Below, one piece after another: positions 1-40,584 of a DNA stretch of 40,584 nucleotides. The position numbers were made by a program, and so were the translations under genes. The stretch is from an uncultured delta proteobacterium. Lineage in GTDB: Bacteria; Myxococcota_A; Polyangia; Polyangiales; Polyangiaceae. The notes below the pieces were generated by a model. That model was not told the origin of the DNA, did not search any database, and saw nothing but the letters and a program-made list of their open reading frames with translations. The stretch is taken from the NCBI GenBank assembly GCA_903906315.1, contig CAIVJW010000277.1, forward strand, positions 1 to 40,584. The letters run 5' to 3'. Position 1 is the stretch's first letter; each line of letters begins with the position of its first letter.

Positions 1-125
1 CCGGCGCGGGCGGATCGCGCGGCGCGGGCGACGCCGGGATCGCGATCGCGGGCCTGGCGATCGCGATCGCCGGGGCGCGGCGGCGCGGCTCGTGCGCAGC
101 CGCACCGGGGCGCCGCGCCTCGTGA
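1..125 (+). CDS. C-terminal end of a probable membrane-anchored surface protein (partial)
   Basis: The frame beginning at base 3 stays open and ends at TGA 123-125, giving the last 40 residues of a protein that starts outside the window. The fragment has a Gly/Ala-rich stretch, then a hydrophobic helix (AGIAIAGLAIAIAG), then Arg-Arg-Arg and a short polar tail with one Cys. This order (Gly-rich linker, one transmembrane helix, Arg cluster) is that of C-terminal sorting or anchoring tails of exported myxobacterial proteins, although the classic signature motif cannot be checked in this fragment. The function of the main body is unknown. It runs in the same direction as the next gene, with 67 bases between them. 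Confidence 0.5.
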   Translation, partial: GAGGSRGAGDAGIAIAGLAIAIAGARRRGSCAAAPGRRAS

Positions 126-192
126 CCCGGCCGGCGGAATCGAATAACGTGAGCCAGCGGTCCCTTACGGTAACCGGCACCAGGTGGCACTC

Positions 193-2514
193 ATGAGCAT
201 CCAGCGATATGCAGCAGGTCTCCTCGCCCTCTTCGCCGCCGGCGCGGGGGCCTCGGCCTGCACCGTCGACGCCTACTGCTACAGCTGCGAGGACGGCGGC
301 GCGACGAACGCGGCCGGGTCCGGCGGCGCCGGCGGGCAGGGTGGCGAGGGCGGCGGGATCGCCTCCGAGTGCAGCAAGGACACCGACTGCAAGGGCGGCA
401 AGACGTGCTGCGGCGGCACCTGCGCCGACCTGGACGCGGACGGCGCCCACTGCGGGACATGCACCAACTCGTGCGAATCCGGCACGAATTCCACGCCTCT
501 CTGCAAGAAGGGCGTCTGCTCGCTGACCTGCGACAAGGGGTATGCCGACTGCGACTATCAGCCATTCAACGGCTGCGAGATCAACGTCCTCGGCAACATC
601 TTGCACTGCGGCGATTGCAAGACGGCCTGCCTCATGGCGAACGCCACCCCGGCGTGTGATCAGGGGAAATGCGCGATCGCGCAGTGCACCAAGGGGTTCG
701 CGGACTGCGACAAGGACGTGAAGAACGGCTGCGAGGTCGACCTCGGCGCCGACCCGAACAACTGCTCGGCGTGCGGCAACAAGTGCGCGCCGACGCCGAA
801 CTCGGAGCCGATCTGCCAGGCCAGCAAGTGCAGCTCGGGCGCCTGCAAGAAGGGCTTCGGCGACTGCAACAGCGACCCGAAGGACGGCTGCGAGGTCGAC
901 TTCCAGGCCGATCCGACCCATTGCGGCGATTGCGGCACCGAGTGCTCGGGCTTCGTCGTCGCGAACGGCGTGTCCGCCTGCGTGGGCGGGTTCTGCGGCG
1001 TCGGCGCTTGCACCCCGGGCTACGCGGACTGCGACGCGTCGAGCTTCGACGGGTGCGAGTCCAAGCTCGACAGCGACGTGACGAACTGCGGCGTGTGCGG
1101 CGCGCCCTGCGCCCAGCCCGCGCACGGCACCCCCAAGTGCGAGGCCTCGACGTGCGACGTCGCGACCTGCGACGCCGGCTACGACAACTGCAACGCGGAC
1201 CCGACCGATGGCTGCGAGGTCTACCTCCCGAGCGACGTGAACAACTGCGGCGCGTGCAGCACGCCGCAGCTGTCGACCGCCTGCCCGAAGCCGCTCAACG
1301 GCACGCCGTCCTGCGCCGGCTCGACGTGCGGCATCGCCTCGTGCGATCCGGGCTTCGCCCACTGCGTCGGGGACGTGACGAGCGGGTGCGAGACCGACCT
1401 CACGAGCGACCTCAACAACTGCGGCAAGTGCGCCAACATCTGCGGCAAGGTCAAGCAGGGCGCGGGCGCCTGCACGAGCGGCCTGTGCGTCATCGACTCG
1501 TGCCTCACGGACTACGCCGATTGCGACGGTGACGTCGCGACCGGCTGCGAGAAGTACCTCAAGGACGACGTCAACAACTGCGGCGCGTGCAACACGCAGT
1601 GCTCCGACCCGCTGAACGCCAAGGCCGAGTGCGTCGGTGGCCAGTGCGGCCTCGGCGCCTGCGACGCCGGCTTCGCCGACTGCGACGCGAAGGTGGCGGG
1701 CTGCGAGAAGAACGTGCTCGACGACCCGCAGAACTGCGGCGGGTGCGGCATCACCTGCGGATCGGGCAGCTGCAAGAACGGGGCGTGCGACTGCTCCAAG
1801 AACGTGCTCGTGATCGCGGACGACAGCCAGCCTGGAACGAAGGTCCTGTCGGACGCGATCGCCAAGGGCGGCTACTTGATGACGATCACGGCCGTGCCGT
1901 CGTACCAGTACAACGGGACGAACCCGCCGCTCGCCGGCTTCGGTGCCGTCGTCCTGCTCGCGGGTGGCCCCGCTTCGACGTCGTACACGACCGACATGCC
2001 AAACGCCGGGCAGGAGGCGCTGGCCGACTTCGTGACGCTCTCGGGCAATGGCCTCGTCCTGACGGAGTGGGCGGCGCTCCACGTCGCCAGCAAGCGCTGG
2101 TCGTACCTCGTCGCGAACCCGCCTCCGGGTAGGGTCGCGCTGAAGGATCTCGTGCTGCTGCAGCGCACCGCGGCGTTCTCGGGGCAGGAGACGTACACCG
2201 TCGACCCGGACTTCGCCGATCATCCCATCTGGGCCGGCCTCCCGGGCTCGCCGGGCAACCCGGTCGACCCGAAGGACCCGAACAAGGTGTTCACGTTCGC
2301 AGCCACGGAGAACGTCGGCCTCGCGGCCCTCGTGCCCTACAACAAGCGCGTCGCCGGCGGCGTCTTCAGCCCCGACACGGTCGCCATCCGTGACGCTCCG
2401 GTCGGGCGCGTCGCGCACGTGTCCTATGCCGGCAACTACCAGGGCGGCTGGACCAACGTGAAGATGCAGACGCTGATGACCAACGCGGTCGGCTGGGTCA
2501 ATCGCTGCAAGTGA
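193..2514 (+). CDS. Exported Cys-rich repeat protein with a C-terminal alpha/beta domain
   Basis: 773 residues from ATG 193, preceded at good spacing by AGGTGG; an in-frame GTG at 184 would add three residues. The N-terminus is a signal peptide ending near GAGASAC, which could be a lipobox. Residues about 60-535 contain a degenerate Cys-rich repeat of about 50 residues. Eight units carry a GCE...D..NCG.C...C core, each usually followed by a GFADCD-like turn. Such repeats are common in exported myxobacterial proteins and probably form disulphide-stabilised or metal-binding rods. The last 235 residues, from about 539, are Cys-poor (VLVIADDSQPG start, VVLLAGGP strand) and look like a flavodoxin-like or amidotransferase-like alpha/beta fold; that fold assignment is inference. 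A strong hairpin follows the stop codon. Function unknown. Confidence 0.8.
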   Translation: MSIQRYAAGLLALFAAGAGASACTVDAYCYSCEDGGATNAAGSGGAGGQGGEGGGIASECSKDTDCKGGKTCCGGTCADLDADGAHCGTCTNSCESGTNSTPLCKKGVCSLTCDKGYADCDYQPFNGCEINVLGNILHCGDCKTACLMANATPACDQGKCAIAQCTKGFADCDKDVKNGCEVDLGADPNNCSACGNKCAPTPNSEPICQASKCSSGACKKGFGDCNSDPKDGCEVDFQADPTHCGDCGTECSGFVVANGVSACVGGFCGVGACTPGYADCDASSFDGCESKLDSDVTNCGVCGAPCAQPAHGTPKCEASTCDVATCDAGYDNCNADPTDGCEVYLPSDVNNCGACSTPQLSTACPKPLNGTPSCAGSTCGIASCDPGFAHCVGDVTSGCETDLTSDLNNCGKCANICGKVKQGAGACTSGLCVIDSCLTDYADCDGDVATGCEKYLKDDVNNCGACNTQCSDPLNAKAECVGGQCGLGACDAGFADCDAKVAGCEKNVLDDPQNCGGCGITCGSGSCKNGACDCSKNVLVIADDSQPGTKVLSDAIAKGGYLMTITAVPSYQYNGTNPPLAGFGAVVLLAGGPASTSYTTDMPNAGQEALADFVTLSGNGLVLTEWAALHVASKRWSYLVANPPPGRVALKDLVLLQRTAAFSGQETYTVDPDFADHPIWAGLPGSPGNPVDPKDPNKVFTFAATENVGLAALVPYNKRVAGGVFSPDTVAIRDAPVGRVAHVSYAGNYQGGWTNVKMQTLMTNAVGWVNRCK

Positions 2515-2536
2515 CCCCCGCGCACCGCTGAACGAA

Positions 2537-2570
2537 GAAGCCCCCTCTCCCGAACGGAAGAGGGGGCTTC
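2537..2570. terminator. Bidirectional hairpin terminator between convergent genes
   Basis: A perfect 12-bp inverted repeat (GAAGCCCCCTCT at 2537-2548, its complement at 2559-2570) encloses a 10-base loop. It lies 22 bases after the stop of the Cys-rich protein and 47 bases after the stop of glyQ on the other strand. The arms start and end in AAG/CTT, so each orientation gives a GC-rich stem but only a short U-run. Its position suggests it ends transcription from both sides. Confidence 0.8.
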
Positions 2571-2617
2571 GCGCTTCGAAACCGCGCGGGGCGCGCGCGG
2601 CCGATCGTCGGTCGAGG

Positions 2618-3580
2618 CTACTCGGCGGCCTTCGGCGCCGTGCGGAGGAGCGGGAAGCCGAGCGACTGCCGCTGCGCGAGGTAGGTCTCGGCGACGGCTC
2701 GCGCGATCCCGCGGACGCGGCCGATGAAGCGCTGGCGCTCGGTGACGCTGACCGCGCCGCGCGCGTCGAGCACGTTGAAGCGGTGGGCGGCCTTCACGAC
2801 GGCGTCGTACGCGGGCAGGACGAGCGCCTTCTTCGGGTCGATGGCGGCGCCCTTCTGCGTCGCGTCGACGCCGCGCCAGAGCAGGCGCTTGGCCTCGGCC
2901 TCGAAATGGTCGAACGCCGCGAAGTGCTCCGCGACGTCGGCCTCCTCGAAGTTGTAGGTCGACCACTCCCACTCGGCGCGCTGGAAGATCTCGCCGTAGC
3001 GCACGTCGCTGCCGGCGCCCGTGGTGCCCGACCCGTCGCCGAAGACGAGGTCATAGACGCTGTCCTTGTCCTGCAGGTACATCGCGATGCGCTCGAGGCC
3101 GTAGGTGAGCTCGCCCGAGACGGGGCGGCAGTCGATGCCGCCCACCTGCTGGAAGTAGGTGAACTGCGAGATCTCCAGGCCGTCGAGCCACACCTGCCAG
3201 CCGAGGCCCCAGGCACCGAGGGTCGGAGACTCCCAGTCGTCCTCGATGAAGCGGACGTCGTGCTGGAGCGGGTCGGTGCCGAGCGCGCGGAGCGAGTCCA
3301 GGTAGAGCTCCTGAATGTCGTGCGGGCTCGGCTTCAAGATCACCTGGAACTGGTGAAACTGCTGCAATCGGTTCGGGTTCTCGCCGTAGCGGCCGTCGGT
3401 CGGGCGGCGCGAGGGCTCGACGAAGGCGACGTTCCAGGGCTCGGGGCCGAGCGCGCGCAGGAAGGTGGCGGGGTTGTACGTCCCGGCGCCGACCTCCGAG
3501 TTGTACGGCTGCACGATGAGGCAGCCGCGCTCGGACCAGAACTTCTGCAGCGTGAGGATGATGTCTTGGAACGTGCGCAT
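2618..3580 (-). CDS. glyQ: Glycyl-tRNA synthetase alpha subunit
   Basis: 320 residues, close to the usual size of bacterial GlyQ. GlyQ is the catalytic alpha subunit of the alpha2-beta2 enzyme that charges tRNA-Gly in the cytoplasm. The family N-terminus is clear ([15 protein letters not shown], then [16 protein letters not shown]), followed by the class II core with [26 protein letters not shown] and FQVILKPSP. The C-terminal 40 residues are less conserved. The ATG at 3580 gives exactly the family start. The beta subunit gene glyS is usually adjacent, but here the gene ends at a terminator shared with a convergent unrelated gene. GlyS must therefore be encoded elsewhere, or upstream outside this unit. 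The gene is divergent from the cystathionine synthase gene, with 145 bases between the starts. Confidence 0.96.
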
Positions 3581-3725
3581 GGCCGCGGGAGAAAAGCACG
3601 GCGCCCGCCCGCCGGCCAGCGGGATCCGGGCGCGCGCGGGCCGCTTTGCCGCTCCGCGTCGGCGCCCGCGTCACCCATCGACACGCTTGTGCTGGCGGGG
3701 GCCGGCGGATAAGACTCGCGACGAC

Positions 3726-5111
3726 ATGATGAGAGGCGCGCTCAGCGACATCACCAAGGCCGTCGGTCACACTCCGATCGTCAAGCTCAACCACGTGACG
3801 GAGGGGCTCGAGAGCGAGATCTACGTCAAGTGCGAGTACCTGAACCCGGGCGGGAGCCACAAGGATCGGGTCGGGATCCACATGATCCACGACGCCGAGG
3901 CCGCGGGTCTCAAGCCGGGCGGGACGATCGTCGAGGCGACGAGCGGCAACACCGGCGCCGCGCTCGCGATGGTGGCCGCGGTCAAGGGCTACAAGTGCGT
4001 CTTCGTCATGCCCGACAAGATGTCGCAGGAGAAGATCAGCACCCTGCGCGCCTTCGGGGCCAAGGTCGTCGTCTGCCCCACGGCCGTCGAGCCCGAGGAC
4101 CCGCGCAGCTACTACCAGGTCGCCAAGCGCATCGCGGAGGAGACGCCGAACTGCTTCTACGCGAACCAGTACCACAACCAGTCGAACCCGAACGCGCACT
4201 ACCTCTCCACGGGTCCCGAGATCTGGGAGCAGTGCGGCCACGAGCTCGACGTGTTCGTGACGGGCATGGGCACCGGCGGCACGGTCAGCGGTACGGGCAA
4301 GTTCCTCAAGCAGAAGAAGCCCGACATCAAGCTCGTCGGCGTCGACCCGGTCGGCTCGCTCTATTACGACTTCGTCAAGTCCGCGCGCATCACCAAGCCC
4401 TTCTCGTACAAGGTCGAGGGCATCGGCGAGGACTTCTTCCCGACGACGATGAACCTCAAGATCTTGGACGAGATCATCCGCGTCGACGACAAGGAGTGCT
4501 TCCTGATGACGCGCGATCTCGTGCGGCTCGAGGGCCTCTTCGTGGGCGGTTCGGGCGGCGCGGCGGTCGCCGGGGCCATCAAGTACGCGCGCGCGAGCGG
4601 CCGGAAGGAGAACATCCTGGTCCTCATGCCGGACGGCGCGTCCAAGTACATCTCGAAGATCTTCAACGACGACTGGATGCGCGAGAACGGCTTCCTCGGC
4701 GACGAGGAGGGGCTCGGCACCGTGCGCGAGCTGCTCGCGGGCAAGGCCTCCCGGCACGTGGTCACGGTCAGCGCGACGGCGCGCGTGCGCGAGGTCATCG
4801 ACACGATGAAGCAGCACGGCATCAGCCAGCTGCCGGTGCTCGAGGGGCACCGCCTTCGCGGGCTCGTCCACGAGGTCGATCTCCTGCGGCACCTCGTCGC
4901 GGGCGGCGGCACCCTCGACTCGACGATCGAGGGGCTCATCGAGAGCGACTACGGCACCGTCACGGCGTCGACGAAGGTCGAGCTCGTCAAGAGCGTGCTC
5001 TCCGACGCGAAGCTCGCCATCGTGCTCGAGCAGGAGGAGGTCATCGGCGTCGTGACGAAGATCGACCTCATCGACTACCTGGCCAGTCGGGCCACGCCCG
5101 TGGCGGGCTGA
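3726..5111 (+). CDS. Cystathionine beta-synthase-type PLP enzyme with C-terminal CBS pair
   Basis: 461 residues. Residues 1-320 are a fold-type II PLP domain with the Schiff-base lysine in GGSHKDR (Lys46), the phosphate-binding SGNTG loop, the QYHNQSNPNAHY segment and GTGGTVSG. These features and the length resemble cystathionine beta-synthase more than O-acetylserine sulfhydrylase. Residues about 340-460 hold two CBS motifs (HGISQLPVLEG and VIGVVTKIDLIDYL), which in some family members bind S-adenosylmethionine or adenosine nucleotides. The heme-binding N-terminus of animal enzymes is absent. Expected reaction: beta-replacement of serine or an activated serine with homocysteine or another nucleophile. 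ATG 3726 is followed directly by a second ATG at 3729. The carrier-protein gene starts 10 bases after the stop, so a role in making the amino acid loaded by that pair is plausible but unproven. Confidence 0.88.
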   Translation: MMRGALSDITKAVGHTPIVKLNHVTEGLESEIYVKCEYLNPGGSHKDRVGIHMIHDAEAAGLKPGGTIVEATSGNTGAALAMVAAVKGYKCVFVMPDKMSQEKISTLRAFGAKVVVCPTAVEPEDPRSYYQVAKRIAEETPNCFYANQYHNQSNPNAHYLSTGPEIWEQCGHELDVFVTGMGTGGTVSGTGKFLKQKKPDIKLVGVDPVGSLYYDFVKSARITKPFSYKVEGIGEDFFPTTMNLKILDEIIRVDDKECFLMTRDLVRLEGLFVGGSGGAAVAGAIKYARASGRKENILVLMPDGASKYISKIFNDDWMRENGFLGDEEGLGTVRELLAGKASRHVVTVSATARVREVIDTMKQHGISQLPVLEGHRLRGLVHEVDLLRHLVAGGGTLDSTIEGLIESDYGTVTASTKVELVKSVLSDAKLAIVLEQEEVIGVVTKIDLIDYLASRATPVAG

Positions 5112-5121
5112 GGAGGCAAGC

Positions 5122-5382
5122 GTGAACGATCTCGCCACCATCCAGAAGGCGCTCGGCGATCACATCATGGCGGAGATCCTGCTCCGCAAGACGCCGCTCG
5201 GCGACGACGAGGACCTCTTCGCCGCCGGCTTCGACTCGCTGTCTCTGTCGCGCGTGCTCGTGTTCGTCGAGGAGCGCTTCGGCGTCGTGATCCCCGACCA
5301 GGACGTCGTGCTCGACGAGGTCTCGACGGTGTCGAAGATGGCGCGCTTCGTCGAGGAGCGCGTCCGGTCGGCGAAGGGATGA
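5122..5382 (+). CDS. Free-standing acyl/aminoacyl carrier protein
   Basis: 86 residues from a GTG start preceded by AGGAGG, a strong Shine-Dalgarno sequence. The fold is a four-helix carrier protein with the phosphopantetheine attachment site at Ser39 in GFDSLSL. It lies between an amino-acid-making PLP enzyme and an adenylation enzyme, and its last four bases overlap the start of the latter (ATGA). By analogy with DltA/DltC and stand-alone NRPS pairs, it most likely carries an aminoacyl group rather than a fatty acyl chain. No phosphopantetheinyl transferase gene is nearby. Confidence 0.88.
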   Translation: MNDLATIQKALGDHIMAEILLRKTPLGDDEDLFAAGFDSLSLSRVLVFVEERFGVVIPDQDVVLDEVSTVSKMARFVEERVRSAKG

Positions 5383-6881
5383 CCGAGGCCGGCGGCGCCT
5401 CGTGCGGGGCGGCGTGGCAGCTCCGGGCCGACGCGATCGCCGCGCGCGGTGACGCCGTCGCGCTCGAGTCGCGCGACCAGCAGGTCACGTACGCCGAGCT
5501 CGCCCGCCGCGCGGCCGCGGTGCGCGATCAGCTCGGTCGCGCGGGTGTCGTGGCCGGCGATCCGGTCGCGATCGTCTCGTCGGGTCGCGCGCACGACGAG
5601 GGCGTGGCCCTGGCCGGCCTCCTGACGCTCGGCGCGGTCGCTGTGCCGCTCGACGCGACCGCGCCGCCCGCGCGGCTCGCGCGGATCGCGAAGGCCCGCG
5701 GCTGCAGGGCGATCGTGATCGACGAGGGCGCGGGATCCCTCGCGGACGCGATGACCGATCCCCTCGAGGGCGCCGAGCTGCCGCGCGTGGTGCTCGACGC
5801 GCAGGGGCACGTGGTCGGCGGCCCCTCGCCGCGCCCTGCGGCGACCGCGCCGGGGCTGCGCGAGGGCTGCTTCGGCAGCATCCTGCACACCTCGGGGAGC
5901 ACCGGCACGCCCAAGCCCGTGCCGATCGCGTGGGCGGGGCTCGACGCCTTCACGGCGTGGACGTCGTCGCTCGTCGGCCTTGGGCCCGGCGACCGCGTGC
6001 TGCGCGTCGCCGAGCTCGTCTTCGACCTCGCGTGGTTCGATCACCTGGCCACGTGGCGCGCCGGCGCGACGCTGCTCACGATGTCGCGCCGCGACCTGTC
6101 GGCCGGCCGCGCGCTGCGCGACGCGATCGCCGCGCTCCGGCCCACGGTGATCTACGGCGTGCCGTCGATGTTCATGAAGCTCGTCGCGGCGCTCCCGCCG
6201 GGCGAGCCGCTCACGCCCGTGCCGCGGGTCGTCCTCTACGCGGGCGAGGTCTTCCCGCCGCGCGAGCTCGCCGCGTTCGCCGACCGGGTGCCCGGCGCCG
6301 ACCTCTACAACCTCTACGGCCCCACCGAGACCAACGTCTGCACGTACCACCGCGTGGACCGCGCGGCGCTCGACGGCGCCCGCGAGACGCCGATCGGCCT
6401 CGCCTGCCCGTACGCGGCCTGCTCGATCGTCGACGAGGACGGCAGCGGCCGCGTCGTCGAGGGCGCCGGCGTCGGCGAGCTCGTCGTCTCCGGAGTGACG
6501 ACCCTCGGCGGCGGGCCGTACGCGACGCGCGACCGCGTGGAGCGCGGCGCCGACGGGCTCTTCTACTTCCGCGGTCGCATCGACCGCATGGTCAAGGTGC
6601 GCGGTTACCGCGTCGAGCCGGGGGAGGTCGAGGCCGCCCTCGGCGCGCACCCGGCCGTGCGCCAGGCGGCCGTCGTGCCGCACGACGACGCCCGCCTCGG
6701 CCGTACGCTGCGCGCCTTCGTCGCCCTGCGCCCCGACGTGCCCGGCGACGAGCGCGCGCTGCGCATGTTCCTCGCCGAGCGGCTGCCGCCCTACATGGTG
6801 CCGGACAAGGTCACGAGCCTGCCCGAGCTGCCCGTCACGACGACGGGGAAGGTCGACTACCAGGCGCTGGCGACGCGGTAG
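5379..6881 (+). CDS. Stand-alone amino-acid adenylation enzyme (ANL superfamily)
   Basis: 500 residues, the size of one adenylation domain with no condensation or thioesterase part. Expected reaction: activation of an amino acid with ATP and transfer to the carrier protein encoded just upstream, with which it overlaps by four bases. Core motifs seen: A3 HTSGSTGTPKP, A5 NLYGPTETN, A8 FRGRIDRMVKVRGYRVEPGE and A10 TTGKVDY with its catalytic lysine. The A7 segment is altered (ATRDRV in place of TGD). The A4 region VFDLAWFDH keeps the aspartate that binds the alpha-amino group. A hand alignment to GrsA gives a pocket of roughly D-L-F-Y-L-A-L-V-C-K, which I cannot decode. The general layout (SFTDW-like region, GEV loop) recalls DltA. 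Confidence 0.88.
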   Translation: MTEAGGASCGAAWQLRADAIAARGDAVALESRDQQVTYAELARRAAAVRDQLGRAGVVAGDPVAIVSSGRAHDEGVALAGLLTLGAVAVPLDATAPPARLARIAKARGCRAIVIDEGAGSLADAMTDPLEGAELPRVVLDAQGHVVGGPSPRPAATAPGLREGCFGSILHTSGSTGTPKPVPIAWAGLDAFTAWTSSLVGLGPGDRVLRVAELVFDLAWFDHLATWRAGATLLTMSRRDLSAGRALRDAIAALRPTVIYGVPSMFMKLVAALPPGEPLTPVPRVVLYAGEVFPPRELAAFADRVPGADLYNLYGPTETNVCTYHRVDRAALDGARETPIGLACPYAACSIVDEDGSGRVVEGAGVGELVVSGVTTLGGGPYATRDRVERGADGLFYFRGRIDRMVKVRGYRVEPGEVEAALGAHPAVRQAAVVPHDDARLGRTLRAFVALRPDVPGDERALRMFLAERLPPYMVPDKVTSLPELPVTTTGKVDYQALATR

Positions 6882-7021
6882 CCCTCTGCCGCCGCGGCGC
6901 TACCGCCGCGCGTCGGGCGACGAGGCGAGCTCGATCGGGGGCGATCCCGCGCCGCAAACCGGCGCTTGCGCAGGCCGCGCCTCCGCGGCCCGCTCGTTCG
7001 TGGTCCAATGCGGCCGACCGC

Positions 7022-9190
7022 ATGTCCACGATCGACCAGCTGCTCTTCGAGATGGTGAACGCCGGGGCCTCGGACCTCTTCCTCTGCGAGGGGAGGCCGC
7101 CGGCCTGGCGCATCGACGGCGTCGTGTCCGTGACCCTGCACCCCGCGACGACGCGCGAGGAGCTGTCGGCGTTCATGGCCACGACGCTCCGCCCCGCGCA
7201 GCGCGAGGCTTTCGATCGCGACGGCGACATCGACGTCGGCCGGGCGGTGCCGGAGCTCGGCCGCTTCCGCGTGCACTTTCTGCTGCAGCGCGGGGCGCTG
7301 GGCGCGGTCGTGCGATCGGTGCCGAGCGGGCAGATGACGTTCGAGGGCCTGCACCTGCCGAAGGCGCTCGCGCGGCTCGCGGAGCTGCCGCGCGGCCTCG
7401 TGCTCGTGACGGGCGCGACCGGGTCGGGCAAGTCGACGACGCTCGCGGCGATGGTGCACCACATCAACAGCACGATGTCCAAGCACATCGTCACGCTCGA
7501 GGACCCGATCGAGTTCGTGCACGACGACCTCCTGTCGTTGCTCACGCAGCGCGAGATCGGCAGCGACACGCGCGACTTCGACACCGGCCTCCGGCACGTG
7601 CTGCGCGAGAGCCCGGACGTCATCCTCATCGGCGAGATGCGCGACGCCGCGACGATGAGCGTGGCCCTCTCGGCCGCGCTCACGGGCCACCTCGTGCTGT
7701 CGAGCCTGCACACGAACGACGCCGTGCAGACGCTCCAGCGCATCTTGGCGTACTTCCCCGAGCACATGCAGGGGCCGGTCGCGATGGACCTCTCGCTCTG
7801 CCTCGAGGGCATCGTCGCGCAGCGCCTCTTGCCCCGATCGGACGTCGAGGGCGGGCGCATCCCGGTGTGCGAGGTGCTGCTCGGCACGCCGTCGGTGAAG
7901 AAGCTCGTGCGCGAGCAGCGCGTCGACGAGCTCGGCGACGTCATGGCGCAGTCCGAGGGGATGGAGACGTTCACGCGCGCGCTCGTGCGCATGTACAAGC
8001 GGGGCGTCATCAGCCTCGAGACCGGCGCCGCCTACGCGGGCAGCGCGGACGAGTTCCGCCTCGCCTCGCAGGGCATGGAGCGCGGCGTCGGCGTCATCGC
8101 GGACCGCGAGCTCGCGATCGATCCCGGCGAGGTCGACATGCGCACGCTCCTCGAGGTCGCGATGCGCAACGACGCGAGCGACATCCACCTGCTCGCGGGG
8201 TCGCCGCCGATCTTCCGCATCCACGGCCTGCTGCGGCCGCTCGACAAGGTCGAGCCGATGACGCCGTCGGTCGTGCGGCGCCTCCTGTTCAGCCTGTTCT
8301 CGACGCGCCAGCGCGAGCACTTCGAGCTCGAGCACGAGCTCGACTTCGCCCTCACGGTCACGGGCGGCCACCGCTTCCGCGTCAACGCCCACCAGCAGCG
8401 CGGCACGCCCGCCGTCGCGATCCGCCTCATCCCGAGCACGATCCCGGACCTCGAGTCGCTCGGCCTGCCGGCCGCGGTGCGCGACCTGACCATGAAGAGC
8501 CAGGGCCTCGTGCTCGTCACGGGCCCGACCGGATCGGGCAAGTCGACGACGCTCGCGGCGCTCATCGACCTCATCAACTCGTTCCGGAACTGCCACATCA
8601 TCACCATCGAGGACCCGATCGAGTTCGTGCACCAGAACCGCGTCGCGACCATCGAGCAGCGCGAGATCCCCGCCGACTCGAAGAGCTTCGCCTCCGCGCT
8701 CAAGTTCATCCTGCGGCAGGACCCGGACGTCATCCTGGTCGGCGAGCTGCGGGACATGGAGACCATCCAGGCGGCGCTCACGGCGGCCGAGACGGGCCAC
8801 CTCGTCTTCGGCACGCTGCACGCGAACGACGCGCCGGGCACGATCGACCGCATCGTCGACGTCTTCCCGGCCTACCAGCAGCCGCAGATCCGCGTGCAGC
8901 TCGCGTCCGAGATCCTGGCCGTGATCGCGCAGCGGCTGCTCCTGCGGGCGGACGAGAGCTCGCGCGTCGCGGCCTTCGAGGTCATGACCGCGACGCCCGC
9001 GGTGCGCGCGATGATCCGCGACGACAAGGGCCACCAGCTCCAGAGCGCGATCGAGACCTCGCGCGGCGAGGGGATGGTCACGCTCGACCGCGCGCTCGCC
9101 GACCTGGTCCGGGCGCGGACCGTCACGCACGACGAGGCCTCGCGCTTCTGCCGGAGCCCGGCGTCGCTGAAGACAGCCCTGGGGATGTAG
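7022..9190 (+). CDS. Fused PilU-PilT type IV pilus retraction ATPase
   Basis: 722 residues, twice the usual PilT length, made of two complete PilT-family ATPases in one frame. Half 1 (about 1-365) has Walker A GATGSGKST (Lys137), Walker B VILIGEMRD and His box HLVLSSLHTNDA. Half 2 (about 373-722) has GPTGSGKST (Lys507), VILVGELRD, HLVFGTLHANDA and the AIRNLIRE-like AVRAMIRDDK. Half 2 looks like PilT. Half 1 looks PilU-like, with SEGMETFTRAL near its end. PilT and PilU are normally separate cytoplasmic hexameric motors that pull pilin back into the inner membrane and power twitching. Both ATP sites look intact. ATG 7022 has no clear Shine-Dalgarno sequence. The acyltransferase gene follows after 5 bases. 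No frameshift is needed to join the halves. Confidence 0.92.
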   Translation: MSTIDQLLFEMVNAGASDLFLCEGRPPAWRIDGVVSVTLHPATTREELSAFMATTLRPAQREAFDRDGDIDVGRAVPELGRFRVHFLLQRGALGAVVRSVPSGQMTFEGLHLPKALARLAELPRGLVLVTGATGSGKSTTLAAMVHHINSTMSKHIVTLEDPIEFVHDDLLSLLTQREIGSDTRDFDTGLRHVLRESPDVILIGEMRDAATMSVALSAALTGHLVLSSLHTNDAVQTLQRILAYFPEHMQGPVAMDLSLCLEGIVAQRLLPRSDVEGGRIPVCEVLLGTPSVKKLVREQRVDELGDVMAQSEGMETFTRALVRMYKRGVISLETGAAYAGSADEFRLASQGMERGVGVIADRELAIDPGEVDMRTLLEVAMRNDASDIHLLAGSPPIFRIHGLLRPLDKVEPMTPSVVRRLLFSLFSTRQREHFELEHELDFALTVTGGHRFRVNAHQQRGTPAVAIRLIPSTIPDLESLGLPAAVRDLTMKSQGLVLVTGPTGSGKSTTLAALIDLINSFRNCHIITIEDPIEFVHQNRVATIEQREIPADSKSFASALKFILRQDPDVILVGELRDMETIQAALTAAETGHLVFGTLHANDAPGTIDRIVDVFPAYQQPQIRVQLASEILAVIAQRLLLRADESSRVAAFEVMTATPAVRAMIRDDKGHQLQSAIETSRGEGMVTLDRALADLVRARTVTHDEASRFCRSPASLKTALGM

Positions 9191-9195
9191 TCGAC

Positions 9196-10500
9196 ATGCC
9201 GCTCCTCCGCGACGCGCTGCGCTGGGTGTTCGGGCGCGTGAGCGCCATCTACTTCCGCGAGATCGAGGCGACCGGCGATGTGCCCGCGAAGCACGTCGGC
9301 GGTCGGCTCTTCGTCTCGAACCACTTCAACGCGCTCGTCGACCCGATCCTCATGATCACCACGACCGCGTGCCCCATCTCGCCGATCGCGAAGAGCACGC
9401 TCTGGGACGTGCCCGGCCTGCGCTGGCTGCTCGACGCGGCCGGCGCCGTGCCGATCGTGCGGCGCCGCGACGCGCCCGACAAGAGCGTCGAAACGAACGA
9501 GGCCGTGTTCGATCGCGTCGCCGACTGGCTCGCCGGGCGCGGCAACATCCTCATCTTCCCCGAGGGCACGAGCCACAGCTTCCCCAAGCTGCTCGAGCTG
9601 AAGACCGGCCCGGCGCGCATGATCGCCCGCGCCAGGGAGCGCGGCGCGCGCGGGCTCACGTTCCAGGCCGTGGGGCTCGAGTTCGACGCGAAGGACGAGT
9701 TTCGGTCGCGCGCGCTGCTCGTCTACGGGCCCGTGCGCGAGGTCGACGCGATCGGGCTCGACGGCGACGGGCTCGTGGCGGCCGTCACCGACCAGATCCG
9801 CGAGGACCTCACCGACGCGCTCGTCGAGGGGCCGACGCACGAGGAGCGCCTGCTCATCGCGCGCGTCGCCGAGATGGTCGCGAACGACGGCGGCGACGGC
9901 ACGCTCGCGGGCTGGAGCGACGTCGGCCGGCGCGTCGAGGCCGCGCACGAGGCGCTCGCGGCCGCCGACGGAGGGTCGCTCATCCACCTCGCGAACGCGG
10001 TCGATCGCTACTACGTCCTGCTCGGCCAGGAGGGCCTCACGGACGCCGACGTCGCGCGCGCCGACCCGGACCGGACCGCGCGCGCGATCGCCGGCAAGGC
10101 GGCGCGGCGCACGCTGCTCGCGGCGTTCATTCCGCTCGCGGTGATCGGCATGGCGCTCTACTGGTTGCCCTACCAGCTCCCGCGGCTCGTCGCGTCACGC
10201 GCGCGCGAGGCCGACATGATCTCGACCGTGAAGCTCGGGACGGGGCTCGCGGTCTTCCCGCTGTGGTCGGTCGGCCTGGTCGTCGGAACGTTCGCGCTCG
10301 TCCCCGCCGAGGTCGCGGCCGTCGTCGCGGTCCTCGTCCTCGCGTCGCCGTTCGCGGCGCTCGCCTGGCTCGACGTCTCGCCTCGGCTGCGGCGGCGTCT
10401 GCGCCTTGCCAGCCGCGGGGCGCGCGTGGCTGCCCTGCGCGAGGCCCGCGGTCGCGCGATGGTGCTCGTCGGGGGAGCGCGCGCGCGCCTCGGGGTCTAG
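9196..10500 (+). CDS. Membrane 1-acylglycerol-3-phosphate acyltransferase-like protein
   Basis: 434 residues. Residues 35-230 form a PlsC-type acyltransferase domain with SNHFNALVDP and FPEGTSHSF. The catalytic His43 and Asp49 are separated by five residues rather than the usual four, a spacing I associate with the glycerol-phosphate acyltransferase-like branch. Expected role: acylation of glycerol-phosphate or lysophospholipid at the cytoplasmic membrane. After a helical middle region, the C-terminal third contains two hydrophobic segments (LLAAFIPLAVIGMALYW and a longer one from VGLVVGTFALV), so the protein is probably membrane-anchored. It starts 5 bases after the PilU-PilT stop, suggesting co-transcription, and ends 10 bases before bpt. 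Confidence 0.85.
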   Translation: MPLLRDALRWVFGRVSAIYFREIEATGDVPAKHVGGRLFVSNHFNALVDPILMITTTACPISPIAKSTLWDVPGLRWLLDAAGAVPIVRRRDAPDKSVETNEAVFDRVADWLAGRGNILIFPEGTSHSFPKLLELKTGPARMIARARERGARGLTFQAVGLEFDAKDEFRSRALLVYGPVREVDAIGLDGDGLVAAVTDQIREDLTDALVEGPTHEERLLIARVAEMVANDGGDGTLAGWSDVGRRVEAAHEALAAADGGSLIHLANAVDRYYVLLGQEGLTDADVARADPDRTARAIAGKAARRTLLAAFIPLAVIGMALYWLPYQLPRLVASRAREADMISTVKLGTGLAVFPLWSVGLVVGTFALVPAEVAAVVAVLVLASPFAALAWLDVSPRLRRRLRLASRGARVAALREARGRAMVLVGGARARLGV

Positions 10501-10510
10501 GCTGGTCGCG

Positions 10511-11233
10511 ATGACGACCGCGCGCGCCCCGGAGCTCACGGTCTACGACGAGCCGCACGGGTGCCACTACCTGCCCGACCGCACGGCTCGCCTGCCGCTG
10601 CGTTTCCCGATCCGCCGGCTCGCGCCGGCCGAGCTCGACCAGTCCTTCGCGGAGGGCGACCGCCGTCAGGGGGCGCTGCTCTACCGCGCTCAGTGCCCGG
10701 GCTGCGTCGCGTGCGAGCCGATCCGCGTCGACATCGAGGCGTTCCGCGAGAGCAAGACCCACAAGCGCGTGATCGCCGCGGGCGCGCGCGCCTTCGACGT
10801 GACCGTCGAGCGGCCGGCCTACGCGGACGACAAGCTCGCGGTCTACGAGCTGCACAAGCGCGGCCGGGGCCTCGACACGGGCGACTCGGCGCTCGACGCG
10901 CGCGGCTACCGGTCGTTTCTCGTCGACACGTGCTGTGACACCGTCGAGATCACGCTGCGCGACCGGGCGACGGGACGGCTCGTCGCGGTGGCGCTCGCGG
11001 ACCGCGGCGCGACCTCGCTCTCCGCGGTCTACTGCCACTGGGATCCTGCGTATTCGCGGCTGAGCCCGGGCGCGTTCGCGATCCTGCGCGAGGTCGCGCT
11101 CTGTCGCCGGTGGGGGCTACGGTGGCTCTACCTAGGCCTCTACGTCGAGGGCAACGCGCACATGGCCTACAAGGCGCGCTGGTTCCCCCACGAGCGGCTC
11201 ATCGCCGGGGAGTGGCGCCGCTTCGAGGGTTGA
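10511..11233 (+). CDS. bpt: Aspartate/glutamate leucyltransferase (arginyl-tRNA-protein transferase family)
   Basis: 240 residues, typical for the bacterial Bpt family. The enzyme moves an amino acid, usually leucine, from aminoacyl-tRNA onto proteins with N-terminal Asp or Glu and so marks them for ClpAP by the N-end rule. Family signs: CHYLPDRTARLPLR near the N-terminus, the Cys-rich RAQCPGCVACEPIRV, GYRSFLVDT, and the C-terminal GNAT-like segment LYLGLYVEGNAHMAYKARW. ATG 10511 gives the family start. A longer open frame upstream overlaps the acyltransferase and is not credible. The choice of Leu or Arg as donor cannot be read from the sequence. Confidence 0.93.
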   Translation: MTTARAPELTVYDEPHGCHYLPDRTARLPLRFPIRRLAPAELDQSFAEGDRRQGALLYRAQCPGCVACEPIRVDIEAFRESKTHKRVIAAGARAFDVTVERPAYADDKLAVYELHKRGRGLDTGDSALDARGYRSFLVDTCCDTVEITLRDRATGRLVAVALADRGATSLSAVYCHWDPAYSRLSPGAFAILREVALCRRWGLRWLYLGLYVEGNAHMAYKARWFPHERLIAGEWRRFEG

Positions 11234-11264
11234 AGGTCCGCCGAGAAGTACCGAGGGTATCAAC

Positions 11265-11299
11265 CACAGAGGCACAGAGGGCACAAAGGGCACAGAGGA
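11265..11299 (+). repeat. 9-bp-periodic CACAGAGG repeat
   Basis: Four tandem copies of a unit close to CACAGAGGG lie just after bpt, in a patch with fewer G/C than its surroundings. Similar CACAGAGG runs are dispersed in intergenic DNA of many environmental bacteria; that is from general knowledge, not from a search here. No function is known to me. Confidence 0.7.
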
Positions 11300-11396
11300 C
11301 TTCTGCGTCGGCGTTCACGGCCCTCGGGTCGATTGTTTGGAAACTGGGCGATTGCGAGGTGTCGGCGCGACAAGAGGCCTCGTGAAGCGGGGGAGG

Positions 11397-11411
11397 GTGA
11401 TACCCTATCAC
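11397..11411. other. Short inverted repeat GTGATA-CCC-TATCAC
   Basis: Perfect 6-bp arms with a 3-base centre in the 249-base gap between bpt and the small minus-strand gene ending at 11483. It could be an operator or a weak hairpin downstream of that gene. The rest of the gap holds only the CACAGAGG repeat and no open frame worth calling. Confidence 0.3.
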
Positions 11412-11482
11412 GAGGAGCGCGGCCGGCTGCGTCGCGCGTGCGCGCCGCCGCGCCCACGCGCGACGGCGCGCCGGGGCGAGAA

Positions 11483-11812
11483 TCAGCCGATGACCTTCGT
11501 CGGCATCGGGCCCGGCGGCGGCTTGTTCACGTCCATGCCGTGCATCGCCTCGAGGAAGCCGACGAACTCACGGTCGAACGCGTTCGTCGACTTCGCGAGC
11601 GTCGGCATGAGGTGTGGCGCGCCCGGGCCCTCGTGGATGGCGCAGATCACGGTGCCGGCGGGCGTCTCACAGATCCACGCCTCGTGCTTCGTCAGGCCGT
11701 TGCGCTTGTTGAAGTCGTCGAGCTCCGCCTTGCGCGGACCGGTCATCGACGCTGCCCAGTCCCGCCACGCGCCCACCTTGTCCGCCGCGAGCGGCGCCAG
11801 AATCACTCCCAT
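11483..11812 (-). CDS. Small protein of unknown function
   Basis: 109 residues from ATG 11812, which has GGAGG seven bases upstream; this decides the start over longer frames. No signal peptide or membrane segment is seen. The sequence has MGVILAPLAADKVGAWRDWAA, then GPRKAELDDFNKR, HEAWICETPAGTVICAIHEG and a Pro-rich end PPPGPMPTKVIG. The alternation of one helix and short strands, and the aromatic and charged pattern, suggest a dimeric ferredoxin-like alpha/beta barrel fold; that is a guess. It lies 273 bases downstream of a Ser/Thr kinase gene on the same strand, and its leader contains an inverted repeat. I do not recognise the family. Confidence 0.7.
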   Translation of the reverse strand: MGVILAPLAADKVGAWRDWAASMTGPRKAELDDFNKRNGLTKHEAWICETPAGTVICAIHEGPGAPHLMPTLAKSTNAFDREFVGFLEAMHGMDVNKPPPGPMPTKVIG

Positions 11813-11850
11813 GTCGAACCTCCGTGCTCGGTCGTCCTGCGTGAGCCTCG

Positions 11851-11869
11851 ACTCGGAAGTGAGCCGAGT
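11851..11869 (-). promoter_or_regulatory. Inverted repeat in the leader of the 11483-11812 gene
   Basis: ACTCGG at 11851-11856 pairs with CCGAGT at 11864-11869 across 7 bases, 38 bases upstream of the start codon. A direct repeat GTGAGCC (11841 and 11860) overlaps it. On the minus strand a TTGACG hexamer lies further upstream, but no convincing -10 box goes with it. Possible operator or leader hairpin. Confidence 0.25.
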
Positions 11870-12085
11870 TACCAAGCGGACCATCTCTCCCGAGGTAGGG
11901 TCAATGATTCTCTCGTTACGTCGCGTCAATTTGTTGCGCGCGACCCCTCGCGTAAGGCCGCGCCCTGCGGGAGCGGTCGCTACTTCCACATCCCCGTCTC
12001 GGCGACGACGACCGGGGTCGACCACTGGGCCGAAGAGGCCCCGAGGGGCCGCCGGGCGCCGGAGCAGGCCTGACGCCGCGCGGCG

Positions 12086-14044
12086 CTACGGGCCCTCGAC
12101 CCGCCCGAGCAGCACGCCGCCGTCCGCGGTCACCGCGATGACCATGCCGACGTCGGTGAACATGGACTTCACGGGCGCGGTGAGCTGGGCCGCGTTCTCC
12201 CACACGCACGGCCAAGCGCCCGGCGCGCCCGGCGGGGCCGGGCGGCGCGTCCAGAGGTGCCCCGCGGCGCCCGCCCAGCCCGCGCCCGCGGCGTCCACGG
12301 ACGCGGCCGAGAGGTCGAAGCCGCCCGCGACGACCTCGTTCGTCGCGCGGTCGCCCTCGACCCACACGACGGCGCCGTCGGCGCCCGCGGCGAGGCCGAG
12401 CTGCGCGTCGGGCTGGCCGCTCGCCGCGAGGAAGGCGCGCACGGGCGGGGTCGCGATCCGGCGCACCTCCCAGTCGAGCGGCGCGTACACGGCGGCGTAC
12501 CCCGCGCCGTCGACGCCGCGGCCGGTGACGAGCCAGCGGGTCGCGTCGACGCGCGCCAGCGAGGTCACGATCGCGACGTCGGCGAGCGGCAGCGGCCGGA
12601 GCCAGTAGCGCGCGACCATCGCGTAGAGCGTCGGCGGGCGGCCCTCCGCGGTGCCGACGACGACGGCGATGCGATCGAGGTCGCCGCTCATCAGGTCGAA
12701 GCGCGCGGCCGGGTCGGTCGACCGCGTGACCTCCTCGACGCCCTGGGTCGTGTACAGCGCGAACGTGCCGCCGTCGCCGCCGACCATCCACGCGCCCGGC
12801 GCCACGCGCTGCACGAAGCGGATGCCCTCGGGGAAGGGCAGGCCCGCGAGCGGCACGTCGAGCCAGCTCGTGCCGTTCCAGAACGACAGGCCGCGATCGG
12901 TCGCGGCCATGCAGGTGCCGTCGCCGTCCCACGCGACGCCGCGCACCACGCGGTCGGGGCGCGGCAGCTGGAGCGTCGACCACGACCACCGCTCGGCCGG
13001 GGCGGCCGGCGGCAGGACCGGGAACGAGTGCCGGCTCGGGCGGGCCTTGCGCGCCTCGAGGCGCAGCCACGGCAGCAGCAGCGTCGCGAGCGCCTCGGCG
13101 CTCTGCGGGCGCTCCTCGGGGCGCGCGCTCGTCGCCTGCGCGAGCACGCGGTCGATGCCCCGGCACGCGGCCTCCGACGCGAGCAGCTCCGGGCTCGTGG
13201 TCGGGACGTCGCGCACGCTGCGGCGCTCGGGCGCGCGCGGCAGGAGGTACTCGTCCGCGGGGCTCGTCATGCGGAAGTACGGCTCGCCCGTGAGCAGCCC
13301 GAAGAACGTCGCGGCGAGCGCGAAGACGTCGGTGTACATGCCGATCTCGGTGTTGTCGGTGCCGAGCAGCTCGGGCGCGGCGTAGCCCGGCGTGCCGACG
13401 CGGAAGCCCGCGAGCGTCGCCGCGACGCCCTTGGGGCGCGCGATGCCGAAGTCCGCGAGCTTGAAGATCTCGTCGTCGCCCGAGCCGCAGCAGAGGACGT
13501 TGTCGGGCTTGAGATCGCGGTGCACGACGCCGACCTCGTGGACGGCGCCGAGGCCCGCCGCGAGGCACTCGATCGCGCGCGCGGCGCGGCGCGGATCGAA
13601 GGCCGCGCCGGTCGTGTCGACGCTGTGCGCGACGCGCTCCGACAGGGTCGTTCCGGACGCGCCGCCGTGCACGTACTCGAGCGCGAGCCACGGCAGCTCG
13701 ATCGGCCGGTTGGCTCGCGTCGCGGGCAGCGCGCCGGCGTCGACGAGCCGCACGACGAAGGGCGTCGGCGGCACGCGCTCGTTCAGGCGGCCGAGCGCGA
13801 CGGCCTCCTTGCGCACGAGGAGCGACGCGTGCTCGCCCGACGCGCGCACGACCGAGGGCCGCACGATCTTGATCACCACCGGCGCCTGCCCCTCGGGCGC
13901 GTAGCGCGCGGCGAGGAACGCGATGGACATCCCGCCACGGCCGAGCGTGCGGCCGATGCGGTAGCTCACGTCGCCGCGCAGCTGCGAGGGAACGTCGCGC
14001 CCCGTGAGGCACGCGAGGTCGTCGTCTTGGGTGGGGATCTGCAC
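12086..14044 (-). CDS. Ser/Thr protein kinase with C-terminal propeller-like sensor domain
   Basis: 652 residues from a GTG start with no clear Shine-Dalgarno sequence. Residues 25-330 are a eukaryote-type kinase domain with glycine loop LGRGGMSIAFLA, ATP-anchoring Lys59 in VIKI, HRDLKPDN with catalytic Asp177, ADFG with Asp198, and GTPGYAAPE. All key residues are present, so it should be active. Residues about 345-652 contain repeated short strands with Trp/Gly turns (GVAWDGDGTCMAATDRG, FWNGTSW, WMVGGDGGTFALY, HLWTRRP), read here as a beta-propeller. No transmembrane helix is visible, so both domains are probably cytoplasmic, unlike the usual PknB layout with an outside sensor. It lies 70 bases downstream of a lipoprotein gene on the same strand. 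Confidence 0.9.
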   Translation of the reverse strand: MQIPTQDDDLACLTGRDVPSQLRGDVSYRIGRTLGRGGMSIAFLAARYAPEGQAPVVIKIVRPSVVRASGEHASLLVRKEAVALGRLNERVPPTPFVVRLVDAGALPATRANRPIELPWLALEYVHGGASGTTLSERVAHSVDTTGAAFDPRRAARAIECLAAGLGAVHEVGVVHRDLKPDNVLCCGSGDDEIFKLADFGIARPKGVAATLAGFRVGTPGYAAPELLGTDNTEIGMYTDVFALAATFFGLLTGEPYFRMTSPADEYLLPRAPERRSVRDVPTTSPELLASEAACRGIDRVLAQATSARPEERPQSAEALATLLLPWLRLEARKARPSRHSFPVLPPAAPAERWSWSTLQLPRPDRVVRGVAWDGDGTCMAATDRGLSFWNGTSWLDVPLAGLPFPEGIRFVQRVAPGAWMVGGDGGTFALYTTQGVEEVTRSTDPAARFDLMSGDLDRIAVVVGTAEGRPPTLYAMVARYWLRPLPLADVAIVTSLARVDATRWLVTGRGVDGAGYAAVYAPLDWEVRRIATPPVRAFLAASGQPDAQLGLAAGADGAVVWVEGDRATNEVVAGGFDLSAASVDAAGAGWAGAAGHLWTRRPAPPGAPGAWPCVWENAAQLTAPVKSMFTDVGMVIAVTADGGVLLGRVEGP

Positions 14045-14114
14045 GGGGGCCGCGGTGAAGCCTAGCCGACCGGGCGGCCCGAGCGCCCCCGCGGAGGCGC
14101 CTTTCGTGCGCGAG

Positions 14115-15044
14115 TCAGGGCGTGGGGCGGAGGGACACGGCGGTGAGCGTGCTGGGCTTGACGAGGATCTCGGTCCGTCCGAGGACTGCGCCGTTTCCGT
14201 CGCGCGAGACGAGGGTCGGCCTGCCGGGCGGGATGTTGAGCGCGAAGCCGACGCCGCTCGCGTCGGTGGCCTTCGCGTCCGCGGAGGGGAGCTGGTTTTC
14301 GGCGTAGCCGATGACGGTGCAGCCGTCCGCCGAACCGACGTCGAGCGTGAGGCCCACGCTCTTTCCGTCGCAGTCGCTCATCACGGCCGCGACCGCGCCG
14401 CGGCTCGGGTCGATCGTCGTGCCGTAGATGATAGACAGCAGATTGAGCGAGTTCGGCGTCGCGACGCCCGTGAAAAACTCCGCGTCCATCGTCACCGGCG
14501 GCGAAGGGAAGAGCAGCTCCGGTACGACGTTGTCGCCGGTGATCATCGCGTAGCCGTCGAAGCCGTCGGTGCCCGAGGGCACGGTCACGGAGACCTTGCC
14601 CGCCGCGTCCGTCGTCTCGGTGGCGAGGGGGGCCCCGCAGTCCCCGTCGTCGCGCGCGCAGGCCTTCACGGTGAGGCCCTTCAGCGGCGCCTGGGTGGTC
14701 AGGTCGCTGACCGTGAGCGACAGCGTGATCGTGGGCTGGGCGGGCTTCACCGGGCTCACCCCGCAGCTCGGCTCGCCGCTCACGTCGGGGTGGCCCGGAT
14801 CGCAGACCATGGCCGCGCCTCCGGCGCCTCCCGCGCCTCCCTCGCCCGCGGCGCCGCCCTGGCCCGCGCCGCCCGAGCTCGCGCCGCCCCATCCGGTCGC
14901 GCCGCCGGCCCCGGTCGAGGTCGTCGTGGTGCCGCCGCCCGTGGAGGCCGGCGCGCTCGACGAGGACGTGCACGCGGCGGGCGCGGCGATCACGGCGGCG
15001 AGGAGGGCGGCGAGCGCGAAGGGGGCGAGGGAGCGACGGAACAT
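14115..15044 (-). CDS. Lipoprotein with Ig/Cna-B-like domain
   Basis: 309 residues. ATG 15044 is preceded by AGGAG, and a sigma70-like promoter lies about 40 bases upstream. The signal peptide ends in a lipobox (IAAPAAC). Residues 25-80 are a Ser/Thr/Gly/Ala-rich linker. From about residue 95 the protein has the pattern of a carboxypeptidase-regulatory or Cna-B-like beta-sandwich (ITLSLTVSDLTTQAPLKGLT, then TTDAAGKVSVTVPSG), followed by a second beta-rich part with GYAMITGDN and GFALNIPPGRPTLV. Role unknown, probably a binding or structural protein of the envelope. It may be co-transcribed with the kinase downstream. Confidence 0.82.
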   Translation of the reverse strand: MFRRSLAPFALAALLAAVIAAPAACTSSSSAPASTGGGTTTTSTGAGGATGWGGASSGGAGQGGAAGEGGAGGAGGAAMVCDPGHPDVSGEPSCGVSPVKPAQPTITLSLTVSDLTTQAPLKGLTVKACARDDGDCGAPLATETTDAAGKVSVTVPSGTDGFDGYAMITGDNVVPELLFPSPPVTMDAEFFTGVATPNSLNLLSIIYGTTIDPSRGAVAAVMSDCDGKSVGLTLDVGSADGCTVIGYAENQLPSADAKATDASGVGFALNIPPGRPTLVSRDGNGAVLGRTEILVKPSTLTAVSLRPTP

Positions 15045-15083
15045 GGATCTCCTGGGCCGGCGCCGAGGCGCGACCGAGCGACC

Positions 15084-15113
15084 TCGATACCGGGCGGCGC
15101 GCGTGCGCGTCAA
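15084..15113 (-). promoter_or_regulatory. Candidate sigma70-type promoter
   Basis: On the minus strand TTGACG (15108-15113), an 18-base spacer and TATCGA (15084-15089) lie about 40 bases before the ATG of the lipoprotein at 15044. The -35 box matches 5 of 6 consensus bases; the -10 is weak. The region also serves the divergent TerB-like gene. Confidence 0.4.
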
Positions 15114-15182
15114 CCCGCGCCGCACCGAAATGCCCCGCGCGCGAGGGCGCCGCGCGCCCCGTGGGCTGGTACGATGGGCGTC

Positions 15183-15704
15183 ATGGACGCAGCCGAGTCG
15201 CGCGCTTGTCTCCGCATCCTGCTCGCCGTCGCTCGCGCCGACGGCAAGGTCGACACCGACGAGGCGCGGGCCGTCGAGGTGCTCGCGCAGCACGCATTCG
15301 GCGCCGAGGCGCCCCACAAGGCCGAGGTCTTCGACCTCGAGGCGGAGATCGCCGCGGTGCGATCGCCCGCCGCGCGGCACACGACCTTCGAGGCGGCGCT
15401 CGCGATCGCGGAGCTCGACGGCAAGTGCACGCCCGACGAGCACCGGCTCCTCGGGCGCCTGCAGCACGCGTTCGGCTTCGACGCGGACCACGAGCTCGAC
15501 GCCGACGAGGGGAAGTGGGTGAACGCCCTGAAGAAGCCCCGCAAGGCGCTCGAGAAGGCGACGGCCGACTTCCTGCACGCGGTGTCGGCGGCTCAGGACC
15601 AGGGCGACCTCACCGAGCCCCAGTACGAGAAGCTCGTCGCGGACCTGCGCGCGCGGCGGACGGCCCTGCTCGAGCAGGCGCTCGCCGCCGTCGCGGACGC
15701 CTGA
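15183..15704 (+). CDS. TerB-like (DjlA N-terminal-like) helical protein
   Basis: 173 residues from ATG 15183; an in-frame ATG at 15174 would add three. The protein is all-helical with two acidic motifs at matching places, ARADGKVDTDEARAVEVL and IAELDGKCTPDEHRLLG, the repeated Asp-Gly-x-x-x-x-x-Glu pattern of TerB family proteins that is thought to bind metal. The C-terminal third is a Lys/Glu-rich helix. TerB proteins are linked to tellurite resistance and membrane-associated stress systems, but single TerB-like genes in myxobacteria have no known role. It converges on the mannosyl hydrolase gene with 8 bases between stops. Confidence 0.78.
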   Translation: MDAAESRACLRILLAVARADGKVDTDEARAVEVLAQHAFGAEAPHKAEVFDLEAEIAAVRSPAARHTTFEAALAIAELDGKCTPDEHRLLGRLQHAFGFDADHELDADEGKWVNALKKPRKALEKATADFLHAVSAAQDQGDLTEPQYEKLVADLRARRTALLEQALAAVADA

Positions 15705-15712
15705 CCGGTCGG

Positions 15713-16183
15713 TCAACCGCTGAAGTACGCCCGCGTGTACGGGTGCACGCTCGGATCGGCGAGGAGCTCTTCGCGGAACGCGAGGCGGTAGTCGCCGTGC
15801 TGGTCGGGCGGCAGCGCGGCGAGGTCGATCTCCCCGGGCGGCAGGCGGTACGCGAGGACGAGGTAGTGGGTCGAGACGCGCTCGCCGGCGAAGCCGTCCT
15901 CGTAGAGGTGCTCGTAGACGCCCTGGAATTCGGCCTCCGCGCGCGGCACGGCGCGGCCGATCTCGCCGGCCGTGAGGCGCAGGAACGCGGCGTCGAGGCG
16001 CTCGTCCTTGAGGACGCGGCCCCCCGGCACGAACCACGAGCCCTGCGCGGGGCGGTTCCTCCGGCGGCCGAGGAGCACGCGGCCGGCGAGGTCGGTGAGG
16101 ATCAGGTCGATCGAGACGAGCGGCGCGTGCTCGACGACGAGGGCGAAGGTCGCCGGGGCGAGGGGGGCGGGCATGGCGGGCAT
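15713..16183 (-). CDS. gmm: GDP-mannose mannosyl hydrolase (Nudix family)
   Basis: 156 residues from ATG 16183; a second ATG at 16174 fits the E. coli start slightly better. The protein follows E. coli Gmm closely in order: PLVSIDLILTD, LLGRRRNRPAQGSWFVPGGR, then the altered Nudix box KDERLDAAFLRLTAGEIG, GVYEHLYEDGF and STHYLVLAYRL. This branch lacks the usual paired glutamates of the Nudix box and cuts the sugar C-O bond of GDP-mannose to give GDP and mannose, not the diphosphate. A role in controlling GDP-sugar supply for polysaccharide is likely. No polysaccharide genes are nearby; instead it is flanked by two TerB-like genes. Confidence 0.9.
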   Translation of the reverse strand: MPAMPAPLAPATFALVVEHAPLVSIDLILTDLAGRVLLGRRRNRPAQGSWFVPGGRVLKDERLDAAFLRLTAGEIGRAVPRAEAEFQGVYEHLYEDGFAGERVSTHYLVLAYRLPPGEIDLAALPPDQHGDYRLAFREELLADPSVHPYTRAYFSG

Positions 16184-16260
16184 CGTAGTTCGATCGAGGG
16201 GCCGCGGACCTCGCGAAGCCCGTGCGCGCCCCGCCCGTTCCCGTGCTAGCTCTGGCTTCG

Positions 16261-16803
16261 ATGGGCGAGGCGCGACGAAACGGCTGCACGTGCCCCGAAG
16301 GCTTGCGAGGCCTCGGTGATCCCGATCGGCTCCGGCGCTGCCACGACGCCGCCAGCGACGTCTCGCGCGCGTCGCGCCCACCCCCGTCGGCGGAGCAGGA
16401 GGCCGCGGCCAGCGCGCTGTTCGGCTTCCTCGGAGCGGCGTTCCTGGTCGCCGCCGCGGACGGCTGCGTGAGCGAGAGCGAGGTGCGGCAGTTCGCCGAC
16501 GTGCTCGGTGTGCTGAGCGGCGGTGTGCTCACGCAGCCGACGGTCGAAGACGCCACCGACGACTGGGCCGCGCTGCTCGCCGAGGACGGCTACGAGACCT
16601 CGCTCGCGGGCCTCGGCGAGGTGCTCGTCGGCGAGGATCGCCGCCTCGCCTACGAGATCGCGTGCGGCGTCGCGTTCGCCGACGGCAGCCTGTCGCACGA
16701 GGAGGACGCGGTGCTCGCGGATCTCGCGCGCGCGCTGTCGATCCACGAGGCCGACGCCGCCTCGATCCGCGGCGACGTCGAGCGCGTCGCCGCGGCCTCG
16801 TAG
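16261..16803 (+). CDS. TerB-like helical protein
   Basis: 180 residues from ATG 16261. The start is uncertain, since GTG/ATG codons upstream are in frame and no Shine-Dalgarno sequence stands out. The first 40 residues are Cys/Arg-rich (NGCTCPEGLRG) and may be non-coding or a separate motif. From residue 45 the protein is helical with VAAADGCVSESEVRQFADVL and VAFADGSLSHEEDAVLADLA, the two acidic TerB-like motifs, as in the gene at 15183. The two proteins share the fold pattern but little identity, so they are not a recent duplication. It converges on the Cys-rich lipoprotein gene with 9 bases between stops. Confidence 0.7.
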   Translation: MGEARRNGCTCPEGLRGLGDPDRLRRCHDAASDVSRASRPPPSAEQEAAASALFGFLGAAFLVAAADGCVSESEVRQFADVLGVLSGGVLTQPTVEDATDDWAALLAEDGYETSLAGLGEVLVGEDRRLAYEIACGVAFADGSLSHEEDAVLADLARALSIHEADAASIRGDVERVAAAS

Positions 16804-16812
16804 CGCTCCCCG

Positions 16813-18954
16813 CTAGGGGCAGCCCGGCGTCGCCGGCGCGAACTGGCACGGCACGCAGATGTGGTTCTTGTCCGGGCAGTCGCCCGAGCCGAGGTACGCC
16901 GGCAGGTTCGGCACGCACTTGCTGACGCACGCGCCGCCGCCCGGCGTCGTGCACGTCGCGATCGGCACGCCCGTCACCGGGATGTACTCGTCCGGCACGC
17001 AGAGGAAGTCGACCTGACACGTGGCCTTCTGCAGGCCGGCCTGCTGCGCGACGGGCACCTTGGACGTCGGCAGGCACGTGGCCTGGCCCTGGCCGAGGTA
17101 CGGGCAGCACTTCTCGAACACGAAGGCCGGCTTGGCGGGCGCGTCGCACGCGGACGACGAGCACGCGCCGGTCGACGCGCCGGTGACGGGGTCGAAGCAC
17201 GGCACGCAGAGCTCGCCCGCTTCGCAGGCGTCCTTCACGAGGTCGGCGGCCTTGTCGGCGACGCTCTTGAGGCACGACGAGAGGCAGCGCCCCTCGGCGT
17301 CGGGGAAGCCGGGCAGCGGCGCGCACGACTTCGGGATCAGGTTGCCGGCCGACTTGATGACCGCGTCGGGCAGGCAATAGCCGCCGGGGCAGATCGCGAG
17401 CGACGCCTGCTGCGCTTCGGGCACGGCGTAGAAGGGCACGCAGTGCGCGCCGCCGCAGGCCGGGCTGCACGCGGGCAGCTTCGACGGGTCGATGACCGGC
17501 GGGCCGTCCCAGGGGCACGTGAGCAGCGTCGGCGCCTTGGTGGGTTTGTCACAGGCGGTGTCGCACGCGCCCGTCGGCAGCTTCGGGTTCTCGGCGGTCG
17601 GGTTGAAGCACGGCGCGCAGCGCTCGTTCGCGGCGCAGGTCGACTGCGGCAGCACGCTCGCCTGACCCGCGATGCTCGGCAGGCACGTCGAGACGCAGCG
17701 GCCCTCGGCGCCCGCCACCGAGGCGCACGTCGCGGGCACGGCGAACCCGGCGCCGGCCGTGAGGTTGTCGGGCAGGCAGAAGCCGCCGGGGCAGTTGGCG
17801 AGGAGTCCCTCCTGCGCGTCGGGCACGAGCGCCTCGGGCACGCAGTGCGCGCCGCCGCACGAGGGGCTGCACGCCGGGAACTTCTTCGGGTCGACGAGCG
17901 CGGGGCCTTCGTACGGGCACTCGAGGACGACGGGCGGCTTCGTCGGCCCGGGGTCGCAGGACTGCGTGCACGCGCCGGTCAGCTTGCCGGTCGTCGGGTC
18001 CGTGCAGGGGACGCAGAGCTCCTCCTTGTCGCAGACGTCGCGCGGCAGGAGGTCCTTCTTGTCGGCGACGAGCGGCAGGCACTTCGACAGGCAGCGCCCC
18101 TCGGCTTTCGCGATCGACGCGCAGGTCTTCGGGATGAAGTTGCCGCCGCTCTCGATGGCCGGGTCGGGCGTGCAGAAGCCGGCGCCGCCCTTGGGCGTCA
18201 GGCAGGTCGCGAGCTGGCCCTCCTGGTCGTCGGGCACGAGCGCCTTCGGGACGCAGTGCGCGCCGCCGCACGCGGGCGCGCACGCGCCGAACGTCGCCGG
18301 GTCGACGACCGCCGGGCCCTCGTGCGGGCACGTCGGTGCGCTCCCGCCCGCGCCCCCGGTGCCCGCCCCGCCGCCCGCGCCGCCCGCGCCGCCCGCGCAG
18401 ATCGTGGGCAGCTCGCACGCGCCGGTCGACTGGCTCGTCAGCGGGTTGATGCAAGGGACGCAGACCTCGCCCGATCCGCACGCGCCCTGCGCGAGCAGGC
18501 CGACGTTCGGGTCGTTGGCGATCTTCTCGATGCAGAGCGAGAAGCACGCGCCGTCCTTGCCGTCGAAGGACGTGCACTTCTGCGCGGCGAAATCGCTGCC
18601 TTTCGTGATCATCGTGTCGGGCACGCAGAGCCCCGAGGCGTTGCCGGTCGACGCGCACGCCGCCAGGCCGTCCGCGATCGCCGCGGGCACGTCGGCCGAC
18701 GCGACGCAGTGGGCCGCGCCCTTGTCGCAGCAGCTCGGCAGGCCCTTCGCGGCGGGGTCGTAGCCGGCCACGGGCTGGCAGCCCGAGCCGCCGCCGCCGC
18801 CCGCGCCGCCCGAGCCCGTCCCGCTGCCGCCCGAGCCGTCGATCGGCTTCGACGCGCCGGCCTCGTCCGCCGACGGGCTGCAGCCACCTGCCGCCGCCGC
18901 GAACGCCGAGAGCACCGCCGTCGCCGTGAGCACCACCCTGCCGAGCTTGTTCAT
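16813..18954 (-). CDS. Five-repeat Cys-rich lipoprotein
   Basis: 713 residues from ATG 18954. The signal peptide ends in AAAAGGC, a plausible lipobox, followed by a Gly/Ser linker to residue 58. The rest is five tandem units of about 125-135 residues. The middle three share CP..GP...DP......CSP.CGGAHCVP, then a PGG.C.PD segment, C......EGRC.S.CL, and C...E.C.PC..P...... GAC. Unit 1 is divergent and unit 5 is shortened. Each unit has about 12 cysteines at fixed places, so each is probably a small disulphide-bonded module. The second linker, between units 1 and 2, is Gly/Ala-rich. Function unknown; likely an outer-surface structural or binding protein. Next upstream on this strand is pgeF. Confidence 0.85.
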   Translation of the reverse strand: MNKLGRVVLTATAVLSAFAAAAGGCSPSADEAGASKPIDGSGGSGTGSGGAGGGGGSGCQPVAGYDPAAKGLPSCCDKGAAHCVASADVPAAIADGLAACASTGNASGLCVPDTMITKGSDFAAQKCTSFDGKDGACFSLCIEKIANDPNVGLLAQGACGSGEVCVPCINPLTSQSTGACELPTICAGGAGGAGGGAGTGGAGGSAPTCPHEGPAVVDPATFGACAPACGGAHCVPKALVPDDQEGQLATCLTPKGGAGFCTPDPAIESGGNFIPKTCASIAKAEGRCLSKCLPLVADKKDLLPRDVCDKEELCVPCTDPTTGKLTGACTQSCDPGPTKPPVVLECPYEGPALVDPKKFPACSPSCGGAHCVPEALVPDAQEGLLANCPGGFCLPDNLTAGAGFAVPATCASVAGAEGRCVSTCLPSIAGQASVLPQSTCAANERCAPCFNPTAENPKLPTGACDTACDKPTKAPTLLTCPWDGPPVIDPSKLPACSPACGGAHCVPFYAVPEAQQASLAICPGGYCLPDAVIKSAGNLIPKSCAPLPGFPDAEGRCLSSCLKSVADKAADLVKDACEAGELCVPCFDPVTGASTGACSSSACDAPAKPAFVFEKCCPYLGQGQATCLPTSKVPVAQQAGLQKATCQVDFLCVPDEYIPVTGVPIATCTTPGGGACVSKCVPNLPAYLGSGDCPDKNHICVPCQFAPATPGCP

Positions 18955-19088
18955 CGGGGTGAGCGTCCGTCCTAGCGGGGTCGAGCGTCAAGAAGCGAGC
19001 GCTTCGATCGGCTCGGACCGACCCGTCCGCGGCGCCCGGCAGGGCTCGCCCTCCGCCCCGCCCGATCCCGAGCGGCCTCTCGGGGCGC

Positions 19089-19958
19089 CTACGCCGGGCC
19101 GCGAGCGACGATGGCCGAGAGCAGCCGGCCGCTGCGCGCGCCGTCGCGGCGGACCGAGTGGAAGCGCCGCGGATCGCACACGGTGCAGCCGCGCACGTCG
19201 TCGATCGCGGACGGCGCCAGGCCGGCGGCCTCGAGCTGTGCGCGCAGGGCGAGGCGGAGGTCGACGTGCGCCGCGCCGGTCGTTGCGGCGCGATCGTGCC
19301 AGCTGACCGCGCGGTCACCGGCCGGGCTCGCAGCCGCGATCGCGTGGGCGACGTCGGCGCCGACCTCGAAGCAGCAGCGCTCGATGTGCGGCCCGATCGC
19401 CGCGACGAGGTCGGGCGCCTCGCCCGCGATCGCCGCGATCGCCGCGATCGCCGCGATCCCCGCGAGGACCGCGCCGTTCTCCACGCCGCGCCAGCCGGCG
19501 TGCACCGCCGCGACCGCGCCGCTGCGCCGGTCGGCGATCAGGACCGGGACGCAGTCCGCGGTGCGCACCGCGCAGGCGACGCCGCGCGTGCCCGAGGCCG
19601 TCGCGTCGCCCTGCGCGATCAGGACCTCGGCCGGGTCCTCGTCGCCGCGCAGCACGCGCACGACGCGGCCGTGCACCTGCGAGAGGAAATAGAGCCGGGC
19701 CGCCGGCACGCCGATCGCCGCGGCCATCCGGGCGAGGTTCTCGCGCACGTTCTCGGGCGAATCCGGCACGGCGGCCGTCGCCGCCGCGTTGAGCGGCCCG
19801 TACGGCAGCGGGCTGACCCCGCCCTCGCGCGTGAAGAAGCCGTGGGCGTGCCCGGCGGCGTGGAGGAGCGCGCTCGTCATGGGAACTGGCGCCCCGGAGC
19901 CGGCTCCACCTTCCCGGGGCCCGATCCCGGCCGGTTTCGTCGCTTCGTCGTCGTTCAT
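19089..19958 (-). CDS. pgeF: Purine nucleoside phosphorylase/polyphenol oxidase-like protein (YfiH/PgeF family)
   Basis: 289 residues from ATG 19958; ATG 19880 (MTSALLHAAGHAHGFFT) would give the core family start, and neither has a good Shine-Dalgarno sequence. Family motifs: HGFFTREGGVS, QVHGRVV, DCVPVLI, AVHAGWRG and the IGPHIERCCFEVG segment. The residues expected to hold zinc (His in SQVHG, Cys in TADCVP, His in VHAGWRG) are present. The family acts on adenosine/inosine phosphorolysis and has a role in peptidoglycan precursor editing in E. coli. A run of Ala-Ile codons near the middle is encoded by a 9-bp tandem repeat. The start codon is divergent from the kinase gene at 20008. Confidence 0.88.
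   Translation of the reverse strand: MNDDEATKPAGIGPREGGAGSGAPVPMTSALLHAAGHAHGFFTREGGVSPLPYGPLNAAATAAVPDSPENVRENLARMAAAIGVPAARLYFLSQVHGRVVRVLRGDEDPAEVLIAQGDATASGTRGVACAVRTADCVPVLIADRRSGAVAAVHAGWRGVENGAVLAGIAAIAAIAAIAGEAPDLVAAIGPHIERCCFEVGADVAHAIAAASPAGDRAVSWHDRAATTGAAHVDLRLALRAQLEAAGLAPSAIDDVRGCTVCDPRRFHSVRRDGARSGRLLSAIVARGPA
19426..19461. repeat. Four-copy 9-bp tandem repeat inside pgeF
   Basis: GCGATCGCC is repeated three times perfectly, then once as GCGATCCCC. On the coding strand it gives Ala-Ile-Ala units inside pgeF, which could expand or contract by slippage without changing the frame. Each perfect copy holds the octamer GCGATCGC or most of it. Confidence 0.8.
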
Positions 19959-20007
19959 GGAAGTTCTGCCGCGCCCGAGGCTGCGCGTGGTATTTAGCAG
20001 CTTCCTC

Positions 20008-21231
20008 ATGGCCGCGGCTTCAAGCGATCCGAACATCGGCCGGGAGCTCCTCGGCGGGCAGTTTCAGATCCTGCAGAAGATCGGCTCTGGCGGCATGGGC
20101 GCCGTCTACAAGGCGTCCCAGCCGGCCATGAGCCGGATGGTGGCGGTGAAGATCCTTCACCCCAAGCTCGCCAACCGGAAGGATCTCGTCTCGCGCTTCC
20201 GCCGCGAGGCGCGGGCGATGAGCCACCTCACCCACCCGAACACGGTGAAGGTGTTGCTCTACGGCGAGCTCGACGACGGCTCGCTCTACATCGTGATGGA
20301 GTACCTGGAGGGCAAGAACCTCAACCAGGCCGTCCGTCGCGAGGGGCCCCTGCCGGTCGAGCGGGCCGTACCGGTGCTCATCCAGGTCTGCGGCGCGCTG
20401 CAGGAGGCGCACCTGCAGGGCATCGTGCACCGCGACCTGAAGCCCGAGAACATCTTCATCTCGACCAACGGCGGGCTGAAGGACTACGCGAAGGTCCTCG
20501 ATTTCGGCCTCGCGAAGGTCACCGAGCGCGAGCTCCGCCCGGGCTCGATCATGCTCACCCAGGAGGGCATGGTCTTCGGCACGCCCGAGTTCATGTCGCC
20601 CGAGCAGGCGCAGGGCAAGACGCTCGACGCGCGCAGCGACATCTACTCGCTCGCGGTCATCCTCTACGAGGTGCTCACCGGCAAGCTGCCCTTCGAGGCG
20701 CGCACGCCGATGGAGCACATCCAGTTCCACGTCACGAAGCCCCCGATCCCGCTCGACGACCGCGTCCCCGGCAAGAAGTTCCCGGTGGGCCTCGGCGACG
20801 TCATCGCCAAGGCGCTCGCCAAGAAGCCCGAGGACCGGTACGCCTCCGCGGCCGACTTCGCCGAGGCGCTGAAGCCCTTCGGCGGCGGCAAGGGCAAGGG
20901 CTACACGGTGATGATGCCGCGCAGCGCGTCGGGCGTCGTCGCGCAGGCCGACGCGCAGGCCGCGGCGGCCCGGGTGGCGGAGGCGCAGCACGAGGAGCTC
21001 TTGCAGCGCCAGCAGCTCGTCGTCGCCGCGCAGGCCGCGGCCACGCGGCCGCCGGGGCAGCAGGCTCCCACGGGCGGCGCTGGCGCCGACCTCGCCGCCA
21101 CCAAGGTCTCCGGCTCGTTCAGCCGACCCACGGCGCGGCGGCCGAGCTTGCTGCTGCTGGTCGGGATCGCGATCGGGTGCCTCGTCGCGGGGATCGTGCT
21201 CACGGTCCTCGCGATGAAGCTATTTCGCTAG
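20008..21231 (+). CDS. Ser/Thr protein kinase with C-terminal transmembrane helix
   Basis: 407 residues from ATG 20008. An in-frame ATG at 19957 would add 17 residues and overlap the pgeF start. The kinase domain (19-290) is complete: glycine loop IGSGGMGAVYKA, Lys48 in VAVKIL, HRDLKPEN (Asp143), LDFG (Asp165) and GTPEFMSPEQ. It is followed by an Ala/Gln-rich helix (about 315-345), a Pro/Gly/Thr linker and a single transmembrane helix at the very C-terminus (LLLLVGIAIGCLVAGIVLTV) with only three or four residues after it. There is therefore no outside sensor domain; the kinase is tethered to the inner membrane facing the cytoplasm. It converges on the stress protein gene. Confidence 0.93.
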   Translation: MAAASSDPNIGRELLGGQFQILQKIGSGGMGAVYKASQPAMSRMVAVKILHPKLANRKDLVSRFRREARAMSHLTHPNTVKVLLYGELDDGSLYIVMEYLEGKNLNQAVRREGPLPVERAVPVLIQVCGALQEAHLQGIVHRDLKPENIFISTNGGLKDYAKVLDFGLAKVTERELRPGSIMLTQEGMVFGTPEFMSPEQAQGKTLDARSDIYSLAVILYEVLTGKLPFEARTPMEHIQFHVTKPPIPLDDRVPGKKFPVGLGDVIAKALAKKPEDRYASAADFAEALKPFGGGKGKGYTVMMPRSASGVVAQADAQAAAARVAEAQHEELLQRQQLVVAAQAAATRPPGQQAPTGGAGADLAATKVSGSFSRPTARRPSLLLLVGIAIGCLVAGIVLTVLAMKLFR

Positions 21232-21238
21232 CTCGACC

Positions 21239-21263
21239 CGGCGCGGCCGGCGGAGGCGCGCCG
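21239..21263. terminator. Hairpin between convergent kinase and stress-protein genes
   Basis: CGGCGCG at 21239-21245 pairs with CGCGCCG at 21257-21263 across 11 bases, filling the 33-base gap between the two stop codons. No U-run follows. In such GC-rich DNA a 7-bp arm can arise by chance. Confidence 0.35.
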
Positions 21264-21264
21264 T

Positions 21265-21903
21265 TCAGCCGAAACCCCAGGGCCGGACGGAGCTCGACGC
21301 CCCGCGGAACGCGTCCGAGAACGTGTGGTGCTCGGCGTGCTGTGCGCACCACAGCTCCGCGCCTTCGGTCGCGGCGCGCCGGGCCGCGCAGGCCTCGCAC
21401 ACCGGCTCGACGTCGTCGCCCATCTCGCCCGTGCCCGTGGCGTGAGCGATCGGCTTGACGACCATCACCGGGCAGGGCGCCGTGCGTACGAGCCGCTCGG
21501 CCACCGACCCGGCGATCGCGCGCGCGACGCCGCGGCGCCCGTGGGTGCCGACGACGACGAGGCCGACCTCGAGCGCGCGCGCGATCCGGGCGATCGCGGA
21601 GGCGGCCGTGCCCGCGCCTCGCGTCTCGTGGACGCTCACGTTCACCTTGGGCATCGCCCCGTGCTCCATCCGGTAGGCCTCGAGCGCGGCGTGGACGTGC
21701 CCGCGCAGCCGGTCGATGTCGACCCCCGCGCGGTCGAGGCTGCGCCGCGAGACCGGCGTGCCCTCGAGCCCCCCGACGTGCACCGCGTGGACCTCCGTGT
21801 CGCCGGAGGCGGCGGCCATCGCCAGCGCCGTGTAGAGCGCGCGATCTCCGGCCTCCTCGAAGTCGACCCCGACCAGGATCCTGCGAGGCTTCGCGCTCGT
21901 CAT
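21265..21903 (-). CDS. Universal stress protein with Cys/His C-terminal tail
   Basis: 212 residues. ATG 21903 has GGAGGG upstream. Residues 1-155 are a UspA domain: RRILVGVDFEEAGDRAL at the start, and VVVGTHGRRGVARAIAGS with the G-x2-G-x9-G-S pattern of ATP-binding members. Usp proteins are cytoplasmic dimers made during starvation and stress. The last 55 residues are an extension not found in the short Usp type, with CEACAARRAATEGAELWC followed by AQHAEHH, spaced like a small zinc-binding treble-clef or ribbon. The tail may bind metal or a partner. The gene is divergent from the penicillin-binding protein gene. Confidence 0.9.
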   Translation of the reverse strand: MTSAKPRRILVGVDFEEAGDRALYTALAMAAASGDTEVHAVHVGGLEGTPVSRRSLDRAGVDIDRLRGHVHAALEAYRMEHGAMPKVNVSVHETRGAGTAASAIARIARALEVGLVVVGTHGRRGVARAIAGSVAERLVRTAPCPVMVVKPIAHATGTGEMGDDVEPVCEACAARRAATEGAELWCAQHAEHHTFSDAFRGASSSVRPWGFG

Positions 21904-22092
21904 GACACCGCCCTCCTCCGCTCATGAAAACGTGATGTCGGTGCGGCGGAGCGCAAGGGGGCAAATCTCCTACCCTGCTTGGCGGAGGGGGCCCGGCCAT
22001 GACACAACCTCCGCCGCCATGAGGGAAGGCCGCCGCTCCGCCGCGCGTTCGAGGGCCACGGCATGGTGGCCATGGCGGAGGGAGTCCGCGTG

Positions 22093-24558
22093 ATGTCCGG
22101 GGATCCGACCGTCCCCGCGGTCGCTCCGGTCGCCGATCGCGGCGCATCCAGGGCGCCCCGCGGCCGCCTCCGGCGCGTGATCGTCTGGATTCGCCGGCTT
22201 TTGGTCCTCGGGTTGTTGATGGCCGTCGTCGCCGTCGCGGCCGTGGCGCTCGCGCTCGACCACTACGGGCGCGACCTGCCCTCGACGAAGGAGCTCAAGA
22301 GCTGGCACCCGCAGCAGGTGACCCGCGTGCTCGCGCGCGACGGCACGGTGATCGGCGAGATCTACACCGAGCGGCGCACGGTCGTGCCGGTCTCGGCGAT
22401 CGCGCCGGAGCTGAAGCTCGCCGTGCTCGCCGCCGAGGACGCGAGCTTCTACGAGCACAAAGGCCTCGATTACCTGGGCATCGCGCGCGCCGTCGTCGTC
22501 AACCTGCGAGGCGGCAAGCGCCAGGGCGCGAGCACGATCACCCAGCAGGTCGTGAAGAACGTGCTGCTCACCCCCGAGCGCACGCTCGAGCGCAAGGTGA
22601 AGGAGCTCATCCTCGCCCGGCGGATCGAGCAGGAGCTCACGAAGGACGAGATCCTCGACCTCTACCTGAACCAGATCTACTTCGGTCACGGCCGGTACGG
22701 CGTCGAGGAGGCCGCGCGTTACTACTTCGCCAAGAGCGTGCGCGACGTGAAGCTCGGCGAGGCGGCGGTCCTCGCCGGCATCGTGAAGGGGCCGAGCCTC
22801 TACTCGCCGCGGGTCGATCTCGCGCGCGCGACCGAGCGGCGCGCGTTCGTGCTCGACCAGATGGCCGCCAAGGGCTTCGCGCCGCGGGCGGCGGTCGACG
22901 CGGCGAAGCGTGCGCCCATTGCGCTGTCGAGCGACGCCGAGGCGCAGAGCGAGCTGGCCCCGGAGGTCGTCGCCGAGGCGCAGCGCGTGCTCAAGCAGCT
23001 CGTCGGCGCGGAGGCCGACCGAGGCGGCTACACGGTGACGACGACGATCGACCCCGCGCTCGAGGCCGCCGCGCGCGCGGCCGTGCGCAGGAACCTCGAC
23101 GAGTACGCGCGGCGGCACAAGCTGCTCGCGCCGCTCGCGAAGGCGAAGCGCGAGCCGCAGCCGCCCGCCGGGCCGATCAAGGGGCGCCGCACCGCGCTCG
23201 GGGTCGTGACCGGGTCGGACGACGCCAAGGGCACGCTCGCGGTGCGGGTCGGGTCGGTCGACGGCACGGTGATCGTGCGCGAGGCCGCGCGGTACAACCC
23301 GAAGGGCCTGCCGCCGAGCGAGTTCGCCGACCTCGGCAAGGTCGTGCGCGTGACCGTGCCGTCCGAGGACCCGCACGCCGACAAGCCTCACCTCCGGCTC
23401 GAGCTCGGGCCCGAGGGCGCCCTCGTCGCGATCGACGTGCGCACGCGCCAGATCCTCGCGCTCGTCGGCAACTACGAGGCCGTGCCGGGCGGGCTCGACC
23501 GCGCGACGGCGGCGCATCGCCAGCCCGGGTCGACGTTCAAGGCGTTCGTCTACGGGTACGCGATCCACGCGCGCGCGATGACGGCCGCGTCGATCCTCGA
23601 GACCAGCCCCGGCGCGCTCACGGGCTACCGGCCGGACAACTACGACGAGAGCGAGGGGCGATCGCCCAAGCGCCTGCGCGAGGCGCTCGCGCACAGCGTG
23701 AACGTCGCGGCGGCGTGGACGCTCCAGAAGGTCGGCGCGCCGAACGTCGTCGCGTGGGCGCACAGCCTCGGCATCGAGTCGAAGCTCGGCGCCGATCTGT
23801 CGCTCGCGCTCGGCGCCTACGAGGTCACTCCGCGCGAGATGGCCGCGGCGTACGCCACGCTGGCGGCCGGCGGCGTGTACGAGCCGCCGGTGCTCGTGAC
23901 GAAGATCGTGGGGCCGAATGGCGTCGAGGTGCCGCTCGCGCCGCGCGCGCCCGCGCGCCGGGTGATGGAGGAGGCCGAGGCCTTCGTCGTGACGGACCTG
24001 CTCTCGTCGGTCGTGAAGGTCGGCACGGCGACCAAGGCGCGCTCGCTCGGTCGGCCGATCGCGGGCAAGACGGGCACCTCGAATCAGTCGAAGGACGCCT
24101 GGTTCGTGGGGTACTCGACCGACCTCGCGTGTGCGGTCTGGACGGGCTACGACGACCCGATGCCTCTCGGCGCGGGCGAGGCCGGTGCGAGCGCGGCATT
24201 GCCCGCCTTCATCGACTTCATGCGCGAGGCGCACAAGGGCCGTCCGGTCACGGACTTCGCGGTCCCCGCGGGCGTCGTGCGCGTCAAGATCGACCCGGAG
24301 AGCGGGCTGCGCGCGCTGCCCGACCAGGAGAACGCGATCGACGAGGTCTTCCTCGCGGGCACCGAGCCCACCGAGGCGGTCAGTCCGGACGCAGGGGCGC
24401 CCGAGGGCAGGGACGCGACTGCCATGGACGCGGGGGCGGCGGCCCTCGTCGACGCGGGCGCGCCGACCGACGCGCGCGACGGCGGCGACTCGGTGGGTGA
24501 CCCGCCGCCGATCGTGCCGGCGGAGCTGCCCAAGGGCGCACCGCCGCCGCCGTTCTGA
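22093..24558 (+). CDS. Class A penicillin-binding protein (bifunctional glycosyltransferase/transpeptidase)
   Basis: 821 residues from ATG 22093, chosen because GGAGGGAG lies 8 bases upstream; earlier in-frame ATGs at 22063 and 22072 lack this. Short basic cytoplasmic tail, then one transmembrane helix (about 28-55). The GT51 glycosyltransferase domain follows, with AAEDASFYEHKG (Glu115), QGASTITQQ, KVKELILARRIE and LNQIYFG. The transpeptidase domain has active-site Ser480 in STFK, SVN, and KTGTS at Lys659. The enzyme polymerises and cross-links peptidoglycan in the periplasm. An OB-like insert (about 350-450) is typical of PBP1A. The last 60 residues are Asp-Ala-Gly and Pro-rich (MDAGAAALVDAGAP) and probably disordered. 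Confidence 0.95.
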   Translation: MSGDPTVPAVAPVADRGASRAPRGRLRRVIVWIRRLLVLGLLMAVVAVAAVALALDHYGRDLPSTKELKSWHPQQVTRVLARDGTVIGEIYTERRTVVPVSAIAPELKLAVLAAEDASFYEHKGLDYLGIARAVVVNLRGGKRQGASTITQQVVKNVLLTPERTLERKVKELILARRIEQELTKDEILDLYLNQIYFGHGRYGVEEAARYYFAKSVRDVKLGEAAVLAGIVKGPSLYSPRVDLARATERRAFVLDQMAAKGFAPRAAVDAAKRAPIALSSDAEAQSELAPEVVAEAQRVLKQLVGAEADRGGYTVTTTIDPALEAAARAAVRRNLDEYARRHKLLAPLAKAKREPQPPAGPIKGRRTALGVVTGSDDAKGTLAVRVGSVDGTVIVREAARYNPKGLPPSEFADLGKVVRVTVPSEDPHADKPHLRLELGPEGALVAIDVRTRQILALVGNYEAVPGGLDRATAAHRQPGSTFKAFVYGYAIHARAMTAASILETSPGALTGYRPDNYDESEGRSPKRLREALAHSVNVAAAWTLQKVGAPNVVAWAHSLGIESKLGADLSLALGAYEVTPREMAAAYATLAAGGVYEPPVLVTKIVGPNGVEVPLAPRAPARRVMEEAEAFVVTDLLSSVVKVGTATKARSLGRPIAGKTGTSNQSKDAWFVGYSTDLACAVWTGYDDPMPLGAGEAGASAALPAFIDFMREAHKGRPVTDFAVPAGVVRVKIDPESGLRALPDQENAIDEVFLAGTEPTEAVSPDAGAPEGRDATAMDAGAAALVDAGAPTDARDGGDSVGDPPPIVPAELPKGAPPPPF

Positions 24559-24651
24559 CGTCGCCCTCGGGCGTCGGGCGCGTGGTCCGCGCCGCACGCG
24601 CGGCGTCCTCGGGTTGACGGCCGCCCTGCGTTGCGACGACGCTCGCGCGCG

Positions 24652-25440
24652 ATGGCCGCCACCTGCCCCGCGCCCCCCTGGTTTCTCGCTTCCGCCCTCG
24701 TCTGCGTCGCGTGCTCGGGGGGGACCCCGGCGGACGCGGGGCCGGTCGGCGACGCGAGCAGCCCGCTTTGCCCCGGGGACTCGGGCGAGGGCGCGATCTC
24801 GACCGCCCTCGTCGCTCGGCTCCCCCCGGCCGACTACGTCGCTCAGGGCAACAGGTACTTCGACGCGATCGACGTCACCGCGCCGGCGACCAGCGTCCCG
24901 ACCTACTCGGAGCTCGTCGTGCGCTGGGAGTGGCCTCCGTGGCTCAAGCTCACCGGCTACACGCGCGATCAGCTGGTCGACACCGACAAGGTCGTGAAGA
25001 GCAAGGCCCCCGCCGCCGTCACCCCGCGCGACTGCCGGTTCTTCGCCGTGCAGCCGTTCGCGCGGTGTCGCGTGTCGTTTCAGTACCAGGAGATGGGCAA
25101 TGGCAAGCCGTGCCCCATCTACGAGGAGTTCACCTTCGACGACCTGGGCGAGATCACCTTCGTCGAGGCCTGGTCCGACCTCCCCGGCCAGCTGCCGAGC
25201 GCCGACCCGTCGGACCTTTGGGCCGAAGGCGCGAGCGTGCACCGCCTCTCGACCAGGGTCCCCGGGCTGGGCACCGCGACCGGGCGAATCGACCTGGCGG
25301 GCGCCTGCATGACGAAGGCGGCCGCGGCCGACGTGGACGTCGCCGATTTCGTCCTGCGGGCGGGCGACTTCTGGAAGTACTGGTTCGCGGAGAGCGCAGC
25401 GGGGGGAAAGGACTACTTCGCGCGCGGCTGCGGCTGGTGA
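24652..25440 (+). CDS. Putative lipoprotein of unknown function
   Basis: 262 residues from ATG 24652. The signal peptide (PPWFLASALVCVAC) ends in a lipobox, followed by an Asp/Gly/Ala spacer. The mature part is a single globular domain with few cysteines. Recognisable stretches are ADYVAQGNRYFDAIDVT, VVRWEWPPWLKLTGYT, CRVSFQYQEMGNGKPCPIYEEF and DFWKYWFAESAAGG. The pattern of a buried pocket with many aromatic residues resembles lipocalin/SnoaL-like steroid-binding proteins, but this is a guess from composition. A TTGACG lies 33 bases upstream without a clear -10 box. The gene follows the penicillin-binding protein gene by 93 bases. Confidence 0.72.
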   Translation: MAATCPAPPWFLASALVCVACSGGTPADAGPVGDASSPLCPGDSGEGAISTALVARLPPADYVAQGNRYFDAIDVTAPATSVPTYSELVVRWEWPPWLKLTGYTRDQLVDTDKVVKSKAPAAVTPRDCRFFAVQPFARCRVSFQYQEMGNGKPCPIYEEFTFDDLGEITFVEAWSDLPGQLPSADPSDLWAEGASVHRLSTRVPGLGTATGRIDLAGACMTKAAAADVDVADFVLRAGDFWKYWFAESAAGGKDYFARGCGW

Positions 25441-25474
25441 GGCGTCGCGGGGCGTAGCCTACGGCGCAGCCTCA

Positions 25475-25492
25475 CGCCCTCGAACCAGGGCG
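25475..25492. terminator. Weak hairpin between convergent genes
   Basis: CGCCCT (25475-25480) and AGGGCG (25487-25492) form a 6-bp stem with a 6-base loop, between the lipoprotein stop at 25440 and the methyltransferase stop at 25548. No U-run on either side. Confidence 0.3.
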
Positions 25493-25547
25493 CGCGCGTC
25501 GTCCGACGGGGGCGCCGACGGGCGGCTCCGCCGCGCTTGGAGGGCCG

Positions 25548-26759
25548 TCAGGGGTGCGGTGAGAACAGCGCGCGGCGCGCGACGAGCTCCTCGAGGACGT
25601 CTACCGCCGCGGTGCGGTCGAGGCCGAGGTCGACGAGCTCGCTCACGACCGCGCGGCCGCGGAAGGGGAGGGTCTGGTCGCGCAGCAGGAGCGCCGCCAT
25701 GCCGAGCGGGCCGGCGAGCACCGTCGACGCGCTCGCGCCCTCGCGCAGCGAGACGCTCTCCGTCCGCTGCGCGCCGTGCAGGTTCCTCGTGCGGACCTCG
25801 ATCGAGACCTCGGGGCTGACGGCGAGGACGGCGTCCTCGAGGTCCTCGCGCTCGAGCGGCGGGCGCGGCCCGTTGCCGGCGTGGCCGAGCACGAGCTCGA
25901 AGCGCGGGCGCCAGGCGAGCTGCTCGACGACGCGGTGCTGCGCGCGCGCGGGCAGCGCTCGCACCTGGTCGGCCAGCGGGCCGGCGCCGATCACGGTCGT
26001 GACGTCCCAGTCGCCCGGCGAGCACCAGCCGAGGACGCCCAGCCCGGCGCCCTCGGCGAGCGCGAAGACCTCGTCGAGGTCGTAGCTCACCTCGTTGACG
26101 TTGAGGTACCGGTCGACGAACTCGACGTCGTTCACGGTCGTCGCGTCGGCCCACGGCCCGGCGCGCAGGGCGTCGGCGCCCTCCGAGGCCGCGAGCGCGC
26201 GGCCGACGGCGAGGCGATCGCGGAGCGGCAGGGTGCGCGGGGCGATCGCGTCGATCGCGCGCACGAGCCGGTAGAGGGGCTCACGCCCGTGGCGGGCGTA
26301 CACCATGAGCACGAGCGCGCCGTGCGGCGCGAGGACGCCGCGGAGCAGCTCGAGGCCCCGCGCGGGGCTCGAGAGGTGGTGCAGCACGCCCGAGGAGTAG
26401 ACGACGTCGAAGCCGCCCTCGGGGACCTCGAGCCCTTCGAGCGTCATGAGATCGACCTCGGCGAACTGGACGTTCCCGAGGCCCCGTCGCGCCGCCTCCG
26501 CGCGCGCCTCCTCGATCGCCACCCGGTTCATGTCGACGGCGGTGAACTGGACGTCCGGCTGCAGCGTCGCGAGCCCGAGCACGCCGACGCCGCGTCCGCA
26601 GCCGGCGTCGAGCGCGCGGAGCGGGCGCCCGGCGGGCGGGGCGATCCGCCCGCGGCCGAGCAGGAGCCGCACGTCGGACGCGACGCGCACCATCGGCGCC
26701 CCTGCGGGGTAGGGGAACTCCTCGTACATGGCGCGCACGGCGCGGGTGACGTCATCCAT
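25548..26759 (-). CDS. SAM-dependent methyltransferase (class I) with C-terminal extra domain
   Basis: 403 residues from ATG 26759. It starts with AMYEEFPYPAGAP, a motif seen before the core in a group of class I methyltransferases of unknown substrate. The Rossmann core has motif I LDAGCGRGVGVLG, the acidic ribose-binding residue in FTAVDMN, and FDVVYSSGVLHHL. The middle region has HGREPLYRLVRAID and DVEFVDRYLNVNEVSYDLDEV, which is close to a family in which a helical lid covers the active site. The last 120 residues (from about 285) are a separate domain, possibly winged-helix-like (VVSELVDLGLDRTAAVDVLEELVARRAL), as in proteins with a regulatory tail. Substrate unknown. The hemerythrin-like gene is 47 bases upstream on the same strand. 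Confidence 0.85.
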   Translation of the reverse strand: MDDVTRAVRAMYEEFPYPAGAPMVRVASDVRLLLGRGRIAPPAGRPLRALDAGCGRGVGVLGLATLQPDVQFTAVDMNRVAIEEARAEAARRGLGNVQFAEVDLMTLEGLEVPEGGFDVVYSSGVLHHLSSPARGLELLRGVLAPHGALVLMVYARHGREPLYRLVRAIDAIAPRTLPLRDRLAVGRALAASEGADALRAGPWADATTVNDVEFVDRYLNVNEVSYDLDEVFALAEGAGLGVLGWCSPGDWDVTTVIGAGPLADQVRALPARAQHRVVEQLAWRPRFELVLGHAGNGPRPPLEREDLEDAVLAVSPEVSIEVRTRNLHGAQRTESVSLREGASASTVLAGPLGMAALLLRDQTLPFRGRAVVSELVDLGLDRTAAVDVLEELVARRALFSPHP

Positions 26760-26806
26760 GGTGCGGTCTCCGGGTCGTCTCGCGGGCCCGTGCGCGGGCC
26801 GGTCCG

Positions 26807-27232
26807 TCAGCCGTCGAGAGCGATCTCGACGAGCTCGAGCTCGTGCTTCTCGTGCGCGAGGAGGCGCCCGATCAGGGTGTCGAGCTCGGCGCGGAAGCGA
26901 GCCTCCCCGGCCTCGCCCTTCTCGGCGCGCTCGCGCAGCGACTGCGTCGTGGACAGGAGGAGGAAGTGCTCGTCCACGAGCCCACCGATCTCGACGACGA
27001 GCTCGGTCCTGAACGCGGCGATGCTGTCGTAGAACCCGCCGGGGTAGCTCTCGTGCGCGAAGTGCTTTGCCAGCGTCTTGTGCAGCTCCGACAGGAGCCG
27101 CTGGGTGTCCTTCGCGGTCGTCGCGTGGTCGTGCAGCGTGTCGAGGAGGCCGCGGACGGCGACGTGCTCGGGCTCGAGCGCGTCCCGAGCCCGGGCGATC
27201 GCCACCTTGCCGTCGTCTGCGCTGGTGATCAT
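26807..27232 (-). CDS. Hemerythrin-like HHE-domain protein
   Basis: 141 residues from ATG 27232 with GGAA upstream. The protein is a four-helix bundle of the HHE cation-binding family. The pattern of metal-binding residues is visible: His23 in PEHVAVRG, the LHDH motif, His57/Glu61 in KHFAHES, a His in VDEHFLLL and the C-terminal AHEKHELEL. This gives a probable di-iron site that could bind oxygen or nitric oxide. It is a cytoplasmic protein with no signal peptide. It lies upstream of the methyltransferase and is divergent from tyrA. Confidence 0.85.
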   Translation of the reverse strand: MITSADDGKVAIARARDALEPEHVAVRGLLDTLHDHATTAKDTQRLLSELHKTLAKHFAHESYPGGFYDSIAAFRTELVVEIGGLVDEHFLLLSTTQSLRERAEKGEAGEARFRAELDTLIGRLLAHEKHELELVEIALDG

Positions 27233-27357
27233 CGTCCCGTTCCTTCGCCTCGAGGGCCGCGCGGCCCCCGTGCGCCGCAACCCCGACAACTACGGCCGTT
27301 CGGCAGCGCGAGCAATGGTGCTGGGCGAGAGGGCGGGCCGGCAGTACTTTTCGGGCC

Positions 27358-28458
27358 ATGGCGCGGCGCACTGCGATCGTGGGCTTCGGGCGCTTCGGGC
27401 GTGCCCTCGGGGGGCTGCTCGCCGAGGCCGGGCTTTCGTTCCGGGCCTTCGACCCGGGCGCGGACGTCCCCGCCGACGTGCGCGGCGCGTCGATCGGAGA
27501 CGTCGTGCGCGGGGCCGCCGTCGTGGTGGTCGCGGTGCCGGTGGCCGAGGTGCGCGCCGCCCTGATCGCGCTGCGCCCGCACCTCGGGCCGCGGCACCTC
27601 GTCCTCGACGTCGCCAGCGTGAAGCTCGCCCCCGCCGCCGCGTTGGAGGAGGTGCTCGGCGCGGACGTGCCGTGGATCGCGACGCACCCGCTCTTCGGGC
27701 CGACGAGCCTCGCGCTGGGCGAGCGGCCCCTGCGCGTCGTGGTCTGTCCGAACGCGATCCACCCGGCGGCGCTGCGCCGCGCGCGCGCCTTCTACGAGCG
27801 CCTCGGCTGCGAGGTCGTCGAGCTCGGGGCCGAGGCGCACGACCGATCGATGGCCGAGACGCACGCGCTCACGTTCTTCGTCGCCAAGGGCCTGCTCGAC
27901 GTGGGCGCCGGCGAGGGCGCGCCGGCCGCGCCGCCCTCGTTCCAGGCGATCGCGCGCACGATCGACGTCGTGCGGTCGGACGCGGGGCACCTGTTCTCGG
28001 CGATCCACCGCGCCAATCCCTTCGCGGGGGCGGCGCGCGCGCGGCTGCTCGACGCGCTCGGATCGCTCGATCGCGCCCTGCGCGAGGACCGTCCGCGCAA
28101 CGAGCCGCGCGTCGAGGCGCGCGTCGACATCCCGGGCCTCGGCGATCGCGCGCCCGATCTCCGCGAGACGCGCGAGCTCATCGACGAGGTCGACGCCGAG
28201 ATCCTCGCCCTGCTCGCGCGCCGGGCGCACCTCGCGCGGCGCGCGGCCCGCGCCAAGGCGACGCTCGGCCGCGGCATCGTGGACCGCCGCCGCGAGGCCG
28301 AGCTGATCGCGTCGCGTCGCGCGCGCGCCGAGGTCCTTGCGCTCGACCCCGCTGCCATCGAGGACATCTTCCGCGCGGTGCTGCGCTTCTCGCGCCGCGC
28401 GCAGGCCGCCGCCCCGCCCGCGCCGCCGCCCCGTCGATCCCGTCCCCGGAAGGCCTGA
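27358..28458 (+). CDS. tyrA: Prephenate dehydrogenase fused to chorismate mutase (tyrosine biosynthesis)
   Basis: 366 residues from ATG 27358. Residues 1-250 are the dehydrogenase: NAD(P) loop GFGRFGRAL, VLDVASVK, THPLFGP (family TH.PMFGP motif) and the helical dimer region with DRSMAETHALTFF. Residues about 265-350 are an AroQ-type chorismate mutase: LRETRELIDEVDAEILALLARR, then RRAARAK and DRRREAELIASRR. The domain order is dehydrogenase then mutase, the reverse of enteric TyrA, where the mutase is N-terminal. The two steps convert chorismate to prephenate and then to 4-hydroxyphenylpyruvate. The C-terminus is a Pro/Arg tail. No clear Shine-Dalgarno sequence is seen. There are no other aromatic-pathway genes nearby. 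Confidence 0.9.
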   Translation: MARRTAIVGFGRFGRALGGLLAEAGLSFRAFDPGADVPADVRGASIGDVVRGAAVVVVAVPVAEVRAALIALRPHLGPRHLVLDVASVKLAPAAALEEVLGADVPWIATHPLFGPTSLALGERPLRVVVCPNAIHPAALRRARAFYERLGCEVVELGAEAHDRSMAETHALTFFVAKGLLDVGAGEGAPAAPPSFQAIARTIDVVRSDAGHLFSAIHRANPFAGAARARLLDALGSLDRALREDRPRNEPRVEARVDIPGLGDRAPDLRETRELIDEVDAEILALLARRAHLARRAARAKATLGRGIVDRRREAELIASRRARAEVLALDPAAIEDIFRAVLRFSRRAQAAAPPAPPPRRSRPRKA

Positions 28459-28614
28459 TCTTCGGCGCGATCGGGCGCGCGTCGATTCCGTGATCGCGTG
28501 CGCCGCGCCCGGCCATCAAGGGTTCGTAGCCGGCCGGCGTCGCGTCGAACGTGTCGACGAGGGCCGCTTCACCGACCTTGGATCGCGCGCTCCGTCGCGC
28601 GGAGGAAGTTCCCC

Positions 28615-29634
28615 ATGCGTACCACGACCCTTCGACTCCTCCAGACCTCGCTCGCTCTCGGTGCCATTGCCCTGCTCACGGGCGCCAACGACCCCGGCTG
28701 CGCGAACGTCTCCGCCGACTCCGTGTCGAGCGCCGCCAGCGAGGCCGCGCTCGGTCAGGCCGGCGGCGCGGCGACGAGCAGCGACGCGATCGCCTGTTTG
28801 GCAGGGACCCACGTCGAGACGCTGTGCGCGCCGCCCGACGGCAAGGGCGACGGCAAGGGCCCGCCCGGCGAGGGCGGCGCGCCGCCGAAGGGGGAGCCCG
28901 GCAAGGGGCCGAAGGCGCACGACTGCCAGGCTGCCTGCGTGCCCGATCCCGTGTGCGGTGATACGCAGAAGGCCGCTTGGATCTGCGGTGGTCCGCCGAA
29001 GCACCCGAAGGGCGACAAGGCCGGTCCGCCGCCGAAGGGTGGAGTCGGTGGCGCTGCCGACGGGCAGGGCCCGCCGCCGCCGCCGCCCGGCGCCGGGATG
29101 GGCGGCGCGCCCCCCGACGGGGATCACGGCGACGAGGGGCTCAAGGGCGGAGCGGGCGGCGGCGATTGCGAGGGTCACGGCCCGAAGGGCGCGCCGAAGG
29201 GCCCGCCGCCGGGCTGCCACGTGGTCTGTGTGGATCCGGCCCCGTGCGCGGACGGCTACGCCGAGGTCGTCGCGTGCGCCGACCCGCCCAGGCCCCCGAA
29301 GGGCGACAAGGCCGGTCCGCCGCCGAAGGGCGGAGTCGGCGGTGCCCCCGCCGAGGGCGACAAGCCCCCGCTGCCGGCCGGCTGCGCGCTTGCGTGCATG
29401 CCCGCCGCGCCGTGTGCGGACGGGCTCGTCGAGGTCGACGTGTGCGGGCCCCCGCCGCCTCACGGCGAGCACGGCCCCGGCGCTCCGCCCGACGGCGCCG
29501 GGGGCGCGCCTCCCGCCCCGCCGCAGGCCGGCGAGGGCGGCGCTCCCCCGGACGGCGGGCCCCCCGGCGCCCCGCCGTGCGTGAAGGTCTGCGCGCCGAA
29601 GCCCCCGGCCGTCGACGCCACCCCCGCGAACTGA
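28615..29634 (+). CDS. Exported Gly/Pro-rich low-complexity Cys protein
   Basis: 339 residues from ATG 28615, with GGAGG upstream at good spacing. Sec signal peptide (LLQTSLALGAIALLTGAND); a Cys follows soon after, but there is no proper lipobox. Gly/Pro/Lys-rich linkers (GDKAGPPPKGGVGGA) separate short Cys-containing segments of one type, C...C.P.PC.DG..EV..C. Two linker copies are encoded by a 36-bp exact DNA repeat. It is probably a disordered, disulphide-studded surface protein. No enzymatic motif. Role unknown. Confidence 0.8.
   Translation: MRTTTLRLLQTSLALGAIALLTGANDPGCANVSADSVSSAASEAALGQAGGAATSSDAIACLAGTHVETLCAPPDGKGDGKGPPGEGGAPPKGEPGKGPKAHDCQAACVPDPVCGDTQKAAWICGGPPKHPKGDKAGPPPKGGVGGAADGQGPPPPPPGAGMGGAPPDGDHGDEGLKGGAGGGDCEGHGPKGAPKGPPPGCHVVCVDPAPCADGYAEVVACADPPRPPKGDKAGPPPKGGVGGAPAEGDKPPLPAGCALACMPAAPCADGLVEVDVCGPPPPHGEHGPGAPPDGAGGAPPAPPQAGEGGAPPDGGPPGAPPCVKVCAPKPPAVDATPAN
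29004..29330 (+). repeat. Pair of 36-bp direct repeats inside the low-complexity gene
   Basis: Identical 36-bp copies at 29004-29039 and 29295-29330, 291 bp apart, both in frame, encode PKGDKAGPPPKG. Recombination between them would delete 97 codons in frame. Confidence 0.85.
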
Positions 29635-29811
29635 GCCTCTCCCCGCCGGCCTCCCGCGGTCGACGGGGAGCTTCACGGGATCGCCGGGCGCCGCGGATTG
29701 GGCCTCTTGCCAATCGTCCACGGCGGCGCTCGTCGGTCTCTCCGATCTCCCGCTCGCTCCCCCTGCGGCGCCATGGGCCGGCGCAGCTCGACGTGCTACG
29801 CCGCCCGCGTG

Positions 29812-30834
29812 ATGCTCCCCGCCCGCCTCCCGCTCGCCGCGATCGGCGCCCTCTCGCTCCTCGCCGCCTGCGCGAGCGCGCCCCCTCCGCCACCCGTGGT
29901 CCCGCCGGCCCCGCCCGCTCCCCCGCCGCCTGCGGTCGCCGTCGCGCCCGCCGACGCCGGCGTGGTCGACGCCGCTCCCCCGGCGCCCGAGCCCGCCCCC
30001 GCGGCAGCCGGCGGGCCGGTCGCGTGCCCGGCGGAGATGGCCCTCGTCGACGGCGACTACTGCACCGAGCTCGAGCTCACGTGCAAGAAGTCGAGCTACG
30101 CGAAGCAGAACAAGAAGATCATCTGTCACGAGTTCGCGTCACCGACGAAGTGCGTCGGGCAGAAGCTCCACCGGCGCTACTGCATCGATCGGTACGAGTA
30201 CGCGAACAAGGCCGGGGAGAAGCCCGTCGTCATGAACGACTTCCCGCACGCGCAGAGGCTCTGCGCGGCGCAGGGCAAGCGCGTCTGCACGGAGACGGAG
30301 TGGACGCAGGCGTGCGAGGGGCCGGAGTACAAGCCCTATCCCTACGGCTACGCGCGCGACCCGGAGAAGTGCCGCGGCGACCGCCCGTACCGGCACCCGA
30401 AGAAGCAGGCCAATGGCATGCTCGTCACGCACTCGAAGGACAAGGACAAGGCCGAGGCCGAGATAGCGCGGCTCTACGACGCGGTGCCGAGCGGATCGCA
30501 GCCGAATTGCGTGAGCGACTACGGCGTCCACGACCTGCCCGGGAACGCGGACGAGCTCGCGGCGTCGGAGCGCGCGAACCGGACCTACGCCCAGATGAAG
30601 ATGCCCGACGGGCACGTGGAGGCCCTGCGATCGGCGGACCTCTACGACAACGTGACGACGGGCGGGCCGTGGGTAGGCGGGGTGCGCAACCAGTGCCGTC
30701 CGAAGATCTACACCCACAACGAGGGGTTTTCTTATTACTACCTGAGCTTCCGGTGCTGCGCGGAGCCGGACGGCAAGCCGACGGACCCGCGGTCGCCGGG
30801 GCAGCTCAAGCGGGGAGAGAAGTGGAGGGAGTGA
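29812..30834 (+). CDS. Lipoprotein with formylglycine-generating-enzyme-like (SUMF1) domain
   Basis: 340 residues from ATG 29812. A longer frame upstream lacks the signal peptide at its start, so it is rejected. Signal peptide with lipobox (LSLLAAC), then a Pro/Ala-rich linker to about residue 70. From there it follows the FGE-sulfatase (C-type-lectin-like) fold: MALVDGDYC, YCIDRYEYANKAGEKPVV, MNDFPHAQRLCAAQGKRVCTETEW, DLPGNADELAAS and the C-terminal YYLSFRCC. The usual GNV.EW motif is degenerate (GNADEL), and no sulfatase gene is close by, so a binding role rather than formylglycine formation is likely. Many cysteines, as in myxobacterial members. Outer-membrane or periplasmic location. Confidence 0.85.
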   Translation: MLPARLPLAAIGALSLLAACASAPPPPPVVPPAPPAPPPPAVAVAPADAGVVDAAPPAPEPAPAAAGGPVACPAEMALVDGDYCTELELTCKKSSYAKQNKKIICHEFASPTKCVGQKLHRRYCIDRYEYANKAGEKPVVMNDFPHAQRLCAAQGKRVCTETEWTQACEGPEYKPYPYGYARDPEKCRGDRPYRHPKKQANGMLVTHSKDKDKAEAEIARLYDAVPSGSQPNCVSDYGVHDLPGNADELAASERANRTYAQMKMPDGHVEALRSADLYDNVTTGGPWVGGVRNQCRPKIYTHNEGFSYYYLSFRCCAEPDGKPTDPRSPGQLKRGEKWRE

Positions 30835-30865
30835 CCCGCTCCGCTGCCTCCTTCCCTTCGCCTGC

Positions 30866-30896
30866 CGTCCTTGGCGCTCTTGGCGCCCTCCTTGGT
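30866..30896. repeat. 9-bp-periodic CCTTGGCG repeat
   Basis: Tandem degenerate copies of a unit like GTCCTTGGC (three or four) in the 170-base gap between the FGE-like and the 31005 genes. Its complement reads like the AKDAKSAKD pattern found in spurious ORFs of many environmental bacteria. It is a counterpart of the CACAGAGG run at 11265. Confidence 0.55.
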
Positions 30897-31004
30897 CCGC
30901 GCCGCGGCGTCCGTCGACGCGTGCTTTGGCCAAGGCCTCGCTCCGCACCGCGGGGCCCGTGAACGCATACCTGCCGCGTCGCGTGGTGTAGCATCCCGCC
31001 CCCG

Positions 31005-32246
31005 ATGCTTCCCCGGGCGAACGCCGCGAAGCTCCGGCCCGCGGCGCCGCGGCCGGCCCGTCGCGGCGCCGTGGCCGTCGCGATCGGCGCCCTCGCGATC
31101 GGCGCGGCCCCGCTCGGCATCGCCGCAGCCTCGGCCGACGAGCCCCTCGAGCCGATCGTCCTGCGCTACGAAGCCGAGGCGGGTTGCCCCGACGCGGCCG
31201 AATTCGGCGGCGAGGTGCGCGGCCGCGCCAGCCGCGCCCGCCTCGCCGATCCGGGCGAGCGCGCGCGCACCTTCACGGTGCGGATCACGCGGGCCGGGCG
31301 CACGTTTCGCGGGCACCTCGAGGTGCGCGAGACCGCGGGCGCCTCGAGCGCGCGCGACGTCTCGGGCGCGAGCTGCGCCGAGGTCGCGAGCGCGCTCGCC
31401 CTGGTGACGGCCCTCGCGATCGACCCGCAGGCGGCGACCGCCCCGCGCGTCGGGTCGACGTTCGGAGGCGCCGCGTCCTCGGTCGCGACCGCCGATGCCG
31501 GGGCCGAGGCCGCGCGCGACGCGTCGCCCGATGCGCCGCCACCGCACGCGCCAGCCGACGCGGCCGCGCCGCCCGACGCTGCCGCCCTCGACCCAGCGCT
31601 CGACGCCGCGCTCGACGGTTCGACCCCCGACGCGGTCGCGCCGCCCGAACCCCCGATCCCGCGGCCGGCCTTGCCTCGGGCGCCCCCCGATCCCGGCGAT
31701 CCCGACCCGTACGCGGGTCGCGCCGTGCGCCTCTTCGTCGGCCTCTCCTACGCGGCGACCACCGGCCTCGCTCGCGAGCTCTCGGGCGCGCCCGGCGCCT
31801 TCATCGAGGTCGGCCTGCCCCCGCGCGGCGCGATCGCGCCGACCCTTCGGCTCGCGATCGATCGCGTCTCCGGCGCGTCGCTGGTCGCGCCGGGCGGCTG
31901 GCTCGCGCGCTTCGACCGCACGCGGGTAGAGCTCGACGCCTGCGCGGTGCGCCTCCCGATCGGGCCGTTGGATCTCGCGCCGTGCGTCGCCTTCGGCGCG
32001 GGCGTCGTGGCCGCCGAGGGCCGCGTCGCGCGCGAGGTCGTGTCGCGCACCCGCCCGTGGGTCGACGCCGAGCTCGGCGCGCGCGCGCGGCTCTGGCTGC
32101 TCGACCGCGTCTCGATCGAGGTCGACGGAGGCGTGAGCTTCCCCTTCGTGCGCGACACGTTCGTCTTCGATCCGACGACCACGATCGACCGCACGCCGGC
32201 CGCCGCCGCCTTCGTCGCGGGCGCGGCGGCCGTGCGGTTCTACTGA
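31005..32246 (+). CDS. Exported protein with N-terminal small domain and C-terminal barrel-like domain
   Basis: 413 residues. Signal peptide with cleavage near ASADEP. Residues 45-140 form a small alpha/beta domain (VLRYEAEAGCPDAAEFGGEVRGR, then TFRGHLEVRE, SCAEVASALALVTALAID). From memory this type occurs in exported myxobacterial proteins encoded near sigma factors. Residues 150-235 are an Ala/Asp/Pro linker. The rest (about 240-413) alternates hydrophobic strands and turns and ends in VRFY, an aromatic C-terminus as in outer-membrane barrels (VRLFVGLSYAATTGL, RVELDACAVRLPIG, ARLWLLDRVSIEVDGGVSF). The start has no strong Shine-Dalgarno sequence. It converges on the last gene of the seven-gene unit with 4 bases between stops. 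Function unknown. Confidence 0.75.
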   Translation: MLPRANAAKLRPAAPRPARRGAVAVAIGALAIGAAPLGIAAASADEPLEPIVLRYEAEAGCPDAAEFGGEVRGRASRARLADPGERARTFTVRITRAGRTFRGHLEVRETAGASSARDVSGASCAEVASALALVTALAIDPQAATAPRVGSTFGGAASSVATADAGAEAARDASPDAPPPHAPADAAAPPDAAALDPALDAALDGSTPDAVAPPEPPIPRPALPRAPPDPGDPDPYAGRAVRLFVGLSYAATTGLARELSGAPGAFIEVGLPPRGAIAPTLRLAIDRVSGASLVAPGGWLARFDRTRVELDACAVRLPIGPLDLAPCVAFGAGVVAAEGRVAREVVSRTRPWVDAELGARARLWLLDRVSIEVDGGVSFPFVRDTFVFDPTTTIDRTPAAAAFVAGAAAVRFY

Positions 32247-32250
32247 CGGT

Positions 32251-32889
32251 TCAGTGGCTGGCGCCGGTCGCCTTCATGCCGTCTTGCGCGAGCGCGTTGC
32301 GCGGCGAGATGGCGAGCACGGTGCGGAACTCCTTGGCCGCGTCGGCGAGCTTGCCGAGCTTCACCTGCGACCAGCCGAGGCCCGCGCGCGCGTCGACGTC
32401 GCTCGGATACAGCTCGATCACGCGCTTGTAGGCGGCCTCCGCCTCGCCGAAGCGACCGAGCGAGTACACCGTGAAAGCGAAGCGGATCGTCGCGAGGTAG
32501 TTGCCGGGGTCGCGCTTGAGCACCTCGCGCGCGGTCGTCTCCGTGTCGGCCCACCGCCGCAGCGCCATCAGCGGCAGCATCACGCCGACGCGCGCCTCGA
32601 CGCCGCCCGGCTCGAGCGCGATCGCCTTGTTGTACGGCTCGATCGCGTCCGCGCTGCGCCCTAGCTTGTAGAGCAGCCACCCCTTGCGGAGCTGCGCGAC
32701 GTACGCGTCCCGCCGCTCCGCCGGCAGCTTGTCGAGGGCCGCGAGGGCCTCGGGGAGCTTGCCGACCGCCTCGCTGTCGTACGACTTCTGGAAGAGATCG
32801 GCGTCGCTCTCGGCGCTCGCGACCCGCACCACGCTGCCGCCGAGCGCGGTCACCGTGACCATCAGGAGAATCCACCGCTTCGCGTTCAT
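32251..32889 (-). CDS. Exported TPR protein (last gene of the seven-gene unit)
   Basis: 212 residues. Its ATG overlaps the stop of the transporter-peptidase gene (ATGA, 32886-32889), so translation is coupled. N-terminal signal peptide ending ASAES. The mature part contains about four TPR units (GWLLYKLGRSADAIEPYNKAIALEP, AFTVYSLGRFGEAEAAYKRVIELYP, GLGWSQVKLGKLADAAKEF). TPR proteins bind partner proteins, so this one is probably a periplasmic scaffold for the other envelope proteins of the unit. No lipobox, no membrane helix other than the signal. Confidence 0.87.
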   Translation of the reverse strand: MNAKRWILLMVTVTALGGSVVRVASAESDADLFQKSYDSEAVGKLPEALAALDKLPAERRDAYVAQLRKGWLLYKLGRSADAIEPYNKAIALEPGGVEARVGVMLPLMALRRWADTETTAREVLKRDPGNYLATIRFAFTVYSLGRFGEAEAAYKRVIELYPSDVDARAGLGWSQVKLGKLADAAKEFRTVLAISPRNALAQDGMKATGASH

Positions 32890-35069
32890 CGCTGCTCCTT
32901 CCGGCGCTCGATCGCGCCGTCGTCACTGCCCGTCGCGGCCGGCATCCGCTCGGCCACCACGGAAACCTCGTTCACGCAGAGCTCGAGCCGCCCCGGCCCG
33001 GCTCCCCGCGTCAGCTCGGCGCGCGTCCGCACGAACGCCGCGCCCGCGCGCCCGCGCCGATCGGACTTGCCCGTCACCACCAGCAGGCCGCCCTCGCGCC
33101 GCATCCGATAGGCCATCTCCACGCCGTCCTTCGAGCGGAATGGCGCGACCACGTCGGACAGCGCGCGCCACAGCCACGGCCGGAGCCCGCGCGCGGGCAG
33201 CGTGTCGCCGAAGACCAGCCCGGCCGTCGCGTCGAAGGGCACGCGCGAGAGCGCCGCCCGCAGGAGGTACAGCACCGAGGCCCGATCGCCGACGACGTCG
33301 AGGACGGTGAAGGCGTCGTCGGTCACGGCGTAGAACAGCGTCGCGGGCCGGTCGCGCGACACGAGCACTCGCCGGCCGTAGAGGTCGACCTCGGCGCCGA
33401 TGCGCTCCTCGGCCCCGCGGGCGCGGAACACCCACTCTTCACCCGGCACGAACGCGAGGTGGGCGCCGATCTCCGGGTCGGACTCCGCATTGCGCAGCTC
33501 CTCGCCCTCGACCGGCGTCGCCGATCGCACGAGCCGGGGGCCGCGCGCGTCGCCGGAGGCGACGACCTCGTTCCACGCGCACGGGATGGTCGGGGCGCCG
33601 AGCTTGGGGCCGCCCTGGAGCTGGAAGTGCAGGTGCGGCCTCGGCGATCGCCCCGAGCTGCCCGCGAGTCCGAGCGTGTCCCCGCACTTCACCGCCTGGC
33701 CCGCCTTCACCTTCACGCCGCGGTGCGCGAGGTGGGCGACGAGCGAGTAGAGCCCCTCGGCGTGGTGGATGATGACGTAGTTGCCCCAGTTGTGCTCGAG
33801 GTCCTGCTGGCCAATCGGGTTGTCCGGCTGATTGGCCTCGACCTCGACCACGAGGCCGTCGGCGGCCGCGAGCACGGGCAGGCGCCAGGAGTGGTAGTCC
33901 TCGACCGTGAGGCCTTCGCTGCGGTGGAGGCTCCCGTCCGCGTCCTTCACCTCGAAGTCGAAGCCGTGGCGCCAGTCGGCCTTGTGCGTGATCGCGCCGT
34001 CGACGCCCTGCGTGCACACCCACGTCCCGCGGAACGGGAGGCGCAGCGCGACCGGGTACATCCAGCCGAAGCGAGCGTGCACCGCGCGGGAATAGGCGAG
34101 GTTCTCCTCGGGCGTGCCCGAGATGAAGTCGACGGACTTCGGCCGATCGTCGCGGTCGCGGCGGCGCAGCGCGGCGAGCGTGATCAGCACGGTCGCGTTG
34201 AGCGGCAGGATGCCAATCGGGACCGAGAGGCCCGCGAGCGCCGCGGCGCCGCCGATCGCGACGAGCGTCGAGACGCCGGCGCCGAGCAGGCCCACCAGGA
34301 ACGAGGAGCCCGACGGCACGTACCACACGGCGCCGAGCGCCACGGCCGTGAGCATGCCATTGTAGCCGAGCGTGAGCAAAAGGCCGCCGTCCGGGGCCGC
34401 GCCGATGGCGTGCGCGACGCCGGCCGCGAGCGCGAAGGCGGCGGCCGCGAGCACGGTGGAGATGCGGCTGTGGACGACGAGCGCGACGAGCACGATCGCG
34501 CCCGCGTCGAGGCGCGGCAGGAAGAAGAGCGCGCCGAGGCTGCGGACGAAGGCGGCGACCGCGGCGGGGAGCGGTGAGGAGGCGAGCGGGTCCAGATCCG
34601 GCAGCGAGACGGGCGCGCCGGTGGCGTGGGCCGTCCCCAGCACGAGGGCATGGAGGGCCACGAAGGGCAGCGTGAGCGCGGGCAGATTGGCGACGCCGAG
34701 CAGGCTGCGAAGGCCCGCGGTGACGACCACGCTGGCCGCGGCGACGACGACCGTGAGGGCCACCGCCGAGGCGCCGCCCGAAAACGACTGGCTTACACCG
34801 AGCCCGAGCAGGAGGGCATTGTAGCCGTAGGCGCCCGCGTCGACCGCCGCGCGCTCGAGGCCTATCGCGCGCGCGAGCACGGTCGACGTGACCACCGCCA
34901 CGACCCCGAACAGCGCGGCGCGCGGCACGACGGCGGTGGCGAGGAGCAGGAGGAGGCCCACGACCGCCGAGCGGGAGAAGAGGATCTGCGCGTACACGAC
35001 GAGCAGCCTCTCCACCGCGTCGGCGGCCGCCTCGGCCGCCCGCGCACCTCGCCACCGGGGGGACTTCAC
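32886..35069 (-). CDS. Urea-transporter-like membrane domain fused to an M23 peptidase domain
   Basis: 727 residues from a GTG that overlaps the stop of the decarboxylase gene (GTGA, 35066-35069). Residues about 25-310 are a set of about ten hydrophobic segments with GYNALLLGLGVSQSF and GYNGMLTAVALG, the two inverted halves of urea transporters (UT family, channel-type uptake of urea or short amides). Residues about 335-500 are an M23/LytM peptidase domain with WRHGFDFEV, GNYVIIHH and PHLHFQL. The HxH motif (His479, His481) is intact. The first zinc motif is H-x2-D (His368, Asp371) instead of H-x3-D, so activity is uncertain. Residues about 505-727 are an unclassified domain. Probably an inner-membrane channel with a periplasmic peptidoglycan-binding or -cutting head. 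Confidence 0.88.
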   Translation of the reverse strand: MKSPRWRGARAAEAAADAVERLLVVYAQILFSRSAVVGLLLLLATAVVPRAALFGVVAVVTSTVLARAIGLERAAVDAGAYGYNALLLGLGVSQSFSGGASAVALTVVVAAASVVVTAGLRSLLGVANLPALTLPFVALHALVLGTAHATGAPVSLPDLDPLASSPLPAAVAAFVRSLGALFFLPRLDAGAIVLVALVVHSRISTVLAAAAFALAAGVAHAIGAAPDGGLLLTLGYNGMLTAVALGAVWYVPSGSSFLVGLLGAGVSTLVAIGGAAALAGLSVPIGILPLNATVLITLAALRRRDRDDRPKSVDFISGTPEENLAYSRAVHARFGWMYPVALRLPFRGTWVCTQGVDGAITHKADWRHGFDFEVKDADGSLHRSEGLTVEDYHSWRLPVLAAADGLVVEVEANQPDNPIGQQDLEHNWGNYVIIHHAEGLYSLVAHLAHRGVKVKAGQAVKCGDTLGLAGSSGRSPRPHLHFQLQGGPKLGAPTIPCAWNEVVASGDARGPRLVRSATPVEGEELRNAESDPEIGAHLAFVPGEEWVFRARGAEERIGAEVDLYGRRVLVSRDRPATLFYAVTDDAFTVLDVVGDRASVLYLLRAALSRVPFDATAGLVFGDTLPARGLRPWLWRALSDVVAPFRSKDGVEMAYRMRREGGLLVVTGKSDRRGRAGAAFVRTRAELTRGAGPGRLELCVNEVSVVAERMPAATGSDDGAIERRKEQR

Positions 35070-36412
35070 CGGAGCCACTCCGGCACTTCCTCGATGCGCG
35101 CGAAGTCGTCGAGCACCTCGGCGCGCCGGATGCGCGCGACGCGCCCGTCGGCGCCCACCATCACGACCGCGGGCCGCAGCGTGATGAACTGCTGCCACTG
35201 GGTCACGTTGTAGGCGCCCACGTTGCGGAACACGAGGCGGTCACCCGCCGACATCGCGGGAAACTGCATGGTGTCACGCATCACGTCGATGTTCATGCAG
35301 AGCGGCCCGTACATGATCGTCGGCTCGAGCAGGCCGCCGAACTCCTGCGCCGGGACGACGTCGTGCTTGTACCAGTACGAGGTGAAGAGCAGGTTCACGC
35401 CGGCGTCGATGACGAGCGCCCGCCGCCCGTCGGGGAGGCGCTTGTTCGCCTCGACGGTCGAGATCAGGTATCCGGCGTCGTCGACCAGCGCGCGGCCCGT
35501 CTCGAGCACCAGCGTCGGCAGCTCGCGAGCGGGGTAGTCGAGGTCGGCGAGCCCGTCGCAGATCGCGTCGGCGTACCGCGAGAAGGGCGGGCTGGCCTGC
35601 TCGCCCGCGAGGTACTGGCTCTTCAGCGTGTTGCGCGACGCGAAGCCGCCCCCGAGGTCGATGAACGAGAGCAGGATCCCGTGGTCCGCCTTGATCTCGT
35701 TCGCGAGGGCCGCGAGCTTCGTCGCCGATTGGCCGTACGCCTCCGGCTCCTGGATGAACGTCCCGATGTGGGCGTGGATGCCGACGAGGTCGACCCGCCC
35801 GCCGGCGACGAGGCGGCGAATGCCGTCCTTCGCCTGACCCGACTCGAGGTTCAGCCCGAATCGGCTCCACGGCGACTGGCCCTCGATGGCCATGTTGACC
35901 CGCACCGCGACGCGGGCCCGCGTGCCGATCCGCTGGCTGATGCGCTCGACGCGCGCGAGCTCGTCGAGGCCGTCGAGGTGCAGCAACGTCCCGCCGGCGA
36001 TCGCGCGCTCGAGCGCGTCGTCGGGCTTGTACGGGCCGTTCCAGTGGATCTGGTCGGGCGTCATGCCGGCCTTGATGGCCTTGTCCCACTCGAAGGGCGA
36101 GACGACCTCGGCCCAGGCGCCCTGCTTGTGGAACAGGCGGCAGATGGCCTCGAGGTAGTTCGTCTTGTACGACCAGGCGATGCGGACGCGCGGGTAGCGG
36201 CGCGCGAACGCCTCGTAGAGCTCGCGGTAGCGGTTCTGGAGCGTGCGCTCCGAGAAGACGAAGAGCGGAGAACCGTGCTCGGCCACGAGGTCGGCGACCG
36301 CGACGCCGTCGATGTGGGTCTGCGGTCGGACGCCCTGCAGGCGACCGAACTTGTTCATCATGCCAATCTGGTGGCGGACGATCGTCGGCCTCTCGTATGC
36401 GGGCAGGCTCAC
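35066..36412 (-). CDS. PLP fold-type III amino-acid decarboxylase
   Basis: 448 residues from a GTG that overlaps the stop of the ATP-grasp gene (GTGA). It has the TIM-barrel and beta-domain layout of diaminopimelate/ornithine decarboxylases. PLP-binding Lys83 lies in SYKTN (YAxKAN in LysA), with HAHIGTF, the glycine loop DLGGGFAS, ETGRALV (EPGR in LysA; Glu304) and the substrate-side Cys372/Asp376 pair in GPLCMNID. The deviations at SYKTN and ETGR, together with the context (no lysine genes), argue that it does not act on meso-diaminopimelate in lysine synthesis but on another amino acid or on a peptidyl or conjugated substrate. No signal peptide, so it acts in the cytoplasm. Confidence 0.88.
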   Translation of the reverse strand: MSLPAYERPTIVRHQIGMMNKFGRLQGVRPQTHIDGVAVADLVAEHGSPLFVFSERTLQNRYRELYEAFARRYPRVRIAWSYKTNYLEAICRLFHKQGAWAEVVSPFEWDKAIKAGMTPDQIHWNGPYKPDDALERAIAGGTLLHLDGLDELARVERISQRIGTRARVAVRVNMAIEGQSPWSRFGLNLESGQAKDGIRRLVAGGRVDLVGIHAHIGTFIQEPEAYGQSATKLAALANEIKADHGILLSFIDLGGGFASRNTLKSQYLAGEQASPPFSRYADAICDGLADLDYPARELPTLVLETGRALVDDAGYLISTVEANKRLPDGRRALVIDAGVNLLFTSYWYKHDVVPAQEFGGLLEPTIMYGPLCMNIDVMRDTMQFPAMSAGDRLVFRNVGAYNVTQWQQFITLRPAVVMVGADGRVARIRRAEVLDDFARIEEVPEWLR

Positions 36413-37479
36413 GGCTGACCTCCATTCGTGGTGCGCGCGACCTCACCCAGCGTGACCATGTGCTGGAAGTCGGCGAAGCTCGCGACCTGATCGATCGCGA
36501 TGCGGACGAACATCGAACCTACCTTGTAGTCGCCGAACACGGGCGCGGGGCGCCCCGCGGCGAGCTCGGCCACGGCGTGCGGGAGGTTCATCCCCGCCGC
36601 GCAGCTCAGGAACGTCCACGCGGGGAAGCGCGGGTTGACCTCGATGAGGTGATAGCGCCCCTCGGCGTCGCGCATCGCCTCGACCTCGAACGGCCCGCGC
36701 CACGAGGTGGCCTTCACGAACGCCTGCGTCACCTCGGCGAGCGCAGGGTCCCTGACGGTGATGCCCGCCCAGCCCTTGCCCTTGTCGGTGATGACCATCT
36801 TCTTCATGGGCACCGCGCCGACGAGGCCGCCCTTGCCGTCGCCGACGCCGACGACGTTGAACTCCTCGCCCCGGACCGTGGCCTGCACGACGACGGGAAG
36901 GCCCCACTGCGAGACGACCTTGTAGAACGCGTGGACGGCCTCTTCGTACGTCGACGCGAGCGTCGCGCCGTAGAAGACGCCCTTCACGAAGAACGGATAG
37001 GGCACCTTCTCGTGCACGCGGCCGAGCTCCTCGACGTCGCTGACGACCGCCGTCGCCGGCACGACGATCCCGCTCTTGCGCCCGAGGTCCACCAGGCGCG
37101 CCTTCGACCGGAGGTCGAGCTGCTCGCGCGTCGGCAGGAAGAGGCGAATGCCGAGCTGGCGCAGCCGCGGCTCGAGGTCGATGAACGAGGGCAGCTCGGC
37201 GTCGAGCGTCGGGATGATGACGTCGAGGCCGACCTTGTCATGCACGTACTCGAGGCGCGAGAAGAAGGCCTCGAGCCCCTGAGAGGGGTAGGGGATGAGG
37301 AAGACGTCGCTCGTCAGGCCGTCGGCGTAGATGCCGGCGTCGAGCGCGTCGTACGCGAGGCCGACGAGGCGGCTTTCGGGGTCGCCGAGGCGCAGCGCGC
37401 GGAGCACGCCGACGCCGGGCGCGGGGTTGTCCGTCGCGTTGAGGCCCGTGACGGCGATCGTGAGCGGTTTCTGGGTCAT
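36409..37479 (-). CDS. ATP-grasp ligase
   Basis: 356 residues from ATG 37479. An N-terminal Rossmann-like preATP-grasp domain (IAVTGLNATDNPAPGVGVLRAL, VIIPTLDAELPSF) is followed by the ATP-grasp fold with PFFVKGVFYGATLAST, VVVQATVRGEEFNVVG, PFEVEAMRDAEGRYHLIEVNPRFPAW; Glu280 and Asn282 are the magnesium ligands. This is the type related to carbamoyl-phosphate synthase and to carboxylate-amine ligases that make amide bonds or peptides. Its partner PqqD-like protein, 22 bases upstream, suggests that it modifies a peptide or a carrier-bound acid; its product could be the substrate of the decarboxylase that overlaps its end. Both key metal-binding residues are present. Confidence 0.9.
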   Translation of the reverse strand: MTQKPLTIAVTGLNATDNPAPGVGVLRALRLGDPESRLVGLAYDALDAGIYADGLTSDVFLIPYPSQGLEAFFSRLEYVHDKVGLDVIIPTLDAELPSFIDLEPRLRQLGIRLFLPTREQLDLRSKARLVDLGRKSGIVVPATAVVSDVEELGRVHEKVPYPFFVKGVFYGATLASTYEEAVHAFYKVVSQWGLPVVVQATVRGEEFNVVGVGDGKGGLVGAVPMKKMVITDKGKGWAGITVRDPALAEVTQAFVKATSWRGPFEVEAMRDAEGRYHLIEVNPRFPAWTFLSCAAGMNLPHAVAELAAGRPAPVFGDYKVGSMFVRIAIDQVASFADFQHMVTLGEVARTTNGGQP

Positions 37480-37501
37480 GGCAGGGTCCCTGTCGGTCCG
37501 C

Positions 37502-37768
37502 TCACGTGTCGAGGTGGAAGTCCTGCGGCAGGACGCCCTGTTGGCCGAGCAGGTGGAGGAAGTCGTCGAGGTCGGCCTCCACCTCGGCGGGCGGCGCGTC
37601 GAAGCTCTCGCGCAGGCGCCGCACGACGTCGGGGCGGGCGAGCCCCTCGGCGAGCGCGCGCAGGATGCAGAGCCCGGTCGGGTTGACGGTGAAGGTGGCG
37701 CCCGAGTAGGGGTCGAACACGAACCCGGTATCGCTCAGCGCGAGATCGCGCACTCGTTGGTTGATCAC
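37502..37768 (-). CDS. PqqD-like peptide-binding protein
   Basis: 88 residues from GTG 37768, preceded by AGGAG at good spacing; the longer frames upstream overlap the barrel gene. It has the PqqD-fold pattern: a short strand hairpin with GFVFDPYSGATFTVNPTG, then a winged-helix part ILRALAEGLARPDVVRRLRE and DLDDFLHLLGQQGVLP. PqqD-type domains (RREs) hold the leader of ribosomal precursor peptides for the modifying enzymes, and free-standing versions accompany radical-SAM, ATP-grasp and HPr-like systems. No candidate precursor peptide gene lies in the 11- and 22-base gaps next to it. Confidence 0.85.
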   Translation of the reverse strand: MINQRVRDLALSDTGFVFDPYSGATFTVNPTGLCILRALAEGLARPDVVRRLRESFDAPPAEVEADLDDFLHLLGQQGVLPQDFHLDT

Positions 37769-37779
37769 GAGAGGCTCCT

Positions 37780-38979
37780 TCAGAAGGTCTTGGAGAGTGC
37801 CATGGATACGGAGTGCACGTCCTGGGTCGAGTTGCCCGCCGTGCTGCCTAGTCGATCCATCGAATACCGTAGATGGATGCGGAGATCGTTGCCGGCATTC
37901 ACGCTGCCGCCGGCCCAGAATCCGAACGAGATTTGCTCGCGGAGGTTGTAGACCGTGTCGAGCGTCATGTACGCGGGGCGCATCTCCGGGCCGCCCTTGC
38001 CGCCGGCCCACACCTCGACCGGGCCGCGCTCGAAGGCCGCGGTCGCGGAGGCGTTGACGTACGTGTAGGGTTTCGTCCACTGCACGGCCATCGCGGGGCG
38101 GAGCGAGAATCCGCCGGCGATCGGGATACGCCACGCGGGCTCGAAGCGCAGTACGGTGAGGTCGTCGTACGCGCTCACCGCCGAGGCGAACGTCACGTCG
38201 CCATAGGGGCTCCAGCGCAGATCGAGGCCGCCGTGGTGCGAGGTGCCGACGTAGCCACTGCCATCGTCTTGCACCGCGTACCGGAGCGCGGCGCCGAAGC
38301 GGGGCGCGGCCCAGCCGATCCGGAAGTGGCCTTCGTTCTGCGACCACGCGGAGACGGGGCTCGACCCGCGGCCGAAGAACTCCTTGAAGCGGTAGGTGCC
38401 TCCGGCGAAGAGGCCTGTCCGGTGCGCGACGTCGAGGCTCGCCGTGCCGCCCACGGCCGCCCGTCGCGTTCCTCCGCGGTAGAACAGGCCGTCGACCGAG
38501 AGGCCCGGGGTCACCCACAGCGTCTTCGGGCGCGCGCACGGCGCGGCGGCCTCGGCGCGCACCGGGTGGTCGGGGGCCACCGTGAGCACCCGCGAGAAGA
38601 GCACGGCGGCCTCGTCGCACCGCCCCTGTCGCGCGACCGCGACCGCCAGGCCGGCCGCGGCGTCAATGCCATTCGGCGAGCGCATTAAGGCCAGTCGATA
38701 GGCGCGCTCTGCGTCGGTCCAGCGCTGTCTCCGCAGGTGGATCCAGCCCGCGCGGAGCGGCAGCTCGTAGTCTTGCGGGTAGAGATCGAAGCCGATCAGG
38801 AGCTCGAGCTCGCCCGCCGCTCCGTCGAGATCCCCGGCGCGCTCCCGGTCCGCCGCGCGCCCGAGGGCCTCGTCGTAGGCGTCGGCGCGCGCGGCTCTCG
38901 GCCAGAGGAGCGCGCCCGCGATCGCGATCGCGACGACGGTGCGCCCCCTCCTCGAGGGGCAACTGCGAGTGGCACTCAT
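37780..38979 (-). CDS. TPR plus outer-membrane beta-barrel protein (YaiO-like)
   Basis: 399 residues from ATG 38979, only 7 bases after the stop of the lipoprotein gene upstream. Signal peptide ending AARADAYD. Residues 30-150 hold TPR-like helices (AGWIHLRRQRWTDAERAYRLAL, GLAVAVARQGRCDEAAVLFSRV). Residues about 165-399 alternate amphipathic strands and turns and end in Phe (SVSMALSKTF), the outer-membrane insertion signal. This is the layout of YaiO-type barrels, which in other systems export polymers or small molecules through the outer membrane. It probably gives the seven-gene unit its outer-membrane component. Confidence 0.85.
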   Translation of the reverse strand: MSATRSCPSRRGRTVVAIAIAGALLWPRAARADAYDEALGRAADRERAGDLDGAAGELELLIGFDLYPQDYELPLRAGWIHLRRQRWTDAERAYRLALMRSPNGIDAAAGLAVAVARQGRCDEAAVLFSRVLTVAPDHPVRAEAAAPCARPKTLWVTPGLSVDGLFYRGGTRRAAVGGTASLDVAHRTGLFAGGTYRFKEFFGRGSSPVSAWSQNEGHFRIGWAAPRFGAALRYAVQDDGSGYVGTSHHGGLDLRWSPYGDVTFASAVSAYDDLTVLRFEPAWRIPIAGGFSLRPAMAVQWTKPYTYVNASATAAFERGPVEVWAGGKGGPEMRPAYMTLDTVYNLREQISFGFWAGGSVNAGNDLRIHLRYSMDRLGSTAGNSTQDVHSVSMALSKTF

Positions 38980-38986
38980 GGCGCCC

Positions 38987-39616
38987 TCAGGGCTTCTGGG
39001 GCACGCAGACGCCCGCGTTGCAGGTGAACTGCGGCCCGCCCGGGATCACCGGGCAATCGGCGGGGACTCCGCAGGTCGGCACGCAGCGTGGGCCGTCGGG
39101 CGTGGGCTCGCATGCGCAGGCCTTCGAGCCCTGCGGGCACGCGCCGGTGCACTCGTCGTTGGCGGCGCACGCCTTCGGTCCGGGCCCTCCGTCGCCCGGG
39201 GGCGGCCCGCCGGCGTCCGGGTGCGGGGCGGCGCCACCGTCACCGGGGCCGGGAGGCGTGCCGCCGTCGCGCTCGCCCGGGCGCTGTCCCCCGGCCCCCA
39301 TGCCGCCGGCGATGCAGATGCCGCCCATGCGGTCGCACGTCAGCCCCTCGGGGCAGTCGGCTGGCTCGAAGCAGGTCGGCACGCACACCGGACCCACGGG
39401 CATCGGGACGCACGCGCAGCCGAGCGATCCGCCGGGGCAGGCGCCCACGCAGTCGACGGCGGCGGCGCACGTGCGGTACGTGATCCCGCCGCCAGCGCCC
39501 GCGTCCGTGCTGCCGGCGGCGGTCGCGTCCTCGTTGGCGATGCGGCAGGCGGCGAGCGCGGCGACGGCGACCAGGAGGGCGGCGAGGCGCGGAGTCGTGC
39601 GGGGGGGAGTCGTCAT
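38987..39616 (-). CDS. Cys-rich lipoprotein (first gene of the seven-gene unit)
   Basis: 209 residues from ATG 39616. Signal peptide with lipobox (AALLVAVAALAAC). The mature part has two copies of a Cys module (C...VDCVGACPGGSLGCAC, then CVPTCFEPADCPEG; and C..NDECTGACPQGSKACAC, then CVPTCGVPADCP), separated by a Gly/Pro/Asp linker. The modules resemble short EGF- or knottin-like domains seen in myxobacterial surface proteins. Because it is translated just upstream of, and almost joined to, the barrel gene, it belongs to the unit and could be its surface-exposed substrate or receptor. Weak Shine-Dalgarno sequence. Confidence 0.82.
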   Translation of the reverse strand: MTTPPRTTPRLAALLVAVAALAACRIANEDATAAGSTDAGAGGGITYRTCAAAVDCVGACPGGSLGCACVPMPVGPVCVPTCFEPADCPEGLTCDRMGGICIAGGMGAGGQRPGERDGGTPPGPGDGGAAPHPDAGGPPPGDGGPGPKACAANDECTGACPQGSKACACEPTPDGPRCVPTCGVPADCPVIPGGPQFTCNAGVCVPQKP

Positions 39617-39699
39617 CGTGGGGTTGGGTCTCGCTCCGGCGTGGGCGGGGGCGGTTCGGGTCCTTTCAATGCGTGCATGGCCCGCCGAGGCCGCCGCGA

Positions 39700-39713
39700 T
39701 CACGAATTCGTGA
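39700..39713. promoter_or_regulatory. Perfect 14-bp palindrome between divergent genes, candidate operator
   Basis: TCACGAATTCGTGA is a perfect palindrome with an AT-rich centre in otherwise GC-rich DNA. It sits in the 192-base gap between the start of the seven-gene unit (39616) and the ECF sigma gene (39809). Such a site suits a dimeric regulator acting on one or both directions. No clear -35/-10 pair was found. Confidence 0.45.
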
Positions 39714-39808
39714 CGCCCGTCGCCGAGAGCGCCCGCAGAGAGCCCCGCGGGGCACGGCCGTCGCTTTCCGTGATCGGGGGCGACGAACCCGGCCATGATG
39801 AGGGCGAA

Positions 39809-40453
39809 ATGCTCTCGGTCGCCCCAGCCGTGCCCGACCCCGGCGCGTCCCGGCTCACCCCGATCGGCGCTGGAGCGCCCGTGCAGGGCGACCGGGAGAG
39901 CTCCGTGCCGATCGGCCCGGTGAGGGACCCGGCACGCCTCCGGGCGATGCTCGACGCGCACTACGACCTCGTCTGGCGCTCGCTGCGGCGGTTCGGCGTT
40001 CGCTCGGGGGACGTCGACGACGCCGCCCAGCAGGTGTTCCTCGTCGCGGCGCGGAAGCTCGACCTGGTCGAGGCCGGCGCCGAGCGATCCTTCCTGGTCG
40101 GCACGGCGATGCGCGTCGCCTCCGACGCGCGGCGTGCGGCGACGCGGCGGCGCGAGGTGCAGGACGAGGGCCCCATCCACGAGCGGCGCGACTCGTCGCC
40201 GGGGCCCGACGAGCTCGCCGACCGCCACCGGGCGCGCGAGCTGCTCGACGAGGTGCTCGACGCGATGCCGCTAGAGCTTCGGTCGGTCTTCGTGCTGTTC
40301 GAGCTCGAGGAGCTGCCCACGGCCGAGATCGCCGCGCTCCTCGGCGTGCCGGTCGGCACGGCCGCGTCGCGCCTGCGCCGCGCTCGCGAGGAGTTTCACC
40401 GCATCGCGTCGCGCCTGCGCGCGCGCGCCGGACACGCTGGAGGTGCATCGTGA
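39809..40453 (+). CDS. ECF-type RNA polymerase sigma factor
   Basis: 214 residues from ATG 39809, which has GAGGG upstream; a longer in-frame start at 39677 is possible but less well placed. Residues 1-40 are a Pro/Gly-rich extension. Region 2 (about 42-105) has AHYDLVWRSLRRFG and DVDDAAQQVFLVAARKL. A charged linker follows. Region 4 (about 150-200) has LELRSVFVLFELEELPTAEIAALLGVPVGTAASRLRRAREEF, a typical helix-turn-helix for -35 recognition. It directs RNA polymerase to a specific promoter set. The next gene overlaps its stop by GTGA and may encode its partner. It is divergent from the seven-gene unit, so it could control it. Confidence 0.92.
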   Translation: MLSVAPAVPDPGASRLTPIGAGAPVQGDRESSVPIGPVRDPARLRAMLDAHYDLVWRSLRRFGVRSGDVDDAAQQVFLVAARKLDLVEAGAERSFLVGTAMRVASDARRAATRRREVQDEGPIHERRDSSPGPDELADRHRARELLDEVLDAMPLELRSVFVLFELEELPTAEIAALLGVPVGTAASRLRRAREEFHRIASRLRARAGHAGGAS

Positions 40454-40584
40454 GCGATCCCCGGAGGCTGCTCGAGGGCGAGGGGTCGGAGTTCGAGCGC
40501 GTGCTCCTGGGCGCCGCGCGAGCGGACGGCCCTGGGGCCGGATCGCGCGCGCGCCTCGCGGCCTCGCTCGGGGTCGCGGTCGGC
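40450..40584 (+). CDS. Start of a gene following the sigma factor (partial)
   Basis: GTG 40450 overlaps the sigma factor stop (GTGA). The frame stays open to the end of the window: MSDPRRLLEGEGSEFERVLL, then GAARADGPGAGSRARLAASL. From memory, myxobacterial genes placed after ECF sigma genes often begin in this way and encode proteins with a later transmembrane helix that may act as anti-sigma-like factors; this cannot be tested here because the rest lies outside. Confidence 0.6.
   Translation, partial: MSDPRRLLEGEGSEFERVLLGAARADGPGAGSRARLAASLGVAVG

Follow-up and report, generated by a model that had tools for sequence, protein, structure and literature searches.

Among described systems, the butirosin trio BtrI/BtrJ/BtrK likewise combines a ligase, a small partner and a decarboxylase of the alanine-racemase fold that acts on a conjugated amino acid (PMC7857480, in excerpt), and BtrJ-like enzymes have been grouped with carbamoyl phosphate synthases (PMC4431377, in excerpt). 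A second point of comparison is rhizoferrin synthesis with its decarboxylases FigC and FslC, and a third the PqqD proteins and RiPP recognition elements, since the family PF05402 includes PqqD plus many other such elements (PMC12710340, in excerpt). We analysed a window of 40,584 nucleotides from an uncultured delta proteobacterium (contig CAIVJW010000277.1), in which seven minus-strand genes, here called A to G, occupy positions 32251-39616. They are separated by gaps of 7 bp (A-B), 11 bp (B-C) and 22 bp (C-D), followed by three 4-bp overlaps (GTGA at D-E, GTGA at E-F and ATGA at F-G); shadow ORFs in the ORF list of the window were ignored.

38987..39616, minus strand: A, Cys-rich lipoprotein, 209 aa, optional member; lipobox, no Pfam and no NCBIfam match
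37780..38979, minus strand: B, exported TPR protein with predicted outer-membrane barrel, 399 aa; weak-to-moderate TPR matches
37502..37768, minus strand: C, PqqD-like (RRE-type) protein, 88 aa; PF05402
36409..37479, minus strand: D, ATP-grasp ligase of the carbamoyl-phosphate-synthase-like group, 356 aa; PF15632
35066..36412, minus strand: E, alanine-racemase-fold (type III) PLP decarboxylase, 448 aa; PF02784 with PF00278
32886..35069, minus strand: F, urea-transporter/M23 metallopeptidase fusion, 727 aa; PF03253 and PF01551
32251..32889, minus strand: G, TPR protein with signal-like N-terminus, 212 aa; Pfam TPR matches

ORFs, strand and junctions were all as given in the initial annotation, and its labels agreed with our searches: PqqD, ATP-grasp, PLP type III decarboxylase and urea transporter/M23 correspond to Pfam matches above cut-off, the TPR labels of B and G to TPR matches in the Pfam scan, the Cys-rich lipoprotein label of A to a lipobox and many cysteines, and the export of G to its signal-like N-terminus.

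The operon carries the PqqD-like C instead of the acyl carrier BtrI of the butirosin trio and, unlike that trio, includes urea-transporter/M23 and TPR envelope genes; D resembles BtrJ in its likeness to carbamoyl phosphate synthases, seen in best-scoring models that stay below cut-off. E shares its pocket type with FigC/FslC but lacks their citrate-contact residues, and its partner gene encodes an ATP-grasp ligase. Urea transporter and M23 metallopeptidase domains are joined in F. We found no described system with this gene set in the literature searched, although an earlier mention in papers on ATP-grasp enzymes is possible, and no paper there combined 'PqqD' and 'urea transporter'. The locus would represent a compact pathway, present across 16 families of one phylum and undescribed in the literature searched, which places a PqqD-like protein beside chemistry for which we found no such pairing there and provides a conserved setting for the urea-transporter/metallopeptidase fusion. 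The genes probably serve to join an amino acid to a partner and to strip off its acid group, the resulting product being handled at the cell envelope. A dedicated biosynthetic-and-envelope system is, in our opinion, the best explanation and has an even chance of being the right one.

Conservation of the gene set

Relatives of D occurred in 27 of the 282 genomes surveyed, and neighbour order, scored at 28 loci, was kept as C, D, E, F, G in the Myxococcota loci. C and D were adjacent in 27/28 loci, D and E in 26/28 (in 19 of these 26 the two genes overlap by exactly 4 bp) and E and F in 22/28; G came after F in all 19 loci where F stays within the contig. Adjacency was missing at contig ends, with the exception of one real split among the 28 loci. 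Likewise, across the 282 genomes, F was found in 24 of the 27 genomes with D, and D in 24 of the 26 with F; all five discordant genomes have a contig end inside or beside the set. Because these relatives of D are distributed over 16 families with their neighbour order kept, the arrangement is more than chance. Within a single class, 52 genomes were searched with a profile, which detected D in 12, including a weak match (G214) left out of the 27; another genome (G204) has a weak second copy. A wider scan of genome contigs with a single query protein retrieved one locus.

The initial annotation had proposed that the genes form one system, an idea to be given up if the order were lost in related genomes; apart from the single split, the order is kept. 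Conservation shows that C, D, E, F and G plus a B-type TPR protein are one co-inherited unit. The proposal of a seven-gene unit is upheld for this co-conserved set and has to be modified for the rest. A is optional: of the 27 other loci, seven have related Cys-rich ORFs (cluster 7, one member of which was examined) or weak BLAST relatives. For B there are two candidate positions: in the 19 complete loci, a B homologue precedes C in five and an ORF of 315-542 aa lies between F and G in 14. Ten of these 14 ORFs were scanned, with TPR matches above cut-off in seven, only below it in two and none in one. One neighbour cluster (cluster 8) was left out as shadow frames of F because it lies on the opposite strand where tblastn places F.

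C-D-E is apparently the smallest unit of the system, as this triad occurs on one phage contig without other operon members in 10.6 kb. All matches in our scans of viral contigs came from that contig alone, and no D-type ligase was found in the phage records searched. The decarboxylase of the phage contig matched 11 phage records, all at <60% identity; among the ten listed, two are annotated as lysA and eight carry no annotation. Plasmid records matching D numbered 18, one of them covering at least 80% of it. Of the 125 plasmid records matching F, none covers 80% of F. In Streptomyces zaomyceticus, a plasmid-encoded protein of 758 aa (WP_327166871.1) carries in one chain D-like and E-like domains (33% and 24% identity, respectively) that are encoded here by separate genes. 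Its surroundings (17 kb) contain no annotated PqqD-like, urea-transporter or TPR neighbour, several neighbours being unnamed; no such neighbours are annotated at the Natronorubrum plasmid match of D either, and the records of the Rhizobium and Ensifer matches are without annotation there.

Ligase, decarboxylase and PqqD-like protein

D matched ATPgrasp_Ter (PF15632) with 39.5 bits (cut-off 29.1), a model also matched by 15/15 D-family sequences, and its best-scoring NCBIfam models were of the carbamoyl phosphate synthase type, below cut-off. Residues K126, K166, K227, E265, E267, E280 and N282, which we take to include the nucleotide Lys and the metal-binding Glu/Glu/Asn of ATP-grasp enzymes, are kept in 28/28 sequences. 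AlphaFold2 with a two-row input gave a mean pLDDT of 37.3 for D and 31.5 for F.

E matched Orn_Arg_deC_N (PF02784) with 105.8 bits (cut-off 23.4) and also PF00278. Its nearest solved relative is the N-citrylornithine decarboxylase FigC (183.7 bits, against 131 bits for the best diaminopimelate (DAP) decarboxylase in the PDB); BtrK is a weaker match than FigC (83.6 bits). The NCBIfam scores for LysA (TIGR01048, 213.2 bits, cut-off 297.9) and FslC (204.6 bits, cut-off 500) were alike and both below cut-off. The catalytic Lys, His, Gly loop, Arg, Cys and Tyr (K83, R171, H215, G254-256, R307, C372, Y401) are conserved in 23/23 sequences. In DAP decarboxylases, an Arg of the specificity helix binds DAP and an acid stands next to the catalytic Cys (PMC7857480, in excerpt); at these positions the pocket of E is FigC-like, not DAP decarboxylase-like, with Thr and Met in 23/23. 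We considered whether E might be a misplaced LysA, which was ruled out by score, by pocket and by the presence in that genome of another, LysA-like gene whose product is 31% identical to E. On these sequence grounds E is not LysA, and its pocket marks a decarboxylase subfamily. A tree computed without one sequence of unsure start (L045) grouped E with FigC (support 90/96), on long branches. A Shinella decarboxylase 30% identical to E has an AMP-binding ligase and an acyl carrier as neighbours.

D would likely activate a carboxylate as acyl phosphate and ligate it in such a way that an amino acid is attached via its side chain, its alpha-amino and alpha-carboxyl groups staying free; E would then form a Schiff base with the free alpha-amino group and strip the alpha-carboxylate, likely in a mode like that of FigC or BtrK and unlike that of LysA, to yield an amine-ended conjugate. 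Ligation followed by decarboxylation, as the initial annotation had envisaged, is supported by the D-E overlap, the natural D-E fusion and the pocket residues of E. Since both enzymes keep their catalytic residues, product discovery is directly testable.

C matched PqqD (PF05402) with 42.8 bits (cut-off 23.4); it did not reach the cut-off of the PQQ-pathway PqqD model TIGR03859 (16.2 bits, cut-off 46) and was marginally above that of the HPr-rel-A PqqD_rel_X model TIGR04353 (35.5 bits, cut-off 35). The lasso PqqD and TIGR04353 models were matched by 18/18 C-family members (set A3) with E-values of at most 0.01. HprK-related kinase A had no match in the same genome, where the control was likewise silent. 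No PP-binding carrier domain was matched by any of the seven window proteins, C matching PqqD only. C may bind a peptide or protein and present it to D and E, taking the place of the acyl carrier in the butirosin-type trio.

This presentation step overlaps with a RiPP-like alternative, to which we give a lower but still appreciable probability, in which C binds a leader, D and E modify a peptide or protein, M23 removes the leader and B, G and A export or display the product. Both the PF05402 membership of C (PMC12710340, in excerpt) and the microcin C enzyme MccE, of the same decarboxylase clade as E, which acts on a peptide-nucleotide (PMC7857480, in excerpt), speak for it. However, a search of 446 ORFs of 15-90 codons, taken from the core genes and their 800-bp flanks at the 28 loci, revealed no conserved small precursor ORF near the operons, so that the C-bound peptide of the presentation step is lacking. 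Small-ORF families present in at least three loci were read as C itself, C-shadowing frames or GC-rich chance frames; precursor genes that lie farther away or lack conservation may still exist. The window operon, with gaps of at most 22 bp, has no room for a precursor, a urea-type pore is no peptide exporter, and the conserved neighbour clusters showed neither a radical SAM or YcaO protein nor a lasso cyclase. In this alternative, D and E would act on a ribosomally made peptide or protein whose gene lies outside the operon, or on an exported protein of the operon itself.

Fusion protein and envelope

F combines a urea transporter domain (residues 23-300; PF03253, 149.7 bits, cut-off 25), an M23 domain (Pfam match 398-485, with similarity from about 340; PF01551, 63.6 bits, cut-off 28.7) and a further, unassigned C-terminal region; the equivalog TIGR03441 was not reached (83.9 bits, cut-off 274.6). 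In the matches listed for the 282 genomes, every fusion had D or E as a neighbour or elsewhere in the genome. M23 peptidases usually work outside the cytoplasm, and one M23 paralogue (L089), the only one of three sought that gave a readable frame, has a signal-like start. However, with 10 predicted helices the charge bias of F (K/R 10.2 vs 3.4) favours an N-in/C-in orientation; the charge rule favours a cytosolic M23 domain with 8, 10 or 12 helices, and does not favour C-in with 9 or 11. This prediction goes against the periplasmic peptidase head assumed in the initial annotation, a placement that we consider doubtful.

In the biosynthetic-and-envelope system that we favour, F may be an inner-membrane protein whose M23 domain faces the cytosol and could hydrolyse an amide of the conjugate, a small product then passing the urea-transporter-type pore. 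Pores of the urea type let very small molecules through, which would bar a large conjugate from this route. B and G, both with signal-like starts, might carry or anchor the product at the periplasm and outer membrane; B, which ends in Phe, is a predicted outer-membrane barrel. The Slam translocon model PF24575 reached at best 23.4 (cut-off 35.2) in the seven window proteins and the ten scanned ORFs between F and G. A bolder version, which we consider unlikely, would make this a new class of natural-product or signal system, with a PqqD-like carrier on which ATP-grasp loading and decarboxylation take place on a bound peptide or protein, a channel-plus-cytosolic-metallopeptidase that cuts and exports, and a phage-captured core.

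Alternatively, the amine-ended product might be attached to peptidoglycan, a lipid or a surface protein, with a periplasmic M23 domain working on peptidoglycan; a periplasmic head and attachment at the envelope were also part of the picture drawn in the initial annotation. The conservation of H362, D371, H446, H479 and H481, presumably the zinc and catalytic residues, in 19/19 F sequences and the signal-like starts of G and B would suit such an envelope decoration, but it is improbable given the charge bias of F, and no transferase was seen among the conserved neighbour clusters.

Slightly less probable still is a metallophore system, with a citrate-free chelator resembling rhizoferrin as the product of D and E. 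The relationship to FigC and the FigC-type Met next to Cys in E point in this direction; however, the citrate contacts of FigC (H357 and R387, based on docking) are replaced by Ile and Gln in 23/23 E sequences, and the conserved neighbour clusters with examples examined contained no TonB receptor or siderophore exporter. We assign the same slight chance to a nutritional role in which B, G and F import a small nitrogen compound for processing by D and E, suggested by the urea transporter family domain of F and by response-regulator genes (cluster 5) beside 10/28 and histidine-kinase genes (cluster 6) beside 8/28 loci, since ATP-using ligation followed by decarboxylation looks biosynthetic in form and neither urease nor hydrolase was found among the conserved neighbour clusters. 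Among the regulators examined, one is of the NtrC type and another of the OmpR type; an NtrC-type domain does not by itself imply a link to nitrogen. The nearest named relative among the genomes compared is Minicystis rosea DSM 24000, a culture-collection strain.

The operon and its conservation in Myxococcota

The seven minus-strand genes at 32251–39616 were described in the initial annotation as a single unit, and our ORF check bore out this description, junctions included. They encode a Cys-rich lipoprotein (A), an exported TPR protein predicted to form an outer-membrane barrel (B), a PqqD-like protein (C), an ATP-grasp ligase (D), a type III PLP decarboxylase (E), a urea-transporter (UT)/M23 fusion (F) and a TPR protein (G). 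The largest intergenic gap inside the operon is 22 bp, and a convergent ORF downstream ends at 32246. The window is one complete contig of an 8.79-Mb genome and also contains:

39809–40453 (start near 39809), divergent, upstream of the operon: sigma-70-family (ECF-like) gene
29773–30834: lipoprotein-like ORF with an FGE-sulfatase-type domain
28615–29634: Gly/Pro/Lys-rich, exported-looking ORF without Pfam match
27358–28458: prephenate dehydrogenase/chorismate mutase fusion

Among 282 genomes of this phylum, 27 contain a strong relative of D (E-value ≤1e-20); they include the genome of the window itself and span 16 families. The distribution is patchy, as D is present in 15 of the 192 genomes of good quality. 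Weaker profile matches in L113 (G214; E-value 2.7e-27) and L114 (G204; 5.2e-21) are possible paralogues.

We compared 28 loci, namely wide DNA around D in all 27 genomes (window included) and in Minicystis rosea. Gene order in relatives, which the initial annotation had itself proposed as a test, proved to be conserved: C directly precedes D in 27/28 loci (the single miss begins 122 bp from the edge of its contig), E comes directly after D in 26/28 (the misses being one contig end and G251) and F follows E in 22/28 (five contig ends and G251). In G251, C-D and E-F-B-G are both kept at two separate places of one genome (L048 and L093). Where D and E adjoin, their overlap measures exactly 4 bp in 19 of the 26 loci. 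Three of the 22 F genes run off their contig, and G lies downstream in 19/19 others; between F and G, 14 of these 19 loci carry an ORF of 315–542 aa, and the other five have a B homologue before C. A TPR scan of 10 of the 14 intervening ORFs placed seven above the cut-off and two only below it, with no match in one. Two groups of two-component regulator genes adjoin part of the loci (10/28 and 8/28). In L046 (G001), C is broken into two overlapping frames, owing to either a frameshift or an assembly error.

A match to F spanning UT and M23 was found in 26 of the same 282 genomes, counting G245, where it is cut by the contig end at residue 465; the remaining matches, among those listed, were mostly M23 alone and in a few cases UT alone. 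D and F occur together in 24 genomes (hypergeometric P 2.5e-29, relatedness ignored). Loci with D and without F (G121, G164, G190) are all cut by contig ends, with F fragments at the edge in two, and in those with F and without D (G256, G260) E adjoins F at a contig end, with a piece of D in G256. Since the discordant genomes show contig ends beside the set, we saw no clear exception to the D-F pairing. No conserved small ORF was found near the operons of the 28 loci. The gene set is a real, widely conserved system, the function of which we infer throughout, and so far no description of it was found in the literature searched.

The C-D-E enzyme core

The enzyme core of the system is C-D-E. The 65.7-kb IMG/VR contig IMGVR_UViG_3300047160_011268 is from a phage, with matches to a DNA polymerase, a helicase, a major head protein and a portal or adaptor protein. 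It carries this triad as overlapping genes (3444–5922 of L115/L116): the PqqD-like ORF was recognised with an hhalign probability of 96, and the ligase and the decarboxylase show 37% and 45% identity, respectively. A, B, F and G had no significant match in the 10.6 kb of this contig searched (best 0.018, to B), and F was not found in the complete contig in a search run without control. A 61-aa ORF of unknown kind (5988–6173) follows the triad. The Streptomyces zaomyceticus plasmid NZ_CP108525.1 encodes a natural fusion of D-like (ATP-grasp) and E-like (type III decarboxylase) domains (L057, 7995–10271); genes for a 195-aa unknown protein and a fatty acid desaturase come next. A comparable trio lies on the Shinella plasmid NZ_CP015737.1 (L100, 4210–7260), where genes for an acyl carrier, an AMP-binding ligase and a type III PLP decarboxylase 30% identical to E stand in a row, the decarboxylase last. 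In Antarctobacter (NZ_CP022543.1; L101, 5926–8729), two tandem type III PLP decarboxylase genes overlap by 4 bp.

The residues expected to bind nucleotide and metal are conserved in all 28 D sequences, and the best scores of D, below cut-off, were to carbamoyl-phosphate-synthase-like models. In E, each catalytic residue checked is kept (23/23). NCBIfam models of LysA, the diaminopimelate (DAP) decarboxylase, and FslC scored about equally for E; in the tree, E groups with FigC, the N-citrylornithine decarboxylase of the rhizoferrin pathway, apart from DAP decarboxylases (support 90/96, long branches). E has Thr in the DAP-decarboxylase Arg column and Met in place of the acid that adjoins the catalytic Cys (both 23/23), as in FigC; the M. 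jannaschii chain Arg (329 by our own count) is presumably R343 in PMC7857480 numbering. The phage decarboxylase keeps the LCMNID motif and the Gln of E at position 405. The FigC paper names the substrate-setting residues of this decarboxylase group and proposes, by docking, that FigC His357 and Arg387 contact citrate (PMC7857480); the corresponding residues of E are Ile375 and Gln405, and FigC Thr330 corresponds to Trp347 (all 23/23). The same paper lists FigC, SbnH, AcsE, MccE and BtrK as relatives acting on conjugated amino acids (PMC7857480). Because the pocket of E is FigC-like without the citrate contacts and these relatives use conjugates, D would make a side-chain-linked amino acid, with a partner other than citrate, and E would decarboxylate the conjugate. 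The core probably operates in the manner of the ligase/decarboxylase steps of butirosin or rhizoferrin biosynthesis, yet each named pathway enzyme tested has a defining feature that the core lacks.

Topology of the UT/M23 fusion

The zinc and catalytic residues of the M23 domain are kept in 19/19 F proteins. UT proteins generally have ten helices, with both ends inside. For the 19 aligned F proteins, the positive-inside count at ten helices was 10.2 versus 3.4 in favour of the N-in/C-in orientation, and undecided at 9 or 11. The M23 domain, placed in the periplasm by the initial annotation, is on this charge count more likely cytosolic. Cys content gives a weak hint in the same direction, as the soluble part of F, with 0.99 Cys per 100 aa, lies closer to D (0.90) and E (0.79) than to G (0.55) and B (0.49), though C is also low (0.22).
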